Origin: Candidatus Goldiibacteriota bacterium HGW-Goldbacteria-1
GTDB taxonomy: Bacteria; Oederibacteriota; PGYV01
DNA: 64,000 nt
Direction: 5' to 3'
Assembly (NCBI GenBank): GCA_002839855.1
Contig: PGYV01000004.1
Coordinates: forward strand, 69,556 to 133,555
Numbering within the stretch: position 1 is the first letter of the stretch; each line of letters starts with the position of its first letter. Below are positions 1-64,000 of the stretch, in pieces. The translations under genes were made by a program, and so were the position numbers. A model generated the notes under the pieces. That model was not told the DNA's origin. It saw only the letters and a list, made by a program, of their open reading frames with translations, and did no database searches.

Positions 1-991
1 TTACCGCAAGCATGCCTTCAAGCAGCATTCCGCCGTATCCTACAAACTGCATGTCTTTTTTTGAATCAAGCTGTTTGGATACCGTACCTGACGCAACAAT
101 TGAATGAAACCCGGAAATAGCCCCGCATGCAACAGTTACAAAAAGTATCGGAAACATATACCCCACATTTTTTACGTTGAATCCGGTAAACGCAGGAAGT
201 GATATTTCCGGCCTGTATGCTATTACACCGGCAAACCCGGCAATTATTATCATGTAAAGAAGGAAAGAATTCAGATAATCCCTTGGCTGCAGAAGTATCC
301 AGACAGGCGTGACAGAGGCTATAAAGATGTACGCGAATAATATTAAGACCCATACAGTATAAGTAAGTTTTGCCGGGAACACCCCTCCAAACGCTATTCC
401 CGCCAGTAAAAACAAAACCCCTATTACAGTGGAAATAAACAGCGGCGCCTTTTTAACATACACCGCATACCCAAACAGCACGGCAATTAACATAAAAGCG
501 CCCGAAGCTGTTGCCACCTGCGGATAAGCCGTAAAGGTGTTGGCCACAACAATGGTAAAAACCGCAATTATAAGAACAAGCGCAAGCCATGTAAAGACAA
601 GAAAAACCCTTTTGCCGGCTTTGCCAAGATACTCTTCCATAAGCCCGCCGATGGACTTGCCGCCGTTTCTTACCGACACGACAAGCGACGCAAAATCGTG
701 AACCGCCCCCATAAAAATATTACCCAATATTATCCATAAAAAAACCGGCAGCCAGCCGAACATGGCGCCGGCTATCGGACCCACAATGGGCCCCACGCCC
801 GCAATTGACGCAAAGTGGTGTCCTAAAAGCACGTACCTTTTTGCGGGTTCAAAATCCACGCCGTCGCGCTGTTCATGCGCCGGGGTTTTTTTTGTATAAT
901 CAATTTGAAATTTGCGCGCTATCCACCTGCCATAAGTATGGTAGGCGGTTATAAACAAAGCCGCGGCAATAAGCATAAGCAAAAGTCCCAT
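1..991 (-). CDS. cstA: Carbon starvation protein CstA, N-terminal part (runs off window)
   Basis: Peptide/pyruvate transporter family of the inner membrane (CstA/BtsT type). About 330 codons are visible and the frame stays open to base 1, so the C-terminus lies outside the window. The start ATG at 991 follows a GGAGGG ribosome site 7 bases upstream. The protein opens with one hydrophobic helix, then the loop VLLGHHFASIAGVGPIVGP and a run of about eight membrane segments, as in CstA. The loop GGKSIGGLMEEYLG is also typical. It lies 37 bp downstream of a small membrane-protein gene and may be the last gene of the hslV-arg transcript. Substrate (peptide or pyruvate) cannot be told from the part seen. 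Confidence 0.9.
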   Translation of the reverse strand, partial: MGLLLMLIAAALFITAYHTYGRWIARKFQIDYTKKTPAHEQRDGVDFEPAKRYVLLGHHFASIAGVGPIVGPIAGAMFGWLPVFLWIILGNIFMGAVHDFASLVVSVRNGGKSIGGLMEEYLGKAGKRVFLVFTWLALVLIIAVFTIVVANTFTAYPQVATASGAFMLIAVLFGYAVYVKKAPLFISTVIGVLFLLAGIAFGGVFPAKLTYTVWVLILFAYIFIASVTPVWILLQPRDYLNSFLLYMIIIAGFAGVIAYRPEISLPAFTGFNVKNVGYMFPILFVTVACGAISGFHSIVASGTVSKQLDSKKDMQFVGYGGMLLEGMLAV

Positions 992-1028
992 TAATCATCC
1001 CTCCGTAATAATTGATAGAATCTTTCTA

Positions 1029-1475
1029 TTATTTTTTGGCCCAGGTATCTTCCTGGTGGAATATTTCACGCATTTCAAACTTTTTAACTGCCCTGAAAAT
1101 AAAAAAATATCCAAGAGGATGCACGTTGTTTGACAACAGATCCGGTATCATATGGGAAAGGTATGCTATAGTAAACACGGCGGCAAATGTAATCGCTTCG
1201 CCACCGATTAAAAGCCCAATTATCCAGGCAATAGGGACGTATTCCAGACAATGAAAAACAATATGAAGTTTTTTAAAATCCCCGGTGTATGATTTAATAA
1301 ACATGTGCTTAAAGTCAAATTTTCTTTCTTCCCTGACATAGTCCCAGACATGGTCCACGTCTATCAGAAACCCAAGAAAAAGTGACATTAATAAATACCA
1401 CACATTATAACCTGTTAACACCCACAGGCTGATGCTTGTAGGCACTGCCACAATTGCGTGCTGTGACGCCTTCAT
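1029..1475 (-). CDS. Small multi-span membrane protein with DVDH motif (hypothetical)
   Basis: 148 residues, about four membrane segments. Near residues 38-42 lies IDVDHVWD, an acidic/histidine motif like the one in the YdjM/DUF457 family of predicted membrane-bound metal-dependent hydrolases; a second conserved-looking stretch is YLSHMIPDLLSNNVHPLG near residues 105-122, with His and Asp residues that could complete a metal site. The ATG follows the argH stop codon directly (TAA ATG), so it is probably translated by coupling. Function unknown; membership of the YdjM-like family is a motif-level guess. Confidence 0.6.
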   Translation of the reverse strand: MKASQHAIVAVPTSISLWVLTGYNVWYLLMSLFLGFLIDVDHVWDYVREERKFDFKHMFIKSYTGDFKKLHIVFHCLEYVPIAWIIGLLIGGEAITFAAVFTIAYLSHMIPDLLSNNVHPLGYFFIFRAVKKFEMREIFHQEDTWAKK

Positions 1476-2828
1476 TTATTTAAGGAACCTTTCCGCGTCT
1501 GCAATCTGTTTTGTAACACTTTTAACAGAAGGCGACCCTGCCGTTTTCTTCATGTTTACGGATTTTTCCGGGCTTAATGACGCTATCATTTCCGCGTTAA
1601 GTTTTGGCGATATTTCCGCCAGTTCCGCCTTTGAAAGCTGCGTGAACTGTTTTTCTTTTTCCACACAGTAACCGACAAGTTTTCCCGTGATTTCGTGCGC
1701 GTCCCGAAAAGGCACACCCTGTTCCACAAGGTAATCTGCCACGTCTACGGAATACATAAAAGTATTTTCGTTATTATCTTTTTTAAACGCTATGTTATCA
1801 ATAAGCCTTGCAGCTATGTGCAGGCATGACTTTATTTCATCCAGTGACCTGAAAAGCGTCACTTTATCTTCCTGCATATCCTTATTGTATGTAAGCGGAA
1901 GCCCTTTCATCATTGCCAGCATGGATAATAGATTTCCCATAAAACCGGCTGACTTACCCCTTAAAAGTTCGGCTATGTCGGGGTTCTTTTTCTGCGGCAT
2001 AAGGCTGCTGCCTGTGGCAAACGAATCATCTATGTCAATTAAGTTAAATTCTGTTGTCGCGTACATTATAATCTCTTCTGCCATGCGTGAAAGATGAACA
2101 GATGACAATGAGCAGAAGTAGCAGAAATCCGCGGCAAAGTCCCTGTCAGAAACACCATCCATGCTGTTGGCGGAAATATTCTTAAACCCAAGCGCTTTTG
2201 CGGCGTACGCGCGGTCTATCGCGAAATTGCTGCCCGCTATCGCGCCGGAACCAAGCGGCATTACCGACACCCTCTCCCTGAAAGTATTAAGGAGTGTAAG
2301 GTCGCGTTTGAACATTTCAAAATACGCCATTGCCCAGTGCGCGGCAGAAACATACTGCGCCTGCTGCATGTGCGTATAGCCTTTTATAAAACTATTTGTA
2401 TTCTTCTTTGCCAGCTTTAGCAGCGCTTTCAATAACAACTTTAATTCTTTTTCTATAAGCGCGCTGTCTTCTATCACATACAGGCGGGTGTCCGTGGCTA
2501 CAAGGTCATTCCTGCTGCGTCCGGTGTGAAGTTTTTTGCCGGCGTCCCCGATAAGCGCGGTTAATTCCATTTCCACCGCGGAATGCACGTCTTCATATTT
2601 GGAAAAATCTATGCGGCTCTCCATGGCAAGCACTTTTTTCAGCCCTGACGTTATCTTTTTTTCCTCCGCGCCGGTAATTATGCCCGCGCGTGAAAGTGCG
2701 CCCGCGTGCGCTATGCCCGCGGCCACGTCATGCTTAAAAAGCCTTTTATCAAATGACACCGACGCGTTAAATTTGTCCGCTTCCGGATCTATCTGTTTTT
2801 TGAACCTGCCCTGCCATGTCTTCGCCAT
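1476..2828 (-). CDS. argH: Argininosuccinate lyase
   Basis: Last step of arginine synthesis: splits argininosuccinate to arginine and fumarate in the cytoplasm. 450 residues, the usual length. HTGRSRND at residues 101-108 and the fumarase/lyase signature GSSLMPQKKNP at 273-283 with its catalytic loop serine are intact, as is the active-site THMQQAQ segment near 152. It is 22 bp downstream of argG in the order argB-argD-argF-argG-argH, which strongly supports the assignment. Confidence 0.97.
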   Translation of the reverse strand: MAKTWQGRFKKQIDPEADKFNASVSFDKRLFKHDVAAGIAHAGALSRAGIITGAEEKKITSGLKKVLAMESRIDFSKYEDVHSAVEMELTALIGDAGKKLHTGRSRNDLVATDTRLYVIEDSALIEKELKLLLKALLKLAKKNTNSFIKGYTHMQQAQYVSAAHWAMAYFEMFKRDLTLLNTFRERVSVMPLGSGAIAGSNFAIDRAYAAKALGFKNISANSMDGVSDRDFAADFCYFCSLSSVHLSRMAEEIIMYATTEFNLIDIDDSFATGSSLMPQKKNPDIAELLRGKSAGFMGNLLSMLAMMKGLPLTYNKDMQEDKVTLFRSLDEIKSCLHIAARLIDNIAFKKDNNENTFMYSVDVADYLVEQGVPFRDAHEITGKLVGYCVEKEKQFTQLSKAELAEISPKLNAEMIASLSPEKSVNMKKTAGSPSVKSVTKQIADAERFLK

Positions 2829-2850
2829 TTTTCACCTTTGTAAAATATAT

Positions 2851-4068
2851 TTATTTTTTCTTCCTGTTTATCTGGTTGAAAATCTTAAGCTGCAATCCGT
2901 AAAGGTTAATGAACCCTTTGGCGTCTTTCTGAGAATAAACTTCGTCTTCTTCAAATGTCGCGTAAGCCATTGAATACAGGCTGTTAGGCGATGTCTTGCC
3001 CGCCGGTATTACGTGGCCTTTAAAAAGTTTAAGCTTTACGTCGCCGGTCACCGTTTCCTGTGTCTTGTCAATAAAAGCGGAGATGGCTTCCCTTAAAGGC
3101 GCGAACCACATTCCATTATATATCAGTTCCGTGAATTTAAGTTCCAGCTGCTGTTTATAGTGCGCGGTGTCCCTGTCCAGCGTAATTTCTTCCAGTTCTT
3201 TATGCGCGGCAAATAAAAGCGTTCCGCCGGGTGTTTCATATACTCCCCTTGACTTAATGCCTACAAGCCTGTTTTCAACCATGTCCACAAACCCTATGCC
3301 GTGCTTTCCGCCAAGTTCGTTTAATTTTGTGATAAGCGCAACGGGCTCCATTTTTTTGCCGTTAATCCCGACAGGAATCCCTTTCACAAAATTAATTGTG
3401 ACATACTGCGGCGTCTCTGCCGCGTTTTTAATTGTGGATATCCTGCTTAACACTTCTTCCGGACACTCTTTAGCCGGGTCTTCAAGTATTCCGCCTTCGT
3501 GCGAGATATGCCATAAATTATCGTCTTCCGAATATGGTTTCTTTTTTGTGACAGGTACCGGCACTCCGTGCGCTTTGGCGTAATCAATGGCCTCTGACCT
3601 TGAACGGATTGTCCAGTTGTCATCTTTCCACGCGGCTATAATAGTAAGCTGCGGCGCAAGCGCTTTATACGTAAGTTCAAAACGCACCTGGTCATTTCCC
3701 TTGCCTGTGGCGCCGTGTGATACCGCGTCCGCCCCTTCTTTTAATGCTATTTCCACCTGCGCCTTGGCGATTATCGGCCTGGCAATGGATGTGCCCAGCA
3801 GATATTTGCCTTCATAAACCCCGCCTGACTTTATCATAGGGAACACGTATTCTTTCATGAATTCTTCTTTTTTATCAAGCACGTACACTTTATCCGCGCC
3901 GCTGGCTATGGCCTTTTTTTCCGTGGCTTTAAAATCATCCTTCTGGCCCACGTCCACCACGCACGCTATTACTTTACAGCCGTATGTTTCTTTTAACCAC
4001 GGCACGATTACGGATGTGTCAAGCCCGCCCGAATACGCAAGTACAACCTTATTTACTTTCTTTGCCAT
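2851..4068 (-). CDS. argG: Argininosuccinate synthase
   Basis: Joins citrulline and aspartate at the cost of ATP to make argininosuccinate. 405 residues, normal length. The PP-loop ATP site [10 protein letters not shown] lies at residues 11-20; the [16 protein letters not shown] stretch and the SREGGILE-like segment (here [10 protein letters not shown]) are typical of type I synthases. The start ATG follows GAGGAAAAG. It sits 49 bp after argF; that gap carries a GC-rich 5-8 bp hairpin (4096-4118) without a downstream U run on the coding side. Confidence 0.97.
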
Positions 4069-4117
4069 TTTCTTTTCCTCGCTTTTTAGTTTTATAAGCC
4101 GCCATTTTGGGGCGGTT

Positions 4118-5059
4118 TTATTTATTTCCCATCAGCAGAGCCATTACGCCTTTTTGCACGTGCAGCCTGTTTTCCGCTTCATCAAAAACCACCGACTGGG
4201 GCCCGTCTATAACCTCTGCCGATATTTCTTCGCCCCTGTGCGCTGGCAGGCAGTGCATTACAATAGCGTCTTTTTTTGCAAGCCTTACAAGTTCCGAATT
4301 TATCTGAAACCCGGTAAAGTCTTTTTTTCTTTTTTCCGATTCCTCTTCCTGCCCCATGCTTGTCCAGACATCGGTGTAAATTACGTCCGCGTTTTCAACA
4401 GCCGCGCGCGGGTCATTTGTAAATATAAGATCTGTCCCGTTATCAGCTGCGGATTTTTTTGCCCTGGCAAACACTGCCGGGTCCGGTTCGTACCCTTTTG
4501 GGGAAGCCACCCTTAAATTTAAATCCGCTTTGGGCGCTCCAAACATCCATGAATTGCAGACGTTATTGGCATCGCCCACGTAGGCAACTGTAATTCCCTT
4601 TAATACTTTCTTCTTATCTTTTATGGTAAGTATGTCCGCCAGTATCTGGCAGGGATGCGTAAAATCAGTAAGCCCGTTTATAACCGGTATGGTCGCGTTT
4701 GCCGCAAGTTCTTCCACTTCGCTGTGGTCATACGTCCTTATCATTATGCCGTCCAGATAGCGCGATAAAACCCTTGCGGTATCCGCCACTGTTTCGCCGC
4801 GTCCAAGCTGAAGTTCGCTTGGGCTTAAGTACAGCGCCGCGCCGCCAAGCTGAAACATCCCGATTTCAAAAGAGACCCTTGTGCGCGTGGAACTTTTTCT
4901 GAAAATCATTCCCAGCGCTTTTCCAAGAAGGGGGACAAACATCTCTCCGCTTTTCTGCTTTTCCCTGATATTCTCTGATACTGAAAGTATAAGAGAAATT
5001 TCATCCTTTGTGTATTCATCAAGCGTCAGCAGGTCTTTTTTTGAAAGTTTGTTAATCAT
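4118..5059 (-). CDS. argF: Ornithine carbamoyltransferase (anabolic type)
   Basis: Transfers the carbamoyl group from carbamoyl phosphate to ornithine, giving citrulline. 313 residues. Carbamoyl-phosphate loop STRTR at residues 57-61 (within [13 protein letters not shown]), HPCQ near 137 and the ornithine-binding HCLPAHRG near 270 are all present. The position between argD and argG and the absence of arginine deiminase or carbamate kinase genes nearby argue for the biosynthetic rather than the catabolic enzyme. A ribosome site of the form GGAGG lies a few bases before the ATG. Confidence 0.96.
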
Positions 5060-5098
5060 TATTACCTCCGGATATTTTCTTTCTTCTTTAAAAACATA

Positions 5099-6289
5099 TC
5101 ATGCAAGCGACCGGTTGATTACCTTTACGGCTTTATCAGCCTGCTTTTGCGTTATTATCAAAGGCGGCACAAGCCTTAAAACATTTGGCTTGCACGCGTT
5201 AATGATAACTCCCTGTTTAAACGCCCTTGCCGCGGCTTCATTCGCGTTATCGCCTGTAAGTTCAACACCTATAATAAGCCCCATTCCTCTTATATCCTTA
5301 ATTACAGGGTTATTAAGTTTCTTTAAATCTTTCATTAACTTATTGCCCTTTGTCAGCGCCATTTTTAACATTGATTTTGTGTTTACCTGTTTCAATACCG
5401 CATAACCTGCCGCGCACGCCACGGGATTTCCGCCCATTGTTGTGCCGTGGTCGCCCACTGTATAGACATCTTCAAGTTTTTCAGAAATTATAACAGCTGA
5501 CAGCGGAAGCCCGCCGCCTAAACCTTTTCCAAGGGTCATCATATCGGGTTCAAACCCAAAGTTCTGATACGCAAAAAGTTTTCCCGTGCGGCCAAGCCCT
5601 GTCTGCACTTCATCCGCGATTAAAAGGACATTCTTTTTTTCGCACAGCGCTTTTAATTCCTTAAAATAGTTTTTATCAGGAAACAATACGCCGCCTTCCG
5701 CCTGAATGGGTTCTACCAGGACAGCGGCGGTCTTGTCATCTATAAGTTTTTCCACGGAAGAAATATTATTAAAGTCCGCGTACATAAACCCTTCGGGAAG
5801 CGGCTTTAAATATTTGTGGAATTTTTCCTGCGCTGTTGCCGTAAGGGCCGCGATTGTCCTGCCGTGAAAACTGTTGCGCATTGTTATAACTTTATAAGCG
5901 CCGTTTTTATGCAGCATTCCCCACTTGCGGACAATCTTAATTGCCACTTCTGTGGCTTCCGCGCCGGAGTTTACGTAAAAGACCTTGCTGCCGAAAGAAT
6001 TTTTTACAAGCAGTTCCGCCAGTTTAATCTGATTTTCGCTGTAAAACCAGTTGGAAGTGTGAGTGTACTTTTTTATCTGCGCTGTCATGGCGGCGTTGAC
6101 CACGGGATTATTATAGCCAAGCAGGTTTACAGCAACACCCGCCAGAAGGTCTATATACTTTTTCCCGGCAGTATCTGTAATTTCCGCGCCTTTCCCCTTT
6201 GCGAAGACCGCGTCGTAGCGCTTGAAAGTATTGCCTATGTATTTTTTATCGTCAGCTTTTAATTTGTTATTCATATTTTTATCCGGCAC
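5099..6289 (-). CDS. argD: Acetylornithine aminotransferase
   Basis: PLP-dependent class III aminotransferase that makes N-acetylornithine from N-acetylglutamate semialdehyde; members often also serve lysine synthesis. 396 residues. Visible are the SGAEATEVAIKIVRKW segment, the DEVQTGLGRTGK stretch with the PLP-binding Asp, the Schiff-base lysine in TLGKGLGGG near residue 255, and the GTTMGGNP phosphate loop. The stop lies directly beside the argB-side gene order (argB ends at 6290), so the start is coupled to argB. Specificity rests on the operon. Confidence 0.94.
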   Translation of the reverse strand: MPDKNMNNKLKADDKKYIGNTFKRYDAVFAKGKGAEITDTAGKKYIDLLAGVAVNLLGYNNPVVNAAMTAQIKKYTHTSNWFYSENQIKLAELLVKNSFGSKVFYVNSGAEATEVAIKIVRKWGMLHKNGAYKVITMRNSFHGRTIAALTATAQEKFHKYLKPLPEGFMYADFNNISSVEKLIDDKTAAVLVEPIQAEGGVLFPDKNYFKELKALCEKKNVLLIADEVQTGLGRTGKLFAYQNFGFEPDMMTLGKGLGGGLPLSAVIISEKLEDVYTVGDHGTTMGGNPVACAAGYAVLKQVNTKSMLKMALTKGNKLMKDLKKLNNPVIKDIRGMGLIIGVELTGDNANEAAARAFKQGVIINACKPNVLRLVPPLIITQKQADKAVKVINRSLA

Positions 6290-7138
6290 TTATTTAACTA
6301 TTTCCGTGCCTGTCCCCTCCTTGGTGAATATTTCAAGAAGCATAGAATGTTCTTTTGTACCGTTTATTATGTGCACTTTTTTAACGCCCGCTGCCACTGT
6401 TTCTTTCGCGGAATTAAGTTTGGGAATCATGCCGCCTGTTATCTGTTTATTTTTTATATTTTTCGCAATGTCACCGGCGCGCAGCGTAGCCACATATTTG
6501 CCGTTAATTTTAACGCCGTCAGTATCCGTAATATAAATAAGTTTGTCGGCTTTCAGCGCCTTTGCCACTTCTGCCGCCGCTAAATCCGCGTTTATGTTAT
6601 AACCGTTGCCCTGCGCGTCCGTGCCTATAGGCGCTATTACCGGCAGGTACCCTTTTTCTTCAAGCGTGTCCAAAAGGCCGGTGTTTACTTTTGTCACTTC
6701 GCCCACAAAACCTATATCCACTTTACCTTCCTTTTTTTTCTTTGCTATAAGCAGGTTGCCGTCTTTGCCGGACAAACCAATGGCGTTAAGGTTGTGAAGG
6801 TTTAAGCTGCGGACTATATCTTTATTTACTTTCCCGATAAGCACCATGGACGCGATATCAAGCATCTCTTTATCCGTTACCCTGTGCCCCTGCACAAAGA
6901 CCGCTTCTTTGCCAAGTTTTTTTGCCATTGCGGAAATTTCATCGCCGCCGCCGTGCACCAAAACCGTACGCACGCCTACGTAATTAAGCAGGGCCACATC
7001 TTCCATGAAGAAGTTTTTAAACTTTTCTTCCGCCATGGCGCTGCCGCCGTATTTTATAACAAACGTCGCGCCCGTAAATTTTTTGATATACGGAAGCGCC
7101 TCTGTAAGTACCCGTGCCTTTTCAATAGCGTTTACCAT
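6290..7138 (-). CDS. argB: Acetylglutamate kinase
   Basis: Phosphorylates N-acetylglutamate, the usual feedback-controlled step of arginine synthesis. The start is set at the ATG at 7138 (protein MVNAIEKARV), 7 bases after AAGGAG; an in-frame upstream extension to 7195 exists but is made of a low-complexity intergenic repeat and has no ribosome site. 282 residues. Glycine-rich VIKYGGSAM and VLVHGGGDEIS, ITGGMIPKL and IINGTKEHSMLLEIFTKEGTGT are family hallmarks. The N-terminal helix (EKARVLTEALPYIKKF) resembles that of arginine-inhibited kinases, which would allow feedback control (inference). Confidence 0.96.
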   Translation of the reverse strand: MVNAIEKARVLTEALPYIKKFTGATFVIKYGGSAMAEEKFKNFFMEDVALLNYVGVRTVLVHGGGDEISAMAKKLGKEAVFVQGHRVTDKEMLDIASMVLIGKVNKDIVRSLNLHNLNAIGLSGKDGNLLIAKKKKEGKVDIGFVGEVTKVNTGLLDTLEEKGYLPVIAPIGTDAQGNGYNINADLAAAEVAKALKADKLIYITDTDGVKINGKYVATLRAGDIAKNIKNKQITGGMIPKLNSAKETVAAGVKKVHIINGTKEHSMLLEIFTKEGTGTEIVK

Positions 7139-7160
7139 TTTTTTGCTCCTTGTTGTCAAC

Positions 7161-7206
7161 CGTTCTACCTTCCAAGCCTCTAAGCCTCCAACCATCCAAG
7201 CCTCTG
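7161..7206 (-). repeat. Degenerate GCTTGG/GCTTAG repeat between hslU and argB
   Basis: Read on the minus strand, the hslU-argB gap consists largely of imperfect repeats of the words GCTTGGA and GCTTAGA joined by GGTTGG. A 23-base core (7180-7202) matches 19 of 23 bases of a segment at 42778-42800, 35 kb away in another gap. It creates a spurious in-frame N-terminal extension of argB. Low-complexity intergenic element; no function known to me. Confidence 0.6.
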
Positions 7207-7208
7207 CC

Positions 7209-8582
7209 TTAAAGAATGTACTTACTTAAATCCCTGTCCTTCACCATATCTTTCAGCTTGCCTTCCACCCAGTCCTTTGTGACAAGGCGTTTTTCTTTTT
7301 TACCGTAAGGCGCGTCAAACAGCACGTCTTCAAGCACCTTTTCTATTATAGTATGCAGCCTTCTTGCGCCTATATTTTCCGTGGTCTCGTTTACTTCAAA
7401 CGCAAGCTGTGCCAAAGCTGTTATTGAGCCGTCGTCAAAATCAAGTTTCACGTCATCTGTTTCAAGCAGCGCCGAATACTGTTTTATCAGCGAATTCTCC
7501 GGTTCTTTTAATATTCGCTCAAAATCGTTCTGCGTCAGGCTGCTAAGTTCCACCCGTATCGGAAACCTGCCCTGCAATTCCGGTATTAAATCTGACGGTT
7601 TGGAAACATGAAACGCGCCCGCCGCAATAAACAATATGTGGTCTGTCCTTACCGTTCCGTATTTTGTCATGACAGTTGTGCCTTCCACTATCGGAAGGAT
7701 ATCGCGCTGCACGCCTTCGCGTGATACATCAACGCCGCTTCCATGGGCATTACTGCTTGCAATCTTATCAAGTTCATCAATGAAAACAATGCCGTTTCCT
7801 TGCACAAGTTCAAGCGCTTCTTTTGTCACCTTGTCCATATCCACAAGCTTTGCGGTTTCTTCTTCCAGTATAATCGCCCTGGCTTCGCGTATTGTCACTT
7901 TTTTCTTTTTAACCTTGGCGCCGCCCAGATTTTCCATCATGTCCTGAAGCCCCATTCCAATATCTTCCATTGACTGCCCCGACATTATTTCAAACATGGG
8001 CGCCTGCCTGGGCCTTGTATTTATTTCCACATATTTATCTTCCATCTCGCCGCGTTTTAACTGCTGCCTGAATTTTTCCCTTGTATCCTTAAACCTTTCG
8101 GTTTCCTGCTTCTGCTGCTCTATTTCTTCTTCGGTCATCATTGATTTTTTCTGCTGCCTTACCGGCGGCACTAAAAGGTCCAGCAGCCTGTCTTCCACAA
8201 GGCCTTCGGCTTTTACTTTTACCATAGCCATATGGTCATCGCGCACCATATTAACGCCCGCCTGCATAATGTCTTTTACAATTGATTCCACGTCACGGCC
8301 CACATAGCCCACTTCGGTAAACTTTGACGCTTCCACTTTTATGAAAGGCGCGCGTACAAGTTTTGCAAGCCTGCGCGCAATTTCTGTCTTACCCACGCCG
8401 GTGGGCCCTATCATCAGAATATTTTTCGGCGTCACTTCTTCCTGCATATCAGCCGGAAGTTTCTGACGCCTTATCCTGTTGCGCAGCGCGACTGCCACGG
8501 CTTTTTTTGCATTATCCTGCCCTATAATATATTTATCAAGCTGTTCAACTATCTCTTTTGGTGTAAATTCTTTTGCCATCAT
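7209..8582 (-). CDS. hslU: ATP-dependent protease ATPase subunit HslU (ClpY)
   Basis: AAA+ unfoldase ring that feeds proteins into HslV. 457 residues. Walker A GPTGVGKT at residues 59-66, the GYVGRDVE pore-loop region, a charged I-domain (about 115-230, rich in Lys/Glu/Gln), Walker B GIVFIDELDK and the sensor region GRFPIRVEL are present; the C-terminal tail DRDLSKYIL is the peptide that inserts into HslV. Two adjacent ATG codons (8582 and 8579) are possible; the second is better spaced from AGGGG. It starts 6 bp after the hslV stop. Confidence 0.97.
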   Translation of the reverse strand: MMAKEFTPKEIVEQLDKYIIGQDNAKKAVAVALRNRIRRQKLPADMQEEVTPKNILMIGPTGVGKTEIARRLAKLVRAPFIKVEASKFTEVGYVGRDVESIVKDIMQAGVNMVRDDHMAMVKVKAEGLVEDRLLDLLVPPVRQQKKSMMTEEEIEQQKQETERFKDTREKFRQQLKRGEMEDKYVEINTRPRQAPMFEIMSGQSMEDIGMGLQDMMENLGGAKVKKKKVTIREARAIILEEETAKLVDMDKVTKEALELVQGNGIVFIDELDKIASSNAHGSGVDVSREGVQRDILPIVEGTTVMTKYGTVRTDHILFIAAGAFHVSKPSDLIPELQGRFPIRVELSSLTQNDFERILKEPENSLIKQYSALLETDDVKLDFDDGSITALAQLAFEVNETTENIGARRLHTIIEKVLEDVLFDAPYGKKEKRLVTKDWVEGKLKDMVKDRDLSKYIL

Positions 8583-8588
8583 ATGCCC

Positions 8589-9119
8589 CTATAGTTCTTC
8601 TATTGTGATGTTATCGTTTGTGTAAATACAGATTTCCGAAGCAATCTTCATTGATTCAGCCACAATTTCACGCGCGGACTTATCCGTAAACCTGCTCATC
8701 GCGCGCGCCGCGGCAAGCGCGTATGTGCCGCCGGAGCCGATTGCCGTAATTCCGTCTTCAGGCTCTATTACTTCGCCGTTGCCGGATACAACATATGTCT
8801 TTTCGCTGTCTGCCACTATTAAAAGCGCGTCAAGCTGCTTTAACATCTTATCCGTGCGCCAGTCTTTGGCAAGTTCCACGGCCGCCCTTTGAAGCAGCCA
8901 GTTATGTTCCTTTAATTTCGCTTCAAACCTGTCAAAAAGGGTGAATGCGTCCGCGACCGAACCCGCAAAACCCGCGATTATTTTATTCTTTCCTTCAATG
9001 GTGCGGACTTTTTTGGCGCTCTGCTTCATTATAGTATTGCCCATTGTCACCTGCCCGTCGCCGCCTATGACCGTCTTTCCGTTTTTCCTGACACAAAGTA
9101 TCGTTGTCGCGTGAAACAT
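8589..9119 (-). CDS. hslV: ATP-dependent protease peptidase subunit HslV (ClpQ)
   Basis: Proteasome-like threonine peptidase, partner of HslU. The ATG at 9119 is chosen: GGAGG lies 5 bases upstream, and it gives the normal N-terminus MFHATTIL, in which Thr5 becomes the catalytic N-terminal Thr after removal of a short propeptide. An in-frame TTG at 9131 would place the start inside the ribosome site. 176 residues; [25 protein letters not shown] and the C-terminal [14 protein letters not shown] match the family closely. First gene of the hslVU-arg transcript. Confidence 0.97.
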
Positions 9120-9156
9120 ATTTTCCTCCAATATAATAAGGGAAATGTAGAATATA

Positions 9157-9186
9157 AGTATATCATAATGAAGGATTAAATTTCAA
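9157..9186 (-). promoter_or_regulatory. Sigma-70-type promoter for hslV
   Basis: On the minus strand TTGAAA (9186-9181), an 18-base spacer and TATACT (9162-9157). Expected start near 9150, giving a leader of about 30 bases before the hslV ATG. No later promoter of this quality was seen between hslV and cstA, so it may serve the whole arginine block. Confidence 0.6.
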
Positions 9187-9295
9187 TGGCTTTAAGGCCG
9201 CCTTAAATCCCTTTTCCTTATAATATAAGGGCTGATAATACCCGATTTACACAGCATCATAGCCGGCCGGCGGCTTTTTGGCTAAACTTTTTCAA

Positions 9296-9324
9296 TTGAC
9301 TAATCCCGCCATAATTGTTATTAT
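9296..9324 (+). promoter_or_regulatory. Consensus sigma-70 promoter upstream of the 6S RNA
   Basis: TTGACT at 9296-9301, exactly 17 bases, then TATTAT at 9319-9324. The predicted start is near 9331, about 35-45 bases before the first base-paired part of the 6S-like RNA, so the primary transcript would need 5' trimming or carries a longer leader. Confidence 0.65.
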
Positions 9325-9366
9325 TACCCACACGATAAACGTTGCTTTTTGAGACAGTATAGACTG

Positions 9367-9552
9367 ATTAAATATACCCTGCTGCGTTCGTGTTGAGGTC
9401 ATTAATTTTGGTCCAACGCCTTTAAACTAGGGAGCCTTTTATTTGTGCCAAGTGCACGCCCCGCAAGGGGAAGCCGGAAGCACAGATGTTGGCACCCACC
9501 TGTTGACAGGGCCCAAAATCCGGCTTCTCACGGCGATTGGCGGGGTTAATTT
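9367..9552 (+). ncRNA. ssrS: Probable 6S RNA
   Basis: 6S RNA mimics an open promoter and binds RNA polymerase. Evidence is structural: a closing stem ACCCTGC (9376-9382) with GCGGGGT (9540-9546); CGTG (9389-9392) with CACG (9529-9532 region); a large internal bubble; an apical arm with GTGCCAA (9445-9451) pairing TTGGCAC (9489-9495), then GTGC/GCAC and CCCC-GCAA-GGGG. In the 3' side of the bubble lies the small hairpin CCTG-TTGA-CAGG (9499-9510), in the place of the hairpin of E. coli 6S. Overall length about 180 bases fits. Ends are approximate. A covariance-model search was not possible. Confidence 0.8.
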
Positions 9553-9806
9553 TGTGCGGCGGAGAGAAAAGAATAATGTTGATAAAATATATTAAAAAAT
9601 CCGAAAATATAGGTAATAACACATTACCGGTTATCGGTGGCGTCCTTCCCTTTTTATATAATCAAGGGGCAGGAACCGTTTAATATTTTTTTTCACGCAA
9701 TTTTTCTCTCCAAAAAACTCTTTTTTCTCCTCCGCGCAAAAACGGAATCCTTATATTATTAAGGATTAAAACAAACATTGGACAATTTTTGGAGGAGGTT
9801 TAGGAA

Positions 9807-11360
9807 ATGGAGTATTTAATTGTAGCAATACTCGCCCTTATTGTGGGCGTGGCAGCAGGCTTTTTTGGACGAAAAATTTTCGCGGAAGGCCAGATTTCAA
9901 GCGCCAAGAAGTACGCTGAACAGATAGTGGAAGGGGCCAAGAAAGAAGCGGGTTCCATCAAGAAAGAAGCGGAACTTGAATCCAAAGACACCATTTTAAA
10001 AGCACAGGCTGACTTTGACGCGAAAACCCGCGAAACAAAAACAGAAATAGCCAACGTGGAAAAAAAGGTGCGCCAGAGGGAAGAAAATCTGGACAAGAAA
10101 ATGGAAATAATTGACAAAAAAGAAAAAGACCTGTCCGTCAAAGAAAAATCCTTAACCGACCTGGAAAAGAAACTTTCAACACGCGACCAGGAACTTGATG
10201 CCGTAATAGGCGAACAGCGTAAGAAACTTGAAAACATTTCCGGCTTATCAGCGGAATCCGCCAAACAGGAACTTATCCGTTCCATGATGGACGCTGCCAA
10301 ACAGGAATCGCTTTTAATGTTAAGGCGCCTTGAAGAAGAGACAAAAGAAACTGCGGAAAAGAAAGCCCGCGACATAGTTTCAATAGCCGTACAGCGCATC
10401 GCCGCTGACCACACTTCGGAAATCAGCGTGTCTGTTGTCCCCCTTCCAAGCGATGACATGAAAGGCCGCATCATCGGCCGCGAAGGAAGAAACATTAAGA
10501 CCCTTGAAACAGCCACAGGCGTTGACTTTATCATTGATGACACTCCCGAGGCTGTTACAATTTCAGCGTTTGATCCGGTAAGAAGAGAGATAGCAAAACT
10601 TGCACTTCAGAAACTTATCCAGGACGGCAGAATACACCCGGGAAGAATTGAAGAAGTTGTCGAGAAAACAAAACAGGAAATGGACCAGCGCCTTAAAGAA
10701 ATCGGCGAACAGGCCGCTATGGATGTGGGAATTCCCAACATTCATCCGGAAATTATCAAGCTTCTGGGTAAACTTCAGTACAGGACAAGCTACGGCCAGA
10801 ACGTATTAAAACACTCCGTTGAAATGGCTTACATCACTTCCATACTTGCGTCAGAACTTGGAATTGACCCCACCCTTTCAAGGCGCGCCGCGCTTCTTCA
10901 CGATATCGGCAAAGCGATTGACCATGAAATACAGGGCAGCCACGTTGCGCTTGGCGTTGATGCCGCAAGAAAATACGGCGAATCAGAAGCCGTACTTCAC
11001 GCGATAGCAGCCCACCATAATGACATTGAACCAAAAACAATAGAAGCCGTGCTTGTACAGGCAGCTGACGGAATATCCGCCGCAAGGCCGGGAGCAAGGC
11101 GCGAGACTTTGGAAAATTACGTAAAACGCCTTGAGAACCTTGAAAAGATTGCATCCGCTTTTGAGGGCGTTCAGAGAACATTTGCCATACAGGCAGGCCG
11201 CGAAATAAGAATTATGGTGGAAGCGGATAAGATTGACGACAACAGGTCATTCATGCTTTCCAAAGAAATAGCCAAAAAGATAGAAGAAGAACTTGAATAC
11301 CCCGGCCAGATTAAGGTAACTGTAATCCGCGAAGTAAGGGCCGTGGAATACGCAAAATAA
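9807..11360 (+). CDS. rny: Ribonuclease Y
   Basis: Membrane-anchored endoribonuclease that starts mRNA decay in bacteria lacking RNase E. 517 residues: N-terminal membrane helix (about 3-21), long Lys/Glu coiled coil (about 28-170), KH RNA-binding domain with GRIIGREGRNIK at 220-231, and HD domain with H336 and the metal pair H365-D366 in LLHDIGKA. The start follows GGAGGAGG. The ymdB-type gene follows after 68 bp, a pairing conserved in many bacteria. Confidence 0.97.
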   Translation: MEYLIVAILALIVGVAAGFFGRKIFAEGQISSAKKYAEQIVEGAKKEAGSIKKEAELESKDTILKAQADFDAKTRETKTEIANVEKKVRQREENLDKKMEIIDKKEKDLSVKEKSLTDLEKKLSTRDQELDAVIGEQRKKLENISGLSAESAKQELIRSMMDAAKQESLLMLRRLEEETKETAEKKARDIVSIAVQRIAADHTSEISVSVVPLPSDDMKGRIIGREGRNIKTLETATGVDFIIDDTPEAVTISAFDPVRREIAKLALQKLIQDGRIHPGRIEEVVEKTKQEMDQRLKEIGEQAAMDVGIPNIHPEIIKLLGKLQYRTSYGQNVLKHSVEMAYITSILASELGIDPTLSRRAALLHDIGKAIDHEIQGSHVALGVDAARKYGESEAVLHAIAAHHNDIEPKTIEAVLVQAADGISAARPGARRETLENYVKRLENLEKIASAFEGVQRTFAIQAGREIRIMVEADKIDDNRSFMLSKEIAKKIEEELEYPGQIKVTVIREVRAVEYAK

Positions 11361-11373
11361 ATAATTAATAAAC

Positions 11374-11405
11374 GTACCGGCGCCGTGTAAAAACGGCGCC
11401 GGTAC
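11374..11405 (+). terminator. Perfect 12-bp hairpin between rny and the ymdB homologue
   Basis: GTACCGGCGCCG (11374-11385), 8-base loop, CGGCGCCGGTAC (11394-11405): a perfect 12-bp GC-rich stem. It is not followed by a U run, so it is a weak terminator candidate at best; it could protect the rny 3' end after processing or partly uncouple the two genes. Confidence 0.45.
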
Positions 11406-11428
11406 ATAAAAAGCAAGAGGTAAAGCAA

Positions 11429-12220
11429 ATGGTAAATGTTCTGTTCATCGGCGACATTAACGGAAGGCCCGGCAGGGACGCTGTAGAACAGCTTCTTCCG
11501 GGTTTGATAAAAGAAAAACAGATTGATTTTGTAATAGCCAACGGCGAAAATTCCGCTGCCGGATTCGGCATCACCCCCGACGTATTCAAAAAACTTATGG
11601 CAATGGGCATTGACGTTATAACCACCGGAAACCACATCTGGGACAAACGCGACATTATCCCGCTGATGGATATGGAACCCGCCCTTTTAAGGCCTTACAA
11701 CCTTCCACCGGGAAATCCCGGAGTCGGCTGCGGCGTATATGAATGTAAAAGAAATAATAAGAACATAAAAATAGGCGTTATTTCCATGATCGGGCGCGTC
11801 TATATGCATCCGGCAGACTGCCCTTTCAGGGCCGCGGAAAAAGCTTTAGCCGAAGTTAAAAAAGACACGCGCATTGCAATAATAGACATTCACGCCGAAG
11901 CCACTTCAGAAAAACAGGCGCTGGCCTTCTTTCTGGACGGCAGGGTTTCAGCTGTCCTTGGCACGCATACGCACGTGCAGACCGCCGACGAAAGAATCTT
12001 AAGCTACGGCACAGGTTTTATCACGGACGCCGGAATGACAGGGTCTATGGATTCCGTCATAGGCGTCAAAAAAGAAATCATAATAGAAAAATTTTTAACA
12101 GGCATGCCCGCCAGGTTTGAAATATCCGAAACAGACGTGCACTTTAACGGCGTGGTTCTTTCAATAGATGAAACCAACGGAAAGACAACTTTAATAGAAA
12201 GGATTGACATAAAAAAATGA
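11429..12220 (+). CDS. YmdB-family metallophosphoesterase (TIGR00282)
   Basis: Homologue of B. subtilis YmdB, a cyclic-nucleotide/2',3'-cNMP phosphodiesterase that works with RNase Y in biofilm and motility control. 263 residues. Metal-binding motifs: FIGDINGRPGR near residue 8, NGENSAAGFG near 39, TTGNHIWD near 65-72 and GTHTHVQTAD near 178. The ATG follows an AGAGG ribosome site, and the last 4 bp overlap the next gene (ATGA). Reaction in this organism is inferred from the family. Confidence 0.93.
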   Translation: MVNVLFIGDINGRPGRDAVEQLLPGLIKEKQIDFVIANGENSAAGFGITPDVFKKLMAMGIDVITTGNHIWDKRDIIPLMDMEPALLRPYNLPPGNPGVGCGVYECKRNNKNIKIGVISMIGRVYMHPADCPFRAAEKALAEVKKDTRIAIIDIHAEATSEKQALAFFLDGRVSAVLGTHTHVQTADERILSYGTGFITDAGMTGSMDSVIGVKKEIIIEKFLTGMPARFEISETDVHFNGVVLSIDETNGKTTLIERIDIKK

Positions 12221-14523
12221 ACGCTATTGCCGCATCATTAATTCCGGCGCTTCTGTTTTTGTCATCTTTTTTCCTTTACCTTAAAACCCTGTGCCCCGGC
12301 GTGTATTTCGGGGACAGCGGAGAGTTAATAGCAATGGCGTACACCCTTGGCATCCCGCACCCTACCGGGTTTCCGTTATACATACTTTTATCAAAACTGT
12401 TTTTATATATACCAATTGCCAACCCCGCTTTCAGGATGAACCTGATGTCCGCCGTCTTTGCCGCGGCTTCAATTGTGCTTTTATATCACTGCGTGCTTCT
12501 GGTTTTAAGAAATGCAGAAGACAGAAAATTAAAACACATGGCAGCTGTTTTTGCCGCGCTGCTTTTTATGTTTTCATATACGCTGTGGTCACAGTCAGGC
12601 ATTGCAAGAATATACTCCTTAAACGCCTTTTTCTGCCTTGCGGCACTTGGCAGTTTTTTAAAGTATTCAATGGAAAACGGCAGATTTAAATACCTTGTTC
12701 TGCTGGGTTTTATCACCGGCCTTGGCGCCGGGCTGCACCTTTCTTTTATTATATTTTCAGCACTATTATGGCTGTCTATAATTATATCCGAACGTAAAAA
12801 CTTACTGAAAAAAATACCTGCAATAATATTTTTTATGGCCGCGGGCGCCTCTGTTTATCTTTACATCTTTATCCGCGGGCTGTCAGATACCGTCTTAAGC
12901 TGGAAAACCTTTACCCGCCTGGCTGACTTTTTTGGATACTTTTCACAGAAAGACTACAGCGGAAAAATGTTCACGCGCGACCTTTTAGGGTACATCACAT
13001 TTCTTGGATACGCGGGAAAAACCCTGTTAAGGGAATTTTCAATTCCGGGGATGGCGCTTCTTCTTACAGGTACAATAGCCGCGGGAATATCAAAGTTTAA
13101 GCACTTCTGGCTTTTCATTATTATCTTTCTTTCCAACATACTGCTTCTGGCTTTTTACGGAGCTTTTCACGACCTGCAGCTGGCTTTCAGATACTTTATC
13201 CCTTCATACGCCGCATTATTAATTCTTGGAACATACGGGCTTTACACCCTTAAAAACAGGATACCGTCAATAAAACTTCAGGCTTTAATCTTCCCCGCCG
13301 CGATAATAATTGCATTGCCGTTGGCAATAATAAAAAATTACCATGAAAATGACCGTTCTTTAAATTATATGGCTGTCAATTACCCCGGCGACCTGCTGAT
13401 GGGAATGCCAAAAAAAGCAAATCTTTTTTCAAACGGCGACAACCAAATATTTCCGCTTACTTACGCCAAGTTTGTCCTTAATAAATACAAGGACATTACC
13501 GTATATGACAGCGTAAACACCATATTCAGGGACATTGATAATTTAAGGGTAAAAACAGGCTCTTTAAAAGTGGTGACAAATATCCTTACCGCTTTTGAGC
13601 AGAATAAAAGTGACATTTATTCAACCACCAAGCTTGGAGCCCCGGTGCTTAACGAAAGTTTAAACGGATTGTCATATAAAATAACCCCTGATTTTGCCTA
13701 TTCAAGCAATCTGCCCTGGAAACTTATGCCCCTTAAAAATATACTTTATGATGATAAAATTTATCACGAATTTGAACAACGTGAAGTGGCCGGCATTTAC
13801 TGGTACAGGCTGGCGGAGATGTACCTGTCCGAAAATAACGAGGATCTTTTTAATTACGCCGCAGGCAGGGCGATTGATATTGGATACGACGCGGTGCCGG
13901 TAATAGGCAATATGGCAATTATAATTACCACCCCTCCCCTTTCAAATTTCCCTGTGGCGGAGCAGCTGGTAAAAAAGGCGCTTAAACTGCAGCCTTATAA
14001 TACAGAGCTTATGTCTAACCTTGGAAGCATCTACGGCAATATGGGCAAATACAGGGAAGCGGCAGAGATGTTCGAAAAGGTTATAAAACTTGAACCAAAT
14101 AATTTCAACGCGATGATGTTTCTAAACAAAGCAAAAGAACAGATGATGCAGGAATCCATGAAAAAAGCAATGGACAGCGCGCGCGACGCGTTTTTTAATG
14201 ACGGCATGAAGCTGATGAAAGACAAAAAGTTTAAAGAGGCTGCTCCCTACTTCCAAAATGACCTTGAAAAAAATCCCGCCCTTGCGCGTTCTAATTTTCA
14301 CCTGGGGCTTATACATTCCATAAACGCAGATTACAATAAAGCCATACCCCAGTTTGAAGCGGCGCTGAAAAAAGAACCCGCGAATTTCAACACATTAAAC
14401 AACCTTGCCCTTACTTATATAAAGCTGTCCAAAACAGCCAAAGCAAAAGAGTACTTTGACAAATCCCTGAAAATAAACCCCGACCAGGAGCGTGTAAAAC
14501 AGATGCTGCAGGATTTAAAGTAG
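12217..14523 (+). CDS. DUF2723/TMEM260-like membrane glycosyltransferase with C-terminal TPRs
   Basis: 768 residues: about ten membrane segments (roughly 5-370), a soluble linker, then TPR-like helices from about 590 to the end (two clear blocks, LMSNLGSIYGNMGKYREAAE and NTLNNLALTYIKLSKTAKAK). The first periplasmic loop has CPGVYFGDSGELIAMAYTLG followed by IPHPTGFP, the diagnostic acidic loop of DUF2723, whose animal homologue TMEM260 is a protein O-mannosyltransferase of GT-C type. A role as a protein or lipid glycosyltransferase using polyprenyl-phosphate sugars is therefore likely, but acceptor and sugar are unknown. Translation is coupled to the upstream phosphoesterase by a 4-bp overlap. 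Confidence 0.82.
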   Translation: MNAIAASLIPALLFLSSFFLYLKTLCPGVYFGDSGELIAMAYTLGIPHPTGFPLYILLSKLFLYIPIANPAFRMNLMSAVFAAASIVLLYHCVLLVLRNAEDRKLKHMAAVFAALLFMFSYTLWSQSGIARIYSLNAFFCLAALGSFLKYSMENGRFKYLVLLGFITGLGAGLHLSFIIFSALLWLSIIISERKNLLKKIPAIIFFMAAGASVYLYIFIRGLSDTVLSWKTFTRLADFFGYFSQKDYSGKMFTRDLLGYITFLGYAGKTLLREFSIPGMALLLTGTIAAGISKFKHFWLFIIIFLSNILLLAFYGAFHDLQLAFRYFIPSYAALLILGTYGLYTLKNRIPSIKLQALIFPAAIIIALPLAIIKNYHENDRSLNYMAVNYPGDLLMGMPKKANLFSNGDNQIFPLTYAKFVLNKYKDITVYDSVNTIFRDIDNLRVKTGSLKVVTNILTAFEQNKSDIYSTTKLGAPVLNESLNGLSYKITPDFAYSSNLPWKLMPLKNILYDDKIYHEFEQREVAGIYWYRLAEMYLSENNEDLFNYAAGRAIDIGYDAVPVIGNMAIIITTPPLSNFPVAEQLVKKALKLQPYNTELMSNLGSIYGNMGKYREAAEMFEKVIKLEPNNFNAMMFLNKAKEQMMQESMKKAMDSARDAFFNDGMKLMKDKKFKEAAPYFQNDLEKNPALARSNFHLGLIHSINADYNKAIPQFEAALKKEPANFNTLNNLALTYIKLSKTAKAKEYFDKSLKINPDQERVKQMLQDLK

Positions 14524-14562
14524 TTAAAAGAAGGATATCAATTTTTTTCAAAATTAAAGGTG

Positions 14563-14831
14563 TGGTAGACGCGGGTCTTTAGCCCGCGGCATTTGATTTG
14601 TTATTGGTATTTGCCATGGTAGGCGCGCCTTTTAAGGCGCGGCAGTTGTATTTGCAATGGCAGTATATAAACAATCTACTAATCTTTCGATATATCTGAT
14701 TTTGCTGTTTAAAAACAGTCTTGAAATGACTTACCTTAACTATTCCTCCAAAACAACGCGCCTTAAAAGGCGCGGCTACCAGAACGAGAAAACACCATCT
14801 AAATCTCCATGTCTGAAGCCCGCAGCTGCCA
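14563..14831. repeat. Nested cluster of four TGGTAG-ended palindromes (REP/BIME-like)
   Basis: The 332-bp gap between two convergent genes holds four palindromes. The inner pair is 14624-14641 (CGCGCCTT-TT-AAGGCGCG) and 14757-14774 (CGCGCCTT-AA-AAGGCGCG), each flanked on its outer side by TGGTAG (or its complement CTACCA). The outer pair is 14570-14588 (CGCGGG, 7-base loop, CCCGCG, preceded by TGGTAG at 14563) and its degraded inverted copy ending in CTGCCA at 14826-14831. The result is a nested inverted arrangement like BIMEs. The hairpins may also serve as terminators for the two converging genes. Nothing else was seen in the gap. Confidence 0.75.
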
Positions 14832-14855
14832 GACATATAAAACAAACATTAAATA

Positions 14856-16235
14856 CTATTTCGTTATCTTCAGCCCGAATTTAAGGTTTGCCTGCACGGC
14901 TTTATCCGTAGGGCCTTCGGAGTAGATTCTAAGCAGCGGCTCTGTGCCGGAAAAACGGAATAGAATCCACTCGTTATCCCCAAGTATATACTTGATGCCG
15001 TCAAGGCGGCTTACTGAAACTATTTTCTTACCTGCTATGCGCCCTGTTTTTTCCAGCGCGTCAGCTTTAGCCAGTATGCTTTTTCTCTTTTTTTCGTCAA
15101 ACGTGACATCCACCCTGTCATACCTGTATTCGCCGTATTTTTTGTCAAGGCCTTCCAGTACTTTGCCTATACGTTTGCCTTCTTTGGCAAGAAATTCCAG
15201 AATGGTAAGGTTTCCAAAAATACCATCGCGCTCGGGCAGAAAATACCCAAAACCAACCCCGCCGCTTTCCTCCCCGCCTATTACTGTTTTATCTTCTATC
15301 ATTTTTTCGCCTATATACTTAAAACCCACAGGCGTTTCCGTAAGTTTTATCCCGTACTCTTTTGCCAGTTTGTTAACCAGAAAAGTACCTGATATGGTTT
15401 TTACAAAATTGAAATTTATTTTTCTGTACTTTACGTGGTGCAATAACATAAAGACCAGAACTTTATGTGACGTGATAAATTCGCCTTTTTCATTTACAAG
15501 CGCCATTCTGTCCCCGTCGCCGTCGATGGCAATGCCTATATCCGCTTTAAGTTTCTTTACGGTTTCACACAGTTTTAAAAGGTTCTGCTTTATAGGTTCC
15601 GGATTTATCCCGCCAAAAAGCGGGTCTCTGCTATTATTTATCACAGTCAGTTTTTTATAACCGTCAAGCGCCGCTTCCATGTACCCCGCGCCGGAACCGT
15701 ACATACAGTCCAGAACTATCTTCATGCCGCTTTTTTTAATGGCGGAAATATCTATAAGGTTCTTTACCGCCTGAATATAATGCGCGTCGTAATTTACCAT
15801 TTCAAACTTTCCTTTTTTTACGGCCGGGCGCTTGCCTATAAGTTTTTCCACCCTTGCGGTTTCGGCTCCGGACAACCCCGCGCCATACCTGTTTTTAATC
15901 TTAAATCCGTTATAGGTATAAGGATTATGCGACGATGTTATCATTATGCCGGCGTCCATCTTAAAATTGCGGACAGACCACGATACCAGCGGGGTATGGA
16001 CGGCTTTATCAAAAAGTTTTACCTTAAAACCATAACCTGCAAGCCTTTGCGCCGTAAAAAACGCGTAATTTTCCGACATAAACCTGTTGTCATATCCCAC
16101 TGCCACAACAGGTTTTTTTGCTTCCTTAAGTGTATACAGGGCAAACGCATCCGTTACTTTTGCCAGATTTTCATAAGTAAATCCATCGGCAATTTTCGCG
16201 CGCCAGCCGTCTGTCCCAAATTTTATTTCAGCCAT
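14856..16235 (-). CDS. Phosphoglucomutase/phosphomannomutase (alpha-D-phosphohexomutase)
   Basis: Interconverts hexose 6- and 1-phosphates for nucleotide-sugar synthesis. 459 residues. Catalytic phosphoserine loop ITSSHNP (Ser102), metal loop AIDGDGDRMA near 240, sugar-specificity loop GGEESGG near 320 and phosphate-binding RFSGTEPLLRIYSE near 430 are all in place. GEESGG is compatible with both glucose and mannose substrates, so I give no symbol. The start overlaps the upstream nucleotidyltransferase by 8 bp, implying the two act in sequence. Confidence 0.93.
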   Translation of the reverse strand: MAEIKFGTDGWRAKIADGFTYENLAKVTDAFALYTLKEAKKPVVAVGYDNRFMSENYAFFTAQRLAGYGFKVKLFDKAVHTPLVSWSVRNFKMDAGIMITSSHNPYTYNGFKIKNRYGAGLSGAETARVEKLIGKRPAVKKGKFEMVNYDAHYIQAVKNLIDISAIKKSGMKIVLDCMYGSGAGYMEAALDGYKKLTVINNSRDPLFGGINPEPIKQNLLKLCETVKKLKADIGIAIDGDGDRMALVNEKGEFITSHKVLVFMLLHHVKYRKINFNFVKTISGTFLVNKLAKEYGIKLTETPVGFKYIGEKMIEDKTVIGGEESGGVGFGYFLPERDGIFGNLTILEFLAKEGKRIGKVLEGLDKKYGEYRYDRVDVTFDEKKRKSILAKADALEKTGRIAGKKIVSVSRLDGIKYILGDNEWILFRFSGTEPLLRIYSEGPTDKAVQANLKFGLKITK

Positions 16236-17301
16236 TTTTCTGCCCCAGCCTGCTGTAATGTGTTATAACAGTATTATCACCTATGACAGCCCCGTCTAAT
16301 TCCGAATTTGAAAGTATTACGCAGTGCTTTCCTATTATACAATTCTTAATGATTACATTTTCTTCTATTGAAGTGTCTTCCCAGATAATACTGTTTTCAA
16401 TTATAGAGTTATTGCCCACAGAGCAATCTTTACCGATTATTGACAGCGGATTTATGGATGCTTTGCCGATAACACAATCATCGCCTATATAAACAGGCCC
16501 CCTTAAAAACGCTTTTTTGTCTTTCTTTACCCTTTTGCCGATAAAAATATTGCATTTATTGTTCTTAGGAAACTTTACCGCAGGATCTATGAACTTTTTT
16601 TCAAGCACATCAAAATTGGCCTGCATGTATTTATCCAGCCTGCCGATATCAAGCCAGTAAAAATCCGCCTTGTATGCAGATACATTTTCCCCCGCCTTTA
16701 ATATCTGCGGATAAAACTGGCGCTCTACAGAGTAATTTGTACCAAAGGGCATATAGTTCAGCGCTTTCTTATTAAATATGTAAATACCCGCATTAATCCA
16801 GTTATTATTTTTGCTTTCAGCCCAGTTTGGTTTTTCCAGGAACTTCAATACCCTTTGCGCCTTGTCAGTTTCCACAAGGCCGTACGCTGTAGGGTCCTTT
16901 ACCTGGCGAAGAGCTATTGTTACTAAAGCTTTTTTATTTTTGTGAAAAGCCGCCATCTTTGTAATATCAATATCAGTAAGGATATCCCCGTTTAATATGA
17001 CAGTTGTGTCGTCAAGGTACTTTTCCGCGTTCTTTATAGCCCCGCCTGTTCCAAGCGGCGAGTTCTCAACTGCATACCTTATTTTCATACCGTACTTTTT
17101 TCCCGTACCCAAAACCTTTTTTATCTTTTCAGGCATATGGCATATGCTTAATATCACTTCGTTTATGCCGTGTTTTTTTAAGAGCCCAAACTGGTGTTCA
17201 AAAAAATGTTTATCTACGATTGGAACCATACATTTTAAAGTATTAAGCGTCAAAGGCCTTAGCCTTGTGCCTTCCCCGCCTATTAAAATAAGTGCTTTCA
17301 T
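16228..17301 (-). CDS. Sugar-1-phosphate nucleotidyltransferase with hexapeptide C-terminus
   Basis: 357 residues. N-terminal Rossmann-like nucleotidyltransferase domain with the signature LIGGEGTRLRPLTLN at residues 5-19 and GGAIKNAEKYL near 87; C-terminal left-handed beta-helix from about 265 with repeats such as IGDDCVIG, IGKDCSVG and IIGKHCVI. This GDP-mannose/glucose-1-phosphate type (RfbA/ManC/GCD1 superfamily) activates the sugar made by the neighbouring mutase. Sugar and nucleotide cannot be told from sequence alone. Confidence 0.9.
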   Translation of the reverse strand: MKALILIGGEGTRLRPLTLNTLKCMVPIVDKHFFEHQFGLLKKHGINEVILSICHMPEKIKKVLGTGKKYGMKIRYAVENSPLGTGGAIKNAEKYLDDTTVILNGDILTDIDITKMAAFHKNKKALVTIALRQVKDPTAYGLVETDKAQRVLKFLEKPNWAESKNNNWINAGIYIFNKKALNYMPFGTNYSVERQFYPQILKAGENVSAYKADFYWLDIGRLDKYMQANFDVLEKKFIDPAVKFPKNNKCNIFIGKRVKKDKKAFLRGPVYIGDDCVIGKASINPLSIIGKDCSVGNNSIIENSIIWEDTSIEENVIIKNCIIGKHCVILSNSELDGAVIGDNTVITHYSRLGQKNG

Positions 17302-17328
17302 TTTGCCTCCGCTGTATGTTTGGTCATA

Positions 17329-18246
17329 TTATAATGATTTAAAGTATTTATACGTTTCTGCTACGCCGTCAATAAGCCTGACTTTGGGAGTCCAGCCGAG
17401 TATCTTCTTTGCTTTTTTATTATCCAGAACGTTTGCCAGAATATCGCCTTCCCTGAAAGGCCCCGGTACTGCGGGTGTATTAAACTTCATAACTTTCTGA
17501 ACCGCCTTATAAAGCTGGTTCACGTCCGTGGGTGTCCCTGTACCTATGTTAAATTCATTATTATCGCCTTTTTTAAGCGCAAGCACATTAGCTGCCGCCA
17601 CATCGCCCACATATACATAATCCCTGACGCATTTGCCTCCGCCGAATATTATGGGAGCGGCTCCTGACATCATCTTTTTAATGAATATAGCCACAACACC
17701 GGCTTCGCCGTGAGGTACCTGGCGCGGACCGTACACGTTGCTATACCGGACGATTGTATATTTCATCTTATGCTGCGCCGCGAAAAATTTAACATAAAGT
17801 TCCCCTGCCACCTTGCTTATGCCGTAAGGGCTCTCTGCCGCATAAGGGTGCGTTTCAGCAACAGGAAGTTTTGCAGGCGTGCCGTAAACCGTACCGCCGC
17901 TGGATACAAATATTACTTTTTTGACGGCTGCCTGCACCGCGCTTTCCAGCATGTTAATAACACCCATAACATTGATATCAGCGTCAAACGCGGGATTCTT
18001 TACAGAATCCGGCACGCTTATCTGCGCAGCGTGGTGGCTTATAACATCTATTTTTTCTTTTTTCATTACATCTGCAAGCTTTTTATCGCGTATGTCCATC
18101 TTATAAAACTTAATCCCTTTACTTACGTTTCTCATATTACCCGCAAACATATTGTCCACAGATACCACTTTATGCCCGGCTTTTTTAAAAGCATCCGCGA
18201 CATTACTGCCAATAAATCCCGCCCCGCCTGTAACAAGTATGTTCAT
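17329..18246 (-). CDS. NAD-dependent nucleotide-sugar epimerase (GalE-like)
   Basis: Short-chain extended dehydrogenase/reductase. 305 residues. NAD site VTGGAGFIGSNVAD at residues 5-18, active-site serine region FVSSGGTVYG near 118 and catalytic YGISK near 142; RYSNVYGPRQ is typical of UDP-glucose 4-epimerase-like proteins. It probably supplies an epimerised sugar for the glycan made by the adjacent transferases. UDP-glucose 4-epimerase is the most likely activity, but dehydratases and other epimerases share these motifs. Confidence 0.88.
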   Translation of the reverse strand: MNILVTGGAGFIGSNVADAFKKAGHKVVSVDNMFAGNMRNVSKGIKFYKMDIRDKKLADVMKKEKIDVISHHAAQISVPDSVKNPAFDADINVMGVINMLESAVQAAVKKVIFVSSGGTVYGTPAKLPVAETHPYAAESPYGISKVAGELYVKFFAAQHKMKYTIVRYSNVYGPRQVPHGEAGVVAIFIKKMMSGAAPIIFGGGKCVRDYVYVGDVAAANVLALKKGDNNEFNIGTGTPTDVNQLYKAVQKVMKFNTPAVPGPFREGDILANVLDNKKAKKILGWTPKVRLIDGVAETYKYFKSL

Positions 18247-18280
18247 TTTTAATACCTCGCTTTTTCATTTTATAATTCAT

Positions 18281-18343
18281 GTAGAGACGCACCATGGTGC
18301 GTCTAAGAGCTGCAAAACGAGACGCAATGTATTGCGTCTCTAC
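18281..18343. repeat. Paired palindrome element, GTAGAGACGC ends (copy 1)
   Basis: Two palindromes 14 bp apart: 18281-18304 with a CACCATGGTG core, and 18319-18340 with a CAATGTATTG core. The outer ends GTAGAGACGC and GCGTCTCTAC make the whole 63-bp unit an inverted repeat. The unit is the reverse of the copy at 42833-42919. It fills the gap between the epimerase and the sugar transferase genes. Confidence 0.8.
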
Positions 18344-18371
18344 TTTAAAGAACAATTCCACAAACAAAAAA

Positions 18372-19772
18372 CTAATATGCCCCTTTATGGTGAAACATTT
18401 CAAGGGCGGTTTTTATTATAATTTTAATATCAAACCACAGCGACCAGTTTTCAATATAATACAGGTCGTATTTTATTCTTTCTTCAAGGGATGTATTGCC
18501 GCGCAGCCCGTTTGCCGCAGCCCACCCCGTAAGCCCTGCTTTTACTTTGTGCCTTTCAATGTACCGCGGAATTTCGTTTTTAAATTTTTCAACAAAGTGC
18601 GGGCGTTCAGGACGCGGTCCCACTATGCTCATCTCGCCTTTCAACACGTTAATAAGCTGCGGAAGTTCATCAATGCTGGATTTTCTTAAAAACGTACCTA
18701 TTGCCGTACGCCTTTCGTCATTTTCTTTAGCCCACACAGGGCCGGATTTTGTTTCCGCCCCGGTTTTCATTGACCTGAACTTGTACATCCAAAACACCTT
18801 ATTATCCCTGCCCACCCTGTCCTGTTTGTAAAACACAGGCCCGGGGGAGCTTAATTTGATAAGGACAGCCACAACAATAAAAAGCGGCATCAATATAAGC
18901 AGGCTAATGCCGGACACAATTATATCCATTGTCCGTTTTATGACCCTGTTTACCCTTAAATTTAAAGGCAGCTCTTTAACCGTGAATACGGGTATCCCGT
19001 TAATTTCGCCATAATCTATATTTTTTGTGATTATTCCAAGTATATCTGTTGCTATCATAAACTTCACGTTTTCATTCGCCAGTATTGTATCCGCGATATC
19101 CCGCCTGTTATAATCCGGAAGCCCTACAAAAACTTCGTCAGGATTTAATTTCTTTATTATTTTGCCCAGCTCCTTTACACTGCCAATCACGGTTATACCT
19201 TTAAATTTTTTGCCTTTTTTTAATTTATCCGTAACGCACCCTAATATTTTATAACCCATCTCCGGATGCCAATTAATCCTTTCTATCATATTGCCGGCGA
19301 TATCCCCGGCGCCTACAATTAAAATTGCCTGTGTAAGATAACCCTTTCTGTTAAGCGTGTTGTATATGCCCCTGAAAATTAGGCGCCATAAAAAAACCGC
19401 AGCTATTCCAAGCACCATACTGTAAAGCATTACCACCCTTGAATATGATATTTCTCTTAGAAAAAAAGTAATGGCAAGCATCACGCCAAAAGCGCCCGCG
19501 GACGCGGCAAATACTGATGTAAGTTCGTCAAAACGCGACCGTCCCACCCTTAAAAAATACAACCCGGCGTAGTTAAAAGCCAATACCACAATAAGCGCAA
19601 TAAACGGCAGCGCATGTATATAATGCATCAACGGCGGAACAGAATGCCTTAAAGGCACCAGCTGCAGGTAAAACCTTAAATAATACGCCAGAAGAAAAGC
19701 ACCGCAGAAACACAGCACGTCTCCCGCAAGCAGAAGTATTTTCGCAAAAAACAGCACCTTTTTTTTATCCAT
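18372..19772 (-). CDS. Undecaprenyl-phosphate sugar phosphotransferase (WcaJ/WbaP family)
   Basis: Starts a lipid-linked glycan by moving a sugar-1-phosphate to undecaprenyl phosphate in the inner membrane. 466 residues: four or five N-terminal membrane helices, a CoA-binding-like/NAD-fold central region (DIAGNMIERI near 155), then a C-terminal PglC-like catalytic domain with KRTMDIIVSG, the reentrant-helix region, YKQDRVGRDNKVFWMYKFRSM and DELPQLINVLKGEMSIVGPRPE. It starts in a 1-bp overlap with the upstream GT4 stop. Likely priming glycosyltransferase for the exopolysaccharide or O-antigen encoded here. Confidence 0.93.
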   Translation of the reverse strand: MDKKKVLFFAKILLLAGDVLCFCGAFLLAYYLRFYLQLVPLRHSVPPLMHYIHALPFIALIVVLAFNYAGLYFLRVGRSRFDELTSVFAASAGAFGVMLAITFFLREISYSRVVMLYSMVLGIAAVFLWRLIFRGIYNTLNRKGYLTQAILIVGAGDIAGNMIERINWHPEMGYKILGCVTDKLKKGKKFKGITVIGSVKELGKIIKKLNPDEVFVGLPDYNRRDIADTILANENVKFMIATDILGIITKNIDYGEINGIPVFTVKELPLNLRVNRVIKRTMDIIVSGISLLILMPLFIVVAVLIKLSSPGPVFYKQDRVGRDNKVFWMYKFRSMKTGAETKSGPVWAKENDERRTAIGTFLRKSSIDELPQLINVLKGEMSIVGPRPERPHFVEKFKNEIPRYIERHKVKAGLTGWAAANGLRGNTSLEERIKYDLYYIENWSLWFDIKIIIKTALEMFHHKGAY

Positions 19773-20875
19773 TACACATTTACCCCGTTATCTTTTAAAA
19801 AGTTTCTTAGGTTCGCGTCAAAACTTTCTTTTGAAAATCTTAAAGCATTTTCCCTGACTTTATTAACATCATATATTTTACCGCGCATTATATCAAGTTT
19901 TTTGATAAAGTCCTCTGTCGTTCCGTCATAAAACTCCCCTGTTTCTCCCGGTATTACAACTTCCGTCGCCCCGCCCACATTGTATGCCAGAACCGGGGTT
20001 CCGCACGCCTGTGCTTCCGCATTTGTAATGCCAAAATCCTCTTCGCCGGGGAATAAAAACGCCTTTGCCCTGCAGTAAGCATCCCTTATTATGTCTTTTG
20101 GAACCCTGCCCAGAAAATGAATATTTTTATTGCCATCCGCAAGCCTTTCAAGTTTAGCAAGCATGGGGCCGGTACCGATTATTATAAGGTGTTCATCCGG
20201 CATCTTTAAAAACGCATCCACCAGAAAATCTATTTTTTTATACTCTGTAAGGGCTGATACCGCAAGATAAAAATTCTCCCGTTTCTGCGCGGGGTTAACC
20301 GTATAGTACTTCGTGTCCACAGGCGGATAAATCACCGACGCCTGAGCGTTGTAATATTTTTCTATGCGTTTTTTTACGTGGTTTGAATTGGCTATATAAT
20401 GGCTGACTCTGCCCGCTGTTTTCGCGTCCCATTTTCTAAGATAAGGCATTATTCCCGAAATAAGAGCGTACTTTACAGCGCCGTTTTTTTCTTTGGAAAA
20501 ATAATTATCAAACTGGTCCCAGGCGTATCTCATGGGAGTGTGGCAGTAACAGAAGTTTTTTATTTTTATATTGTGCTTTACACTTTTTGCCACACAGTGG
20601 CTGGATGAAATTATAATGTCATAACCTTTTAAATTAAAACTTTCTATGGCCGCCGGAAAAAGCGGCAAAAAATTCCTGTAAGATTTAAAAACTCCCGGTA
20701 TATTCTGCAGGAAAGATGTGTGTATCTTATGCTTTTTAATCTTTTCGGAGACGGAATCCATGTCACAGACAAGGGTAAAAATATCCGCATCCGGAAAAAT
20801 ATCAAGTATGGATTCAAGCACAGCTTCGCCGCCTCGCATACCCGTAAGCCAGTCGTGTATGACTGCAGCCTTCAT
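19772..20875 (-). CDS. Glycosyltransferase family 4 (WbaZ-like)
   Basis: 367 residues, GT-B fold. The start VIHDWLTGMRGGEAVLE and the segment CYCHTPMRYAWDQ near 113 are characteristic of the WbaZ-like mannosyltransferase subgroup; the donor-site motif PGEEDFGITNAEAQACGTPV near 276 is the E-x7-E signature of GT4. Cytoplasmic, adds a sugar to the lipid-linked chain. It overlaps its neighbours by 4 bp upstream and 1 bp downstream, so it is part of one translation-coupled unit. Confidence 0.9.
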   Translation of the reverse strand: MKAAVIHDWLTGMRGGEAVLESILDIFPDADIFTLVCDMDSVSEKIKKHKIHTSFLQNIPGVFKSYRNFLPLFPAAIESFNLKGYDIIISSSHCVAKSVKHNIKIKNFCYCHTPMRYAWDQFDNYFSKEKNGAVKYALISGIMPYLRKWDAKTAGRVSHYIANSNHVKKRIEKYYNAQASVIYPPVDTKYYTVNPAQKRENFYLAVSALTEYKKIDFLVDAFLKMPDEHLIIIGTGPMLAKLERLADGNKNIHFLGRVPKDIIRDAYCRAKAFLFPGEEDFGITNAEAQACGTPVLAYNVGGATEVVIPGETGEFYDGTTEDFIKKLDIMRGKIYDVNKVRENALRFSKESFDANLRNFLKDNGVNV

Positions 20876-21894
20876 TTTTCACCGCTTTCAAGAAGTCTTT
20901 TTATTTCCGCGAAAACTGTATCCACGGAAATATTTTTCATGCAGATATTATCAGTGCAGTTAAGAAACTTTTTTTCATGGACTGTTTCAGGAATATAACA
21001 CGGCGAACATTTTTCTCTCTGCCATATATTAACACTGTGCTTTCCCCTTACCCCTACAAGGTCAGCAGACGACGGGCCAAAAAGGCCTATTGTCTTTACG
21101 CCAAGCGCGGCTGCCATATGCAAAGGGCCTGTATCACCCGCCACAAATATATCCATTTTTGATATTACATAAGCCAGCTGTTTTAAATCCGCGGTCTTTA
21201 AAAATTTAACATCAGGCCTTAATTTTATTATTTCTTCCGCCACGTCGATGTCTATTTCCCCGCCAAGTATATACGGCGTAATATTTTTTTCTTTAAGCAT
21301 ATCAATTAATTCAGCAAACCGTGAAACAGGCCATCTTTTGGTCACCATTACAGTGCCGGGGTTTTTGCCGCCCCCCGGAAAAAGCCCTGCTTTTAAACCG
21401 CCGCTTAAACTAAATTTAACCACGGTATTTTCCGGCGCTTTTATCAATGTGTGGTTCTCTTTAACCGCAAAACCTGCTCCTTTTACAACAGACAAGTACC
21501 TTAAAGCTTCGTGCTGGGCGGGGTCAAACTTAAACTTATGCGTTAGAAAAATACCCTTATTTTCCCAGTTAAAACCGGCGCGGTATTTTGCGCCTAAAGC
21601 CGCAATGTAAAGGTTTGACTTAACATCCCTGTGGAAATTTATTATCATATCGTATTTTTCACGCCTTAATTCAGGGAGCGCTTTTAACATTTCCGGAAAC
21701 GATTGTGATGCCACCACAAATTTTTTATCCACATACGGTATCATATCCACAAGGTCAGAGACCCATTTTATACATAAAAAATGAACTTCGCACCCCGCTT
21801 CTTTTAACGCGCGCAGCGAAGGAGTTGCCTGTATTATGTCGCCTATGCAGCATAGTTTGATGACAAGTACCTTTTTTATTTTTGTTACATCCAT
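20872..21894 (-). CDS. Glycosyltransferase family 9 (heptosyltransferase-like), first copy
   Basis: 340 residues, GT-B fold. N-terminal LVIKLCCIGDIIQATPSLRALK (shown in part) is the acceptor-binding signature of the lipopolysaccharide heptosyltransferases, and FVAGDTGPLHMAAALGVKTIGLFGPS near 250 is the family's donor-site loop. Such enzymes act on lipid A core sugars, supporting an outer membrane. The C-terminal CSPCYIPETVHEKKFLNCTDNICM carries conserved cysteines seen in many GT9 proteins. Sugar not necessarily heptose. Confidence 0.9.
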   Translation of the reverse strand: MDVTKIKKVLVIKLCCIGDIIQATPSLRALKEAGCEVHFLCIKWVSDLVDMIPYVDKKFVVASQSFPEMLKALPELRREKYDMIINFHRDVKSNLYIAALGAKYRAGFNWENKGIFLTHKFKFDPAQHEALRYLSVVKGAGFAVKENHTLIKAPENTVVKFSLSGGLKAGLFPGGGKNPGTVMVTKRWPVSRFAELIDMLKEKNITPYILGGEIDIDVAEEIIKLRPDVKFLKTADLKQLAYVISKMDIFVAGDTGPLHMAAALGVKTIGLFGPSSADLVGVRGKHSVNIWQREKCSPCYIPETVHEKKFLNCTDNICMKNISVDTVFAEIKRLLESGEK

Positions 21895-21963
21895 TTCCGG
21901 CCTCTCGTGAATATTATTATCCGCAGCTATAGTGCAGAAAAACTGTTCAAGAAATCAAACCTC

Positions 21964-22050
21964 AGACGCGCCATGGTGCGTCTCTACATTAAGGAATCAA
22001 ACCATTGTCTTATATACTAATGCAGATACGCAATATATTGCGTCTCTGCA
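21964..22050. repeat. Paired palindrome element, GTAGAGACGC family (copy 2, diverged)
   Basis: In the 197-bp gap between the two GT9 genes: palindrome 21964-21983 with a GCCATGGTG core followed by TCTCTAC, and palindrome 22021-22050 with a CAATATATTG core ending in CTCTGCA. Both point the same way, unlike copies 1 and 3, and bases have drifted (GATACG instead of GAGACG). The rest of the gap shows nothing else. Confidence 0.7.
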
Positions 22051-22091
22051 TTAAACAATACAGAACATTAAAATAACAAGTACCAAACACA

Positions 22092-23216
22092 TTAAAACCA
22101 GCCTTTTATCCTGTCCCAGACCATATCAACCGTTATAAGTTCCATGCATTTATGACCTTCTTTATTATCACACACTGATTTCTCACAGGGCCCGCATTCT
22201 ACAGGGACGCTTATATCAGCCATGTTGGCTGCCGGTACCTTTGGCAGCCAGCGTTTATAATTTACCGTGTAGCCGTAAATAACACAGGTCTTTAACCCTG
22301 AATAAGCCGCAAAATACTGCGGTCCGGAATCATTTCCCGTAAATATACCGCACTGTTTTATAAGCGCTATGGTCACGCCAAGCGGAAGCGCGCCAATACA
22401 ATTAATTACATTTTCAGAAAACTGAATCTTGCCGGCATATTTTACATCATCTTTGCCGCCTATCACAAATATCTTTGTATTACCCGCATCAGCAATACGC
22501 TTGATAAGCTGATTAAACTTTTCAAGCCCCCACATTTTGGAAGCCGCGCGTGTGAAAGGGTGCACTATTATACGCCTTGCCTGCGCCGCGCCGTTTTTAT
22601 TTATTATCTGCGCCGCCGCGTCAATATCTGCCTGCGAGCATGGAAAATCTATCCTTATGCTGTCCGCCGCTTTTGAATCTAACAGCCTTAAATTTTTGTC
22701 AATTTCGTGCATATCCCTGTCATATGGATACTCTTTATCCAGCATAAAACCGCCGCCGGCACAGCCATAGCCGTAAATGCTGCCGGCATTAATTCGCACC
22801 AGATAATTAATGCTCCTTATATCGCCGCGCAGGTCATACGCCTTTTCAAATTCAAGTTTTCTCAGGCGCGACGCCATTGCTTCAAGCTCCGCGCCGCTTC
22901 TTTTTCTTTCGGGATAAAACCACGACCTTGAAAGTTCGTGAACAACATCTATATCCGGGTTATTCTTAAGAAGAAAAGCGCAGTCTTTAACGCACAATGC
23001 GTGTATTTCATAACCGCTGTTCTGCCTTCTTAATTCGCTGAAAAACGGCAGCGCCTGTATCATGTCCCCAAGCTGGTCAAGCCTTAACGCCAGAATCCTT
23101 TTCTTCTTTCCTTTTTTTCTTACCCTTCCATAAAAATAAAAAAGGGCGGAACCCACAGCATCTATTACCGCCATAACCGCCCTTTTTAATCTTTTCTTAA
23201 AGACGTATTTTCTCAT
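22092..23216 (-). CDS. Glycosyltransferase family 9 (heptosyltransferase-like), second copy
   Basis: 374 residues with a basic N-terminus and one hydrophobic stretch (residues 10-30) that may tether it to the membrane. GT9 hallmarks: [20 protein letters not shown] near 44, [19 protein letters not shown] near 220 and [20 protein letters not shown] near 295. It overlaps the lon stop codon by 4 bp (ATGA), so it is translated with the protease operon although its role is envelope glycan synthesis. Only moderately similar to the other GT9 of the window. Confidence 0.88.
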
Positions 23217-25609
23217 TTTGCCTTTTTACTGGTTTTTTTCTTTTTACCGCCGGCGCCGGATTTTGGTTCAAGCGCCAGTTTTATCACGTCATCCATCGTC
23301 CTTACAAAATGGAACTTAAGCCCTTCTTTTACATATACAGGCAGTTCGTCATAATCTTTTTTATTGTAGTCGGGCACTATGACCTCTTTCACCCCGTTCC
23401 TTAAAGCTGCCAGTGTTTTTTCTTTTAATCCGCCGATGGGAAGAACCCTGCCCCTAAGAGTAATTTCGCCTGTCATTGCAAGATCCTGTTTTACCGGCCT
23501 TCCCGTAAAAGCGGAAATAAGCGCGGTTGCCATTGTGATACCGGCTGAAGGGCCGTCTTTTGGAATTGCGCCTTCGGGTACATGCACGTGAATATCCGAT
23601 TTCCCGAATATCTCTTCTTTTATTCCAAGGTGTTTCGCGCGGGAACGGGTGAAACTTAATGCCGCCTGCGCTGACTCTTTCATTACATCGCCAAGCTTTC
23701 CTGTCAGCATCAGCCCGCCCTTGCCTTTAACCACGCTGACTTCAATAATTAATACATCGCCGCCAAATTCAGTCCACGCCAGGCCGGTGGAAATTCCCAC
23801 GTCGTTCACGTTTTTTGTGGGCACATCAAGAAATTTTGGCGCGCCAAGAAACTTCTGCATATTGTCAGGGGCAATCTTTATTTTCTTGAACTTTTTGGGA
23901 TCTGAAACTTTTTCTTTTGCTATCTTTCTGCACACGGTTTTTATTTCGCGTTCCAGATTTCTGACACCCGCTTCCCTGGTGTGATTTAACACTATGAATT
24001 TAAGCCCTTCTTCGGTAAAGTCCGCGTCCTTATCAGTAAGGCCGTGCTGTTTCATCTGTTTGGGTACAAGGTATTTTTCGGCAATTTTGGTTTTTTCAAT
24101 TGCGGTATAACTGTTTATTTCTATCACTTCCATCCTGTCCTGCAGGGGAAGCGGTATGCCGTAAAGCGTGTTGGCAGTTGTAATAAACATTACGTCAGAC
24201 AGGTCAAATTCCGTATCCAGATAATGGTCCATAAAAGTGTTGTTCTGCTCCGGATCCAGAACTTCCAGCATTGCCGCCGCAGGGTCGCCCCTGAAGTCGG
24301 AACTCATCTTATCTATTTCATCAAGAAGAAAGACCGGGTTTCTTGACTTTGCTTTCCTGATGGACTGCAGGATGCGGCCGGGCATGGCGCCGATATATGT
24401 GCGCCTGTGTCCGCGGATTTCCGCTTCATCGCGCACGCCGCCAAGTGAAACACGTACAAAATTCCTTCCCTGCGCGCGCGCTATGGAACGCGCCAGCGAT
24501 GTCTTTCCGACTCCCGGCGGTCCCACAAAACAAATAATGGGTTCATGAACCCTGTCTTTTACATTCTTTTTAACCGCAAGGTATTCCACAATTCTTTCCT
24601 TGGGCTTTTCAAGGCCGTAGTGGTCTTCGTCCAGTATCTTCTGAACTTCTTTTATATCCAGTTTTTCCTTTGTCTTTGTCTTCCATGGGATTCCTATCAG
24701 CCAGTCAAGGTATGTCCTTATGACTGTGGCTTCCGCGGACATTGGCATCATCTTTTCCAGCCTGTCTAATTCCTTTAACGCTTTTTCTTCCGCGTCTTTG
24801 GGCATTCCCGCCTTTATTATTTTTTCCTTTAACTCTTCAGTTTCATTGTAGGAACTGTCGCCCTTTCCAAGCTCTTTCTGAATTGCTTTTAACTGCTCTG
24901 ACAGGTAGTATTCACGCTGGCTTTTTTCAAGCTGGCTTTTTACCTTGCCCTGAATCTTTTTTTCTATTTCAAGTATTTCGTTTTCCCTTTTTAAAATAAC
25001 GGAAAGCTTATGCAGCCTCTGCGCGGGGTCAAGCGTGTTTAAAATATCCTGCTTTTCCTCGTGCTTTAACGCTATGTGCGCGGACATTACATCCGCAAGC
25101 CGCCCCGGGCTTTCAATATCCGCAACGGACATTATTGTTTCCGGCGGAATTTTTTTATTCATCTTCACATGTTTCTGAAACTCTTCCAAAGTCAGGCGCA
25201 TAAGCGCCTCTGTTTCCTTATTCATGGTGTTATCTTCAGTTACATCTTCTATCTGCACTTCAAAAAAAGGTTCATCCATTGTATATTCTTTTATCTTTAC
25301 GCGCGTAAGCCCTTCCACCAACACCCTTATGGCGCCGTCGGGAAGCTTTAATATCTGAAGTATTTCGGAAAGTGTTCCGGTTTCATAAATATCGCCTTTG
25401 CCGGGGTCGTCAGTACGCGCGTCTCTCTGCGCGACTAAAAGTATTATCCTGTCTTTTTCCATCGCGGCTTCAAGCGCCTTAATGGATTTTTCCCGCCCCA
25501 CAAAAAGCGGTATTACCATATTTGGAAATATAACAAGGTCCCTTAATGCCAGTAAAGGCACTTTCTTGTCTTTTTTATCTTCCCCGCCTGTTATTTTATC
25601 TTCTGCCAT
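23213..25609 (-). CDS. lon: ATP-dependent protease Lon
   Basis: Cytoplasmic AAA+ serine protease that removes damaged and regulatory proteins. 798 residues, usual LonA length. N-terminal substrate domain (about 15-205), coiled-coil linker, Walker A GPPGVGKT at 363-370, Walker [10 protein letters not shown] near 427, and the protease domain with catalytic Ser688 (PKDGPSAG) and Lys731 (GGLKEKT). The C-terminus ends in a Lys/Gly-rich tail. It follows clpX by 12 bp in the order tig-clpP-clpX-lon. Confidence 0.98.
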
Positions 25610-25621
25610 GTTACTTCTCCC

Positions 25622-26833
25622 CTATGCTGATTTTTCCCTTACTATCGCGTCAAGCCTGTCTTTCTTTCCGGTTACCACTTCCCCGTCAATTATTACTTTT
25701 TTTATTCCCTTTGCCGACGGCACTTCATACATAATATCCAGCATTATATTTTCTATTATGGAACGCAATCCCCTTGCGCCAATCTCTTTTTTAATTGTTT
25801 CTTCAGCCACAGCTTCCGCGGCATCATCTGTAAAAATAAATTTTACCCCTTCAAGCTTAAGCATCTTTTCGTACTGAGAGATGATGGAGTTTTTTGGCTC
25901 CTTTAAAACTTTCACAAGATCCTCTTTATTCAGTTCGGATAAAGCCGCCACTACCGGCACCCTTCCGATAAATTCGGGGATAATGCCGAACTTTATAAGG
26001 TCAGTCGGCAGCACCTGTGAAAGCATACCGTATTTGGTGGTGTCATGTTTTTCCCCGCCATCCCTGCCGTACCCGTAACTTTTTTTATTTACCCTTTTTC
26101 TAATAATGGAATCCAGCCCCACAAAAGCGCCGCCGCATATGAACAGGATATTTTTTGTGTTAATTTTAAGAAATTCCTGGTGCGGGTGCTTGCGCCCGCC
26201 TTTCGGCGGTACATTCGCAATTGTGCCTTCTATTATTTTCAGCAGCGCCTGCTGCACGCCTTCGCCGGAAACATCGCGCGTGACAGAGAGGTTTTCTGAT
26301 TTTTTTGCTATCTTGTCAATTTCGTCTATGTAAACAATTCCGCGTTCTGCCTCTGCTATGTTAAAGTCCGCGTTTTCTATAAGCCTTAGCAGAATATTTT
26401 CCACATCTTCGCCCACATACCCGGCTTCTGTTAAAGTGGTGGCATCTGCAATGGCAAAAGGCACGTGTAAAATACGCGCCAGCGTTTCTGCCAGTAACGT
26501 CTTGCCGGAACCGGTAGGCCCCACCATAAGGATGTTGCTTTTCTGAAGCTCCACCCCTTCGCCGCCGCCTTTGTATATCCTGTTATAGTGGTTGTAAACC
26601 GATACAGCCAGTACCTTCTTTGCTTTTTCCTGCGAAATGACATATTCGTCAAGATGCGCCTTTATCTCTTTTGGCGAAGGCAGTGACACAGGCTGTTTTT
26701 TACCGCCTGCCTTACTTTCATCAAATATTTTATTCAGCTGCACGGAACATTCCCTGCACAGCGCCCCGTCCCCGCCGGATATTATTTTACCGCACTCTTT
26801 TTCAGACCTTCCGCAGAACGAACACGTTATCAT
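25622..26833 (-). CDS. clpX: ATP-dependent Clp protease ATP-binding subunit ClpX
   Basis: AAA+ unfoldase partner of ClpP. 403 residues. N-terminal zinc-binding domain with CSFC (Cys4, Cys7) and CREC (about 26-29); Walker [13 protein letters not shown] near 112; [10 protein letters not shown] pore-1 loop; Walker [22 protein letters not shown] and the IGF-like ClpP-docking loop region between 265 and 280 ([10 protein letters not shown] follows). Lies 15 bp downstream of clpP. Confidence 0.97.
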
Positions 26834-26848
26834 TATTTACCCGCCTTT

Positions 26849-27466
26849 TTATACTGTCTTTCTTTCCATAACTTCATCCACAAGCCCGTACTCTTTCGCT
26901 TCCTGCGCGCTCATGTAATAATCCCTGTCTGTGTCTTTTTCTATTTTGCTTAATTTCTGGCCTGTATGCTTTGCCAGAATCTCGCTTAATCTTTTTTTGG
27001 TCTTTAATATTTCCTTGGCGTGAATTTCAATTTCTGACGCCTGACCCTGAACCCCGCCCAGCGGCTGGTGTATAAGAACCCTGGCATTGGGAAGCGCGAA
27101 ACGTTTGCCTGTGGCTCCCGCTGTTAAAAGCACGGCGCCCATGCTTGCCGCCTGCCCCACGCATATCGTGGATACCGGCGCTTTAATAAACTGCATTGTG
27201 TCATAAATAGCAAGGCCGGCAGTTACCACGCCGCCCGGGCTGTTTACGTATATGGAAATTTCTTTTTTGCTGTCTTCGCCCTCTAAAAAAAGCAGCTGAG
27301 CGATTATAAGGTTTGCCACGTCGTCATCAATTGGCGTTCCAAGAAAGATAATCCTTTCTTTTAACAGCCTTGAATAAATATCAAATGCGCGTTCGCCCCT
27401 GTCGCTTTGCTCTATAACCATTGGTATAAGGCTCATTGCTTGTGCCCCCTTTTTTACGGCTGCCAT
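26849..27466 (-). CDS. clpP: ATP-dependent Clp protease proteolytic subunit ClpP
   Basis: Serine peptidase forming the ClpXP chamber. The ATG at 27466 is chosen because it lies one base after the tig stop (TAA-T-ATG) and gives [20 protein letters not shown], a short propeptide as in E. coli; an ATG at 27436 (MSLIPMV) is the alternative. 205 residues. Catalytic Ser in GQAASMGAV, His in [10 protein letters not shown], and the YVNSPGG oxyanion strand are present, and [10 protein letters not shown] is the typical N-terminal axial region. Confidence 0.96.
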
Positions 27467-27467
27467 A

Positions 27468-28751
27468 TTATTTGGCTCCCGAAATTTCAAACATTTTGTC
27501 CAGAACTTTGTCTTCTGTCAGTTTTGCCCTTAAAGAGTCCCAGTTGTCCTGAGCCTTTGCCTGCTTTACCATCGTGTCCGGATCCTGCTTAATGTCAGCC
27601 GCAATTTTTCTGATTTCCGCTTCCACATCCGCGTCGCTTACTTCAATCTTTTCTTTTTCCGCAATCTTCTGCAGTATGTACATCACCCTTATATTTTCTT
27701 CAGCCTGCTTTTTATTGCGGCTTCTGAAATCTTCTTTTGTAATTCCCATCTTTTCCATGGAAATTCCCTGCTGTTTCATGGAATTCTCGTAGCGGGATAC
27801 TATGTTGTCAAGTTCCTGTTCTACAAGCCCTTCGGGTACGTCAAACTTGTTCTGCTCCGCAAGTTTCTTTAAAACTTCTCCGGTATTGTGCTGGCGCACG
27901 TCAGACTGCGCGCGCTTTTCAAGTTCGGTTTTTAACGCGGCCTTTAATTCATCCGCCGTCTGCATTCCCGCCATGTTTTTTGCAAATTCATCATTGAATT
28001 CAGGGAGTTCAAGGACCTTTATGGCATTTACTTTTACTTTAAACGCGGCGCTTTTGCCTGCGTATCTTTTGTTAAAATAATCAGCCGGGAAAACAAAAGA
28101 GATGTCTTTTTCTTCTCCAAGCTTCATGCCCTTAATTCCGTCTTCAAGTTCTTTTAAAAATCCGCCCGCGCCAATCTGGATAAGATGTGATTCCGTGGTA
28201 AGCGAAGCATCCGCTTTATTATCAACAAATGCTGACATTGAAACATCTGCAAAATCGCCCTCTTCCACTTTATCTTTTTCCACCTGTTTTAATGTGCCGC
28301 GGTACTGCCTTATGCGCTTAATTTCTTTTTCAACATCTTCTTCTTTTACTCCGTTAAATTTCTTAACATCAATTTTTACCTTACCGTAATCAGCAAGGTC
28401 AAATTCCGGATTAACTTCCACGATAACCTTAAATTCAACTTCATCTTTTGCGGGCGTTGTATATTTCACATCGGAAAGCGCCGGGTATGTAACAATGTGA
28501 AGGTTAAGTTCTTTCATCACATTCTGATACGCTGAAGGAACCACTTCTTTAATTACTTCTTCATGTATTTTATCCATGTAGCGTGATTTTATCATTTCTT
28601 CCGGCGCTTTACCCTTGCGGAAACCTTCCACTACGGCGTTCTGCTTAAAACTGTTAAACACTTTACCGTATGTCTCTTTTACTGTGTCTTTATCCACATT
28701 AACTTCAACCACTTTCCTGCACTTGCCCTCATCTTTAACCTTCCAATTCAT
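27468..28751 (-). CDS. tig: Trigger factor
   Basis: Ribosome-bound chaperone and peptidyl-prolyl isomerase. The start is the ATG at 28751, 7-8 bases after AGGAGG; an upstream in-frame extension to 28802 lacks a ribosome site. 427 residues, the normal length. Ribosome-binding signature near residues 43-50 ([13 protein letters not shown]), PPIase domain from about 145 ([16 protein letters not shown]) and the helical C-terminal arms are recognisable. First gene of tig-clpP-clpX-lon. Confidence 0.96.
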
Positions 28752-28773
28752 TACGTATTTCCTCCTTGTATTT

Positions 28774-28793
28774 GAAACAATTAAAATTGTTTC
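28774..28793. promoter_or_regulatory. Operator-like perfect palindrome upstream of tig
   Basis: GAAACAATT-AA-AATTGTTTC: 9-bp perfect arms, 2-base centre, beginning 23 bases upstream of the tig ATG. It looks like a dimeric repressor site controlling the tig-clpP-clpX-lon unit. It does not match CIRCE or the CtsR heptad. Function is inference. Confidence 0.5.
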
Positions 28794-28806
28794 TGGTATC
28801 AAAAAT

Positions 28807-28852
28807 AAATATTTGTTAATCGCGGAACATTAACCGCGATTAACAAATATTT
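28807..28852. repeat. Long perfect inverted repeat (19-bp stem, 8-base loop)
   Basis: Arms 28807-28825 and 28834-28852 are exact reverse complements, enclosing AACATTAA. The outer arm word AAATATTTGTTAAT recalls the AAATATTT ends of the neighbouring 70-bp repeats and of the tRNA-Leu 3' hairpin. It lies between the tRNA-Leu/repeat block and the tig leader and could act as a transcription stop separating them. Confidence 0.75.
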
Positions 28853-28878
28853 ACGCAAAGCTCAACGTCCAATATAAA

Positions 28879-29088
28879 GATGCATGCGCTTCGCTCTGTA
28901 CAAATATTTATTCTTTGCGGAGAATGTTCCGCAAAAAAATACTGCAAAGATGCACGCGCTTCGCTCTGTACAAATATTTATTTTTTGCGGAGAATGTTCC
29001 GCAAAAAAATACTGCAAGGATGCACGCGCTTCGCTCTGTACAAATATTTATTTTTTGCGGAGAATGTTCCGCAAAAAATAAATATTTG
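28879..29088. repeat. Three tandem 70-bp repeats with hairpins, abutting tRNA-Leu
   Basis: Units begin at about 28879, 28949 and 29019 with a period of exactly 70 bp and only a few differences (for example TGCATGCG in unit 1, TGCACGCG in units 2 and 3). Each unit holds a GC-rich word GCGCTTCGCTCTGTAC, an AAATATTTATT run and the hairpin TTTGCGGA-GAATGT-TCCGCAAA. In the last unit the right arm extends to AAAAAATAAATATT (29042-29087), giving a perfect stem of about 19 bp that starts right at the CCA end of tRNA-Leu. Not a CRISPR: there are no variable spacers. Open frames across it are repeat artefacts. Confidence 0.85.
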
Positions 29089-29168
29089 GTGCGAGGAGAG
29101 GGACTTGAACCCACACCCAATGGACCAGATCCTAAGTCTGGCGCGTCTGCCAATTCCGCCATCCTCGC
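29087..29168 (-). tRNA. tRNA-Leu (UAG)
   Basis: Acceptor stem GCGAGGA/TCCTCGC, anticodon arm CCAGA-CTTAGGA-TCTGG with anticodon TAG, a class II variable region after it, T arm GTGGGTTCAAGTCCCTC and encoded CCA (29087-29089). Its 3' end runs directly into a long AT-rich hairpin that probably ends transcription. Confidence 0.95.
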
Positions 29169-29199
29169 ACTTATTGGCAATAAACTATAATTTAAAAAA

Positions 29200-30336
29200 C
29201 TACCGTAACCTTAATTTTACTATATTTTTACCTGAATTCCAAACGCTAATATTGCCGTTTTCCGCCTTTTTTCCTTCAAGAAATACAGCCAATCCGGCAC
29301 CGGAATTCCTGCATTTTACGGTGTAAACAGCCTTCTTGCCGTAAAATACCTTATCTTCAGCCGATATCACGCCGGGTGCGCTTAAAATTAACTCTTTTAC
29401 CGCCTGTACTTTGTCCGGTTCGCCAAAATCCCCTTCAATTATTACCCTTTTTCCCTCTGCCATTGTTTTTGCAGCAAAGTCCCTGGACGCCGATATAATT
29501 TCATTTACAGCCGTTATATACGCTTTTACCATCATTTTTTCATTTAAAGGGAATTTGATATTGCCCTCTTTTACGTCCACTATTTTCAAAATATTACCGT
29601 CAGCGTCTTTCACCGTGCCGGTAATTGCCATATAATTGGCATCTTCACTTACGTTCAGGGAAACCGCCATTTCTTCATCATCTGCCGCCTGTTCAACAGA
29701 GTATTCCGCGGAAAGCCCCGCTTTAATTACTTCCGCGGCTTTCGCGGGCAGCACGCCCTGGCCGGAAATTGTAAGCGTAAAAGCCACCCTGTCCTGCGTG
29801 AAATTTATTACATCAAAAAAATCCGGTTGTTGTGTATCAGGCACTTCCGGCGTTTCCAGTTTTAAATTCGCCATCTGTTTCTGCCTGCCGTAAAAAATAC
29901 CTGCGCCATAAAACAATTTACCGTCATTATTATCGGCATCAGTAAGCAGCACTGCTTCGCCGGTTTCATATACAAGGTCTCCCGCGTTTATTTCAAGCCG
30001 CGCCCCCGGCGCGTAACCGGTGTTAAAATAACACTTTCCCTTTTTTACCGCCATCGCCGTGTATTTCTGTTTTTTGGAATAATTAGCTTTTCTGAAAAGC
30101 ACCGAACTGCCCGCGGCGCACCTTACGCACCCTCCGTCTTTTAAGTACATTCCAAATACGGATGTGTCAGATGAAACCGTATCGCCTATGCCCGCGTAAT
30201 ATGACGTGGAAGTATTTGTCATTACCTCTTCCTTGCCGATATAAACTCCCGGCCCGTATGGTATCACCAGCGCTTCATTTACGGCAAATGCAAAAGCCGG
30301 CAGCAATAACATAAACACAATAATTATTTTTTTCAT
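29200..30336 (-). CDS. Exported FecR-like protein
   Basis: The start is the ATG at 30336, preceded by GGAGG; the longer frame begins inside the ribosome site. 378 residues with a Sec signal peptide (MKKIIIVFMLLLPAFAFA). Residues about 40-130 resemble a FecR domain: GIGDTVSSDTSVFGMYLKDGGCVRCAAGSSVLFRK (seen in part) then a segment KKGKCYFNTGYAPGARLEINAG. The remainder is beta-rich without a recognised domain; a BON-like stretch (VKELILSAPGVISAEDKV) lies near 335. It is encoded 24 bp downstream of the CHASE2 cyclase, a pairing common in other bacteria. Confidence 0.6.
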   Translation of the reverse strand: MKKIIIVFMLLLPAFAFAVNEALVIPYGPGVYIGKEEVMTNTSTSYYAGIGDTVSSDTSVFGMYLKDGGCVRCAAGSSVLFRKANYSKKQKYTAMAVKKGKCYFNTGYAPGARLEINAGDLVYETGEAVLLTDADNNDGKLFYGAGIFYGRQKQMANLKLETPEVPDTQQPDFFDVINFTQDRVAFTLTISGQGVLPAKAAEVIKAGLSAEYSVEQAADDEEMAVSLNVSEDANYMAITGTVKDADGNILKIVDVKEGNIKFPLNEKMMVKAYITAVNEIISASRDFAAKTMAEGKRVIIEGDFGEPDKVQAVKELILSAPGVISAEDKVFYGKKAVYTVKCRNSGAGLAVFLEGKKAENGNISVWNSGKNIVKLRLR

Positions 30337-30360
30337 TATTTCCTCCTGCACTGCGGTTAT

Positions 30361-32208
30361 TTACAGAACTTCAAGGACTTCGTAGACTGTTAAGTGGTCT
30401 TCCTTCCCTTTTATCTTTATATCCGTGTACATTTTAGATTTTATCCTGTCACGCACAAGCGCGTTTGTATTTTCGCTTATTAAAAAAGAAGTTGAAAGTT
30501 CCTTATTTAAACTTTCAAGCCTTGACGCCAGATTTACCGTATCGCCGATTACCGTATATTCCATCCTTCTCATTGAACCCATATTTCCGGCAACCACTTT
30601 GCCGCTGTTCACGCCCACGCCTATTTTCAGCGTCTTTTTGCCTTCCTGCGCCCACTTTTCATTTAATTCATCAAGTTTTTTCTGCATCTGCCAGCCTGTC
30701 CTTACCGCCCTTATAGCGTGGTCCTTATCATAAAGCGGAGAACCAAAAACCGCCATAACAGCATCGCCTATAAATTTATCCAGCGTGCCGCCGTTTTCAA
30801 ACACAATGTCCGTCATCGCGGTTAAATATTCATTAAGGACGCCAAGCACCTCTTCGGGCTGCATTTTTTCTGACATCGCCGTAAAACCGCGGATGTCGGA
30901 AAAAAGCACGGACACTTCTTTTACTTCTCCGCCCAGCTTTATTTCCTGCTTTTTTAATATCTCATCCACAAGCGTTTTGGAAACATACCTGGAAAAAATA
31001 TTTTTTATCTTGCGGTTCTCTTTTTCTTCCACCGCCACCTTGTACACGCTTATGCTGGAATAGCACAGCACCATGGTAAAAAGCGGGTTTACAAGGTCTA
31101 TAATATAATTATGCGCGTCAAACAGGTACCTTGAAAGAAATATGAATGCGATAACCTCTGCAAACACCACGATAAGCCCGCGCAGTGTCTTTATCCTGAA
31201 AATCATGAAACTTGTAAAAAGCCCTATGGCAAATAACAAAGCAAGGCTGCTGAAACGCCCGATTCTTTTCATCATGGAATTGTTGTAAAGCGTATTGATT
31301 ACATTGGCGTGAATTTCCACCCCGGGCATTGTGTATCCCGATTCAGAAAAAGGCGTTGAAAAAACATCGTGCAGAATATCCGCAGTGGAACCCACCAGCA
31401 CTATCTTGTCCTTAAACATATTCTTTTTGATATTTTTCCCGTAATATACCTGATAAAAAGGCACGGTTGTAAAAGTGCCGGCCGGGCCGGCGTAATTTAT
31501 TATTATCTGGTTTGTGGAATTAATGTCGCCCCACTTGACTTTATTTTCTTCTTTTATTATTTCCAGATTGTTCCTGCGCAGCCCTTTATAAAGCCCAAAC
31601 GATTCCATTGACAAAGACAGGTATTTTTCGCCGGTCTCACTTTCAATTTTTACAAGCTGGCTGTGCCTTATGCTGGAATCCCTGTCAAACGGGTGATGCA
31701 CAATTCCGGAAGCGTAAGCCCCGTCTTTCAGCGCGGGAATAGGATATACTTTCGTGGTCTTATCGCCGACTTTTGTCTCTTCATATAATATCGCCATTCC
31801 CAATACTACATTACCCGCTTTATCAACCGCTTTGGCAAACTCCGCATCTTCTTTTGGGTTTCTTGCAGTGGGCTCTGAATACACCACGTCGAACGCGATG
31901 ACTTTAGCGCCCCATGATTTTAAGTTGGAGATTAACTGCGCGTAAAAATTCCTTGGCCATATCCATCGCTCCGGCATTTCAGAAAATGAAGAATCGTCTA
32001 TCGCCACAATAACCACCGGCGCAGTGGGCTGTACAATGCCCCTTTCCTTAAACCGCCAGTCAATTGACTTATTTTCAAGGCCCTCAAAAAAACCTGTCCG
32101 TGTAATAAAAATGGATAATATAGTAGCCAAAAGGCCTATAAATATTATCGCCCGCCTGTGAAAAGTCTGCTTTTTTTCCTTTTTTACAGCTTTCGCTTCT
32201 TTTTTCAT
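30361..32208 (-). CDS. CHASE2-domain adenylate/guanylate cyclase
   Basis: 615 residues. A basic cytoplasmic start and one membrane helix (about 19-37), an extracytoplasmic CHASE2 sensor (about 45-310, with APVVIVAIDDSSFSE and VVYSEPTARNP), three membrane helices (about 320-400), then a class III cyclase catalytic domain (about 430-610) with the metal-binding SVLFSDIRGFTAMSE and FIGDAVMAVFGSP, plus NSGKVVAGNMG and DTVNLASRLESLN. Both metal aspartates and the transition-state Asn/Arg region look intact, so it should be active. Product cAMP or cGMP cannot be decided by eye. Confidence 0.92.
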   Translation of the reverse strand: MKKEAKAVKKEKKQTFHRRAIIFIGLLATILSIFITRTGFFEGLENKSIDWRFKERGIVQPTAPVVIVAIDDSSFSEMPERWIWPRNFYAQLISNLKSWGAKVIAFDVVYSEPTARNPKEDAEFAKAVDKAGNVVLGMAILYEETKVGDKTTKVYPIPALKDGAYASGIVHHPFDRDSSIRHSQLVKIESETGEKYLSLSMESFGLYKGLRRNNLEIIKEENKVKWGDINSTNQIIINYAGPAGTFTTVPFYQVYYGKNIKKNMFKDKIVLVGSTADILHDVFSTPFSESGYTMPGVEIHANVINTLYNNSMMKRIGRFSSLALLFAIGLFTSFMIFRIKTLRGLIVVFAEVIAFIFLSRYLFDAHNYIIDLVNPLFTMVLCYSSISVYKVAVEEKENRKIKNIFSRYVSKTLVDEILKKQEIKLGGEVKEVSVLFSDIRGFTAMSEKMQPEEVLGVLNEYLTAMTDIVFENGGTLDKFIGDAVMAVFGSPLYDKDHAIRAVRTGWQMQKKLDELNEKWAQEGKKTLKIGVGVNSGKVVAGNMGSMRRMEYTVIGDTVNLASRLESLNKELSTSFLISENTNALVRDRIKSKMYTDIKIKGKEDHLTVYEVLEVL

Positions 32209-32301
32209 AATTGTCCATATTATATATGTATTTAAACCGTTTGTCTATAAGGGGAAAAGCTTATTATTAGACGTACCTGGAAGGGTTTTGGATAAAAAAA
32301 A

Positions 32302-32377
32302 TGGTGGGCAATCGGGGATTCGAACCCCGGACCAACTGATTAAGAGTCAGCTGCTCTACCAACTGAGCTAATTGCCC
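32302..32377 (-). tRNA. tRNA-Lys (CUU)
   Basis: Acceptor GGGCAAT/ATTGCCC, D arm TAGCTCAGTTGGTAGAGCA, anticodon loop CTCTTAA (anticodon CTT) on a GCTGA/TCAGT stem, T arm CGGGGTTCGAATCCCCG, encoded CCA at 32302-32304. Confidence 0.96.
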
Positions 32378-32702
32378 GCCTTTTCATTGAAAAGCAGGGT
32401 TAATACTACAATAATTTGTTTTCATTGTAAACCCTATAATACTTCAAGCGGGCGTTGGATACCCCGCCTGAATATAACTGATAAGTTTTTAATTATATCC
32501 TCTTACAAATCCCGTCCAAATCAACTGTCCAATCTTGCTACATAAAGTACGATAATTCCGTCCAAAAATCAACCTAAAAAAAGCGTGTTTTGGACAAAAC
32601 ACAAATATATAGAGAAACTACCAAATTACTCCTTTTCTATCTCTTCATTCATTCTTTCCCCTATTTTAGCGTTACTGCCACAAAAAAACAATTTACATAT
32701 TA
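32378..32702. other. AT-rich gap between tRNA-Lys and a small lipoprotein gene
   Basis: About 325 bp, clearly richer in A+T than the surrounding genes. It holds a short hairpin CTTTTC-att-GAAAAG upstream of tRNA-Lys, three spaced GTCCAA words (near 32508-32570) and a small hairpin GTGTTTT-GGAC-AAAACAC at 32585-32602. No gene seen. Confidence 0.5.
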
Positions 32703-33035
32703 CTATTCCAAACCCCAGTCTTTAAATGACACTTCGGTATATCCATCCAAAGCATGAATGAGAATTACTATTTCTTTATTTGTGTCATCTTTACATTTAT
32801 AGCTTACGAGCCAAATTTTCGCATCATTATCATACTGTGCTTTTATTAAACTGTAATTCTTACACGCACCTTTAAAAACATTCCCTTTTACATCTTCAAG
32901 TTTTTTTTGCGCTATTTTAATCGCGGAAGTTTCAGTAGTTATTCGAGCGCATCCAGATATAAAAAAAACAAATAAACACATTAATATTATTTTTTGCAAT
33001 AAGGATGTGGATGATAGTGTTTTATTCAATTTCAC
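32703..33035 (-). CDS. Small hypothetical lipoprotein
   Basis: 110 residues: basic start, hydrophobic stretch and a lipobox-like FISGC near residue 28, so probably lipidated. The mature part has AIKIAQKKLEDVKG followed by a strand-rich segment ending WLVSYKC...IVILIHALDGYTEV, loosely like a PepSY-type fold; not a firm match. The start is uncertain: GTG at 33035 is only 2 bases from GGAG, while TTG at 33029 is 8 bases away and may be the true start. Base composition is AT-rich compared with its neighbours and it lies between tRNA genes, suggesting later acquisition. Confidence 0.5.
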   Translation of the reverse strand: MKLNKTLSSTSLLQKIILMCLFVFFISGCARITTETSAIKIAQKKLEDVKGNVFKGACKNYSLIKAQYDNDAKIWLVSYKCKDDTNKEIVILIHALDGYTEVSFKDWGLE

Positions 33036-33187
33036 AACTCCATTATTCTTGGGGTGGGTGACGAGATTAGCTTCACTTCCGCTAAACGCTCTTCTGACAT
33101 TCAGTCAGCGTTCGACTCGCTTTCTAATCTAGGAGCGCCTTCTATACTTTATCGAACATTCGAGCATTCGACCGCAATCGGGCTTAT

Positions 33188-33209
33188 GATATTCGAATGT
33201 TCGAATATC
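33188..33209. repeat. Perfect 22-base palindrome near tRNA-His
   Basis: GATATTCGAA-TG-TTCGAATATC. An 11-base inverted partner CGAACATTCGA lies 25-30 bases upstream (about 33163-33173), and GCAAAATTTTGC with a second TGCAAAATTTTG follows up to the CCA end of tRNA-His, so the whole 33160-33250 stretch is highly structured. Confidence 0.7.
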
Positions 33210-33249
33210 GGATGCTCGATTGCTCGCAAAATTTTGCGATGCAAAATTT

Positions 33250-33327
33250 TGGGGTAAGTGACGGGATTCGAACCCGCGACCTCCAGGGCCACATCCTGGC
33301 GTTCTAACCAACTGAACTACACCTACC
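33250..33327 (-). tRNA. tRNA-His (GUG)
   Basis: Anticodon arm CCAGG-ATGTGGC-CCTGG (anticodon GTG), T arm GCGGGTTCGAATCCCGT, eight-pair acceptor GGTAGGTG/CACTTACC including the extra G-1 opposite C73 that marks tRNA-His, encoded CCA. An imperfect copy of its last 20 bases lies exactly 200 bp away at 33049-33068. Confidence 0.95.
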
Positions 33328-33411
33328 ACCTATAAAACAACAAAAAACAATTAAAACAAAGTATATTGTTTATACCAAAATATACCGTTCATTTCAAGCC
33401 TTTTAATTCTG

Positions 33412-33756
33412 TTACTTTATCTTCTCCCTTATTTTATCCCCTAACGCGTACCAGCGCTGGGTTGTATTCTCCAGAAAAAAGTAATGCCCCACATACGGAA
33501 CCAGCAGTACAAGAAGCAAAAATATTGCCGCAAACAGCCATACATCAGGTTTAAATGACGCGGCTGCCACACATACAAAAAGGGCTATGCCGAAAGCAAG
33601 CGTCACCATAAGATGAATTAATCTTTCGCGCTGTATCTGCGCGGTTTTTTCCGCGTGCAGTTCAAGCAGCTGCTGCCAGTTATATTTATCATCTTCTTTT
33701 AACAGCGCCTCTTTTACCGCGACTTCATGCGCTTTAAAATATTTTGAAATATCCAT
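33412..33756 (-). CDS. Small two-helix membrane protein (hypothetical)
   Basis: 114 residues from the ATG at 33756; an in-frame TTG at 33762 also has AAGGAG nearby. N-terminal about 45 residues are soluble, helical and charged, then two adjacent membrane helices (about 48-68 and 72-92) and a basic cytoplasmic tail ending IREKIK. No family recognised. Divergent from the DEAD-box helicase, with a 62-bp gap. Confidence 0.65.
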   Translation of the reverse strand: MDISKYFKAHEVAVKEALLKEDDKYNWQQLLELHAEKTAQIQRERLIHLMVTLAFGIALFVCVAAASFKPDVWLFAAIFLLLVLLVPYVGHYFFLENTTQRWYALGDKIREKIK

Positions 33757-33782
33757 ATGCAATACTCTCCTTATTAATATAA

Positions 33783-33812
33783 TTGGTAATCCTTACCTAT
33801 TAATGATACAAT
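33783..33812 (+). promoter_or_regulatory. Weak promoter with possible leaderless start for the helicase
   Basis: TTGGTA (33783-33788), 18 bases, TACAAT (33807-33812). The helicase ATG is at 33819, about where transcription would begin, and no ribosome site precedes it, so the mRNA may be leaderless. Confidence 0.4.
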
Positions 33813-33818
33813 ATAAAC

Positions 33819-35030
33819 ATGATAAATGAAAATGAAGGTTTTACAGGACTAGGCATTGCGCCCGGCATTCTTGACATTCTGGCAAAGTTAAAGTTTACGG
33901 TACCCACGCCTATACAGCAAAAAGGTATTCCAATAGGCGTTGAAGGCAAGGACATAATAGGAATTGCCCAGACAGGCACCGGAAAAACGCTTGCTTTTGG
34001 CATCCCTATGGTTCAAAGGCTTGCCCAGGCAGAAGGCCGCGGGCTTATAGTTGTCCCCACAAGGGAACTTGCCATTCAGGTCAACGAGACCATGATTAAA
34101 CTTACACCCCCTTTCAAAATGAAAACTGCAGTCTTAATCGGCGGGCAGTCTATGTACCACCAGATACAAAGCTTAAAAGCGGGCCCGCGTATTATCATAG
34201 CCACGCCCGGAAGGCTGCTTGACCACATGCAGCAGAAACAGATTAAACTTAATGACGTCCGCATACTTGTGCTGGACGAAGCCGACCGCATGCTTGATAT
34301 GGGATTCATGCCCCAGATAAACAGGATTCTTAAAGAAGTACCCAAAGAAAGGCAGACCATGCTTTTCTCCGCCACTATGCCTACGGATATTGTTAAAATA
34401 GCTTCCACCAACATGAAACTGCCAGTACGCACGGAGCTTGCCCCGCAGGGCACCACGGCTGAACTTGTATCACAGGAAATCTTTGTGGTGCGCGCCGAAC
34501 TTAAACTTACAATCCTTAATGAAATATTGAAACAGTACACCGGTTCTGTCCTTCTTTTCACCCGCACAAAAAGGGGCGCTACAAAAGTCGCCCGCGGATT
34601 AAAGAATGCCGGCGTCGGCGCCGCGGAAATACATTCAGACCGTTCCATGGGGCAGCGTAAAGACGCCCTTGACGGTTTTAAATCGGGCCGTTACCGCGTC
34701 CTTGTAGCAACTGACATTGCCGCGCGCGGAATTGACGTAACCGGAATTGAACTGGTTATTAACTATGACCTGCCGGACGACCCAAGCAATTACGTTCACC
34801 GCATAGGCCGTACAGGAAGGGCCGGACGTAAGGGCCATGCCATATCGCTTGCCACGCCTGACCAGGGCAGCGATGTAAGAGGGATTGAAAAAATTATACG
34901 CTCTGTAATCCCGCTTTCCACTCATCCCACGGTTAATACGGAAAAATTCAGCGCGTCATCTTCAGCTTCAAACCTGGTTTTTTCCAGCAGCCGTATGAAA
35001 AACAGGGGCAAAAAGTCCAAGTACAGATAG
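33819..35030 (+). CDS. DEAD-box RNA helicase (RhlE-like)
   Basis: ATP-dependent RNA unwinding, probably in ribosome assembly or mRNA decay. 403 residues. Q motif FTVPTPIQ, motif I AQTGTGKT near 50, PTRELAIQ (Ia), TPGRLLDH (Ib), DEAD (II), SAT (III), and RecA2 motifs with ARGIDV and HRIGRTGRAG (VI). The C-terminus is short with a basic, Ser-rich tail (SSRMKNRGKKSKYR) that may bind RNA. ATG at 33819 is the only sensible start, without a visible ribosome site. Convergent with the GAF gene with 3 bp between them. Confidence 0.94.
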   Translation: MINENEGFTGLGIAPGILDILAKLKFTVPTPIQQKGIPIGVEGKDIIGIAQTGTGKTLAFGIPMVQRLAQAEGRGLIVVPTRELAIQVNETMIKLTPPFKMKTAVLIGGQSMYHQIQSLKAGPRIIIATPGRLLDHMQQKQIKLNDVRILVLDEADRMLDMGFMPQINRILKEVPKERQTMLFSATMPTDIVKIASTNMKLPVRTELAPQGTTAELVSQEIFVVRAELKLTILNEILKQYTGSVLLFTRTKRGATKVARGLKNAGVGAAEIHSDRSMGQRKDALDGFKSGRYRVLVATDIAARGIDVTGIELVINYDLPDDPSNYVHRIGRTGRAGRKGHAISLATPDQGSDVRGIEKIIRSVIPLSTHPTVNTEKFSASSSASNLVFSSSRMKNRGKKSKYR

Positions 35031-35033
35031 TTT

Positions 35034-35567
35034 TTATCTTCCGGTCAAATCATCCAGCAGGCAGGCAAGATTTTTTTCAATTTCAATCCGGTATTCCCCA
35101 ATAATCCTTTTTAATTCAGAAGAAAAATAAACAGGTTTTTTTTCAAGCACGCATACTGTCCCAAAAAATTCCCCGTCAGGCCATTTAATCGGCAGCCCGT
35201 AATACGATATCATGCTGTATTTCATTCCAGGATTCAATTTCCACTGCGGATGCCTGCCCGCGTCAATCACGCTTAACTCTTTGTTTCTGGCAAGGACAGT
35301 TTCGCAGTACAGCCCGGAACCAAGAGGCGCTTTGCCTTTTAATTCAAACGGATTATTTTTATTTGTATTTTTCGCGAATATCTCTATATCTTTATGGCCC
35401 ACCTTTGTTATAAGCGCCGTGGAAACTTTAAGCCTTGCCGCGGCATCATTAAGCATCAATGTCCATTCTTCTTCAAGTATTCCAGGTATTTTTGGTTTGT
35501 CGGGCGATGTGACTGCTATCCTTACTTTCTGGTCAGTTTCAAGCATAGTCACATTCGCATATGGCAT
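35034..35567 (-). CDS. GAF-domain protein
   Basis: 177 residues forming a single GAF-like sensor domain: helix EEEWTLMLNDAAARLKVSTALITKV, then strands and the segment GSGLYCETVLARNKELSVIDAGRH and YYGLPIKWPDGEFFGTVCVLEKK, as in stand-alone GAF proteins (free methionine reductase-like or sensory). No output domain is present, so it must act through a partner or bind a small ligand. AAGGA lies 8 bases before the ATG. Cys in CETVL is at a position used for ligand binding in some GAFs (inference). Confidence 0.8.
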   Translation of the reverse strand: MPYANVTMLETDQKVRIAVTSPDKPKIPGILEEEWTLMLNDAAARLKVSTALITKVGHKDIEIFAKNTNKNNPFELKGKAPLGSGLYCETVLARNKELSVIDAGRHPQWKLNPGMKYSMISYYGLPIKWPDGEFFGTVCVLEKKPVYFSSELKRIIGEYRIEIEKNLACLLDDLTGR

Positions 35568-35674
35568 GATTATATCCTTATTTTTTTAATATTTTTATCC
35601 CTTATGTATACAAGTATATCCGCCATATTACGAAAAGCAAGGGACAGGAGAAATTTAATTAGTGACTTTAAGGT

Positions 35675-35750
35675 TGGTGCGCCCGGTTGGAATCGAACCA
35701 ACGCACATGGCTTCGGAGGCCAATGCTCTAATCCACTGAGCTACGGGCGC
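35675..35750 (-). tRNA. tRNA-Arg (CCG)
   Basis: Acceptor GCGCCCG/CGGGCGC, anticodon loop CTCCGAA (anticodon CCG) on a TTGGC/GCCAT stem, T arm GTTGGTTCGATTCCAAC, encoded CCA at 35675-35677. Confidence 0.95.
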
Positions 35751-35874
35751 AAATATTACTGCTGCATGGAAGAGAGTCTTCCATAGCCTTCTATAACTGA
35801 GCTGAAATATTATTTTCAAAGTATAACACAAACACTCTATCACACGCTATATTTAAGAACAAAATTAATATAGG

Positions 35875-35903
35875 TTGACGGTTAACCGCTATTTTGTTAT
35901 ATT
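35875..35903 (+). promoter_or_regulatory. Sigma-70-type promoter upstream of tRNA-Pro/tRNA-Arg
   Basis: TTGACG (35875-35880), 17 bases, TATATT (35898-35903). Start expected near 35910, giving a precursor leader of about 170 bases before tRNA-Pro. A second TATAAT at 35960-35965 and TATGAT at 36055-36060 lie in the duplicated stretch. Confidence 0.6.
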
Positions 35904-35959
35904 TTTCATCACGGTTTAAACAGTAATAATTATGAAAATATCAGGCACTTCCTACCTGG

Positions 35960-35995
35960 TATAATAATTAAATAGTTGAATAGTCGGGGCGTAGC
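35960..35995 (+). repeat. Truncated duplicate of the tRNA-Pro 5' region
   Basis: Matches 32 of 36 bases of 36055-36090, an exact 95-bp offset, including a -10-like TATAAT/TATGAT, the word GAATAGT and the first 11 tRNA bases CGGGGCGTAGC. It ends there and passes into an unrelated hairpin. A relic of tandem duplication or of an element inserted in the tRNA. Confidence 0.8.
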
Positions 35996-36079
35996 ACCTG
36001 GCGATTAATGAGGTTTTTTTCTTCATGATAATCGCCTGGTACACTACCTCCAAATATGATAGTTTAATAGATGAATAGT

Positions 36080-36156
36080 CGGGGCGTAGCGCAGCTGGCT
36101 AGCGCACCTGCCTTGGGAGCAGGGGGTCGCTGGTTCGAATCCAGTCGCCCCGACCA
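36080..36156 (+). tRNA. tRNA-Pro (UGG)
   Basis: Acceptor CGGGGCG/CGCCCCG, anticodon loop CTTGGGA (anticodon TGG) on a CCTGC/GCAGG stem, T arm CTGGTTCGAATCCAG, encoded CCA. 33 bp upstream of tRNA-Arg(UCU), likely co-transcribed. Confidence 0.96.
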
Positions 36157-36189
36157 TTTAATTCTTTGGTTTTTGGCACATATTTAAGT

Positions 36190-36266
36190 GTGCCCGTAGC
36201 TCAGTTGGATAGAGCAGCAGCCTTCTAAGCTGCGGGTCGGGGGTTCGATCCCCTCCGGGCACACCA
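36190..36266 (+). tRNA. tRNA-Arg (UCU)
   Basis: Acceptor GTGCCCG/CGGGCAC, anticodon loop CTTCTAA (anticodon TCT) on a GCAGC/GCTGC stem, T arm GGGGGTTCGATCCCCTC, encoded CCA. The following hydrolase gene starts 18 bp later and may be read from the tRNA transcript. Confidence 0.96.
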
Positions 36267-36284
36267 AAATTATCGGGAGCACCT

Positions 36285-37139
36285 ATGAAACAAAAAACAT
36301 ATTTTCTTGCCTTTGCCGCTTTAGCTTTCCTGCTTTTAACTTCCTGCGTTACCCTTTCAGAACACTGGTTCTTCTTCCCCGAACAGTACAGCGACCTGCC
36401 GGCCGGCGAATTAAAAGGGCTTACAATTGAAGAAATAAGTTTTCAAACCGCAGACGGCACAACTTTGTCAGGCATTAACATTTCAAACCCCGAATCAAAA
36501 GATTATCTTATTTATTTTTACGGCAATATGGAAAGCATTAAAGAAGCCTCCAAAAGGCTGCTTTTTATGGCTTCAGCGCACAAGTTTAACGTGGTCTGTT
36601 TTGACTACCGCGGTTACGGAAAAAGCGGAGGCAAACTTTCCTTTGATAACCTGCCGTCAGACGGCCTTGCCATTTATGATTACACGGCAGAAAAATTCAA
36701 GGATAAAATAAACAAACTTTTTATTTTCAGCCAGTCGCTTGGAACCGTTCCCTGCACCGCTGCATGCGCGCAGAGAAAACCCGCGGGAATTGTAATGGAA
36801 GCGCCTTTTACAAGCGCGAAAGAAGCGGTGCCTTTAATGACAGAAGGCCTTATATGGCCCTTTAAAGACATCATAAAACTTAAAGCGTCAGATGAGCTTG
36901 TAACAAAACCTGACCAGCCCATTGACAATATTAAAAAATTCACCTCCCCCCTTATGATAATACACGGCGAGCAGGATGACTGCTTCCCCATCCGCATCGG
37001 GGAAAAACTTTTTAACAGCGCCGGAAGCAAAGAGAAATACTTTATCCGCCTTGAAAATACAAAACACAGCGATGTTGATATTTTCAAAGGCAAGGCATTC
37101 GAAGAGATGTATAACTTTTATAACTCCCATAAAAAATGA
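36285..37139 (+). CDS. Alpha/beta-hydrolase lipoprotein
   Basis: 284 residues. Signal sequence with lipobox LLTSC (Cys near 21), so anchored to a membrane on the outside of the cytoplasm. Hydrolase core like the BEM46/ABHD13-type serine hydrolases: YFYGNMES (oxyanion HGN-like), FDYRGYGKSGG, nucleophile elbow FSQSLGT near 149, acid in GEQDDCFPI and His in TKHSDVD. Substrate unknown. GGGAG precedes the ATG; it begins 18 bp after tRNA-Arg and overlaps dinB by 4 bp. Confidence 0.85.
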   Translation: MKQKTYFLAFAALAFLLLTSCVTLSEHWFFFPEQYSDLPAGELKGLTIEEISFQTADGTTLSGINISNPESKDYLIYFYGNMESIKEASKRLLFMASAHKFNVVCFDYRGYGKSGGKLSFDNLPSDGLAIYDYTAEKFKDKINKLFIFSQSLGTVPCTAACAQRKPAGIVMEAPFTSAKEAVPLMTEGLIWPFKDIIKLKASDELVTKPDQPIDNIKKFTSPLMIIHGEQDDCFPIRIGEKLFNSAGSKEKYFIRLENTKHSDVDIFKGKAFEEMYNFYNSHKK

Positions 37140-38209
37140 GCATTCCGATAAGAAAGATAATCCACGTGGATATGGATGCATTTTACGCGTCAGTGGAACA
37201 AAGGGATAACCCGTCATTAAAAGGCAGGCCCGTTATTGTGGGCGGCCTTCCCCAAGAACGCGGCGTGGTGTGCGCGGCGTCTTATGAAGCAAGAAAATTC
37301 GGAATACATTCCGCCATGGCCATGGCACACGCCGCAAAACTGTGCCCACAGGCGGTAATAATACGGCCGAATTTTGAAAAGTACCAAAAAGCTTCACGGC
37401 AGATAAATGAAATATTCCACGAATACACGGACATTGTGGAACCCCTTTCGCTGGACGAGGCATTTCTTGATGTGACCGTTAATAAAAAAAACATGGCAAC
37501 AGCCACAGAAATAGCAAAAGTGATAAAAGAGAAAATAAAAATTAATACCGGGCTTTCCGCGTCCGCGGGCGTTTCTTTCTGTAAGTTTCTTGCCAAAGCC
37601 GCGTCTGATTACAGAAAACCCGGCGGCCTTACAGTGGTGCCGCCGTCTAAAGCAATCAAATTTATAGATAAACTTCCCATAGGAAATTTTTACGGCGTGG
37701 GCAAAGTGACAGAAAAAAAGATGCTGTCTTTGGGCATAAAAAACGGCAAAGATTTAAGGGAAAAGACCCTGGAATTTCTTGAAACGCATTTTGGCGGGTC
37801 AGGCGAATTCTTTTACCACCTGTGCCGCGCCGAAGATGACAGGCCGGTGGAGACTAACTGGGAAAGAAAATCAGTGGGCCGTGAAATTACCCTGCGGGAA
37901 GACACCAATGACCCTGAAATTATAAAAAACACCCTGAAAGAATGCGCTGACGATATATGCGGTTACGCGGCGGAAAATAAGATACTTGCAAAAACAGTCA
38001 CCCTTAAATTAAAATACCACGATTTCAGGTCTATTACACGGTCACACACACTGGAAAATTTTACAAATAATCCCGAAGAAATACTGTCTGTGGCTGTATC
38101 ACTGCTGGATAAAACCGATATTATAAAAGTAAAAGTGCGGCTGCTGGGAATATCTGTTTCCAACTTTAAAGAGCCGTTTATTGTTGATTACAGAAGCGTT
38201 GATATTTAG
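37136..38209 (+). CDS. dinB: DNA polymerase IV (Y-family)
   Basis: Translesion DNA polymerase. 357 residues. Palm motifs HVDMDAFYASVEQRDNP near residue 10 and PLSLDEAFLDVT near 102 carry the three catalytic acids; PVIVGGLPQERGVVCAASYEARKFGIHSAM (seen in part) is the family's fingers region, and the little-finger domain follows from about 235. A four-base ATGA overlap joins it to the hydrolase. No clamp-binding QL-type peptide is obvious at the C-terminus. Confidence 0.96.
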   Translation: MSIPIRKIIHVDMDAFYASVEQRDNPSLKGRPVIVGGLPQERGVVCAASYEARKFGIHSAMAMAHAAKLCPQAVIIRPNFEKYQKASRQINEIFHEYTDIVEPLSLDEAFLDVTVNKKNMATATEIAKVIKEKIKINTGLSASAGVSFCKFLAKAASDYRKPGGLTVVPPSKAIKFIDKLPIGNFYGVGKVTEKKMLSLGIKNGKDLREKTLEFLETHFGGSGEFFYHLCRAEDDRPVETNWERKSVGREITLREDTNDPEIIKNTLKECADDICGYAAENKILAKTVTLKLKYHDFRSITRSHTLENFTNNPEEILSVAVSLLDKTDIIKVKVRLLGISVSNFKEPFIVDYRSVDI

Positions 38210-39204
38210 AACCTTAAAAACGGGATAAGCCCTAAAAGCATACCCGTTATAAAAAGCCCGCCTGCAAGTTTATTAAACCAGAATGCCCACACCACGTACC
38301 AAAGCGGCCAAAGGTCAATATACCCTTCCGGTTTTGCTTCCGGTTTTTTTGTGGCAAGGATATCCAGAAACTTTTTAAACCTGCCGATAGAAAAAAAGCA
38401 GATAAGCGTCAACGGCGGGATAATTTTAAAAAATACCAGTATAACAACCGTTACATAAAACATAGCGGAATTAATCCTTGTAAACGTAAGCGCGTTTTTC
38501 CAACCCAGCACCACGGGAAGTGTCTTTACCCCTTTTTTAGCATCCGCTTCAAATTTATCCAGATGTTTCCCCAACAACACGTTCATTACCACAAGGCCGT
38601 AAGGAATTGAAGCCAGCCACACTTTTACAGGCATCTGCCCGGTCATTACAAAATATGTTCCAACTGTTATCAGCGGCCCCCATATTAAAAATATCGCAAA
38701 CTCTCCCAGCCCCCTGTATTTAAGTTTAAGCGGCGGCGCCACATAAAAAACGCTGATAAGAAATCCCGCGGCCGCAAAAGCCATTGCCTGCCACCCTACA
38801 TTAATAAACAGGTATACCGCCGCTAAAAATTCAATAAAACTAAAAATCAGCACTGTAATAATAAGCTGTTTTTCGGTAATTAACCCGGATATGATTGGAT
38901 GAGGCGCGTACTGCGTCCTTGGATAATCCGCGGTATCAACCCCCTGCTTGTAGTCAAAATAATCATTGATCAGGTTGTTTGAAGCGTGCGCCAGGCACAG
39001 TGTTAAGACCACTATCACAAGATACAGCCAGTTTATTTTGCCGTCATACGCCGCGATTATCGCGCCCACAAGCGCCGATGTTATGGTCATTGAAAAAACT
39101 TCCGCCCGTGTGAGAATAAGCCACTTGCTTATAAAATCCATCTTCGCGCCCTTGGGCATATTTCCTGTTTCCAGCACAGTCTTCCAGTTATTCAACAGTC
39201 CCAT
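38206..39204 (-). CDS. UbiA-family prenyltransferase (MenA-like)
   Basis: Membrane aromatic/other prenyltransferase, most like 1,4-dihydroxy-2-naphthoate octaprenyltransferase of menaquinone synthesis. The ATG at 39204 has GGAGG 8 bases upstream; the longer frame starts within the ribosome site. 332 residues, eight or nine membrane helices. First Asp-rich site NNLINDYFDYKQGVDTAD near 87 and second site DKFEADAKKGVKTLPVVLG near 213 bind the diphosphate through Mg. Other men genes are absent here, so the quinone role is inferred. Confidence 0.85.
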   Translation of the reverse strand: MGLLNNWKTVLETGNMPKGAKMDFISKWLILTRAEVFSMTITSALVGAIIAAYDGKINWLYLVIVVLTLCLAHASNNLINDYFDYKQGVDTADYPRTQYAPHPIISGLITEKQLIITVLIFSFIEFLAAVYLFINVGWQAMAFAAAGFLISVFYVAPPLKLKYRGLGEFAIFLIWGPLITVGTYFVMTGQMPVKVWLASIPYGLVVMNVLLGKHLDKFEADAKKGVKTLPVVLGWKNALTFTRINSAMFYVTVVILVFFKIIPPLTLICFFSIGRFKKFLDILATKKPEAKPEGYIDLWPLWYVVWAFWFNKLAGGLFITGMLLGLIPFLRF

Positions 39205-39237
39205 ATTTATTGCCTCCATAAATTTTATTATTCCACC

Positions 39238-39266
39238 ATTGTATGGATAATATTTGAATTTGTCAA
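39238..39266 (-). promoter_or_regulatory. Consensus promoter for the UbiA-type gene
   Basis: On the minus strand TTGACA (39266-39261), 17 bases, TACAAT (39243-39238). Start near 39231, leader of about 27 bases to the ATG. Confidence 0.7.
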
Positions 39267-39325
39267 ATATCCGCAGTCACTAACCTTAAAAATCAGCCCT
39301 TATCTTTTAACTTACATTTTGTTGT

Positions 39326-41095
39326 TTATTTTTTGTTAAGCACAAAATTTGCTTCCGCAGCCTTAACATACATTACAGCATTCATGAAACTTACCGCCGG
39401 GCTTGTGGATTCAGATGGTTGTATGTTCAAAACCTTGTCGTAATTAAGATCCCACATGTGCATTACAGCTTTAGCAAGCTGTTTTTTTACAGATATAAAC
39501 TCACTGTATTCTTCAGGAGTTTCAGGCTGATACTCTACAAGGGCAATAACTCTGGTTGCCGGAGCTTTTGTGTCATAAAAATAATATACTTTGCTTCCCG
39601 GAAATAATTTATCCGTCTGTTTTTTCCACAAAGCGGGTATGATGATAAAAACCTTTCCGTTTTTAAGCCTTTTTTGATACGCACTTTTTGTCCTTAAATA
39701 AACCGTATATTGCCCATACGGGAACGGTTCATGAAGCACCACGCAATCTTTGCCGCCGCTTAATAAATTTATTTTTGCGGATATTTCCTTATAAACCGCG
39801 GGATTATTATTCTGAATACCGTATCCTGTAAAATAAAAGAAGCCCGTATTTATTCCCGCCAGTATAGAAACAAGAACAATTAAATAAAATCCTTTTTTAT
39901 TCATGGCATACTCTATAAACGTACCGGAAATAATAATAATAAACGGCAGGACAAGTATGTGCCTCCAGTGGTGGTCTATTGACTTGCCTGAAATTACTGT
40001 TAAGACCGCGATAAAGAAACCGGCCAGCATTACCCTGTTCAGCCTGTCTTTAAACTTTGATATCATCAGCACTAGCCCTGATGCCAGCAGAATCAATTCC
40101 GGAAATGACAGTATAGGACTGTTTTTTATGAACGCATTGGATGTACTGACAGGTTTTACAAACAGTTCAAAAACATTCACAAATCTCTGCAGTAATCCGG
40201 TTTTAGCTTCAGCAGCGCCTACAACAGTCTGCGCTGCCGCCCATTGTATTGTTTCTCCGTTAATCAGATTTATTGCCAGAAAAATAGCCCCAATAACCGC
40301 CATTGAAGTAATACCCGCTGCTGTAATTTTGGTTCCTGCCTCTTTTCTATATTCAAAAAACATATACATAAACAAAGGCAGCATCAATACAAAAGACGCA
40401 TAAGTAAAAATACCAAAAAAACAGGCTGCGCAAACCGCTGATAGTTTTAACAAAGAAGGTTTTTTTACCATTTTGAAGAAAAACAATAACACTAAAAATA
40501 CAAAAAACGGAACAAAAACATGTTCCAGCCTCATCCTTGCAAGATAAAACGACCAGCCGGAAACAGCATATGCAAATAGAAACGCAATACCGGTTTTTTT
40601 ATCTTTAATTTCATTACCCATCAGATATACAATGACAGCAGTACAGCCGGTAATACCGGCAGGAATAAGCCTTAACATATCAAGATTTTCCTTAAAAACA
40701 GCCAAAAATAACATTACAACCGCGGTACTGGTATATAATAAGGAAGCGCCAAATCTTTTAGAATATGAAAACAGCCCCTTTTCCCCCTGCAGCCTGTTAT
40801 ACGCTTCCACAATTTCATTTCTTTCATCAGCTATAAAATCACCCGGATAGACGGTTATATTAATAAAATGCACAACAAATACAGCTAAAGAATAAAACAG
40901 CATAGTTCTTACCATCACATCCGCCACATTTTGCTCTTCCGGGGTTTCAGATTTAATAAAATAATACGCCATTAAAGCCGAAGAAACTGCTGTCAGAATA
41001 AATGTCGCAGCACTGTTATTGAACGAATAAATATACATGCCGGAGAGAATAAAAACAAACATGATAAACAGCCTGTTATTATTTTCTGTCCGCAT
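39326..41095 (-). CDS. GT-C-fold membrane glycosyltransferase (ArnT/PMT-like)
   Basis: 589 residues, about eleven membrane helices through residue 420 and a soluble C-terminal domain. The first large loop has NITVYPGDFIADERNEIVEAYN near 85-105, an acidic motif at the place of the catalytic Asp in GT-C enzymes such as ArnT and PMT. Likely moves a sugar from polyprenyl phosphate to protein or lipid on the outer face of the inner membrane. Family-level call only. It has its own promoter and no overlapping neighbours. Confidence 0.7.
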   Translation of the reverse strand: MRTENNNRLFIMFVFILSGMYIYSFNNSAATFILTAVSSALMAYYFIKSETPEEQNVADVMVRTMLFYSLAVFVVHFINITVYPGDFIADERNEIVEAYNRLQGEKGLFSYSKRFGASLLYTSTAVVMLFLAVFKENLDMLRLIPAGITGCTAVIVYLMGNEIKDKKTGIAFLFAYAVSGWSFYLARMRLEHVFVPFFVFLVLLFFFKMVKKPSLLKLSAVCAACFFGIFTYASFVLMLPLFMYMFFEYRKEAGTKITAAGITSMAVIGAIFLAINLINGETIQWAAAQTVVGAAEAKTGLLQRFVNVFELFVKPVSTSNAFIKNSPILSFPELILLASGLVLMISKFKDRLNRVMLAGFFIAVLTVISGKSIDHHWRHILVLPFIIIISGTFIEYAMNKKGFYLIVLVSILAGINTGFFYFTGYGIQNNNPAVYKEISAKINLLSGGKDCVVLHEPFPYGQYTVYLRTKSAYQKRLKNGKVFIIIPALWKKQTDKLFPGSKVYYFYDTKAPATRVIALVEYQPETPEEYSEFISVKKQLAKAVMHMWDLNYDKVLNIQPSESTSPAVSFMNAVMYVKAAEANFVLNKK

Positions 41096-41123
41096 TTACT
41101 CTCCTTATATTTAATTTTTTGAC

Positions 41124-41152
41124 ATTATACCTTATTGCGGGAATTTATCCAA
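41124..41152 (-). promoter_or_regulatory. Promoter for the GT-C gene
   Basis: Minus strand: TTGGAT (41152-41147), 17 bases, TATAAT (41129-41124). Start near 41117; divergent from the HerA-like gene's promoter. Confidence 0.7.
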
Positions 41153-41197
41153 ACTAATCAGCAATATGTATTACAATGGCCATTTTATGGATATATT

Positions 41198-41226
41198 TTG
41201 ACTTTTGCCTGTAGTGACTATATAAT
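41198..41226 (+). promoter_or_regulatory. Consensus promoter for the HerA-like ATPase
   Basis: TTGACT (41198-41203), 17 bases, TATAAT (41221-41226). Start near 41233, leader of about 36 bases with AGGAGGG before the ATG at 41269. One of the best promoters in the window. Confidence 0.8.
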
Positions 41227-41268
41227 GAATTTTGACTTTAATATAAATACTTATAAGGAGGGTTTTAT

Positions 41269-42762
41269 ATGTTTCAAAAAGACAAAATATGGGTTGCCAA
41301 AGGCGGCGCTCCCGTTTATCTTCTTCCAAAAATGGCCAACAGGCACGGGCTTATAGCCGGCGCCACAGGCACGGGTAAAACAATCACCTTAAAAGTAATG
41401 GCGGAATCATTCAGCGATATGGGAGTGCCGGTATTTTTAGCGGATATCAAAGGCGACCTTGCAGGCCTTGCCATAAAAGGCACAGAAAACCCAAAAGTTG
41501 AAGAGAGAATAAAAAAACTTAAAATTGACGGTTTTGAATACGCGTCATATCCGGTAAAGTTCTGGGACCTGTTCGGCGAAGCCGGCCATCCCGTGCGCAC
41601 CACAATTTCTGACATGGGCGCAATTCTTCTTTCAAGAATGCTGGGCTTAAACGATACCCAGTCAGGCGTGTTAAGTATTGTGTTCCGTATTGCGGATGAC
41701 AGGGGCATGCTTCTTTTAGACTTAAAAGACCTTCGCGCCATGATACAGTACGTGGGCGACCACGCTAAAGAATTCACACTTGAATACGGAAATATCTCCG
41801 CGCAGAGCGCCGGCGCGATTTTAAGAAACCTTTTAACCCTTGAAGACCAGGGCGGAGCAAATTTCTTCGGCGAGCCCGCGCTTGATATTTTTGACTGGAT
41901 ACAGACCGGAGCCAACGGCCGCGGCTACATTAATATCCTTCACAGCGCAAAACTTTATCAGACCCCCGCCCTTTATTCCACTTTCCTTCTGTGGATGCTT
42001 TCCGAACTTTTTGAAATTCTTCCCGAAGCAGGCGACCTGGACAAACCTAAAATGGTTTTCTTTTTTGATGAAGCGCACCTGCTTTTTGACGGCGCCCCAA
42101 AAGTACTGCTTGATAAAATTGAACAGGTGGTAAGGCTTATCCGTTCCAAAGCCGTGGGCGTTTACTTTATTACCCAGAATCCGGCTGACCTGCCGCAGAA
42201 TGTATTAGGCCAGCTTGGCAACCGTGTACAGCACGCCCTGCGCGCTTTTACGCCAGCGGACCAGAAAGCCGTAAAAGCAGCGGCGCAGACTTTCAGGGCC
42301 AACCCAAAATTTGACACCCAGACAGCCATAACAGAACTTGCCACAGGGGAGGCCCTTGTATCATGCCTTGACGCGGATGGAAAACCGGGAATTGTGGAAC
42401 GAGCTATGATATTACCGCCGCAGAGTTTGTTTGGCGCGATAGATGACACTGCACGCGCAAAGGTGATTGCCTCTTCTAACATCGCCGGAAAATATGAACG
42501 CCAGGTGGACAGAGAATCCGCATATGAAATGCTGACATCCAAAATTAAACAGGAACAGTCCGCCGCGCTGGCACAACAGGAAATCCTGGCAAAACAGAAA
42601 GAACTTGAAAAACAGGAAAAAGAAGCGTATAAAGCCGCTAAACGCGTACCTAAAAAAGAAAAAACTTTCTTTGAAAAAGCAGCAAGTTCCGCAGTCACAT
42701 CAATAGGCCGCGAACTTGGAAGGACATTGATAAGGGGAGTTTTAGGGTCTTTAAAGAGGTAA
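41269..42762 (+). CDS. HerA/VirB4-like ATPase (DUF853, YjgR family)
   Basis: 497 residues. P-loop ATPase of the HerA-FtsK superfamily: Walker [11 protein letters not shown] near 34, [12 protein letters not shown] near 65, Walker [13 protein letters not shown] near 265 and the sensor/arginine-finger region [27 protein letters not shown] (seen in part). C-terminal 90 residues are helical, Gln/Lys/Glu-rich. The DUF853 family is widespread but its role is poorly known; NurA or DNA-repair partners are not beside it. AGGAGGG ribosome site. Confidence 0.9.
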
Positions 42763-42777
42763 TTTTTGACGCTTAAA

Positions 42778-42800
42778 TGCTTGGCTGGTTAGATGCTTAG
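42778..42800 (+). repeat. Second copy of the GCTTGG/GCTTAG low-complexity word
   Basis: A 23-base segment (TGCTTGGCTGG then TTAGATGCTTAG) matching 19 of 23 bases of 7202-7180 read on the minus strand. It follows the ATPase gene directly and precedes a palindrome pair. Confidence 0.55.
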
Positions 42801-42832
42801 TAAACAGTTCTGCAACGAATTTGTATTCTATC

Positions 42833-42919
42833 GTAGAGGCGCAATACATTGCGCCTCGTTTTTATACCACATAATTCAAAACAACTTTAAAAACGAGACG
42901 CACCATGGTGCGTCTCTAC
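42833..42919. repeat. Paired palindrome element, GTAGAGACGC family (copy 3)
   Basis: Palindrome 42833-42857 with a CAATACATTG core and palindrome 42895-42916 with a CACCATGGTG core, about 37 bp apart, with outer ends GTAGAG and CTCTAC. This is copy 1 (18281-18343) in reverse orientation, sharing also the CTCGTTTT junction, with a longer centre. It lies between two convergent genes. Confidence 0.8.
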
Positions 42920-42930
42920 ATTATAAAAAT

Positions 42931-44082
42931 TTAAATTCTAACCAAAACCGCGATGCTTTCAATGTGCCTTGTCTGTGGGAACATATCAAATATGGCAAGC
43001 TTTTTCATTTCATACGTGTCCTTTAACGCCACAAGGTCCTGCGCCAGCTGTTTGGGGTTACAGGATACGTATATCATCTTTTCCGGAAGTACTTTATTTA
43101 TAAATTTAACCGTATTCTTGTGCAGCCCCGCCCTTGGCGGGTCAAGTACAAAAATGTTTCTTTTGCCGGTATAACGCGGCGCGAAAGAGTCAAGATTCAT
43201 GGCATCACAGCAATATGCCGCGGCATTAGGAGTTTTATTTTCGGTAATATTTTTTACCGCGCACTCTATGCCGCTTACGCTGTTATCTATAATTAAAACT
43301 TCCTTTGCTTTGTCATGCATAAAGACTCCAAAAGTCCCAACGCCGCCAAACAAATCCGTAAGCGTGTCATAGCCTTCGCCCGCCTCAAAAGCGCAGTACT
43401 GCATCATGTCACAGGTAACAGCCGGGTTATTCTGGAAAAAACCCTGGGAGTGGTAATAATACTTTCTGCCGCAAAGGTTCTCGGCAAGGATAGCGGAGCC
43501 TTTGATAACCACGGCGTTTTCATCAACACTCTGATCACTGTTAAACTTGCAGTAACCCACAAGCACATTGGGAACGTCATATTCGGCCGCAAACTGTTTT
43601 ATAAGCTCTATGTGTTCCTCTTTTTTATCGCTGTCAGAGTTTAATATGAAGGTCACGGATGAATCCTTAAGATAAAGGGCGCTTCTTGTTGTGGAATACC
43701 TTAAAGTGCCTTTTCTTGATTTGGTATTAAACACATCAATCTTTTCTTTATTTTTATTAAACCACTCTATAACCATAGCCAGCGCCGAATTAAGCCCCGG
43801 GTTTGAAATGGCGCATTCACTGAAATTTACCATACTATAAAATTTCCCGCGCCGCCTTAAAGCCGGCCCGTCAGGCGAAATGCAGAAATCCATCCTGTTT
43901 CTGTAGCCATAGCCGGATTTAAAATACACCGGCGTGTCTTCGGGCGCGGGCAGGTGATTGGCATTTAAAATATCCAGCACTTCCCTTTTCTTGGTTTCCA
44001 TCTGTATTTCGTATTTCATATCCTGGTGCGAGCATCCGCCGCACTTTCCAAAAACCGGGCATTTTGCAATACTTTCAATCAT
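42931..44082 (-). CDS. RNA m5U methyltransferase, RlmD/TrmA family
   Basis: SAM-dependent methylation of uridine-C5 in 23S rRNA or tRNA. 383 residues. N-terminal iron-sulfur cluster cysteines CPVFGKCGGC (residues 8-17) with a fourth Cys later, no TRAM domain before them, SAM-binding DLFGGVGTFG near 245, FVLDPPRAG near 320 and the catalytic cysteine loop YVSCNPKQLAQDL near 345. The cluster points to RlmC/RlmD-type rRNA enzymes rather than TrmA; exact position cannot be told. Confidence 0.9.
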   Translation of the reverse strand: MIESIAKCPVFGKCGGCSHQDMKYEIQMETKKREVLDILNANHLPAPEDTPVYFKSGYGYRNRMDFCISPDGPALRRRGKFYSMVNFSECAISNPGLNSALAMVIEWFNKNKEKIDVFNTKSRKGTLRYSTTRSALYLKDSSVTFILNSDSDKKEEHIELIKQFAAEYDVPNVLVGYCKFNSDQSVDENAVVIKGSAILAENLCGRKYYYHSQGFFQNNPAVTCDMMQYCAFEAGEGYDTLTDLFGGVGTFGVFMHDKAKEVLIIDNSVSGIECAVKNITENKTPNAAAYCCDAMNLDSFAPRYTGKRNIFVLDPPRAGLHKNTVKFINKVLPEKMIYVSCNPKQLAQDLVALKDTYEMKKLAIFDMFPQTRHIESIAVLVRI

Positions 44083-44100
44083 TATAATTATCCTTTTATT

Positions 44101-44883
44101 TTAGAATTTATTATCCCCGTCAAGGATTCTGCCAAGCCCGCCTAAAATAGAGCCTTCTCCGCGTGAACCGCCTGTCTGCGGCATTGCCTTGTATATCCTG
44201 TCAGCCAGCCTTGAAAAAGGAAGCGACTGTAAAAATACCTTGCCCGGCCCGGTCAGATTAACAAAGAAAAGGCCTTCGCCGCCGAACAGCGCGGTTTTTA
44301 AATCCGCGTTGAATTCAATATTATATTCCACGTTCTCTTCAAACGCCACAAGGCACCCTGTGTCCACCCTTAACTTTTCGCCTTTTTCAAGTTCCATTTC
44401 ATGCACAGTACCGCCGGCGTGAATAAATACAAGACCGTCCCCGGATATTTTCTGAAGTATAAAACCTTCGCCGCCAAACAGGCCGGCGCCGAATTTTTTG
44501 GTAAACGCGATATCAATGTCAGCGCCTTTTGCCGCGCATAAAAACGAATCTTTCTGGCATAAAAGCGTGCCGAACAGTTTTAAATCCACCGGAATTATTT
44601 TCCCGGGATACGGCGCGGCAAATGCCACGCGGGATTTTTTTAAACTTTCATTTTTGTATTCCACCAGAAACATGGATTCTCCGGTAAGCATACGTTTACC
44701 CACTTTAAACAGTTTGTCCACTACCCCGCCTTCTTTTTCGGAAAAAACCGCTTCCATCTTCATGCCTTCCTTCATATACATCATGGCGCCGGCTTCTGAA
44801 ATAACAGCTTCCTTTGGGTCAAGCTCCACTTCCACAAACTGCATATCATCGCCAAAAATCTGGTAGTCTATTTCGTGTGCCAT
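44101..44883 (-). CDS. TIGR00266/AIM24-family protein
   Basis: 260 residues. Tryptophan-RNA-binding-attenuator-like beta fold of the AIM24 family: VEVELDPKEAVISEAGAMMYMKEGM at the start, GESMFLVEYKN, GGEGFILQKISGDG, FIHAGGTVHEMEL and FFVNLTGPGKVFLQSLPFSRLADRI. No catalytic residues known. The C-terminal tail is Gly/Arg-rich. Role unknown; family members are linked to membranes in yeast mitochondria. GGAGG precedes the ATG. Confidence 0.88.
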   Translation of the reverse strand: MAHEIDYQIFGDDMQFVEVELDPKEAVISEAGAMMYMKEGMKMEAVFSEKEGGVVDKLFKVGKRMLTGESMFLVEYKNESLKKSRVAFAAPYPGKIIPVDLKLFGTLLCQKDSFLCAAKGADIDIAFTKKFGAGLFGGEGFILQKISGDGLVFIHAGGTVHEMELEKGEKLRVDTGCLVAFEENVEYNIEFNADLKTALFGGEGLFFVNLTGPGKVFLQSLPFSRLADRIYKAMPQTGGSRGEGSILGGLGRILDGDNKF

Positions 44884-44924
44884 TTAATTTTTCCTCCTGC
44901 AATTTTTATTTAAACTGCGTTTAT

Positions 44925-45269
44925 CTATCCCGGCGGCCAGCCAAATACCCTTCCGCCAAGCACGTGAAGGTGCAGATGAAAAACAGTCTGCCCCGCGTCC
45001 TTATTAACATTAAAAACAGCCCTGTAGCCGTTATCCGCCGTCTTTTCCTGTTTTGCAATCTTTCCCGCGATATACAGCATATGCCCCACAAGCGCTTCAT
45101 CTTTTTCTTCTATGTCATTTATGGTGGCAATGTGTTTTTTAGGGACTACAAGCACGTGAAGCGGCGCCTGCGGGTTTAAGTCCCTGAATGCAAGCACCGT
45201 GTCATCTTCATAAACCACTTCTGATTTAATCTCTTTCTTTGCTATTTTACAAAATATGCAGTCCTGCAT
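44925..45269 (-). CDS. HIT-family nucleotide hydrolase (HinT-like)
   Basis: 114 residues. CIFCKIAKKEIKSEVVYEDD zinc-site start and the catalytic histidine triad HLHLHV followed by LGG near 98-105. Purine nucleoside phosphoramidase activity is known for HinT homologues. It lies 12 bp downstream of mtaB. The ATG follows GGAGG. Confidence 0.94.
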   Translation of the reverse strand: MQDCIFCKIAKKEIKSEVVYEDDTVLAFRDLNPQAPLHVLVVPKKHIATINDIEEKDEALVGHMLYIAGKIAKQEKTADNGYRAVFNVNKDAGQTVFHLHLHVLGGRVFGWPPG

Positions 45270-45281
45270 TATTACCTCCCT

Positions 45282-46535
45282 CTATTTGCCGATAATCTCC
45301 CCGCACGCGATACCGTTTTGGGCGGATATTATTTTTACTTTTACAATCTCATTAACATACTCTTTTGCGCCTTCCACTTTTACCCTTATATAATTATCTG
45401 TATACCCAAAATAAAATCCGCCTTTATCCCCTGATTCCACAAGCAGCTCCAGCACTTTGCCTATATATGATTCCGCGAATGCAGCTTCTTTTTGCGCGGC
45501 TATCAATGACAGTTCCTTTGCCCTTTTCTTTTTAATTTCATCGCTTACTTTTCCGGGCATTTTAAAAGCCTGCGTGTCAGGCCTGTCAGAATAAGGAAAC
45601 ACGTGCACCCTGGTAAAGGGCATTGACTTTAAAAAAGCTGCCGTTTCAGCGTGATCTGCATCTGTTTCCCCCGGGAAACCCGCGATAATATCCGTGGTAA
45701 TGCCGGCATCCGGCATTGCCGTAAGTATTTTATCAACTTGTCCGCGGTAAAACGCCGTGTCATACCGCCTGTTCATTGCCTTTAATATCCTGTCGCATCC
45801 GCTCTGCATTGACATATGAAAATGGCGGCATAAAAAATTGCCGCTTGCCGCGGCAAATTTTATTATATCATCACCAAGCTCCAGCGGGCCTATGGAACTT
45901 AAACGTATTCGCAGGGGTAATTTAAGGCTTCTTATTTTTTCCAGCAGGCCGCACAATGCGCCGGCTTCATTTTTGTCCGCTCCGTACCTTCCTAAATTAA
46001 TACCTGTCAGAATTATTTCCCTATAGCCGCTTTTTGACAGCGCCTTAATTTCATTTATAATCTGCCCTTCATCCCTGCTTACGGGTTTACCGCCCCGAAC
46101 ATACGGAATTTCGCAGTACGCGCAGAATCTGTCGCAGCCGTCTTCCACTTTAACAAACGCCTTGTTTTTTTCGGAAAATGTTTCAATAAAAAAAGACGGC
46201 GCTTTAGCGCCGGCAGTTTTTAATTCTTCCGGGTAAAGCGCCATGTCATATTTGGAACTGTTAGGCACAAACCAGTCCACACTGGCTGCAATTTCTTCAG
46301 GGCACTGCCTTGCGGCAATGCAGCCGGTAAGAAGTATCTTCTTTCCCGCCGCTTTTAATTTTCTTAACTGCCTTGCCGTGTCGCGGTCTATCTTATCCGT
46401 AACCGTGCAGGTATTTACAATATAAACATCCGGATCCGGGCTTTCTTCGTTTCCTGCTGCCAGCAGTTCCTTTTTTATCCTCTCGGTATCGTACTGGTTT
46501 ACCTTACAGCCATATGTGATAAAACCTATCTTCAC
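45282..46535 (-). CDS. mtaB: tRNA t6A37 methylthiotransferase MtaB
   Basis: Radical-SAM enzyme that adds a methylthio group to t6A at tRNA position 37. 417 residues. UPF0004 cysteines in GCKVNQYDTE (near 9), NTCTVTDK (near 41) and LTGCIAARQ (near 71) bind the auxiliary cluster; radical SAM CDRFCAYCEIPYVRG near 134; TRAM domain at the end. The combination CKVNQ...TCTVT is that of the MtaB/CDKAL1 branch rather than MiaB or RimO. Its start overlaps the stop of the upstream galactokinase-like gene. Confidence 0.93.
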   Translation of the reverse strand: MKIGFITYGCKVNQYDTERIKKELLAAGNEESPDPDVYIVNTCTVTDKIDRDTARQLRKLKAAGKKILLTGCIAARQCPEEIAASVDWFVPNSSKYDMALYPEELKTAGAKAPSFFIETFSEKNKAFVKVEDGCDRFCAYCEIPYVRGGKPVSRDEGQIINEIKALSKSGYREIILTGINLGRYGADKNEAGALCGLLEKIRSLKLPLRIRLSSIGPLELGDDIIKFAAASGNFLCRHFHMSMQSGCDRILKAMNRRYDTAFYRGQVDKILTAMPDAGITTDIIAGFPGETDADHAETAAFLKSMPFTRVHVFPYSDRPDTQAFKMPGKVSDEIKKKRAKELSLIAAQKEAAFAESYIGKVLELLVESGDKGGFYFGYTDNYIRVKVEGAKEYVNEIVKVKIISAQNGIACGEIIGK

Positions 46536-47740
46536 TTTATAAAGACCGTTTCCGGGATATCAAATGCCCTCATTTCATTTGTCAGGGCAGAAGTCTCTAT
46601 AGTAAGCGGCAGCCCTGTCCTTGAAAGGAAACTTTTCTTAAGCCTGCTTTCAAATACCTTTCTTTTTTCCGCGTCAACAACCGCAAGGATGCTTCCGTCA
46701 GTGCCAAGGTTCATCATCCTGACCGCTTTTACGCCGTCCGTGTCTGCCAGCATATCCAGAAGAATTTCGCTTTCTTCCTCCACTATTTCAAGCCTTGCCT
46801 TCATGTTCTTATGGGATTCATTCATAATGTCAATAAGCGCAAGTGAATTTCCCGCAAGTATCGCTTTTTTTGCCTCTGCCACCCTGTCATTTTCCGCGAT
46901 GAAATAAGCGCAGCGTTTTCTCTGGATTATGGAAAGCTTGCTTCTGTAATCATCAAACTGTTCCGCGGTTATTTCGTCAAGTGTGTCAATGCGCGCGCCG
47001 TTTTTCCTCATTATTTCTATGGATTCTGCCACTTCCGCCAGAATCTGTTTCTTCTTTGCCTCAATTGTCTTTTTCTTTACGCCGGAACTTAGCACCATAA
47101 ACAGATGCCCTTTTATTCCAAAAGGCAGTGTTTCAACAGAACCCGCCTTAATATCAAAATATGTCAGATGCCCCGGCCTTCCTCCGATGGACGGGATAAA
47201 CTTAACCGTGTTTTTGTCCCTGCCCATGTAATTCACTTCGCCCTGCGCGCATATTTCCGCTATTTCCAGCGCGGACATCTGCCAGTCGGAAAGTTTTCCG
47301 GCAATAACAGCCGCCCCGGTTTCAAGCGCTTCCATATGGTTTGACTGAAAAGTATCCGGAATATCATTATCTATATACAGATTCATTCCCGGCACCCTTT
47401 TTGACATGCTTTCAAGCATGAACAGCGTGCTTGAAATATAATTTGCCCAGCCATTATCCTGCTTGGACTGCGCGTCATTCAGCATCACCCTTATATTTTC
47501 ATCATACTTCTTGGAGTACATGTTGACGCTTCTGTCATTTTCCCTTCTTCTCTGCGCCATCATTATAGCGCTTTTATCAAGGTTTCCTGACAGGACTTTT
47601 CCCCTGTTAAATTCGTTGGTTTCACCAAGGATGCCTATGCTTCCCGGCACAATTACCCCTGTTATCTTTTCCTTCTTTAAATCAAACCTGCCCGCGGCAA
47701 AAAAATCCTTTGCCTTTTTTAAAAGTTCTTCCTCTGTCAT
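46532..47740 (-). CDS. Galactokinase homologue lacking catalytic motifs (predicted pseudokinase)
   Basis: 402 residues, GHMP-kinase length and layout. The galactokinase start motif is recognisable but altered (VPGSIGILGETNEFNRGKVL at 31-50), as are SSGVKKKTIEAKKKQ near 218 and ENDRVAEAKKA...MNESHKNMKARL near 283-316, which are the family's most galactokinase-like parts. The ATP loop GLSSSAA is replaced by FQSNHMEAL (131-139), the catalytic MDQ by TVK near 178, and the glycine-rich GGFGG loop by NLGTDGS (344-350). It is therefore unlikely to phosphorylate a sugar. The frame is intact and overlaps mtaB by 4 bp, so it is probably under selection. Confidence 0.75.
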   Translation of the reverse strand: MTEEELLKKAKDFFAAGRFDLKKEKITGVIVPGSIGILGETNEFNRGKVLSGNLDKSAIMMAQRRRENDRSVNMYSKKYDENIRVMLNDAQSKQDNGWANYISSTLFMLESMSKRVPGMNLYIDNDIPDTFQSNHMEALETGAAVIAGKLSDWQMSALEIAEICAQGEVNYMGRDKNTVKFIPSIGGRPGHLTYFDIKAGSVETLPFGIKGHLFMVLSSGVKKKTIEAKKKQILAEVAESIEIMRKNGARIDTLDEITAEQFDDYRSKLSIIQRKRCAYFIAENDRVAEAKKAILAGNSLALIDIMNESHKNMKARLEIVEEESEILLDMLADTDGVKAVRMMNLGTDGSILAVVDAEKRKVFESRLKKSFLSRTGLPLTIETSALTNEMRAFDIPETVFIK

Positions 47741-47751
47741 CTTAATTCTCC

Positions 47752-49524
47752 TTATATTTTTATTTTTCCTATGTAATCTTTTAACGGTTTGTCCTGAAGT
47801 GTTTCCGCAATAACTTCTTCAAGGGTGGTTCTGCCTTCTTTCATAAGCCTTATAGCGGATTCCCTTATGGTAAACATACCCTGGTCCCACGCTTCCCTTT
47901 TCAGGTCGTTCAATGTGCCTTTCTTGAAGATAATTTCCCTAATGCCCATGTTCACGGGCATTACTTCATAAGCGGCCATCCTGCCTTTGTATCCTGTATA
48001 ATGGCACACAGGGCACCCTTTGCCTTCAAAGAAAGTGCCGCCTTCAAGTATTTCCGGCGGAATTCCGCTTCTTTTTGCTTTTACCAGGTCAATTTCCTTA
48101 ATCGGTTCCTTGCAGTTTTCGCACACCTTTCTGACCAGTTTCTGCGCCAGAACAGTGACCACCGATGAACCTACATATATCGGGTCAATATTCATGTCAA
48201 TTAACCTTGTAATTGTGGCCGGCGCGTCATTTGTATGTAATGTTGACAATACAAGATGGCCCGTTAACGCGGCCTTTACAGAAGTGGACGCAGTCTCGTT
48301 ATCACGAATTTCACCGACAAGTATTATATCAGGGTCCTGCCTTAAAAACGACCTTAACACGTTGGCAAAAGTAAGACCTGCCACGGGATTTACCTGCACC
48401 TGTATAATGTGCGGAAGCCTGTATTCCACCGGATCTTCCGCTGTCATTATGTTCATGTGCGGGTCATTGATATGCGATATCATCGAATACAGCGTTGTGG
48501 ATTTTCCGGAACCCGTGGGGCCCGTTATAAGTATCATGCCATAAGGCGCATCAAGTCCTTTTTCTATGCCGGAAAACTGTTTTTCTGACAGGCCAAGTTT
48601 TGTAAGGTCAAGGTTCTGCGCTTCCGAATACAGAAGCCTCATGACTATATTTTCCCCCCACAGGCACGGAAGCGTGGCAACACGAAGGTCAATTGACTTT
48701 GTCCCGCCCGGTATTTTGTATGCTATCCTGCCGTCCTGCGGAAGCCTTTTTTCTATGATATTCAACCCTGCCATAAGTTTAAGCCTGGACGTCAGCGCCC
48801 TTTTAAACTGCACTTTTGGCGGAGGCATTTCCACAAGCGCGCCGTCTATCCTGAACCTAAGCACTATCTTTTTTTCATAGGGGTTAATGTGTATGTCCGA
48901 CGCTTTTTTGTTTACCGCGTCTTCTATTATATAGTTTACGTATTTTACAACAGGGCTGTCATTGCCTTCAATGTCGCCTTCTTCGCCATCTTCATCTTTT
49001 GGTTTTTTATCCTCAAGAAATTCAATTTCCATATTTTCAGATGAAAATTCAAGTTCTTTCATTGTTTCATCAAGGGCATTGCCTATAGGATAATACTTAT
49101 CAATGGCATCATTAAGCGAGGACTGCGTGGTCACCACAAAACTAAGTTCAAGTTCCTGGCCGCCCTTAATATCATATTTTAAATTCATGGTCAAAGACGG
49201 ATCCATGGGGTTTGCCGTGGCAAATATTATCTTGCCCGGCTTTTTTTCAATGGGGAGCAGTTTATATTTTCTGGCTATGTCAGGCGTCATGACTTTTATT
49301 ACTTCTTCTTCTATATGTATGGCGCTTACATCCACAAACTTTACGCCAAACTGCATGGCAAGAAAGTGATACAGCACGTCTTCCGTGATAAAGCCCAGTT
49401 TGACAAGGATAAACCCAAGCGAATCGCTTGTCTTTGACTGTTCTTCAACGGCTTTTTCAAGCTGTTCTTCCGTTACCATTCCCTCTTCTAAAAGAATCTG
49501 TCCAAGCTTTTTAGCTTCGTACAA
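47752..49524 (-). CDS. GspE/PilB-type secretion or pilus ATPase, copy B
   Basis: Cytoplasmic motor ATPase for type II secretion or type IV pilus assembly. 590 residues. N-terminal MshEN-like domain (about 1-150; known to bind c-di-GMP in relatives), then Walker A GPTGSGKSTTLYS near 330, Asp box, Walker B-like DPDIILVGEIRDNETA and the His box ALTGHLVLSTLHTND; the zinc-binding tetracysteine lies in CENCKEPI and GCPVCHYTGYKGR. The start is TTG with AGGAG 6 bases upstream. A Glu/Asp-rich linker near 160-185 (EDKKPKDEDGEEGDIEG) distinguishes it from copy A. Confidence 0.93.
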   Translation of the reverse strand: MYEAKKLGQILLEEGMVTEEQLEKAVEEQSKTSDSLGFILVKLGFITEDVLYHFLAMQFGVKFVDVSAIHIEEEVIKVMTPDIARKYKLLPIEKKPGKIIFATANPMDPSLTMNLKYDIKGGQELELSFVVTTQSSLNDAIDKYYPIGNALDETMKELEFSSENMEIEFLEDKKPKDEDGEEGDIEGNDSPVVKYVNYIIEDAVNKKASDIHINPYEKKIVLRFRIDGALVEMPPPKVQFKRALTSRLKLMAGLNIIEKRLPQDGRIAYKIPGGTKSIDLRVATLPCLWGENIVMRLLYSEAQNLDLTKLGLSEKQFSGIEKGLDAPYGMILITGPTGSGKSTTLYSMISHINDPHMNIMTAEDPVEYRLPHIIQVQVNPVAGLTFANVLRSFLRQDPDIILVGEIRDNETASTSVKAALTGHLVLSTLHTNDAPATITRLIDMNIDPIYVGSSVVTVLAQKLVRKVCENCKEPIKEIDLVKAKRSGIPPEILEGGTFFEGKGCPVCHYTGYKGRMAAYEVMPVNMGIREIIFKKGTLNDLKREAWDQGMFTIRESAIRLMKEGRTTLEEVIAETLQDKPLKDYIGKIKI

Positions 49525-49551
49525 TGCCGGCTCCTAAAAATTTTATTGTGC

Positions 49552-51255
49552 TTAATCCGCTGAAGTTGCCATTATTACTTCTTCAATTGATGTAATACCG
49601 TTTTTCCATTTTTCAAGCGCAACCTGCCTTAACGTCCTCATGCCGTCTTTCTGCGCCTGCGCTGTAAGGGCATTTAAATCAGCGCCGGAGTATATAAGAT
49701 CCGCAAGCGCGCCTGTCATTCCCATTATTTCATAAATAGCCACCCTGCCTTTATATCCCGAGCCATTGCACTTGGGGCAGCCTTCGCCTTTATAAAGTGT
49801 AATACCTTCCACTTCCTGCCTTTTTATCAGTATCCTCTGAAGTTCATCGTCAGTGGGTGAATATTCTTTTTTGCAGTTTGCGCATATCCTTCTCATCAGC
49901 CTCTGTGCCACAACCATTTTTAGCGCAGACCCCACATAAATGCGGTCAATGCCCATATCAATAAGCCTCATAATGGTGGAAGGCGAATCATTTGTGTGAA
50001 GCGTGGAAAATAAAAGATGGCCCGTCAGCGCGGCGCTTATGGCAATGCCCGCAGTTTCTCCGTCGCGGATTTCACCGACCATCATTATGTTCGGGTCCTG
50101 CCTTAAGCACGACTTTAATGCCGCGGCAAAAGTAAGCCCTATTTCGCTGTTCATCTGCACCTGTATGATACCGGGCAGCTGATATTCAACCGGGTCTTCA
50201 AGGGTGATGATATTCTTTTTTATGTCATTAACAGTGGATAAAGCGGAGTAAAGCGTTGTGGTTTTTCCGGAACCGGTAGGCCCCGTGTGAAGTATAAGGC
50301 CGTATGGAAGCGTTATGGATTCCTGATAAACGTCAAGTTCCTGCTGTTCGAACCCCAGCTTTGTAAGGTCAAGCATAAGGTTCTGCTGGTCTAAAATACG
50401 CATTACCACGTTTTCACCGTGTATGGATGGCAGTACCGCGACACGAAGGTCAATAATTTTGTTCTGAACTTTTATTTTTATCCTGCCGTCCTGCGCGGCC
50501 CTTTTTTCCATGATATCAAGCCTGGCCATAACTTTTATTCTGGACACAATGGCGTTCTTGTAATGATTCGGCGGTGTGGGCTGTTTCTGCAGTACGCCGT
50601 CCTGCCTGTACCTTATAACCGTACCCTTTGCCGTGGGATTAATGTGTATGTCGGAAGCTTTTATCTTTACAGCTTCGCTGATAATCGCGTTTACAAGTTT
50701 TATAACAGGCGCGGATTCTTCGGTTACCGACGGGTCGTCCTTGCCTGACATTTCTTCTTCAGGAACGCCGGCTTCATCCTTGAACATTGACTGAAGCCCT
50801 TCGTCCATATCAGACTTTGGCGTCACCCCATAAACCAGCGCAAGGCAGGACTTAATGGCGCTTTCACTTGTAATAACAAATTTAATTTCTTTTTCCAGCG
50901 GTATCGCGGAACGCTCCCTTATTTTGGTCACAAGGTGTTCATCGGGTTCGGATGTGGCAAAATAAATTTTATTGCCTTTTTCTTCATATGGAAGGATGGA
51001 ATATTTTTCAGCGGTGTCTTTTGAAATCACTTTCAGAAGTTCAGGGGGGGTGTCGTGCCCTATAAGATCCACATATTCAACGCCAAACTGTATGGCAAGA
51101 AAATAATACAACGCTTCTTCGGTTATAAAACCCATCCTTACAAGGATGCGTCCCAGGGGCTCCCCTGATTTTTGCTGGTCTTCAAGGGCCCGCTTTATCT
51201 GATCTTCTGTGATAAGGTTCTCTTCAAGAAGCAAGTCCCCAAGCCTTTTTGCCAT
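49552..51255 (-). CDS. GspE/PilB-type secretion or pilus ATPase, copy A
   Basis: 567 residues, same architecture as the gene that follows it: MshEN-like N-terminus (MAKRLGDLLLEENLITEDQI), Walker [17 protein letters not shown] near 323, Walker B DPNIMMVGEIRDGETA, His box HLLFSTLHTND, tetracysteine CANCKKEY and GCPKCNGSGYKGR. ATG with AAGGAG. The two ATPases are 27 bp apart. No inner-membrane platform (GspF/PilC), pilin or secretin gene is in the window, so the machine they drive cannot be named. Confidence 0.94.
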   Translation of the reverse strand: MAKRLGDLLLEENLITEDQIKRALEDQQKSGEPLGRILVRMGFITEEALYYFLAIQFGVEYVDLIGHDTPPELLKVISKDTAEKYSILPYEEKGNKIYFATSEPDEHLVTKIRERSAIPLEKEIKFVITSESAIKSCLALVYGVTPKSDMDEGLQSMFKDEAGVPEEEMSGKDDPSVTEESAPVIKLVNAIISEAVKIKASDIHINPTAKGTVIRYRQDGVLQKQPTPPNHYKNAIVSRIKVMARLDIMEKRAAQDGRIKIKVQNKIIDLRVAVLPSIHGENVVMRILDQQNLMLDLTKLGFEQQELDVYQESITLPYGLILHTGPTGSGKTTTLYSALSTVNDIKKNIITLEDPVEYQLPGIIQVQMNSEIGLTFAAALKSCLRQDPNIMMVGEIRDGETAGIAISAALTGHLLFSTLHTNDSPSTIMRLIDMGIDRIYVGSALKMVVAQRLMRRICANCKKEYSPTDDELQRILIKRQEVEGITLYKGEGCPKCNGSGYKGRVAIYEIMGMTGALADLIYSGADLNALTAQAQKDGMRTLRQVALEKWKNGITSIEEVIMATSAD

Positions 51256-51267
51256 TTAGTCTCCTTG

Positions 51268-52368
51268 TTATCTGGCCTTCCCATAACGCGCGTTCATCTG
51301 CGAATCAAACTTCATGTAAAACATCTCTTTTCTTCTTATCACGTGAAAAAAGAACTCCGGAGATCTGCGCTCCCCGGATTCCTTAAACGCCACTTTGCCT
51401 GTGGCGCCGTCATATGATACCGCTTTAAGAAATCCGTTAACATCGGGGTGCCCAAACTTCCCCGCCTTTGCCGCAAGCCCTATAATATTTATCGCGTCAT
51501 ACGCGTGAGGCAGTTTGACATCGGCTTTTATTGCGTACTTTTTTTCATACGCGGTTAAAAACGGCCTTAATTTCTTTATCCCGTACGGGCTGTTTCTGGC
51601 GGTATTCACAAACTCGCAGCCGTCAGAAGCCTCTTTTGTTTCTTTTATAAACTTCCGGTCAAAAATAAAATTCGGCCCGGTAAAAACCGAGCCTGTATTT
51701 TTTTCAAAACTCTGCTTACAAAGGTTAATGGCATCGTCCTGATTACCTATAAAGTATATGGTCTTAACCTTTATTTCCCTTATCCTCTGAATTACATTTG
51801 TAAAATCATACCCCGGTTCAAAGGCCCTGATATACGTGGCATCCACGTTGTTTCTTTTGGAAGTGTCAGCGTATGCCTGCGCCATTTTTTCATACTCTTC
51901 ATTTCCCGACTGATATAAAACAGCGGCTTTCATACGGTCAAAAAGCGCCGGCGCTATCCTTGCCATTATTGCCGCGGTTTCAGTATTGGAAGCTGTCATC
52001 CTGTAGGTATTTCCCTTTCCGGTAAATGAAGCGTAATCTTCGCAGATGGAAATAAGCGGTATTTCTTTGATTGAATTCACCAATTCCGCGTCATTTGCGG
52101 AAAAACAGCCTATCACAGCCGCAAGCTCCGCGTCTGAATTTATTTTATCCGCAGCTCCGGTGTCTGTTTCATCAAAGAAAACCGGCATAAATTCATACAA
52201 TCCTTCAGCCGGCGTCATCTCCGCACACAATATTTCCGCCGCTTTATAAGCAGCATCCACCGACGCGTTTGCCGTATTTCCATAAACACCAATTTTTATT
52301 GTATCTTTCGCGGCCGCATTCATATTTACGGCAGCCATAAGGGCTAAAATAAAAACAATTTTTTTCAA
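51268..52368 (-). CDS. Periplasmic branched-chain amino acid-type binding protein
   Basis: 366 residues with a Sec signal peptide (MKKIVFILALMAAVNMNAAA). Type I periplasmic binding fold of the LivJ/Peripla_BP_6 group: AVIGCFSANDAELVNSI near 85, KTIYFIGNQDDAINLCKQ near 200 and PHAYDAINIIGLAAKA near 293. No permease or ATPase follows, so it may be an orphan sensor or part of a solitary ligand-binding system; the gene directly downstream encodes the GspE/PilB ATPase. TTG start with GGAGG 9 bases upstream. Confidence 0.85.
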   Translation of the reverse strand: MKKIVFILALMAAVNMNAAAKDTIKIGVYGNTANASVDAAYKAAEILCAEMTPAEGLYEFMPVFFDETDTGAADKINSDAELAAVIGCFSANDAELVNSIKEIPLISICEDYASFTGKGNTYRMTASNTETAAIMARIAPALFDRMKAAVLYQSGNEEYEKMAQAYADTSKRNNVDATYIRAFEPGYDFTNVIQRIREIKVKTIYFIGNQDDAINLCKQSFEKNTGSVFTGPNFIFDRKFIKETKEASDGCEFVNTARNSPYGIKKLRPFLTAYEKKYAIKADVKLPHAYDAINIIGLAAKAGKFGHPDVNGFLKAVSYDGATGKVAFKESGERRSPEFFFHVIRRKEMFYMKFDSQMNARYGKAR

Positions 52369-52616
52369 CTTCTGTTACCTCCGGTGTTAATCTGAAATAT
52401 CATTATAACAGTACGCCATTTCTTGTCAAGTGGCGGCGTCTGTCTATAAAAGCAAAGTAGTATTTGATTTTCATTATTATATCTTATATGACGCGCCGAA
52501 ACGTAAAATTGTTGCGCGTATCAGCGATACTATAGTCAGTTTGTGTTTCCCGGTTTGACACACAAGCCGTACATGTGTTATTATGGTGAAAATTTTGTTT
52601 TTAAGGAGGAATATCA
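52369..52616. other. Divergent promoter region between the binding protein and the PBP
   Basis: 248 bp between divergent genes. It contains the PBP promoter (52555-52584); no clear second promoter or gene was seen. Confidence 0.5.
52555..52584 (+). promoter_or_regulatory. Consensus promoter for the TPR-PBP gene
   Basis: TTGACA (52555-52560), 18 bases, TATTAT (52579-52584). Start near 52591; AAGGAGG precedes the ATG at 52617. Confidence 0.75.
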
Positions 52617-54440
52617 ATGCTTAACAGAAAAGCAATAAGCCACCTTTCCAGCGGCTCTTATTATAAAAGAAAAAGGCTTGGTTTTATTTTTTGGGCCATA
52701 CTGGCTTTCATTGTGCTTGCCGGAGCTTTCCATTTTTTCGGAAAAAACCTTCAGTACGCCCTTAACGTAAAAAGCGGCGCCGCAAACCTTAAAAAAGGCA
52801 AACTTGCAGCCGCAACTTCAAATTTTAATAAAGCCGTAAATATAAAACGCGACGGAGCGCTTGCCATAGACGGCCTTGGCGCGGTGGCATTAAAACAGGG
52901 TGATTTTCAAAAAGCGGAAAAACTTTATACAGAAGCCATGGCAGCGGGTTTAAAACCAAACAAAACAATTAATCACTCTGTTATAGGAAATGAATTTATG
53001 GATGGAGGGCTTTACAGGTACGCCGAAACGGAGTTTAAGCACGCTGTTGCTTTAAACCAGTTTGACGCCGAAGCCATGTTCGGCCTTGGTTCGTGCGCGC
53101 ACGCGGCCACAAACCTTGACGAAGCCATAAAATATTACAATAAAGCGCTTCAATACAATCCCAAACTTTCCAAAGCCAGAAAGAATCTTTCCCTTGCTGA
53201 AGACGACAGAAATAAAGGGGCGATTTATTACATGTATGACAGAAACGGCGAGCCTTTAGCGCGGTATAACCTTATTCCGGGACAGGGCAAAAAAACCTAT
53301 ATCCTTGACCAGAGAGCGGCTCATATCACCGGTTTTGACAGCGAAAAAAGGCAGACAAAGGAAGGCATTGAAAAACACCTTGCGGAATATATTCCCGGCA
53401 ACAGGATTTACCTTACAATAGACTCCAAAATTCAGAACACAATAAGCAGGGCGCTTGGCTGGTATAAAGGCGCGGTTGTTGTTCTTAACCCTAAAACAGG
53501 CGAAATTCTTGGTTTATACAGCCAGCCCACTTTTAAACCAAACACAATAGACCAGGACTGGTGGGATGTGGTCGGTAACCGTAATAAACCGCTTTTAAAC
53601 AGAGCCACTGACAAACTTTACGAACCGGGTTCAATAGCTAAAATGATAACTATTGCAAGCGCCTATGAATACGCAATTGACCCCCAAAAAATATTTCCTG
53701 TTAAGTGTCCCGGGCACACATATTATGACAATAAAATTTTCTGGTGCTGGACAAAACACGGAAAAGTAAAATCAATAGAACAGACAGTTGACACTTCATG
53801 CAATATCGGAGCCGCGGAACTTGCCTTTGCAATCGGCTCGCCGCGCCTTACGGAATACAACACAAAATTTGGGTTTGGCCAGCAGCTGGACCTGGGTTTC
53901 ATGGATATCACGCGCAACGTAAGAATTTCAATACCCGTTAAAACAAGCTCCGCACCTATGAATGACCGTACTAAATTTGACCTTGCCATGCACGCATGCG
54001 GCCTGTCATATGAGGGCCACAACTATACAATTACACCGCTGCACGCCGCCCTTCTTGCAGCCACAATCGCAAACGACGGCGTAATGATGGACCCTTATAT
54101 GATAAAAGAAATCCGTAATATCAACGGAAAAATTATATATCAGGCAGCTCCGCGGGCTATTAAAAAACCCGTTACACCGGAAACCGCCGATAAAATTACC
54201 AGACTTATGATAGATTCCGTCGAAAACGGAATAGGCCAGAAAGCAAGGGTTAACGGCATTTCAATTGCCGGAAAAACAGGCACATCCGGAAAAAGCGGCG
54301 CGTTAAACGCGTGGTTTATTTCTTTCGCGCCCGCTGAAAATCCCGAATATGCGATTGCAATATGCGGCGATTCAGAGGGTAAGGGAATGTCCGTGGCAGC
54401 CCCTGTGGCCGGCGACATTTACAAGGATTTATTCAAATAA
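52617..54440 (+). CDS. Penicillin-binding transpeptidase with inserted TPR domain
   Basis: Peptidoglycan cross-linking enzyme of class B type. 607 residues: membrane anchor (about 21-42), TPR-like helical repeats (about 50-195), then a penicillin-binding N-domain remnant (YDRNGEPLARY near 208, AAHITGFD near 234) and transpeptidase domain with catalytic Ser339-x-x-Lys342 (EPGSIAKM), SCN at 394-396 and KTG at 553-555 (AGKTGTSG). The catalytic triad is complete, so it should be active and bind beta-lactams. TPRs between anchor and catalytic domain are unusual and suggest docking to a partner such as a divisome or elongasome protein. Confidence 0.9.
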   Translation: MLNRKAISHLSSGSYYKRKRLGFIFWAILAFIVLAGAFHFFGKNLQYALNVKSGAANLKKGKLAAATSNFNKAVNIKRDGALAIDGLGAVALKQGDFQKAEKLYTEAMAAGLKPNKTINHSVIGNEFMDGGLYRYAETEFKHAVALNQFDAEAMFGLGSCAHAATNLDEAIKYYNKALQYNPKLSKARKNLSLAEDDRNKGAIYYMYDRNGEPLARYNLIPGQGKKTYILDQRAAHITGFDSEKRQTKEGIEKHLAEYIPGNRIYLTIDSKIQNTISRALGWYKGAVVVLNPKTGEILGLYSQPTFKPNTIDQDWWDVVGNRNKPLLNRATDKLYEPGSIAKMITIASAYEYAIDPQKIFPVKCPGHTYYDNKIFWCWTKHGKVKSIEQTVDTSCNIGAAELAFAIGSPRLTEYNTKFGFGQQLDLGFMDITRNVRISIPVKTSSAPMNDRTKFDLAMHACGLSYEGHNYTITPLHAALLAATIANDGVMMDPYMIKEIRNINGKIIYQAAPRAIKKPVTPETADKITRLMIDSVENGIGQKARVNGISIAGKTGTSGKSGALNAWFISFAPAENPEYAIAICGDSEGKGMSVAAPVAGDIYKDLFK

Positions 54441-54458
54441 CAGTTTATATAATATAAA

Positions 54459-54495
54459 AAGCCCTTAGCGATTTTACACCGCTTAGGGCTTTTTT
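54459..54495. terminator. Bidirectional terminator between convergent genes
   Basis: Arms AAGCCCTTAGCG (54459-54470) and CGCTTAGGGCTT (54480-54491) with one mismatch, followed by a T run on the plus strand and preceded by an A run that acts as the T run for the minus strand. Ends both the PBP gene and the GT2 gene. Confidence 0.85.
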
Positions 54496-54499
54496 ATTT

Positions 54500-55312
54500 T
54501 TAAGGCCTGTTTTTTCCCTTATCCAAAATTGTGGCGAATAATTTAACACCTTTAAATCCTGACTTTTCAGCCAGTTTTACTTCTTTTATAAAGACATAAT
54601 GCGCTGAAACCATGTGATAAATCAGCCCTTCCACGCCGTCAAGAAAACCAAGTTTTAAAAAATAGTGTTTTAAAAAATATGACACAGGCTTTATTAAAAT
54701 TGTATATCCCGTTGCCCTTCTGCCGTTATGAACGTTCTTTTGCGCTTCCAGCCCCGTATATCTATTCACCGTATCTAAATGCGCTTTAACTCCGGGCTTT
54801 GTAAAATGCAGAAGCGCGTTTTTAAACTGCCCTGTCGTGCCGTTTACCTTAAGCCCTTCGTGAATTATCGCCCCTTCAAAAGAACCGGTATTTCTTTTGA
54901 AAAACCTTAACTGCCTGTCAGGATACAGCCCGCCAAAACGCAGAAATTTCCCCGTGTAATATAAGTTTTTCCTTGGGATATAATAGCCGTCACAAGGGCT
55001 TTTTGAACTGCTGATATTTATTATCTCTTCCGCCAGTTTTTCTTCTATTACTTCATCCGCGTCTAAAGACAGCACCCATTTGCCTGTGGCTTTTGATATG
55101 GCGTAGTTTTTCTGGTCGGCAAACCCTTTAAAATTATTATTATAAACTTTAGCGCCGCGCTTACGGGCTGTCTGTACGGTATTGTCAGTACTGCCGCCAT
55201 CCACCACTATTACTTCCCCTGCCCAGGCAGCGGATTCAAGGCACCGCGATATTATGCGCCCTTCATTCTGCGCAATTATTACTACAGAGACATTACCCGC
55301 GGTTTTGTTCAT
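54500..55312 (-). CDS. Glycosyltransferase family 2 (WaaE/KdtX-like)
   Basis: 270 residues, GT-A fold. VVIIAQNEGRIISRCLES near 10, EVIVVDGGSTDNTVQTA near 35 and the metal-binding LSLDADEVI near 82. The combination with YIPRKNLYYTGKFLRFGGLYPDRQLRFFKR (seen in part) resembles the LPS-core beta-glucosyltransferase WaaE group. It overlaps the preceding GT4 gene by 20 bp and ends just before the shared terminator. Confidence 0.9.
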   Translation of the reverse strand: MNKTAGNVSVVIIAQNEGRIISRCLESAAWAGEVIVVDGGSTDNTVQTARKRGAKVYNNNFKGFADQKNYAISKATGKWVLSLDADEVIEEKLAEEIINISSSKSPCDGYYIPRKNLYYTGKFLRFGGLYPDRQLRFFKRNTGSFEGAIIHEGLKVNGTTGQFKNALLHFTKPGVKAHLDTVNRYTGLEAQKNVHNGRRATGYTILIKPVSYFLKHYFLKLGFLDGVEGLIYHMVSAHYVFIKEVKLAEKSGFKGVKLFATILDKGKNRP

Positions 55313-56438
55313 TTATTATACCTTCTATCAGTGATGCCGTCTTATCCACCTGCGCTTTTACGGTAAAATTTTCTTTTACATTTTTCGCCGCCGCCCTGCC
55401 GGCCTTTATAAGCTGTTTTTTGTACTTCATTACATCAAGCAGTTTTGCAGCCAGCGCTTCGGCGGATACTTCTTTAACAAGATACCCGTTAACACCGTCT
55501 TTTATTATTTCAGGAGTACCGCCGGTATTAAACGCCACCACCGGCACCATCATTGAAGAGGCTTCAAGGGTTACCATTCCAAACGGCTCCGCGGGGGACG
55601 GAAGCACAAAAACATCAAAAGCGGGAATAAAAAGTTTTCTGTCGCCGTATCCGGCAAAGATAAAATTATTTTTAAGGGCTTTACCGGCCGCTTTTTCCCT
55701 TAGATACTTTTCATATTCTTCATCACCCTGTGCCCCTTTGCCGGCAATTAAAAACTTTATATTTTTACATTTTTTCACGGCTATTTCCGCGGCGTCTATT
55801 AGCAGTTCTATTCCCTTATTTCGCCTGAAAAAACCAACGGTACCGGCTACAAATCCGTTTTTAACGCCGTATTTTGCCCTTATCTTATCCCTTTGTGTTT
55901 TAGAATACTTCAGCGGGTCCATTCCATTATGAATTACTGCCATTTTTCCGCCTTTCACGCCCGCGTTTTTCATTGACCGCATAACCGCGCCCGAAACACA
56001 TATTATCTTTTTTACAAACATGGATAAAAACGCCGAGTTAAGCCCAAAATAAGAAAGGGGTTTTTTATCAACTATAATGTGCTTGTGCCATATCATTTTC
56101 ATGCCGGCAAAATAAGCGGGCATAGCCGTTAATTTAAGGCTTAAAAAACCATTTGCATATAAAAGTGAGGCGCCTGAATTTCTTAAATAGGCATAAGCGG
56201 CCTTTGCGAATCTGAAGTATGCAAAAACATACCTGTACCGGGGTTTTTTGGGCGCTTTTATGATTGTGTATTTTATTTTATTTGTTTTTAAAAGGGTTTC
56301 AAAAGGGCCCTCTTTCATCAGCAGAACTTCCACATCATACGTCTTTCTTAAACCCTTTAACAGGTTAAGCAGCACAATCTGGCCGCCTCCAATAAAAGAA
56401 AAATATTCCGCGAATATTATTTTTTTCTTACCACTCAT
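55293..56438 (-). CDS. Glycosyltransferase family 4
   Basis: 381 residues, GT-B fold. FSFIGGGQIVLLNLLKGL near 15 and the donor-site signature PSPAEPFGMVTLEASSMMVPVVAF near 278 (E-x7-E). A nucleotide-sugar transferase of unknown sugar, possibly for lipopolysaccharide or exopolysaccharide. Gene ends overlap both neighbours (20 bp with the GT2, 11 bp with the PorV-like gene). Confidence 0.9.
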   Translation of the reverse strand: MSGKKKIIFAEYFSFIGGGQIVLLNLLKGLRKTYDVEVLLMKEGPFETLLKTNKIKYTIIKAPKKPRYRYVFAYFRFAKAAYAYLRNSGASLLYANGFLSLKLTAMPAYFAGMKMIWHKHIIVDKKPLSYFGLNSAFLSMFVKKIICVSGAVMRSMKNAGVKGGKMAVIHNGMDPLKYSKTQRDKIRAKYGVKNGFVAGTVGFFRRNKGIELLIDAAEIAVKKCKNIKFLIAGKGAQGDEEYEKYLREKAAGKALKNNFIFAGYGDRKLFIPAFDVFVLPSPAEPFGMVTLEASSMMVPVVAFNTGGTPEIIKDGVNGYLVKEVSAEALAAKLLDVMKYKKQLIKAGRAAAKNVKENFTVKAQVDKTASLIEGIINEQNRG

Positions 56439-57438
56439 TTATTTTTGCCTTTTCTGTTTTTGTCACATCATCCACTTTGGCGAAATGCGGAAAAATATAG
56501 TCCGCGGTAATTCCAATTCTGTGGTTTGCCTCGCCGGGAAGTATGTTGTCGGGTTTAAAAGCGTAATCAAATTTAACATAAAATATTTCTGACGGCTTAA
56601 GCTTAATGCCTGCACCCGCCGTAATATTCTGCCCGTCAAATCCCATCCTGATTGCGGCAAAATCATTCCATGTAAGCTCGCCGCCGATAGCGCCTTTTAT
56701 ATACTCATAAGTGGAATAGAAAAAATCAGCCGAAGCCGAAAGGTTAAGACCCTTTACTTCAAACGGTTCTGCTGCACGCGCAGAGATACCGGCCGCGGCA
56801 GTTAACGGAATACTTTCCACCATAGTGGAATTATTCCAGGTAATAAAAGTGCTGATGTTGGAAACATTAATCCCCGCCTTTAACCATTCATTAATCAGCA
56901 GTATGGCTCCAAAATCAAAACCCGTACCTGAACCCCGCGTTTTTCCTATCGCTTCAATATAGTATCTGAAATTTCCGCCGACAAAAAGATTGCCGGCAAG
57001 GGTGGTTGCGGCAGTGAAGATAAAAACATTAACCGAATCGGAAATTAGCGATTCCGGTTCGTATGAATCGGTTGACCTTACCTCTATATCGCCGCCGGCG
57101 CTGTAATTGAACCAGGAAAATCCCACTGAATATATGTTTTTATGTATATCAAACGGCTTGCCTATTGATATATAATTTACCGCCCTGTCAAAAGACATAA
57201 GATAGGTTTCAGCGGACAGCTGAAGGTCAGGCAGAAGCACCAGCCCCGCCGGGTTATAAACGGCAGAAGCGGTATCATCAGCCGCGGCTGTATACGCGCT
57301 TCCCATACCTGTTGCCCTTACTCCGGCTCCAAGTTTGGTGTACGCTCCCGGCTGGCCGCCTTCCGCCAATAACAAAACGGATGCCGATATAATCAGCGCA
57401 CCGGCAATTATTGTTTTCTTAAAAATGGTTATAAACAA
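56428..57438 (-). CDS. PorV/PorQ-like outer-membrane beta-barrel protein
   Basis: 336 residues. Signal peptide (IIAGALIISASVLLLAEG) and then AYTKLGAGVRATGMGSAYTAAADDTASAVYNPAGL, seen in part: the GxRxxGMGxAxxAxADDxxAxxxNPAGL block of the FadL/PorV superfamily. The rest is alternating beta strands ending in a strand with aromatic residues. PorV is the outer-membrane shuttle of the type IX secretion system. The likely start is TTG (AGGAG 9 bases upstream). It lies directly after a protease that carries a C-terminal sorting-like domain. Confidence 0.8.
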   Translation of the reverse strand: MFITIFKKTIIAGALIISASVLLLAEGGQPGAYTKLGAGVRATGMGSAYTAAADDTASAVYNPAGLVLLPDLQLSAETYLMSFDRAVNYISIGKPFDIHKNIYSVGFSWFNYSAGGDIEVRSTDSYEPESLISDSVNVFIFTAATTLAGNLFVGGNFRYYIEAIGKTRGSGTGFDFGAILLINEWLKAGINVSNISTFITWNNSTMVESIPLTAAAGISARAAEPFEVKGLNLSASADFFYSTYEYIKGAIGGELTWNDFAAIRMGFDGQNITAGAGIKLKPSEIFYVKFDYAFKPDNILPGEANHRIGITADYIFPHFAKVDDVTKTEKAKINEW

Positions 57439-57456
57439 ATGTTTACTCCTGTCATA

Positions 57457-59001
57457 TCAGTATAAAACCGTTATTTTATTTTTACCTCTAACCGTGCCGC
57501 TGCTTACCGTAAAAAAATAAGTCCCGTTTCCGGCTTTGCGTCCGCTTGTGGTTTTGCCGTCCCATTTAACGTAATTGTAACCTGTGTACGCGGCTGAAAC
57601 ATCAACTGTCTTTTTCCATACAACATCACCCGCCGCGTCATAAATGGTAATAACAGTTTCAGCCGGGGCTGATAAGACATATGTGATGGTTGTGTTTCTT
57701 TCACGGTCGGGAGAAAAAGGGTTTGGCCAGTTATAAGTGCGCATTTCAACCGCCCTGTCAGGGTTTTCAGTCAGCGCCCTGTAGGCGTTTATCCTGCCCC
57801 AGCCGGTCTTAATGTCATAACCGGGGTCGCCTATGTCATCCGCTGACATCTGCATTATTTTTCTGACCCGTTCTTCTTTAATCCCGGGGTTTAAAAGTAC
57901 AACCTGCGCGGCAAGCGCGGACACAAACGGCGCGGAAAACGAAGTGCCATCCACGGATTCATAACCCGAATTCTTTGATGTCGTTGTAATACCCACACCC
58001 GGCGCTGTTAAATCAACTTTACCGTAGGTGGAAAAGTTCGCTTTATTATCATTTATATCGGAAGCCCCGACACTTATCACCTGTGAATAAGCGGCAGGGT
58101 AAATCTTCTCGTTTATTCCTGAATTTCCGGAAGAAGCTACAAGCACACACCCTTTTCCAGCGGCATAAGCCACCGCATTCTGCAGGGTAATTCCTCCGTA
58201 GCTGCCGCCAAAACTCATGTTTATTACGTGCGCCCCATTGTCGGCCGCCCACACGCAGGCGTAATAGATATCCGCATCATGGCCAAAACCGTCTTCATCA
58301 AGCGCCTTTATAGGCATTACTTTTATCAAAGAACTGCCATTGCTGTAGGCCGCACCTGCTATTCCATTTCCATTATTTGTATTTGCCGCAATTATTCCCG
58401 TCACAAGCGTTCCGTGCCCTTCATCCGCGTCATCATCCACATTACCGCTTCCATCAATAGCGTTTATCCCGTTAACTGTAGTGCCGATAATATCAGAATG
58501 TTCCCTTCTTAGACCGGTATCAATAACAGCAACAATAACCTGCCTGTTAAGCCCTGAAGTAATAAGCGATTCCTTGTAAACTTTGTCCTCTTCTATTTTA
58601 TTATAACCCCATTGGCTGCCGTTTTGATAATACGTATCATCAGGCCCGCCAGTAAGAGGAGTATACCCTGCTTTTCTTTTATAGTTTGGTTCCGCGTATT
58701 CAACAAAAGGAAGCGAGGAGAAATAGGAGATTTTTTCTGTGATATTAATGCCGTCCGGTACTTCAACACAGCGGATGTCAAGGGCGCTAAAGTGCGGCCG
58801 AATGTCCCTGCAGCCGCCTTCTTCAATAACAGAAACAATAAGGCTATCGCGTGAAGTGCTTTTCCAGCCGCGTTCTTTGGCGTAACTTTCCATTACAGAC
58901 GGTTCAAATACTTTTTTAAACCCTATAATTATGCTCTCTGCTGCCGTTAAAGAAAAGGCAAACGATATAAATACTATCAATAACGCAGCGGTTTTTTTCA
59001 A
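57457..59001 (-). CDS. Secreted subtilisin-like serine protease with FlgD-like C-terminal domain
   Basis: 514 residues. Signal peptide (MKKTAALLIVFISFAFSLTAA), I9-like propeptide region to about 108, S8 domain with Asp161 (VAVIDTGL), His196 (DEGHGT) and Ser354 (GTSFSAPF), oxyanion Asn293 (ASSGN). C-terminal about 85 residues (YNWPNPFSP...IYDAAGDVVWKK...WDGKTTSGRKAGNGTYFFTV) are a FlgD-like Ig/type IX sorting-like domain. It starts with TTG straight after the coaBC stop (TAA-TTG). Extracellular protein turnover or surface processing is the likely role. Confidence 0.9.
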   Translation of the reverse strand: MKKTAALLIVFISFAFSLTAAESIIIGFKKVFEPSVMESYAKERGWKSTSRDSLIVSVIEEGGCRDIRPHFSALDIRCVEVPDGINITEKISYFSSLPFVEYAEPNYKRKAGYTPLTGGPDDTYYQNGSQWGYNKIEEDKVYKESLITSGLNRQVIVAVIDTGLRREHSDIIGTTVNGINAIDGSGNVDDDADEGHGTLVTGIIAANTNNGNGIAGAAYSNGSSLIKVMPIKALDEDGFGHDADIYYACVWAADNGAHVINMSFGGSYGGITLQNAVAYAAGKGCVLVASSGNSGINEKIYPAAYSQVISVGASDINDNKANFSTYGKVDLTAPGVGITTTSKNSGYESVDGTSFSAPFVSALAAQVVLLNPGIKEERVRKIMQMSADDIGDPGYDIKTGWGRINAYRALTENPDRAVEMRTYNWPNPFSPDRERNTTITYVLSAPAETVITIYDAAGDVVWKKTVDVSAAYTGYNYVKWDGKTTSGRKAGNGTYFFTVSSGTVRGKNKITVLY

Positions 59002-60183
59002 TTACCCACCCGCTTTTATTATGCTGTCTATTATCACAGAGGCAAGTTCCTGCTTTGTACCGCCTCCCGAAAAAACCTTTTTCCCGTTTTTGGTAAAAAT
59101 AGTTATGGCGTTGTCATCAGATTCAAACCCGCGGCCTTCTTTTGATATGTCATTAAAGACTATCATGTTTAATTTTTTCCTTTTCATCTTTTCAACGGCC
59201 CTCTTTTCCCCGCCTTCGCTTTCCGCGGAAAAGCCCGCTATAAACTTTTTGCCTTTATTGGCCGCGGCCCAGGCTATTATGTCTTCGGTGGGTGTAAGTT
59301 TTATTTCAAGGCCTTCCCCCCTTTTCATCTTGCCTTTGTGCCTTGGCACAGTGTAGTCGCCGACGGCAGCCGCACCTATAACAATATCAGTTTCCTTAAG
59401 GTTTTCTTTAACCGCATCCATCATATCAGATGCAGATAAGACTTCCACGATTTTATCCGCCCCCGGAATATAGGATGTCTTACCTGTGATAAAAATAACT
59501 TTTGCGCCGCGCGTTTTTGCTTCCTGTGCAAGATAATATCCGGTTTTGCCGGATGAAGGGTTGGATATAAAACGGACATCGTCAATGAATTCCCTTGTGG
59601 GGCCGGACGTAATAAGTACTGTTTTACCGGTCAGGGATTTTTTTTTTAGCGCTGCCGTGACAGCAGACACAATTTTTTCCGTGTCTTCAATGTGGCCGTC
59701 GCCTTTGTCGCCGCAGGCAAGTTTCCCTTTTTTGGGGCCTATGAAAACATAACCCAGTTTTTCAAGCTTATTCACGTTTTCTTTTACAATTTTATTGTTC
59801 CACATGGCAGTATTCATCGCAGGCGCGATAAATACCCTTTTGCCGGACGCCGCCATCACCACCGTTGTTAAAAGGTCATCCGCAATTCCGGACGCTATTT
59901 TGCCGATTACATCGGCGCTTGCCGGCGCGATAACAACCGCAGCGCAGTTCTGCGCAAGGCCGATGTGCGTGACAGGCGATGAATGATTTTTAGATTCAAA
60001 AAACAGGTCATCGTACACGGGATTCCCGGACAGCGTGCGCAGCGTAAGCGGGGTGATAAATTCTTTAGCCCCGTCCGTCAGCACGCAGTTTACGTTAAAT
60101 CCGGAATCCTGAAACCTTCTGACCATGTCTGCCGCCCTGTATGCGGCAATGCTTCCTGTCACGCCAAGAAGTATCGTATCCAT
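59002..60183 (-). CDS. coaBC: Bifunctional phosphopantothenoylcysteine decarboxylase/synthetase
   Basis: Two steps of coenzyme A synthesis in one protein. 393 residues. CoaC domain (about 1-180): GVTGSIAAYRAADMVRR flavin site, HSSPVTHIGLAQNC with catalytic His, PAMNTAMW and ACGDKGDGH (catalytic Cys). CoaB domain (about 185-393): VLITSGPTREFIDDVRFISN and SSGKTGYYLA. Follows rpoZ by 3 bp in the order gmk-rpoZ-coaBC. Confidence 0.96.
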   Translation of the reverse strand: MDTILLGVTGSIAAYRAADMVRRFQDSGFNVNCVLTDGAKEFITPLTLRTLSGNPVYDDLFFESKNHSSPVTHIGLAQNCAAVVIAPASADVIGKIASGIADDLLTTVVMAASGKRVFIAPAMNTAMWNNKIVKENVNKLEKLGYVFIGPKKGKLACGDKGDGHIEDTEKIVSAVTAALKKKSLTGKTVLITSGPTREFIDDVRFISNPSSGKTGYYLAQEAKTRGAKVIFITGKTSYIPGADKIVEVLSASDMMDAVKENLKETDIVIGAAAVGDYTVPRHKGKMKRGEGLEIKLTPTEDIIAWAAANKGKKFIAGFSAESEGGEKRAVEKMKRKKLNMIVFNDISKEGRGFESDDNAITIFTKNGKKVFSGGGTKQELASVIIDSIIKAGG

Positions 60184-60186
60184 TTT

Positions 60187-60420
60187 TTATTTGTCTTTTT
60201 CCACGTTGATTATATCAAGGTCAAAATCAGCAAATTTCAGTTTGCCTTCCCTGAATTCTTTTATCGCGATAACCGGGGGTTTGGTCTTTCTGTCTTTTTC
60301 TTCTATCTCACCAAGATTCTCCCTTATTTCTTTAGCCCTGTTTGAAATCACAATAACCGCCGCGTACTTGTTGGGCATCTTTTCCGTAAGATCCTCGCTT
60401 GAAAAATCTATCTTCTTCAT
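60187..60420 (-). CDS. rpoZ: RNA polymerase omega subunit
   Basis: 77 residues, normal length. The conserved NKYAAVIVISNRAKEI at residues 17-32 (omega helix binding the beta' subunit) followed by an acidic linker and PPVIAIKEFREGKL. The 4-bp overlap with gmk and 3-bp gap to coaBC are the conserved gmk-rpoZ-coaBC layout and settle the call for such a small protein. Confidence 0.93.
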   Translation of the reverse strand: MKKIDFSSEDLTEKMPNKYAAVIVISNRAKEIRENLGEIEEKDRKTKPPVIAIKEFREGKLKFADFDLDIINVEKDK

Positions 60421-60998
60421 TTATTGCCTCCTTTTTCCTGTATTTCAAGGTTGACTATATAGTCAAGGTATTTAACCGCGTGTTCCACGCTGTCATTTAT
60501 TATTATGTAATCGTACTTTTTTCTTTCAAGCATTTCTTTTTTGCCAAGTTCTATCCTTTTTTTCATATCCTCTTCAGACTCTGTCTTTCTGTTCTTCAGC
60601 CTGTTTTCAAGTTCTTTCAGGGAAGGCGGTATGATAAAAATTGTCACGCATTTGTCCTTAAGTTTTTTCTTAAGGTTTTTAGCGCCCTGTATGTCCACAT
60701 CCATTATTACATTTTTGCCCTCTTCTGTGCTTTTTATTAAGGGTTTCTTTGGAGTGCCGTAAAAATTGTCAAGCACCCTGGCGTATTCAAGAAACTCGCC
60801 TTTTCTGATAAGCCTTTTGAATTCATCCTGCGTATAGAAAAAATAATGCTCTCCGTTTTTTTCGCCCGCCCGCGGCTGCCTTGTTGTGGCGGAAACAGAA
60901 ACCGTGAAATCACTGCGGTTCTTTAAAAAACCGCTTGTAACCGTAGTCTTGCCCGCGCCCGACGGAGCGGATATCACAAATATAAGCCCTTTTTTCAT
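60417..60998 (-). CDS. gmk: Guanylate kinase
   Basis: Converts GMP to GDP with ATP. 193 residues. P-loop SAPSGAGKTT at 10-19, GMP-binding SATTRQPRAGEKNGEHY near 36 and the FYTQDEF lid region. Overlaps remA and rpoZ by 4 bp each. Confidence 0.96.
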   Translation of the reverse strand: MKKGLIFVISAPSGAGKTTVTSGFLKNRSDFTVSVSATTRQPRAGEKNGEHYFFYTQDEFKRLIRKGEFLEYARVLDNFYGTPKKPLIKSTEEGKNVIMDVDIQGAKNLKKKLKDKCVTIFIIPPSLKELENRLKNRKTESEEDMKKRIELGKKEMLERKKYDYIIINDSVEHAVKYLDYIVNLEIQEKGGNK

Positions 60999-61300
60999 TT
61001 TTTATCCGGTTCCTTTTCCTTAATTTTTTCTTTTGGCGCTTCCTTTAACTGCTTCTTTTCCTGCCTTACACTTTCAAGCCTTCCGCCAAGGGTTTCCGGC
61101 TGTATGGCGCATATTATGTAATGCCCGCTGTCGGTAATCACGACAGACTTAACTTTTTTGCCATGGGTGGCGTCAATTAACTTTCCCGCGTTTCCTGCCG
61201 TTTCTATCATGCGCCTGACCGGGGTGGAATTGACGGCAATTATGGAAATTACCCTTGATGCCACCACCGCGTTGTCAAACCCTAAATTCAAAAGCTCCAT
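60995..61300 (-). CDS. RemA/DUF370-family DNA-binding regulator
   Basis: 101 residues. The core (MELLNLGFDNAVVASRVISIIAVNSTPVRRMIETA, seen in part) matches the RemA family of B. subtilis matrix regulators, which assemble into rings that bind DNA. It is longer than usual by a Lys/Glu-rich tail (about residues 80-101) that may be unstructured. Encoded between yicC and gmk as in Firmicutes. Targets here are unknown. Confidence 0.9.
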   Translation of the reverse strand: MELLNLGFDNAVVASRVISIIAVNSTPVRRMIETAGNAGKLIDATHGKKVKSVVITDSGHYIICAIQPETLGGRLESVRQEKKQLKEAPKEKIKEKEPDKK

Positions 61301-61331
61301 TATTGCCGCACCTTCTTAAAGTTGCAGGCCG

Positions 61332-62192
61332 CTACTCCAGGTTCTGCGCCTGCTCTCTTATTTTTTCCGTGGTCTCTTTTATGGAAATAACGCTGTGAGA
61401 AACCGCGGGGTTTGACACTTTTGACGCAATGGTGTTAACTTCCCTGTAAAGTTCCTGCGCCAGAAAATCTATCTTTCTTCCCGCCACTTCACCGGAACTT
61501 ATAAATACTTCCAGCTGTTTTATGTGTGAACTAATCCTCACCAGTTCTTCTGTGATGTTGTGTTTGTCCAGCGCTTCCACCACGTCCAGGCTTAAGAAAC
61601 TTTTTGCCTCTTTGCCTTCAAGTATCTTGGAAAGGCGTTCGCGGGTTTTCTGTATGTATTCTTCCTTAAAAGTTTCAAAGTGCCCTTTTATCTTTTTTGC
61701 TTCCGCGTCTATAAAAGCGGCCCTTTTGCCTATATCCGCAAGAAGCCGGGTTCCTTCTTTCTTTTTCATCTTCATAAAATCTTCAAAAGCATCTTCTATG
61801 GAAGGCTTAACTTTTTCCCACGTGTATGAAGCGCCGCCCACGGTTTCTGTCTTTACAATCCCTTCAACCCTTTCAATGATAAGGGACGCGGGGACTTCCT
61901 GTTTAATGCCCGCGGTCTTATAAAGTTTCTTTAAAGCCGCGTAAGCGGACTTAAAAAGTTTTTCATCTGTCTCCACTTTTTTTGCCGCGTTGTTCTTTTC
62001 TATGTTCACATACAGGTCTATCCTTCCCCTGTTTATCTTTTCATTCAGGAATTTGTATATATACGGCTCTGCCGCAAAAAACTCGGAAGGCAGATGCAGC
62101 ACCACTTCTTTATACTTTGAATTAAGCCCTCTTAAATTTATGGAATATCCCTGCGCGCGGAATGTTCCCCATCCTGTCATGCTGTAAGACAT
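61332..62192 (-). CDS. YicC-family endoribonuclease-like protein
   Basis: 286 residues. The start MSYSMTGWGTFRAQ (SMTGFG motif of the family), SLNSKY-like RGLNSKYKEV, and the C-terminal domain GRKIDFLAQELYREVNTIASKVSN with VISIKETTEKIREQAQNLE. YicC proteins are metal-dependent RNases in E. coli and relatives. First gene of the yicC-remA-gmk-rpoZ-coaBC run, with 31 bp before remA. Confidence 0.93.
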   Translation of the reverse strand: MSYSMTGWGTFRAQGYSINLRGLNSKYKEVVLHLPSEFFAAEPYIYKFLNEKINRGRIDLYVNIEKNNAAKKVETDEKLFKSAYAALKKLYKTAGIKQEVPASLIIERVEGIVKTETVGGASYTWEKVKPSIEDAFEDFMKMKKKEGTRLLADIGKRAAFIDAEAKKIKGHFETFKEEYIQKTRERLSKILEGKEAKSFLSLDVVEALDKHNITEELVRISSHIKQLEVFISSGEVAGRKIDFLAQELYREVNTIASKVSNPAVSHSVISIKETTEKIREQAQNLE

Positions 62193-62229
62193 ATGTTATC
62201 CTCTCGTTTGGGCTTTTAAGCCCGTAATT

Positions 62230-62862
62230 TTATTTGGTAAGTACCACTCCAAAAGTAATAATTGAAACCACAAGCGCTGTCAGCCCTATATACGGCCAGC
62301 TGGCTATCATGTTAAGAACGTTGTCATCGGTACCATAAGCGGACTTAAGCCCGTTTATCTCTTTTTTTAGCCTTGCAATTTCCCTTTCGTTATTTTCAAT
62401 CTCTTTTCTTAAGACTCCCATAATGTCATCCCAGCTCTGCATTTTGCCGGTCCTTGCGTCCATCTGCTGTTTGACGTCAGAAAACTCTTTCATATAGACA
62501 TCTGCTTTTTCTTTATATTTAATAAACCTTTCATCAAGCAGGGCAATGCTTTCTTTTACGCCCGCAAGCGAAGCCACAGCCGACCTTGTTTCTATGCTTT
62601 TTTCATCCGCAATAGCCAGCTGATTTTTTACCCGTTCAAGTTCTGTCTTTAACGCGGCCATTTCCTGTTTCATTGCCTGCGCGGCTGTTATCGCGTCTTC
62701 AGCCGCTTTTAAAGCTGAATCAGACCTGTTCTTTGCAGCATCAAGTTTTTCCTGGAATACGGTATTATCCGGCTGCGCAGCAGGCGTAACCGCGCCTTCC
62801 GCGAAAAGCGCGGAGGACATTATAAAAAATATAACAGCTAAAAATAAATTACTTGGCTTCAT
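62230..62862 (-). CDS. Exported coiled-coil protein with C-terminal membrane anchor
   Basis: 210 residues from the ATG at 62862, which gives a clean signal peptide (MKPSNLFLAVIFFIMSSALFAEG); the longer frame to 63012 has an aberrant Cys/Trp-rich start that overlaps the upstream gene. Most of the protein (about 30-180) is heptad-rich coiled coil (AADAA/KMEQ-type repeats such as [20 protein letters not shown]), followed by one hydrophobic helix at the end (TALVVSIITFGVVLT). It looks like a periplasmic rod held at the inner membrane. No family recognised. Overlaps the next small membrane-protein gene by 14 bp. Confidence 0.65.
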   Translation of the reverse strand: MKPSNLFLAVIFFIMSSALFAEGAVTPAAQPDNTVFQEKLDAAKNRSDSALKAAEDAITAAQAMKQEMAALKTELERVKNQLAIADEKSIETRSAVASLAGVKESIALLDERFIKYKEKADVYMKEFSDVKQQMDARTGKMQSWDDIMGVLRKEIENNEREIARLKKEINGLKSAYGTDDNVLNMIASWPYIGLTALVVSIITFGVVLTK

Positions 62863-63121
62863 TTTTATCCGCCAGCCTGTCATAAACAAAATCAAACATA
62901 GAAACAATTGTAAAGCCCATGCCGAACACCAGAAAAATAAAAGTGAACACGCTGGACATAACGCCGTCCCACTTGGCGCCGGTGGAGATAAACACCACAA
63001 TTGACAGGACAATTAAAAACGCCCAGAACATCGCGTTTATTACAAGGTAGTCCTTCATTGTGTACTTTGTGTCGTCTGATACCGCTGCCTTCCTGTTTTC
63101 TTTGTTTTTATTCTTTGCCAT
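62849..63121 (-). CDS. Small two-span membrane protein (hypothetical)
   Basis: 90 residues: basic N-terminus, two membrane helices (about 28-46 and 55-75) and a short C-terminal tail. The pair with the coiled-coil gene downstream, sharing 14 bp, suggests that the two proteins act together. No family recognised. Confidence 0.65.
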   Translation of the reverse strand: MAKNKNKENRKAAVSDDTKYTMKDYLVINAMFWAFLIVLSIVVFISTGAKWDGVMSSVFTFIFLVFGMGFTIVSMFDFVYDRLADKNEAK

Positions 63122-63136
63122 TTTTCACCCCTTAAA

Positions 63137-64000
63137 TTAATTTCTTCCTATGCCCGTATATTCAAAGCCCTGCTTTTTTACTGTTTTAGGGTCATATATG
63201 TTTCTTGCGTCAACAATTACGGGTTTTTTCATCGCCGATTTTATTCTCTTAAGGTCAAGCTCCCTGAATTCGTTCCATTCGGTTAAGACCACAAGGCATT
63301 CCGCTTTCTCCGCGGCCTGATACGCGTCTTTTACAAAAGTCACGTTCTTTAAAACTTTTTTCGCGTTGGGCATTGCCACGGGGTCATACGCCTTTATCCT
63401 GCACCCTTTTTCCGAAAGGGACTTTATTACATCAAGCGCCACCGCTTCCCTTATGTCATCCGTGTTGGGTTTAAAGGCAATTCCAAGTATGCCAATCGCC
63501 CTGCCTTCCACTGTGCCAAGCATTCTCTTTATTTTATTAAGGACGAGTTTTTTCTGCATTTTGTTTACTTCCATGACCGCATTTAAAATAAGGGGCTCGT
63601 AATCCTCGCTGCGGGCTATGTTAATAAGCGCTGCCACGTCTTTGGGAAAACACGACCCGCCAAAGCCCGCGCCCGCGTTTAAAAACTGCGACCCTATCCT
63701 TTTATCAAACCCCATTACTTCCGCCACTGTGGAAACATCGGCGCCAACGCGTTCGCAGATATTTGCTATTTCATTTATGAAAGATATCTTGGTGGCAAGG
63801 AACGAGTTGGAAGCGTACTTAATCATTTCCGCGCTTCTTAAATCCGTTACCACTATTTTGCATTTTAAAGGGGCAAAAATCCCGGCAACTTTTTCAGCCG
63901 CGTCTTTTTTCTTGGCGCCAATTACCACCCTGTCCGGGTTCATAAAATCATGAATAGCGCTGCCTTCCCTTAAAAATTCCGGGCACGATACAACATCGTA
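63137..64000 (-). CDS. UDP-glucose/GDP-mannose 6-dehydrogenase, C-terminal part (runs off window)
   Basis: The frame is open to base 64000; the first visible residues, before the first Met, are YDVVSCPEFLREGSAIHDFM, the conserved NPEFLREGxAxxDxxxPDRxVIG block. The Lys/Asn catalytic region (ATKISFINEIANICERVGADVSTV) and the active-site cysteine segment GAGFGGSCFPKD are present, as are the C-terminal domain GIAFKPNTDDIREA and TEWNEFRELD. Oxidises a nucleotide sugar to a uronic acid with NAD. UDP-glucose is the more usual substrate; the N-terminal NAD-binding domain is outside the window. Confidence 0.94.
   Translation of the reverse strand, partial: YDVVSCPEFLREGSAIHDFMNPDRVVIGAKKKDAAEKVAGIFAPLKCKIVVTDLRSAEMIKYASNSFLATKISFINEIANICERVGADVSTVAEVMGFDKRIGSQFLNAGAGFGGSCFPKDVAALINIARSEDYEPLILNAVMEVNKMQKKLVLNKIKRMLGTVEGRAIGILGIAFKPNTDDIREAVALDVIKSLSEKGCRIKAYDPVAMPNAKKVLKNVTFVKDAYQAAEKAECLVVLTEWNEFRELDLKRIKSAMKKPVIVDARNIYDPKTVKKQGFEYTGIGRN

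Follow-up and report, generated by a model that had tools for sequence, protein, structure and literature searches.

The window, meaning the whole 64,000-nucleotide stretch of contig PGYV01000004.1 from Candidatus Goldiibacteriota bacterium HGW-Goldbacteria-1, encodes on its reverse strand a 402-aa protein that we refer to as psGalK (46532..47740). Its reading frame, homology, structural models, fold matches, orthologues and selection identify it as a full-length galactokinase-fold pseudo-enzyme. The gene starts with ATG, has an intact frame and is present as a single copy in the 2.86-Mb genome. Located 11 bp upstream on the same strand is gspE2 (47752..49524), which encodes a GspE/PilB-type ATPase with MshEN and is preceded in tandem by gspE1 (49552..51255, reverse strand), which encodes another ATPase of this type. 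Downstream lies a gene for an mtaB-type radical-SAM methylthiotransferase (45282..46535, reverse strand). Its start and the psGalK stop share 4 bp, an overlap found in most orthologous loci as well. The conserved next gene encodes a HIT-family nucleotide-binding protein (44925..45269, reverse strand), and wherever the contig reaches, HIT is followed by a rumA-type gene. In the window's genus, an AIM24-family gene (44101-44883, reverse strand) is inserted between HIT and rumA; no AIM24 match was seen at this site in any other family of the order. A gspE2 orthologue is directly upstream of psGalK in all nine loci whose contig extends far enough, window included, and mtaB is downstream in 12 of 12, which bears out the operon with mtaB and two secretion ATPases that had been proposed from the window by itself.

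GspE1 and GspE2 have N-terminal MshEN modules of the c-di-GMP-binding type, and each carries paired MshEN-like motifs, which in GspE2 read KLGQILLEEGMVTEEQLEKAVEEQ and SLGFILVKLGFITEDVLYHFLAMQ. The motifs of both proteins are close to the published c-di-GMP motif (PMC5013675) except at the Arg positions. Within the pairs the Leu/Gly/Gln pattern is kept, and the leading Arg is replaced by Lys and Ser in GspE2 and by Pro in the second motif of GspE1. Binding of c-di-GMP by these MshEN regions is uncertain as judged from the motifs. Four further PF00437 ATPases are encoded elsewhere in the window genome.

The relationship of psGalK to galactokinases extends over nearly its whole length. The NCBIfam galactokinase model NF003705 matched residues 22-379 (E 3.8e-42), and the L. 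lactis galactokinase (PDB 1pie) matched residues 26-381 (E 1e-25). The original prediction had recognised a galactokinase by the C-terminal half; the assignment as a galactokinase homologue stands, but the homology spans residues 22-381 and includes both halves. The NF003705 score was 144.4 bits against an equivalog cut-off of 385, the Pfam galactose-binding signature PF10509 fell below its cut-off (E 0.05), and a GHMP_kinases_N search of its own genome did not recover psGalK. The one protein of the window genome that the GHMP N-terminal model matches has an open frame of 286 aa.

An AlphaFold (AF2) model of psGalK built from 36 sequences reached a pLDDT of 90.6 and a pTM of 0.89, and a model built from an alignment of 12 pseudo-kinases only reached 85.9 and 0.82. 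In Foldseek searches, both models matched solved galactokinases best (E 1.8e-31 and 8.8e-29), with TM to target of about 0.82-0.91; for the pseudo-kinase-only model, the values were 0.87-0.91 for 1pie, 1s4e and 2dei. The predicted structure of psGalK is thus a full-length galactokinase fold. Because the alignment of 12 pseudo-kinases alone still yields this fold, it was not borrowed from active relatives, and we discarded the idea that it was copied from active homologues in the alignment. Like bacterial and archaeal GalK (NF003705; PDB 1pie, 1s4e, 2cz9), psGalK shows collinear homology over ~350 residues and the whole predicted fold, and it retains R276, E283 and R286 of the C-terminal domain. 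In contrast to GalK, it is without all three GHMP motifs, the catalytic Asp and the galactose contacts. A shift of these motifs to other positions, rather than their loss, was also considered and rejected: the alignment is collinear, both models have the galactokinase order of elements, and no relocated ATP loop or catalytic base was found.

To describe these losses, we aligned the psGalK family with 37 galactokinases whose motifs are intact, drawn from the phylum of the window as well as from others. Conservation in this intact set reaches 90% or more at 60 columns, of which the psGalK family keeps 20 and has changed 40. The former motif 1 and galactose signature (residues 31-48; 47597..47650, reverse strand) reads VPGSIGILGETNEFNRGK in place of xPGRxNLIGEHTDYNxGx, with PGR changed to PGS and GEHTDYN to GETNEFN in the window. 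The substrate Arg, His and Asp are lost, as is the Tyr of GEHTDY, such that the galactose-binding signature PGRxNxIGEHTDY is replaced by PGSIGILGETNEF. Residue 40 is still Glu or Asp in 12 of 12 orthologues. In a second segment (residues 223-234; 47039..47074, reverse strand), Lys230 occupies the sugar-contact Tyr column and Ile233, which is invariant in the family, occupies the position of a GalK-invariant Arg. The galactose-contact columns vary among orthologues, with V/T/A/I in the His column, E/N/A/K in the Asp column and R/K/V/T in the Tyr column that holds Lys230, which suggests that the sugar site was simply released. The losses therefore go beyond the three catalytic loops that had been noticed, as the sugar-binding site is gone as well.

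The former ATP phosphate loop (residues 126-142; 47315..47365, reverse strand) reads DIPDTFQSNHMEALETG in place of xxPxGxGLSSSAALExx. GLSSSAALE has become QSNHMEALE, which confirms that the ATP loop is lost: GLSSSAA reads QSNHMEA, the Ser is missing, and an invariant Glu stands in the Ala column. Asp129, Phe131 and this Glu137 are invariant in all 12 orthologues. In the former catalytic segment (residues 168-187; 47180..47239, reverse strand), GIMDQ is replaced by NTVKF, and the catalytic Asp by Lys180, followed by [FY]xP; its reported loss holds throughout the family, with Lys180 found in 12 of 12 orthologues and Pro183 likewise invariant. The former glycine-rich motif 3 (residues 339-356; 46673..46726, reverse strand) reads AVRMMNLGTDGSILAVVD, with NLGTDG for GAGFGG. 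The claim that this loop is replaced stands in part: Asn344 and Asp348 substitute two invariant glycines in 12 of 12 orthologues, but glycines 346 and 349 remain.

Many of the residues at the former ATP and catalytic sites are invariant across the 12 orthologues, which argues for a fixed new state instead of decay. We rejected random erosion at residues 129, 131, 137, 180, 183, 344 and 348 and accept it for the sugar-contact sites. In GHMP kinases, contacts with the ATP phosphates come from main-chain amides and the helix dipole, supplied by the phosphate loop and by the N-terminal end of the helix that follows it (PMC1851959). In the psGalK model, this helix spans residues 135-150, which places Glu137 in its first turn. 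We infer that the changes in charge, from Ala to Glu at the phosphate site and from Asp to Lys at the catalytic base, would oppose ATP binding and catalysis, and that phosphate binding would be disfavoured. Salt bridges among Glu137, Lys180 and Asp348 may block the pocket. On these grounds, psGalK would bind neither galactose nor MgATP and would not phosphorylate.

Orthologues of psGalK, with 46-96% identity, are present in 12 of the 14 genomes of the order, window genome counted. The frame, already recognised as intact in the window, is intact in all 12 genomes, which represent five families of the order (f1, f2, f4, f5 and f6), and the same motif losses are common to all of them. The two remaining genomes, G033 and G043 (82% and 86% complete), also lack orthologues of the neighbouring mtaB and gspE2, which suggests that the locus is probably unassembled there; we did not retain true absence of psGalK as an explanation, since the adjoining genes are gone too. 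Comparisons of the window gene with its genus mates gave dN/dS values of 0.04-0.06, which indicate strongly purifying selection comparable to that on gspE1 and gspE2, with a ratio below that of mtaB. Across the order, 22.6% of psGalK positions are invariant, and 55 positions that are invariant in psGalK are variable or different in galactokinases, many of them in the C-terminal half. Extensive motif loss could be expected of a decaying pseudogene or an annotation artefact, but this reading can hardly be credited against a frame kept in 12 genomes of five families, the low dN/dS and the invariant positions, and we consider it ruled out by selection and conservation. Instead, psGalK has two features of a pseudo-enzyme, namely catalytic residues lost throughout a conserved orthologous family and purifying selection. 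The original prediction of a pseudokinase is supported by the lost motifs, by the replacements conserved in 12 of 12 orthologues (Glu137, Lys180, Pro183, Asn344 and Asp348 among them, so that change at the key sites is not random) and by the dN/dS. Two of the checks proposed with it, structure prediction and collection of homologues, gave this outcome.

In the window's genus, no other recognisable galactokinase was found besides psGalK; the window genome encodes a GalT-like protein. Elsewhere in the order, four genomes encode a fusion of galactose-1-phosphate uridylyltransferase and galactokinase (GalT-GalK) of 715-748 aa with intact galactokinase motifs (L045:7036-9192, reverse; L046:813-3059, reverse; L047:6478-8625, forward; L051:7253-9403, reverse).

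We next consider relatives of psGalK, as a homologue search covering the window's phylum and about 340 sampled other genomes recovered several stages between enzyme and pseudo-enzyme. In family f13, a response regulator gene and an HD-GYP gene separate the gspE pair from a canonical galactokinase gene, which is followed by HIT. In f12, a near-canonical galactokinase that keeps the Asp, with GDHTDYN and ILDP, stands in the order gspE, HD-GYP, galK, HIT. The HD-GYP genes between gspE and galK in these two families (L064:1922-3859 and L066:7540-9018) are of the c-di-GMP phosphodiesterase type. In f14, where the relative immediately precedes mtaB and HIT, the galactose signature is gone (GEQISAV) but the Asp is kept (GLLDS). 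In f16, the Asp is replaced by Ser (GDYFSPFA), the GLGxSAA and GxGWGG-type loops are kept, and a TPR protein precedes mtaB; in f15 (genome G023), the ATP loop is lost too. The partly degenerate galactokinases of f15 and f16 (L032, L033, L035, L036 and L068-L071) have Ser for the catalytic Asp and GGEYTEAVDG in place of GEHTDYN. They lie near TPR, mtaB and HIT genes, not gspE, and most f16 genomes encode a second, canonical galactokinase elsewhere. Outside the phylum, where the roughly 340 sampled genomes were searched, none of 19 homologues inspected was a pseudo-kinase, as all have canonical or near-canonical motifs. The plasmid-borne matches among those listed are ordinary galactokinases with about 25% identity, and in another phylum an intact galK lies near HIT and dnaG-type genes (L072).

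In phylogenetic trees, the full pseudo-kinase family falls on one side of a branch with support of 100/100, the partly degenerate family is supported at 98-99 / 94-96, and a split supported at 95-96 / 87-90 sets both families together apart from intact enzymes; the branches are long. An alternative tree that places the full pseudo-kinases with the f12 and f13 enzymes was not rejected (p-AU 0.19). Given this result and the long branches, full and partial degeneration may have had one origin or two. The relatives look as if the galactokinase active site had been dismantled in place within its gene cluster. They form a natural series within one small phylum, from canonical enzymes, through an altered galactose site with the Asp kept and an Asp-to-Ser change with the ATP loop kept, to loss of all of these. 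This series and the fixed genomic context make the order of the change from enzyme to pseudo-enzyme, and the timing of a new partner, testable.

A complete galactokinase shape without its working parts, under strong selection throughout an order of uncultured bacteria, suggests that the role of psGalK is probably something other than phosphorylating a sugar, and we are highly confident that it is a folded protein retained for another purpose. Yeast Gal3p acts with galactose and ATP bound, needs its ATP site and requires Gal80p. Like Gal3p and K. lactis Gal1p, psGalK has galactokinase ancestry and a probable non-catalytic role. However, its sugar and ATP sites are dismantled, whereas Gal3p retains both without turnover, and no Gal80-like system is known for psGalK. 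A sugar or nucleotide sensor of this kind, of which the sugar version had been suggested for the locus, would agree with the galactokinase fold, with Glu or Asp at residue 40 in 12 of 12 orthologues and with the precedent of regulatory galactokinases (PMC7556753). Nevertheless, we regard it as very improbable, because the galactose site has lost its Arg, His, Asp, catalytic Asp and Tyr, the His, Asp and Tyr columns vary freely, the ATP loop is gone, and there is no canonical galactokinase in the window genus that such a sensor could regulate. Among other GHMP-fold proteins, C. elegans XOL-1 is described in PMC11349215, citing Luz 2003, as a developmental regulator with no detectable ATP binding, which would make it, like psGalK by its motifs, a pseudo-enzyme without an ATP site. 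XOL-1 is a nematode protein with very little sequence similarity to non-nematode proteins, whereas psGalK has clear galactokinase ancestry and stepwise relatives. Classified by sequence, psGalK is neither a galactokinase, since it has the fold and lacks five motif or score features, nor of the Gal3p type; it is a GHMP-fold pseudo-enzyme, a kind already known from Gal3p and XOL-1.

The remodelled pocket, with Lys180, Glu137, Asp129, Asp348, Asn344 and Arg341, could alternatively serve a new non-kinase reaction or ligand. Charged residues stand unchanged at the former catalytic positions in 12 of 12 orthologues, confidence in the predicted fold and pocket region is high, and the enzyme neighbours MtaB and HIT are conserved. 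We nonetheless consider a new enzyme rather improbable: no pathway emerges from the neighbouring genes, the former substrate positions differ from one orthologue to another, which is unusual for a specific small-molecule site, and the same residues could just as well close the pocket through internal salt bridges. Conserved non-catalytic positions, including the 55 newly invariant ones, and the lack of a plausible ligand site point instead to protein contact. We therefore favour, as the likely explanation, a catalytically dead, protein-binding pseudo-galactokinase that serves as a regulator or scaffold, whichever partner it has; of the roles named in the original prediction, these two are still the best guess. 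Under this explanation, sugar binding, ATP binding and the catalytic Asp would have disappeared from a galactokinase that never left its ancient gene cluster, the fold and much of the C-terminal helical surface would have remained under strong selection, and psGalK would act by contacting another protein.

As for the partner of this protein-binding pseudo-galactokinase, gene order, similar constraint and a precedent make the tandem GspE/PilB-type ATPases just upstream the first choice, although we put them forward tentatively. The precedent is FimX, which binds c-di-GMP as well as the PilB ATPase, whose action it promotes (PMC5595344). The likeness is a functional analogy only, that of an accessory cytoplasmic protein on a GspE/PilB-type ATPase, as FimX has an unrelated fold and an EAL domain that binds c-di-GMP. 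By this analogy, psGalK might provide an accessory cytoplasmic input to pilus or secretion assembly, as FimX does on PilB. The fuller proposal, in which a captured metabolic enzyme with intermediates in sister families came to serve a two-ATPase MshEN GspE/PilB motor as its dedicated subunit or regulator, is possible yet doubtful. In f12 and f13, a canonical or near-canonical galK already shares its cluster with gspE, which makes this association older than the loss of catalysis, and an intact galK occurs in a comparable housekeeping cluster in another phylum (L072), so the neighbourhood may be an inherited order and not a functional link, and gene order alone proves no partnership. Furthermore, the common neighbour of the relatives in f14 to f16 is mtaB, not gspE, and with the f15 and f16 relatives placed close to mtaB and HIT, gene order makes mtaB a partner candidate of comparable standing. 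A dead scaffold or regulator on the side of MtaB, tRNA modification or housekeeping would fit the 4-bp overlap in the window and most orthologous loci, as well as the orders galK-mtaB-HIT in f14 and galK-TPR-mtaB-HIT in f15 and f16, all without gspE. We judge this partner unlikely, as such an overlap is a common operon feature, the spacing is looser in f16, and we know of no pathway that links the GHMP fold to methylthiolation.

If the partner is indeed a GspE/PilB ATPase, psGalK would represent a type of input that is new for pilus or secretion motors. Were psGalK annotated automatically as a galactokinase, genomes with no recognisable Leloir step of this kind would be credited with one. The literature searched, which was mostly without subscription journals and is thus weak evidence, yielded no description of a bacterial pseudo-galactokinase, and none of its papers paired "GHMP" with "pseudokinase" or "galactokinase" with "pseudoenzyme".

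Two further features of the window lie beyond the gspE pair. A Peripla_BP_6 (periplasmic-binding-protein-like) gene is divergent from a gene for a penicillin-binding transpeptidase with TPR repeats (51268-54440), and the two are perhaps an LpoA-like activator pair. A subtilase gene (57457-59001, reverse strand) encodes a FlgD_ig / CHU_C-like domain at its C-terminal end that could act as a secretion signal.

Follow-up and report, generated by a model that had tools for sequence, protein, structure and literature searches.

Does a protease gene followed by the gene of an outer-membrane barrel, found in a candidate phylum outside the FCB group, belong to a type IX-like export system? The pair in question comes from Candidatus Goldiibacteriota bacterium HGW-Goldbacteria-1 and lies in a window of 64,000 nucleotides, the whole stretch of DNA that was analysed here. 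Type IX secretion is termed exclusive to Bacteroidota in papers of 2024-2025 (PMC12618676) or, if other FCB phyla have it as well, missing from every phylum beyond them (PMC11285876). A search of the literature outside subscription papers and preprints turned up, in the text available from it, neither SprA nor PorV reported from Goldbacteria, Firestonebacteria or Elusimicrobiota; in PMC7031533 and PMC8542988, type IX secretion comes up only among the references.

The two genes are adjacent, 18 nt apart, just as the sequence-only reading had described them: a barrel directly after a subtilisin with a sorting domain (all features given here are on the reverse strand). The protease gene (57457..59001; 514 aa) has a TTG start immediately 3′ of the stop codon of coaBC (59002..60183; PF04127/PF02441), its direct upstream neighbor on the same strand. 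The product is an S8 subtilase. Its catalytic domain at residues 153-402 (57796..58545) matches Peptidase_S8 (PF00082) in a profile search with E = 1.5e-45, and inside this domain the catalytic triad D161/H196/S354 is intact within the motifs DTG, HGT and GTSFSAP. Residues 1-22, approximately, read by eye as a Sec-type signal peptide (58936..59001), and residues 71-106 (58684..58791) weakly resemble part of a fervidolysin-like N-terminal prodomain (PF22148, E = 0.002, 18.9 bits, below the cut-off of 21). The last 90 residues (57460..57729) form a type IX-like C-terminal sorting domain (CTD), which runs from a PNPF motif to a terminal K-ITVLY strand. The gap between the stop of this cargo gene and the start of the barrel gene (57439..57456) includes an AGGAG at 57446-57450, before the TTG start of the barrel (56428..57438; 336 aa). 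At its other end, the barrel gene overlaps by 11 nt a GT4 glycosyltransferase gene (55293..56438; PF00534), with which it is likely co-transcribed.

Scored alone, the last 90 residues of the protease match FlgD_ig best among the Pfam models (53.7 bits, cut-off 27). They also pass CHU_C (29.3 bits, cut-off 27) and, with a lower score than FlgD_ig, the type A sorting-domain model TIGR04183 (26.4 bits, cut-off 23). In the whole protease, CHU_C (25.1 bits) and TIGR04183 (21.8 bits) both come out slightly below those cut-offs. With the domain scored alone, the protease carries both a Sec signal, as read by eye, and a type A sorting domain.

The same domain recurs throughout the genome, where 68 ORFs have a sorting-domain match that runs to the end of the model, the model itself being seeded with 16 of the same cargoes and 6 from other genomes. 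In several ORFs it occurs more than once, and for 29 of the best 30 matches the stop codon lies no more than 12 residues beyond the end of the match. TIGR04183 is matched by 16/22 domains, the type B model TIGR04131 by 2/22, and the C-terminus of PorU by 18/22; three paired cargoes pass the cut-off of Pfam Por_Secre_tail. When the domain profile is compared to the PDB the best E-values belong to FlgD, but the FlgD alignments stop short, while those with the CTDs of PorU and of an F. johnsoniae cargo extend end to end. One ORF of 24,245 aa that ends in a sorting domain could be taken for a giant cargo; it has 72,000 N bases inside, and its length is an artefact.

The window barrel resembles the PorV family, and it is the putative shuttle or anchor of the protease. 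It matches PorV_fam (NF033709) with E = 2.5e-22 and 79.9 bits, under the curated cut-off of 90, and the PorV equivalog model with 18 bits only. Against a PorV profile built from this genome the E-value is 3e-80, with the barrel itself among the profile seeds, which were chosen among matches of an earlier PorV profile. The closest folds to its AlphaFold model (pTM 0.77) are those of PorV (8gl6_F, Z 32.4; 6h3i_F, Z 31.8), then CymD (30.9) and FadL (about 30). FadL channels superpose on the model at lower rmsd than PorV, and the BAM-complex subunits 9hiv_F, 9n2d_B and 9hjm_F share the fold. For the PorV-type assignment of the sequence-only reading, the nearest fold and the E-value speak in favor, the bit score and the closeness of FadL against.

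This barrel is one of many. A profile search identifies 29 PorV-family barrels in the genome (31 matches before two split genes were merged, and including the short weak match C7:185578). The PorV_fam cut-off is exceeded by 17 other barrels, and one scores as high as 208.4 bits, with 94.6 bits for the PorV equivalog (cut-off 250). PorV-family barrels are present in all 45 genomes of the phylum, at no fewer than 6 to 42 places per genome.

How often does a barrel gene follow a cargo gene? For 13 of the 29 barrels, a sorting-domain match ends at most 600 nt upstream on the same strand. Since random placement gives a mean of 0.2 and a maximum of 3 in 5000 trials, the adjacency is not due to chance. 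Pairing is not the rule among cargoes: a barrel gene adjoins only 13 of the 68 CTD ORFs, which rules out a strict one-cargo-one-barrel rule. A Mantel test of domain distances against barrel distances in the 13 pairs is not significant (r 0.15, P 0.15). The nearest cargo domain and the nearest barrel point to the same pair in 6/13 cases, against 1.1 expected (P 0.0008), in a nearest-neighbor test picked after the Mantel result was known.

The same arrangement is found in other lineages, Elusimicrobiota among them. In the flanks of 79 loci of named genomes, retrieved by SprA alone and including some near-duplicates, there are 23 PorV-like genes; 10 lie directly 3′ of a gene ending in a CTD and 18 adjoin one, as judged with a CTD model seeded only with cargoes from the genome studied here. 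As an example, locus L143 has a PorV-like gene, a CTD-bearing protease, LptFG and SprA in one row. Its protease is related to that of the window (E = 5.6e-67), and its barrel is absent from the matches of the window barrel.

No SprA gene is in the window, as the sequence-only reading had noted; the SprA/Sov translocon, of 2079 aa, is encoded on another contig. It reaches 205.9 bits for the NCBIfam equivalog TIGR04189, above the cut-off of 200 that identifies the translocon, and a profile of 15 relatives matches F. johnsoniae SprA (6h3i_A) with E = 1.7e-37. By this SprA the host is Goldbacteria-like. A strong match (E < 1e-50) occurs in 41 of the 45 phylum genomes, and in all 25 of those with completeness of at least 90% and contamination of at most 5%. 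Among the sources of SprA relatives are records with the names Goldbacteria, FCPU426, Firestonebacteria and Elusimicrobiota, and the SprA tree largely matches these groups. Thus the search that the sequence-only reading had proposed, for sprA and other CTD proteins, recovers a translocon, the 29 barrels and the 68 CTD ORFs; the refuting case it had named, a genome lacking every type IX component and any further CTD protein, clearly does not hold, and the type IX-like export pair is supported. About five genes upstream of SprA, a PorV-FlgD-OmpA fusion is encoded together with a TPR/TolB-like propeller protein, and this architecture resembles PorE split in two. A 220-aa one-helix protein before SprA, modelled as a possible part of a motor, has a mean pLDDT of 58.

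Absences in this genome are stated for its sequence outside the stretch of 72,000 N bases. On those terms, profile searches find no match for GldL or GldM in the genome, and GldM is found in 0/45 phylum genomes and in 0/44 genomes reached via SprA loci (threshold 0.01), the searched genomes including none with a known motor. At least 14 of the 44 are also among the 45, from the 30 loci compared. The GldL search covered this genome and 14 control genomes. Allowing E-values up to 5, GldM has matches in 2/14 and GldL in 10/14 control genomes, all below the cut-off and at chance level. The only SprA relative in a plasmid collection belongs to a Parabacteroides record, with no gld gene within 45 kb of annotation. 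In F. johnsoniae the GldLM motor is required for release from SprA (PMC10994853), a need that counts against an export reading here, where no GldLM is seen.

As for the sortase, the sequence-only reading had suggested a search for porU, which yields no C25 peptidase of the PorU type here: the PorU profile has 39 matches, all inside profile positions 939-1095, that is, in the C-terminal domain only. C25 peptidases of this type occur in 4/45 phylum genomes. At L194 the C25 ORF itself carries a CTD, at L196 a neighboring ORF does, and the remaining two of the four ORFs are cut off by the ends of their loci. Whether the machine is full or simplified had been left open; because GldL and GldM are unmatched, GldM is at 0/45 with no genome of known motor among those searched, and PorU matches are C-terminal only, the answer tilts to a simplified or strongly diverged one.

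We conclude that the pair probably forms a module of cargo and carrier in a type IX-like system for export across the outer membrane, a divergent one outside the FCB group. Established here are the families to which the sequences and folds belong, the SprA gene in the genome and the repeated cargo-then-barrel gene pairs, and the core of translocon, barrel and CTD is well supported; we infer the transport of the cargo and the specificity of the pair. The best reading is that many cargoes have their own PorV-type shuttle or anchor, and that motor and sortase are either lacking or not recognised. In such a system, Sec would deliver protease and barrel into the periplasm, and the barrel would insert into the outer membrane and dock where the SprA-type translocon opens laterally. 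The C-terminal Ig-like domain of the protease would enter SprA and bind the outer loops of the barrel, and the complex would then exit SprA sideways. Since a PorU-type sortase is not found, the CTD is probably uncleaved and the barrel would remain bound as an anchor at the surface; this would account for the many barrel genes that come directly after a cargo gene.

Three other accounts have to be weighed. The CTD could be a generic FlgD-like Ig module that serves anchoring or stability and is no secretion signal. FlgD_ig being its best Pfam match fits this account, as do the multiple copies in several ORFs, but against it are the 29 of the best 30 matches that end close to the stop codon, the matches of most domains to TIGR04183 and to the PorU C-terminus, and the three paired cargoes that pass Por_Secre_tail; we regard it as quite improbable. 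The barrel, in turn, might be a FadL-type small-molecule channel or a BamG-like accessory, adjacent by operon chance to a protease exported otherwise. The score of the window barrel under the PorV_fam cut-off speaks for this, as do FadL-family barrels nearly equal and BAM-complex subunits alike in fold, yet 13 barrels after a CTD gene where 0.2 are expected, the recurrence of the pairing in Elusimicrobiota and other lineages, and the presence of SprA make it unlikely.

More weight goes to a complete type IX system, in which GldL/GldM, PorK/N and PorU have diverged past the profiles and the pair is an ordinary cargo with a PorV paralogue; we consider this a real possibility while leaning somewhat against it. 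SprA is barely over its cut-off, and therefore faster-evolving periplasmic parts could be missed. The GldM search covered no genome with a known motor, and the PorE-like split architecture near SprA also agrees with a complete system. On the other side are the absence of GldM from both genome sets, which share at least 14 members, that of GldL from this genome, and the rarity of a C25 peptidase that the same method can detect in the phylum.

The divergent cargo-plus-carrier module may also be taken further, to a rather doubtful but specific proposal: a type IX export without motor or sortase in Goldbacteria and related phyla. The PorV-type barrel would be a single-use shuttle made with its cargo, pulling it through SprA by binding or folding energy (or with an energiser other than GldLM, for example a Tol- or Lpt-type machine whose genes lie near SprA), and would then become a permanent surface anchor. 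Such a form may be the ancestor of the motor-driven machine of Bacteroidota. If the motor is truly missing, the type IX core of SprA, carrier and tag is separable from later additions, and the source of energy for export becomes a testable question. One genome outside the FCB group combines dozens of tagged proteins with a translocon and 29 PorV-family barrels, which points to where the surface enzymes and adhesins of candidate phyla may be sought.

As in the type IX systems of Bacteroidota such as F. johnsoniae and P. gingivalis, there is a SprA-family translocon, there are PorV-family barrels, and the cargoes have a Sec signal and a C-terminal Ig-like domain. Unlike in those systems, the host is outside the FCB group, and GldL/GldM and a PorU-type C25 peptidase are not found in its genome. 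In F. johnsoniae a single PorV serves the type A cargoes in common (PMC12618676), whereas 29 PorV-family barrels exist here, 13 of them adjacent to a cargo gene. Another parallel is found in the type B pairs, where sprF-like genes come directly after type B cargo genes in Flavobacterium (PMC12618676): in both, the gene directly after the cargo gene encodes an outer-membrane shuttle (SprF/PorP-like in F. johnsoniae), with several pairs per genome. Here, however, the barrel belongs to the PorV/FadL kind and the sorting domain is closer to type A. Poribacteria, for which Por sorting domains were described without Por structural genes (PMC3909097), are likewise a candidate phylum with many CTD proteins in which a complete system is not found; in contrast to them, the genome studied here has a SprA translocon and PorV-family barrels.

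The sequence-only reading had placed a PorV-like barrel gene directly after the gene of a subtilisin with a FlgD-like sorting domain, and both genes are there, the barrel at 56428-57438(-) and the protease at 57457-59001(-). The protease gene starts with TTG immediately after the coaBC stop codon, the barrel gene follows 18 nt past it with a TTG start preceded by AGGAG, and the end of the barrel gene overlaps a GT4 glycosyltransferase gene by 11 nt. The protease belongs to the S8 subtilases and has all three residues of the catalytic triad; a PNPF motif opens its final 90 residues and a basic terminal strand closes them. Elsewhere in the window, we observe one protein of unusual architecture that joins N-terminal TPR repeats to a penicillin-binding transpeptidase domain (52617-54440(+)). 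Since tandem genes at 47752-51255(-) encode what by eye are GspE/PilB-type ATPases (47752-49524(-) and 49552-51255(-)), the organism probably has a type IV pilus or type II secretion system as well.

How close is this barrel to PorV? It scores 79.9 bits (E 2.5e-22) with the PorV family profile NF033709, whose cut-off is 90, and its top match among PDB sequences is PorV (6h3i_F, E 0.0055). An AlphaFold model built with 18 sequences (pTM 0.77, mean pLDDT 79.9) finds PorV first, both with Foldseek (8gl6_F, E 2.5e-11) and with VIA-align (8gl6_F, Z 32.4, 4.7 A over 276 residues; 6h3i_F, Z 31.8), and the VIA-align runners-up, CymD and FadL, have Z 30-31 and a lower rmsd than PorV's. By its predicted model, the protein is a FadL-superfamily barrel with PorV nearest, a fold that by itself is no proof of a shuttle role.

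Scored as a separate domain, the end of the protease reaches 26.4 bits for TIGR04183 (cut-off 23), 29.3 for CHU_C (cut-off 27), and 53.7 for FlgD_ig; the whole protease reaches 21.8 for TIGR04183 and 25.1 for CHU_C. Because the domain matches all three, the name of a model cannot decide its kind. We compared a profile of 22 such domains, 16 from this genome and 6 from others, against PDB sequences. PorU (profile positions 2-89), 5m11, which we take to be PorZ (1-90), and an F. johnsoniae sorting domain (8glj_D, 1-87) align along almost the full profile; gingipain C-terminal domains cover positions 25-88, and FlgD chains align at most to positions 14-83. Nevertheless, the lowest E-values are those of FlgD (9.5e-9 vs. 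5.9e-7 for PorU). Taken individually, the 22 domains match the PorU C-terminus (18), TIGR04183 (16), a FlgD model (16), and PorZ (15), and in Pfam they match FlgD_ig (18), CHU_C (11), and Por_Secre_tail (10).

The proposal of an export pair looked to the rest of the genome for type IX genes and for more proteins with the same C-terminal domain, and on SprA and the domain it holds up. The source genome has 2.86 Mb in 18 contigs, is estimated to be 100% complete, and contains at least one stretch of 72,000 N bases. Its sprA/sov gene encodes 2079 aa with 205.9 bits for TIGR04189, above the equivalog cut-off of 200, and all four stretches that match TIGR04189 are in this single ORF, a SprA family member by that curated cut-off. 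A profile of 15 SprA relatives matches F. johnsoniae SprA with E 1.7e-37. The protein has fibronectin type III domains close to its N-terminus, and directly after it comes a gene for a 1056-aa fn3 protein with a sorting domain at its end. The sorting-domain profile matches 96 places in 76 ORFs, with 73 places in 68 ORFs reaching the end of the model, and 29 of the best 30 matches, those checked, end within 12 residues of the stop codon. The 31 matches to the PorV family merge into 29 barrels, at least three of which form fusions with additional FlgD-like and OmpA-like domains (the OmpA-like part by Pfam in locus L064, by eye in L079 and L081). Judged by profile scores, barrels and cargoes belong, or nearly belong, to their families. 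An apparent giant cargo of 24,245 aa (contig C1, 223268-296005) was rejected as an artefact of the 72,000 N bases; only its end stretch, with the sorting domain, is real sequence. Other very long ORFs ending in a sorting domain are found in contigs C4 (5651 aa, L233-L234) and C16 (at least 4532 aa, L067:2-13600), the latter with a PorV-family barrel gene coming after it.

For 13 of the 29 barrels, a same-strand sorting domain ends no more than 600 nt upstream, compared to 0.2 under random placement (maximum 3 in 5000 trials). Re-counting with Pfam FlgD_ig, which was not seeded here, and 400 nt gives 8 of 29 versus 0.1. Several of the paired cargoes scanned are long surface-type proteins with TIG, Big, CARDB, FG-GAP, or carboxypeptidase-regulatory domains, and three of those scanned pass the Por_Secre_tail cut-off. 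Counting against a strict pairing rule, 55 of the 68 ORFs have no adjacent barrel. The barrel at L069:12444-13391, which scores 208.4 bits for the PorV family and has no adjoining cargo gene, may be a shuttle shared between cargoes. Co-divergence of the pairs in this genome is weak: a Mantel test of cargo-domain and barrel distances gives r 0.15 (P 0.15), and nearest neighbours agree in 6 of 13 pairs (P 0.0008, a test picked after the Mantel result).

In 79 loci, from the best 80 of 163 SprA relatives in named records, the own-genome PorV profile finds 23 PorV-like genes, not all independent as some loci are close kin (L129, L130, L158). Ten are directly downstream of a gene whose product has the sorting domain at its end, 18 adjoin such a gene on either side, and five are at a contig end and have no upstream neighbour. 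Because these loci were fetched by SprA alone, SprA, barrel, and cargo are physically linked.

All 45 genomes of the phylum have PorV-family barrels, in 6 to 42 places each among the matches listed. SprA matches at 1e-5 in 44 of them (weakly and partially in three, G018, G021, and G026), and strongly (<1e-50) in 41, including all 25 that are ≥90% complete and ≤5% contaminated. The named records are from Ca. Goldiibacteriota/Goldbacteria, FCPU426, Firestonebacteria, Elusimicrobiota, Aerophobetes, Coatesbacteria, and odd one-off labels. In a rapidly built SprA tree with 74 rows, the named groups mostly hold together (8 label changes vs. a minimum of 7 for all groups together, leaving out 15 rows without group); FCPU426 and Goldiibacteriota intermingle, with this genome's SprA among both, and it is by this placement alone that we call the host Goldbacteria-like. 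The SprA of L118, a record titled Methylomirabilis, groups with Goldbacteria, and those of L135 (Sumerlaeota) and L143 (Clostridia) are among Elusimicrobiota; on these placements, the three bins may be mislabelled. A Parabacteroides distasonis "plasmid 23" (L193, NZ_OY725768.1) holds sprA, ruvA, dxs, and other chromosomal-type genes, and looks like a mislabelled piece of chromosome.

For the motor and the sortase, the outcome is different. GldL and GldM (PorL/PorM) profiles have no match in the source genome at E up to 5, GldL having been searched there. GldM is found in none of the 45 phylum genomes or the 44 reached via SprA loci (at least 14 are in both surveys), with a profile that matched nowhere at all, so these negatives do not establish absence. 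A search for PorU gives 39 matches, all within positions 939-1095, such that only the C-terminal domain of PorU is recovered. The source genome has no match to Peptidase C25 in a profile survey that is positive for 4 of the 45 phylum genomes. In those four, the gingipain/PorU-type peptidases (L194-L197) have the sorting domain at the end of the same ORF in L194 and of the neighbouring ORF in L196.

In Goldbacteria-type loci, the proteins encoded close to sprA include three candidates for supplying energy: a PorV-FlgD-OmpA fusion, a propeller protein that is TPR/TolB-like, and one TPR protein. The arrangement of the fusion and the propeller resembles that of PorE, divided over two proteins. In 47 of the 66 named loci with room (flanks of L113-L191), LptF/LptG-like permease genes (named by NCBIfam on one member and the own-genome pair) are no more than three genes upstream of sprA, and in 33 they are divergent and adjoining; this genome's lptFG pair is ~17 kb from sprA (L064:1473-3727). 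Both the PorE-like arrangement and the proximity of LptF/LptG may be mere synteny. In 37 of 61 named loci, comF-like genes occur at most two genes after sprA. Five Goldbacteria-type loci have, directly before sprA, a ~545-aa protein that by eye is methyl-accepting-chemotaxis-like (L113:1073-2704, L116:1354-2997, L117:541-2187, L118:8345-9991, L119:3224-4870), itself preceded by a conserved 220-aa one-helix protein; this genome's sprA has the one-helix protein and lacks the chemotaxis-like one.

We do not class the whole set as a type IX secretion system, because the PorU feature is not found here and a motor may or may not be present; it probably works like one. According to PMC10994853, in F. 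johnsoniae the sorting domain is bound to the outer loops of PorV inside the SprA pore, and release of the PorV-cargo complex requires the motor. In the absence of a PorU-type sortase, the sorting domain would stay attached to its cargo and a barrel would be consumed per cargo as an anchor, which would select for co-expression. Type B cargoes, as PMC12618676 describes, are served by SprF-like shuttles of their own, from genes immediately downstream, and type A cargoes use PorV. The pairs described here resemble the F. johnsoniae type B pairs in having the same gene order, cargo then shuttle, but differ from them in being made of PorV-type barrels and type A-like domains.
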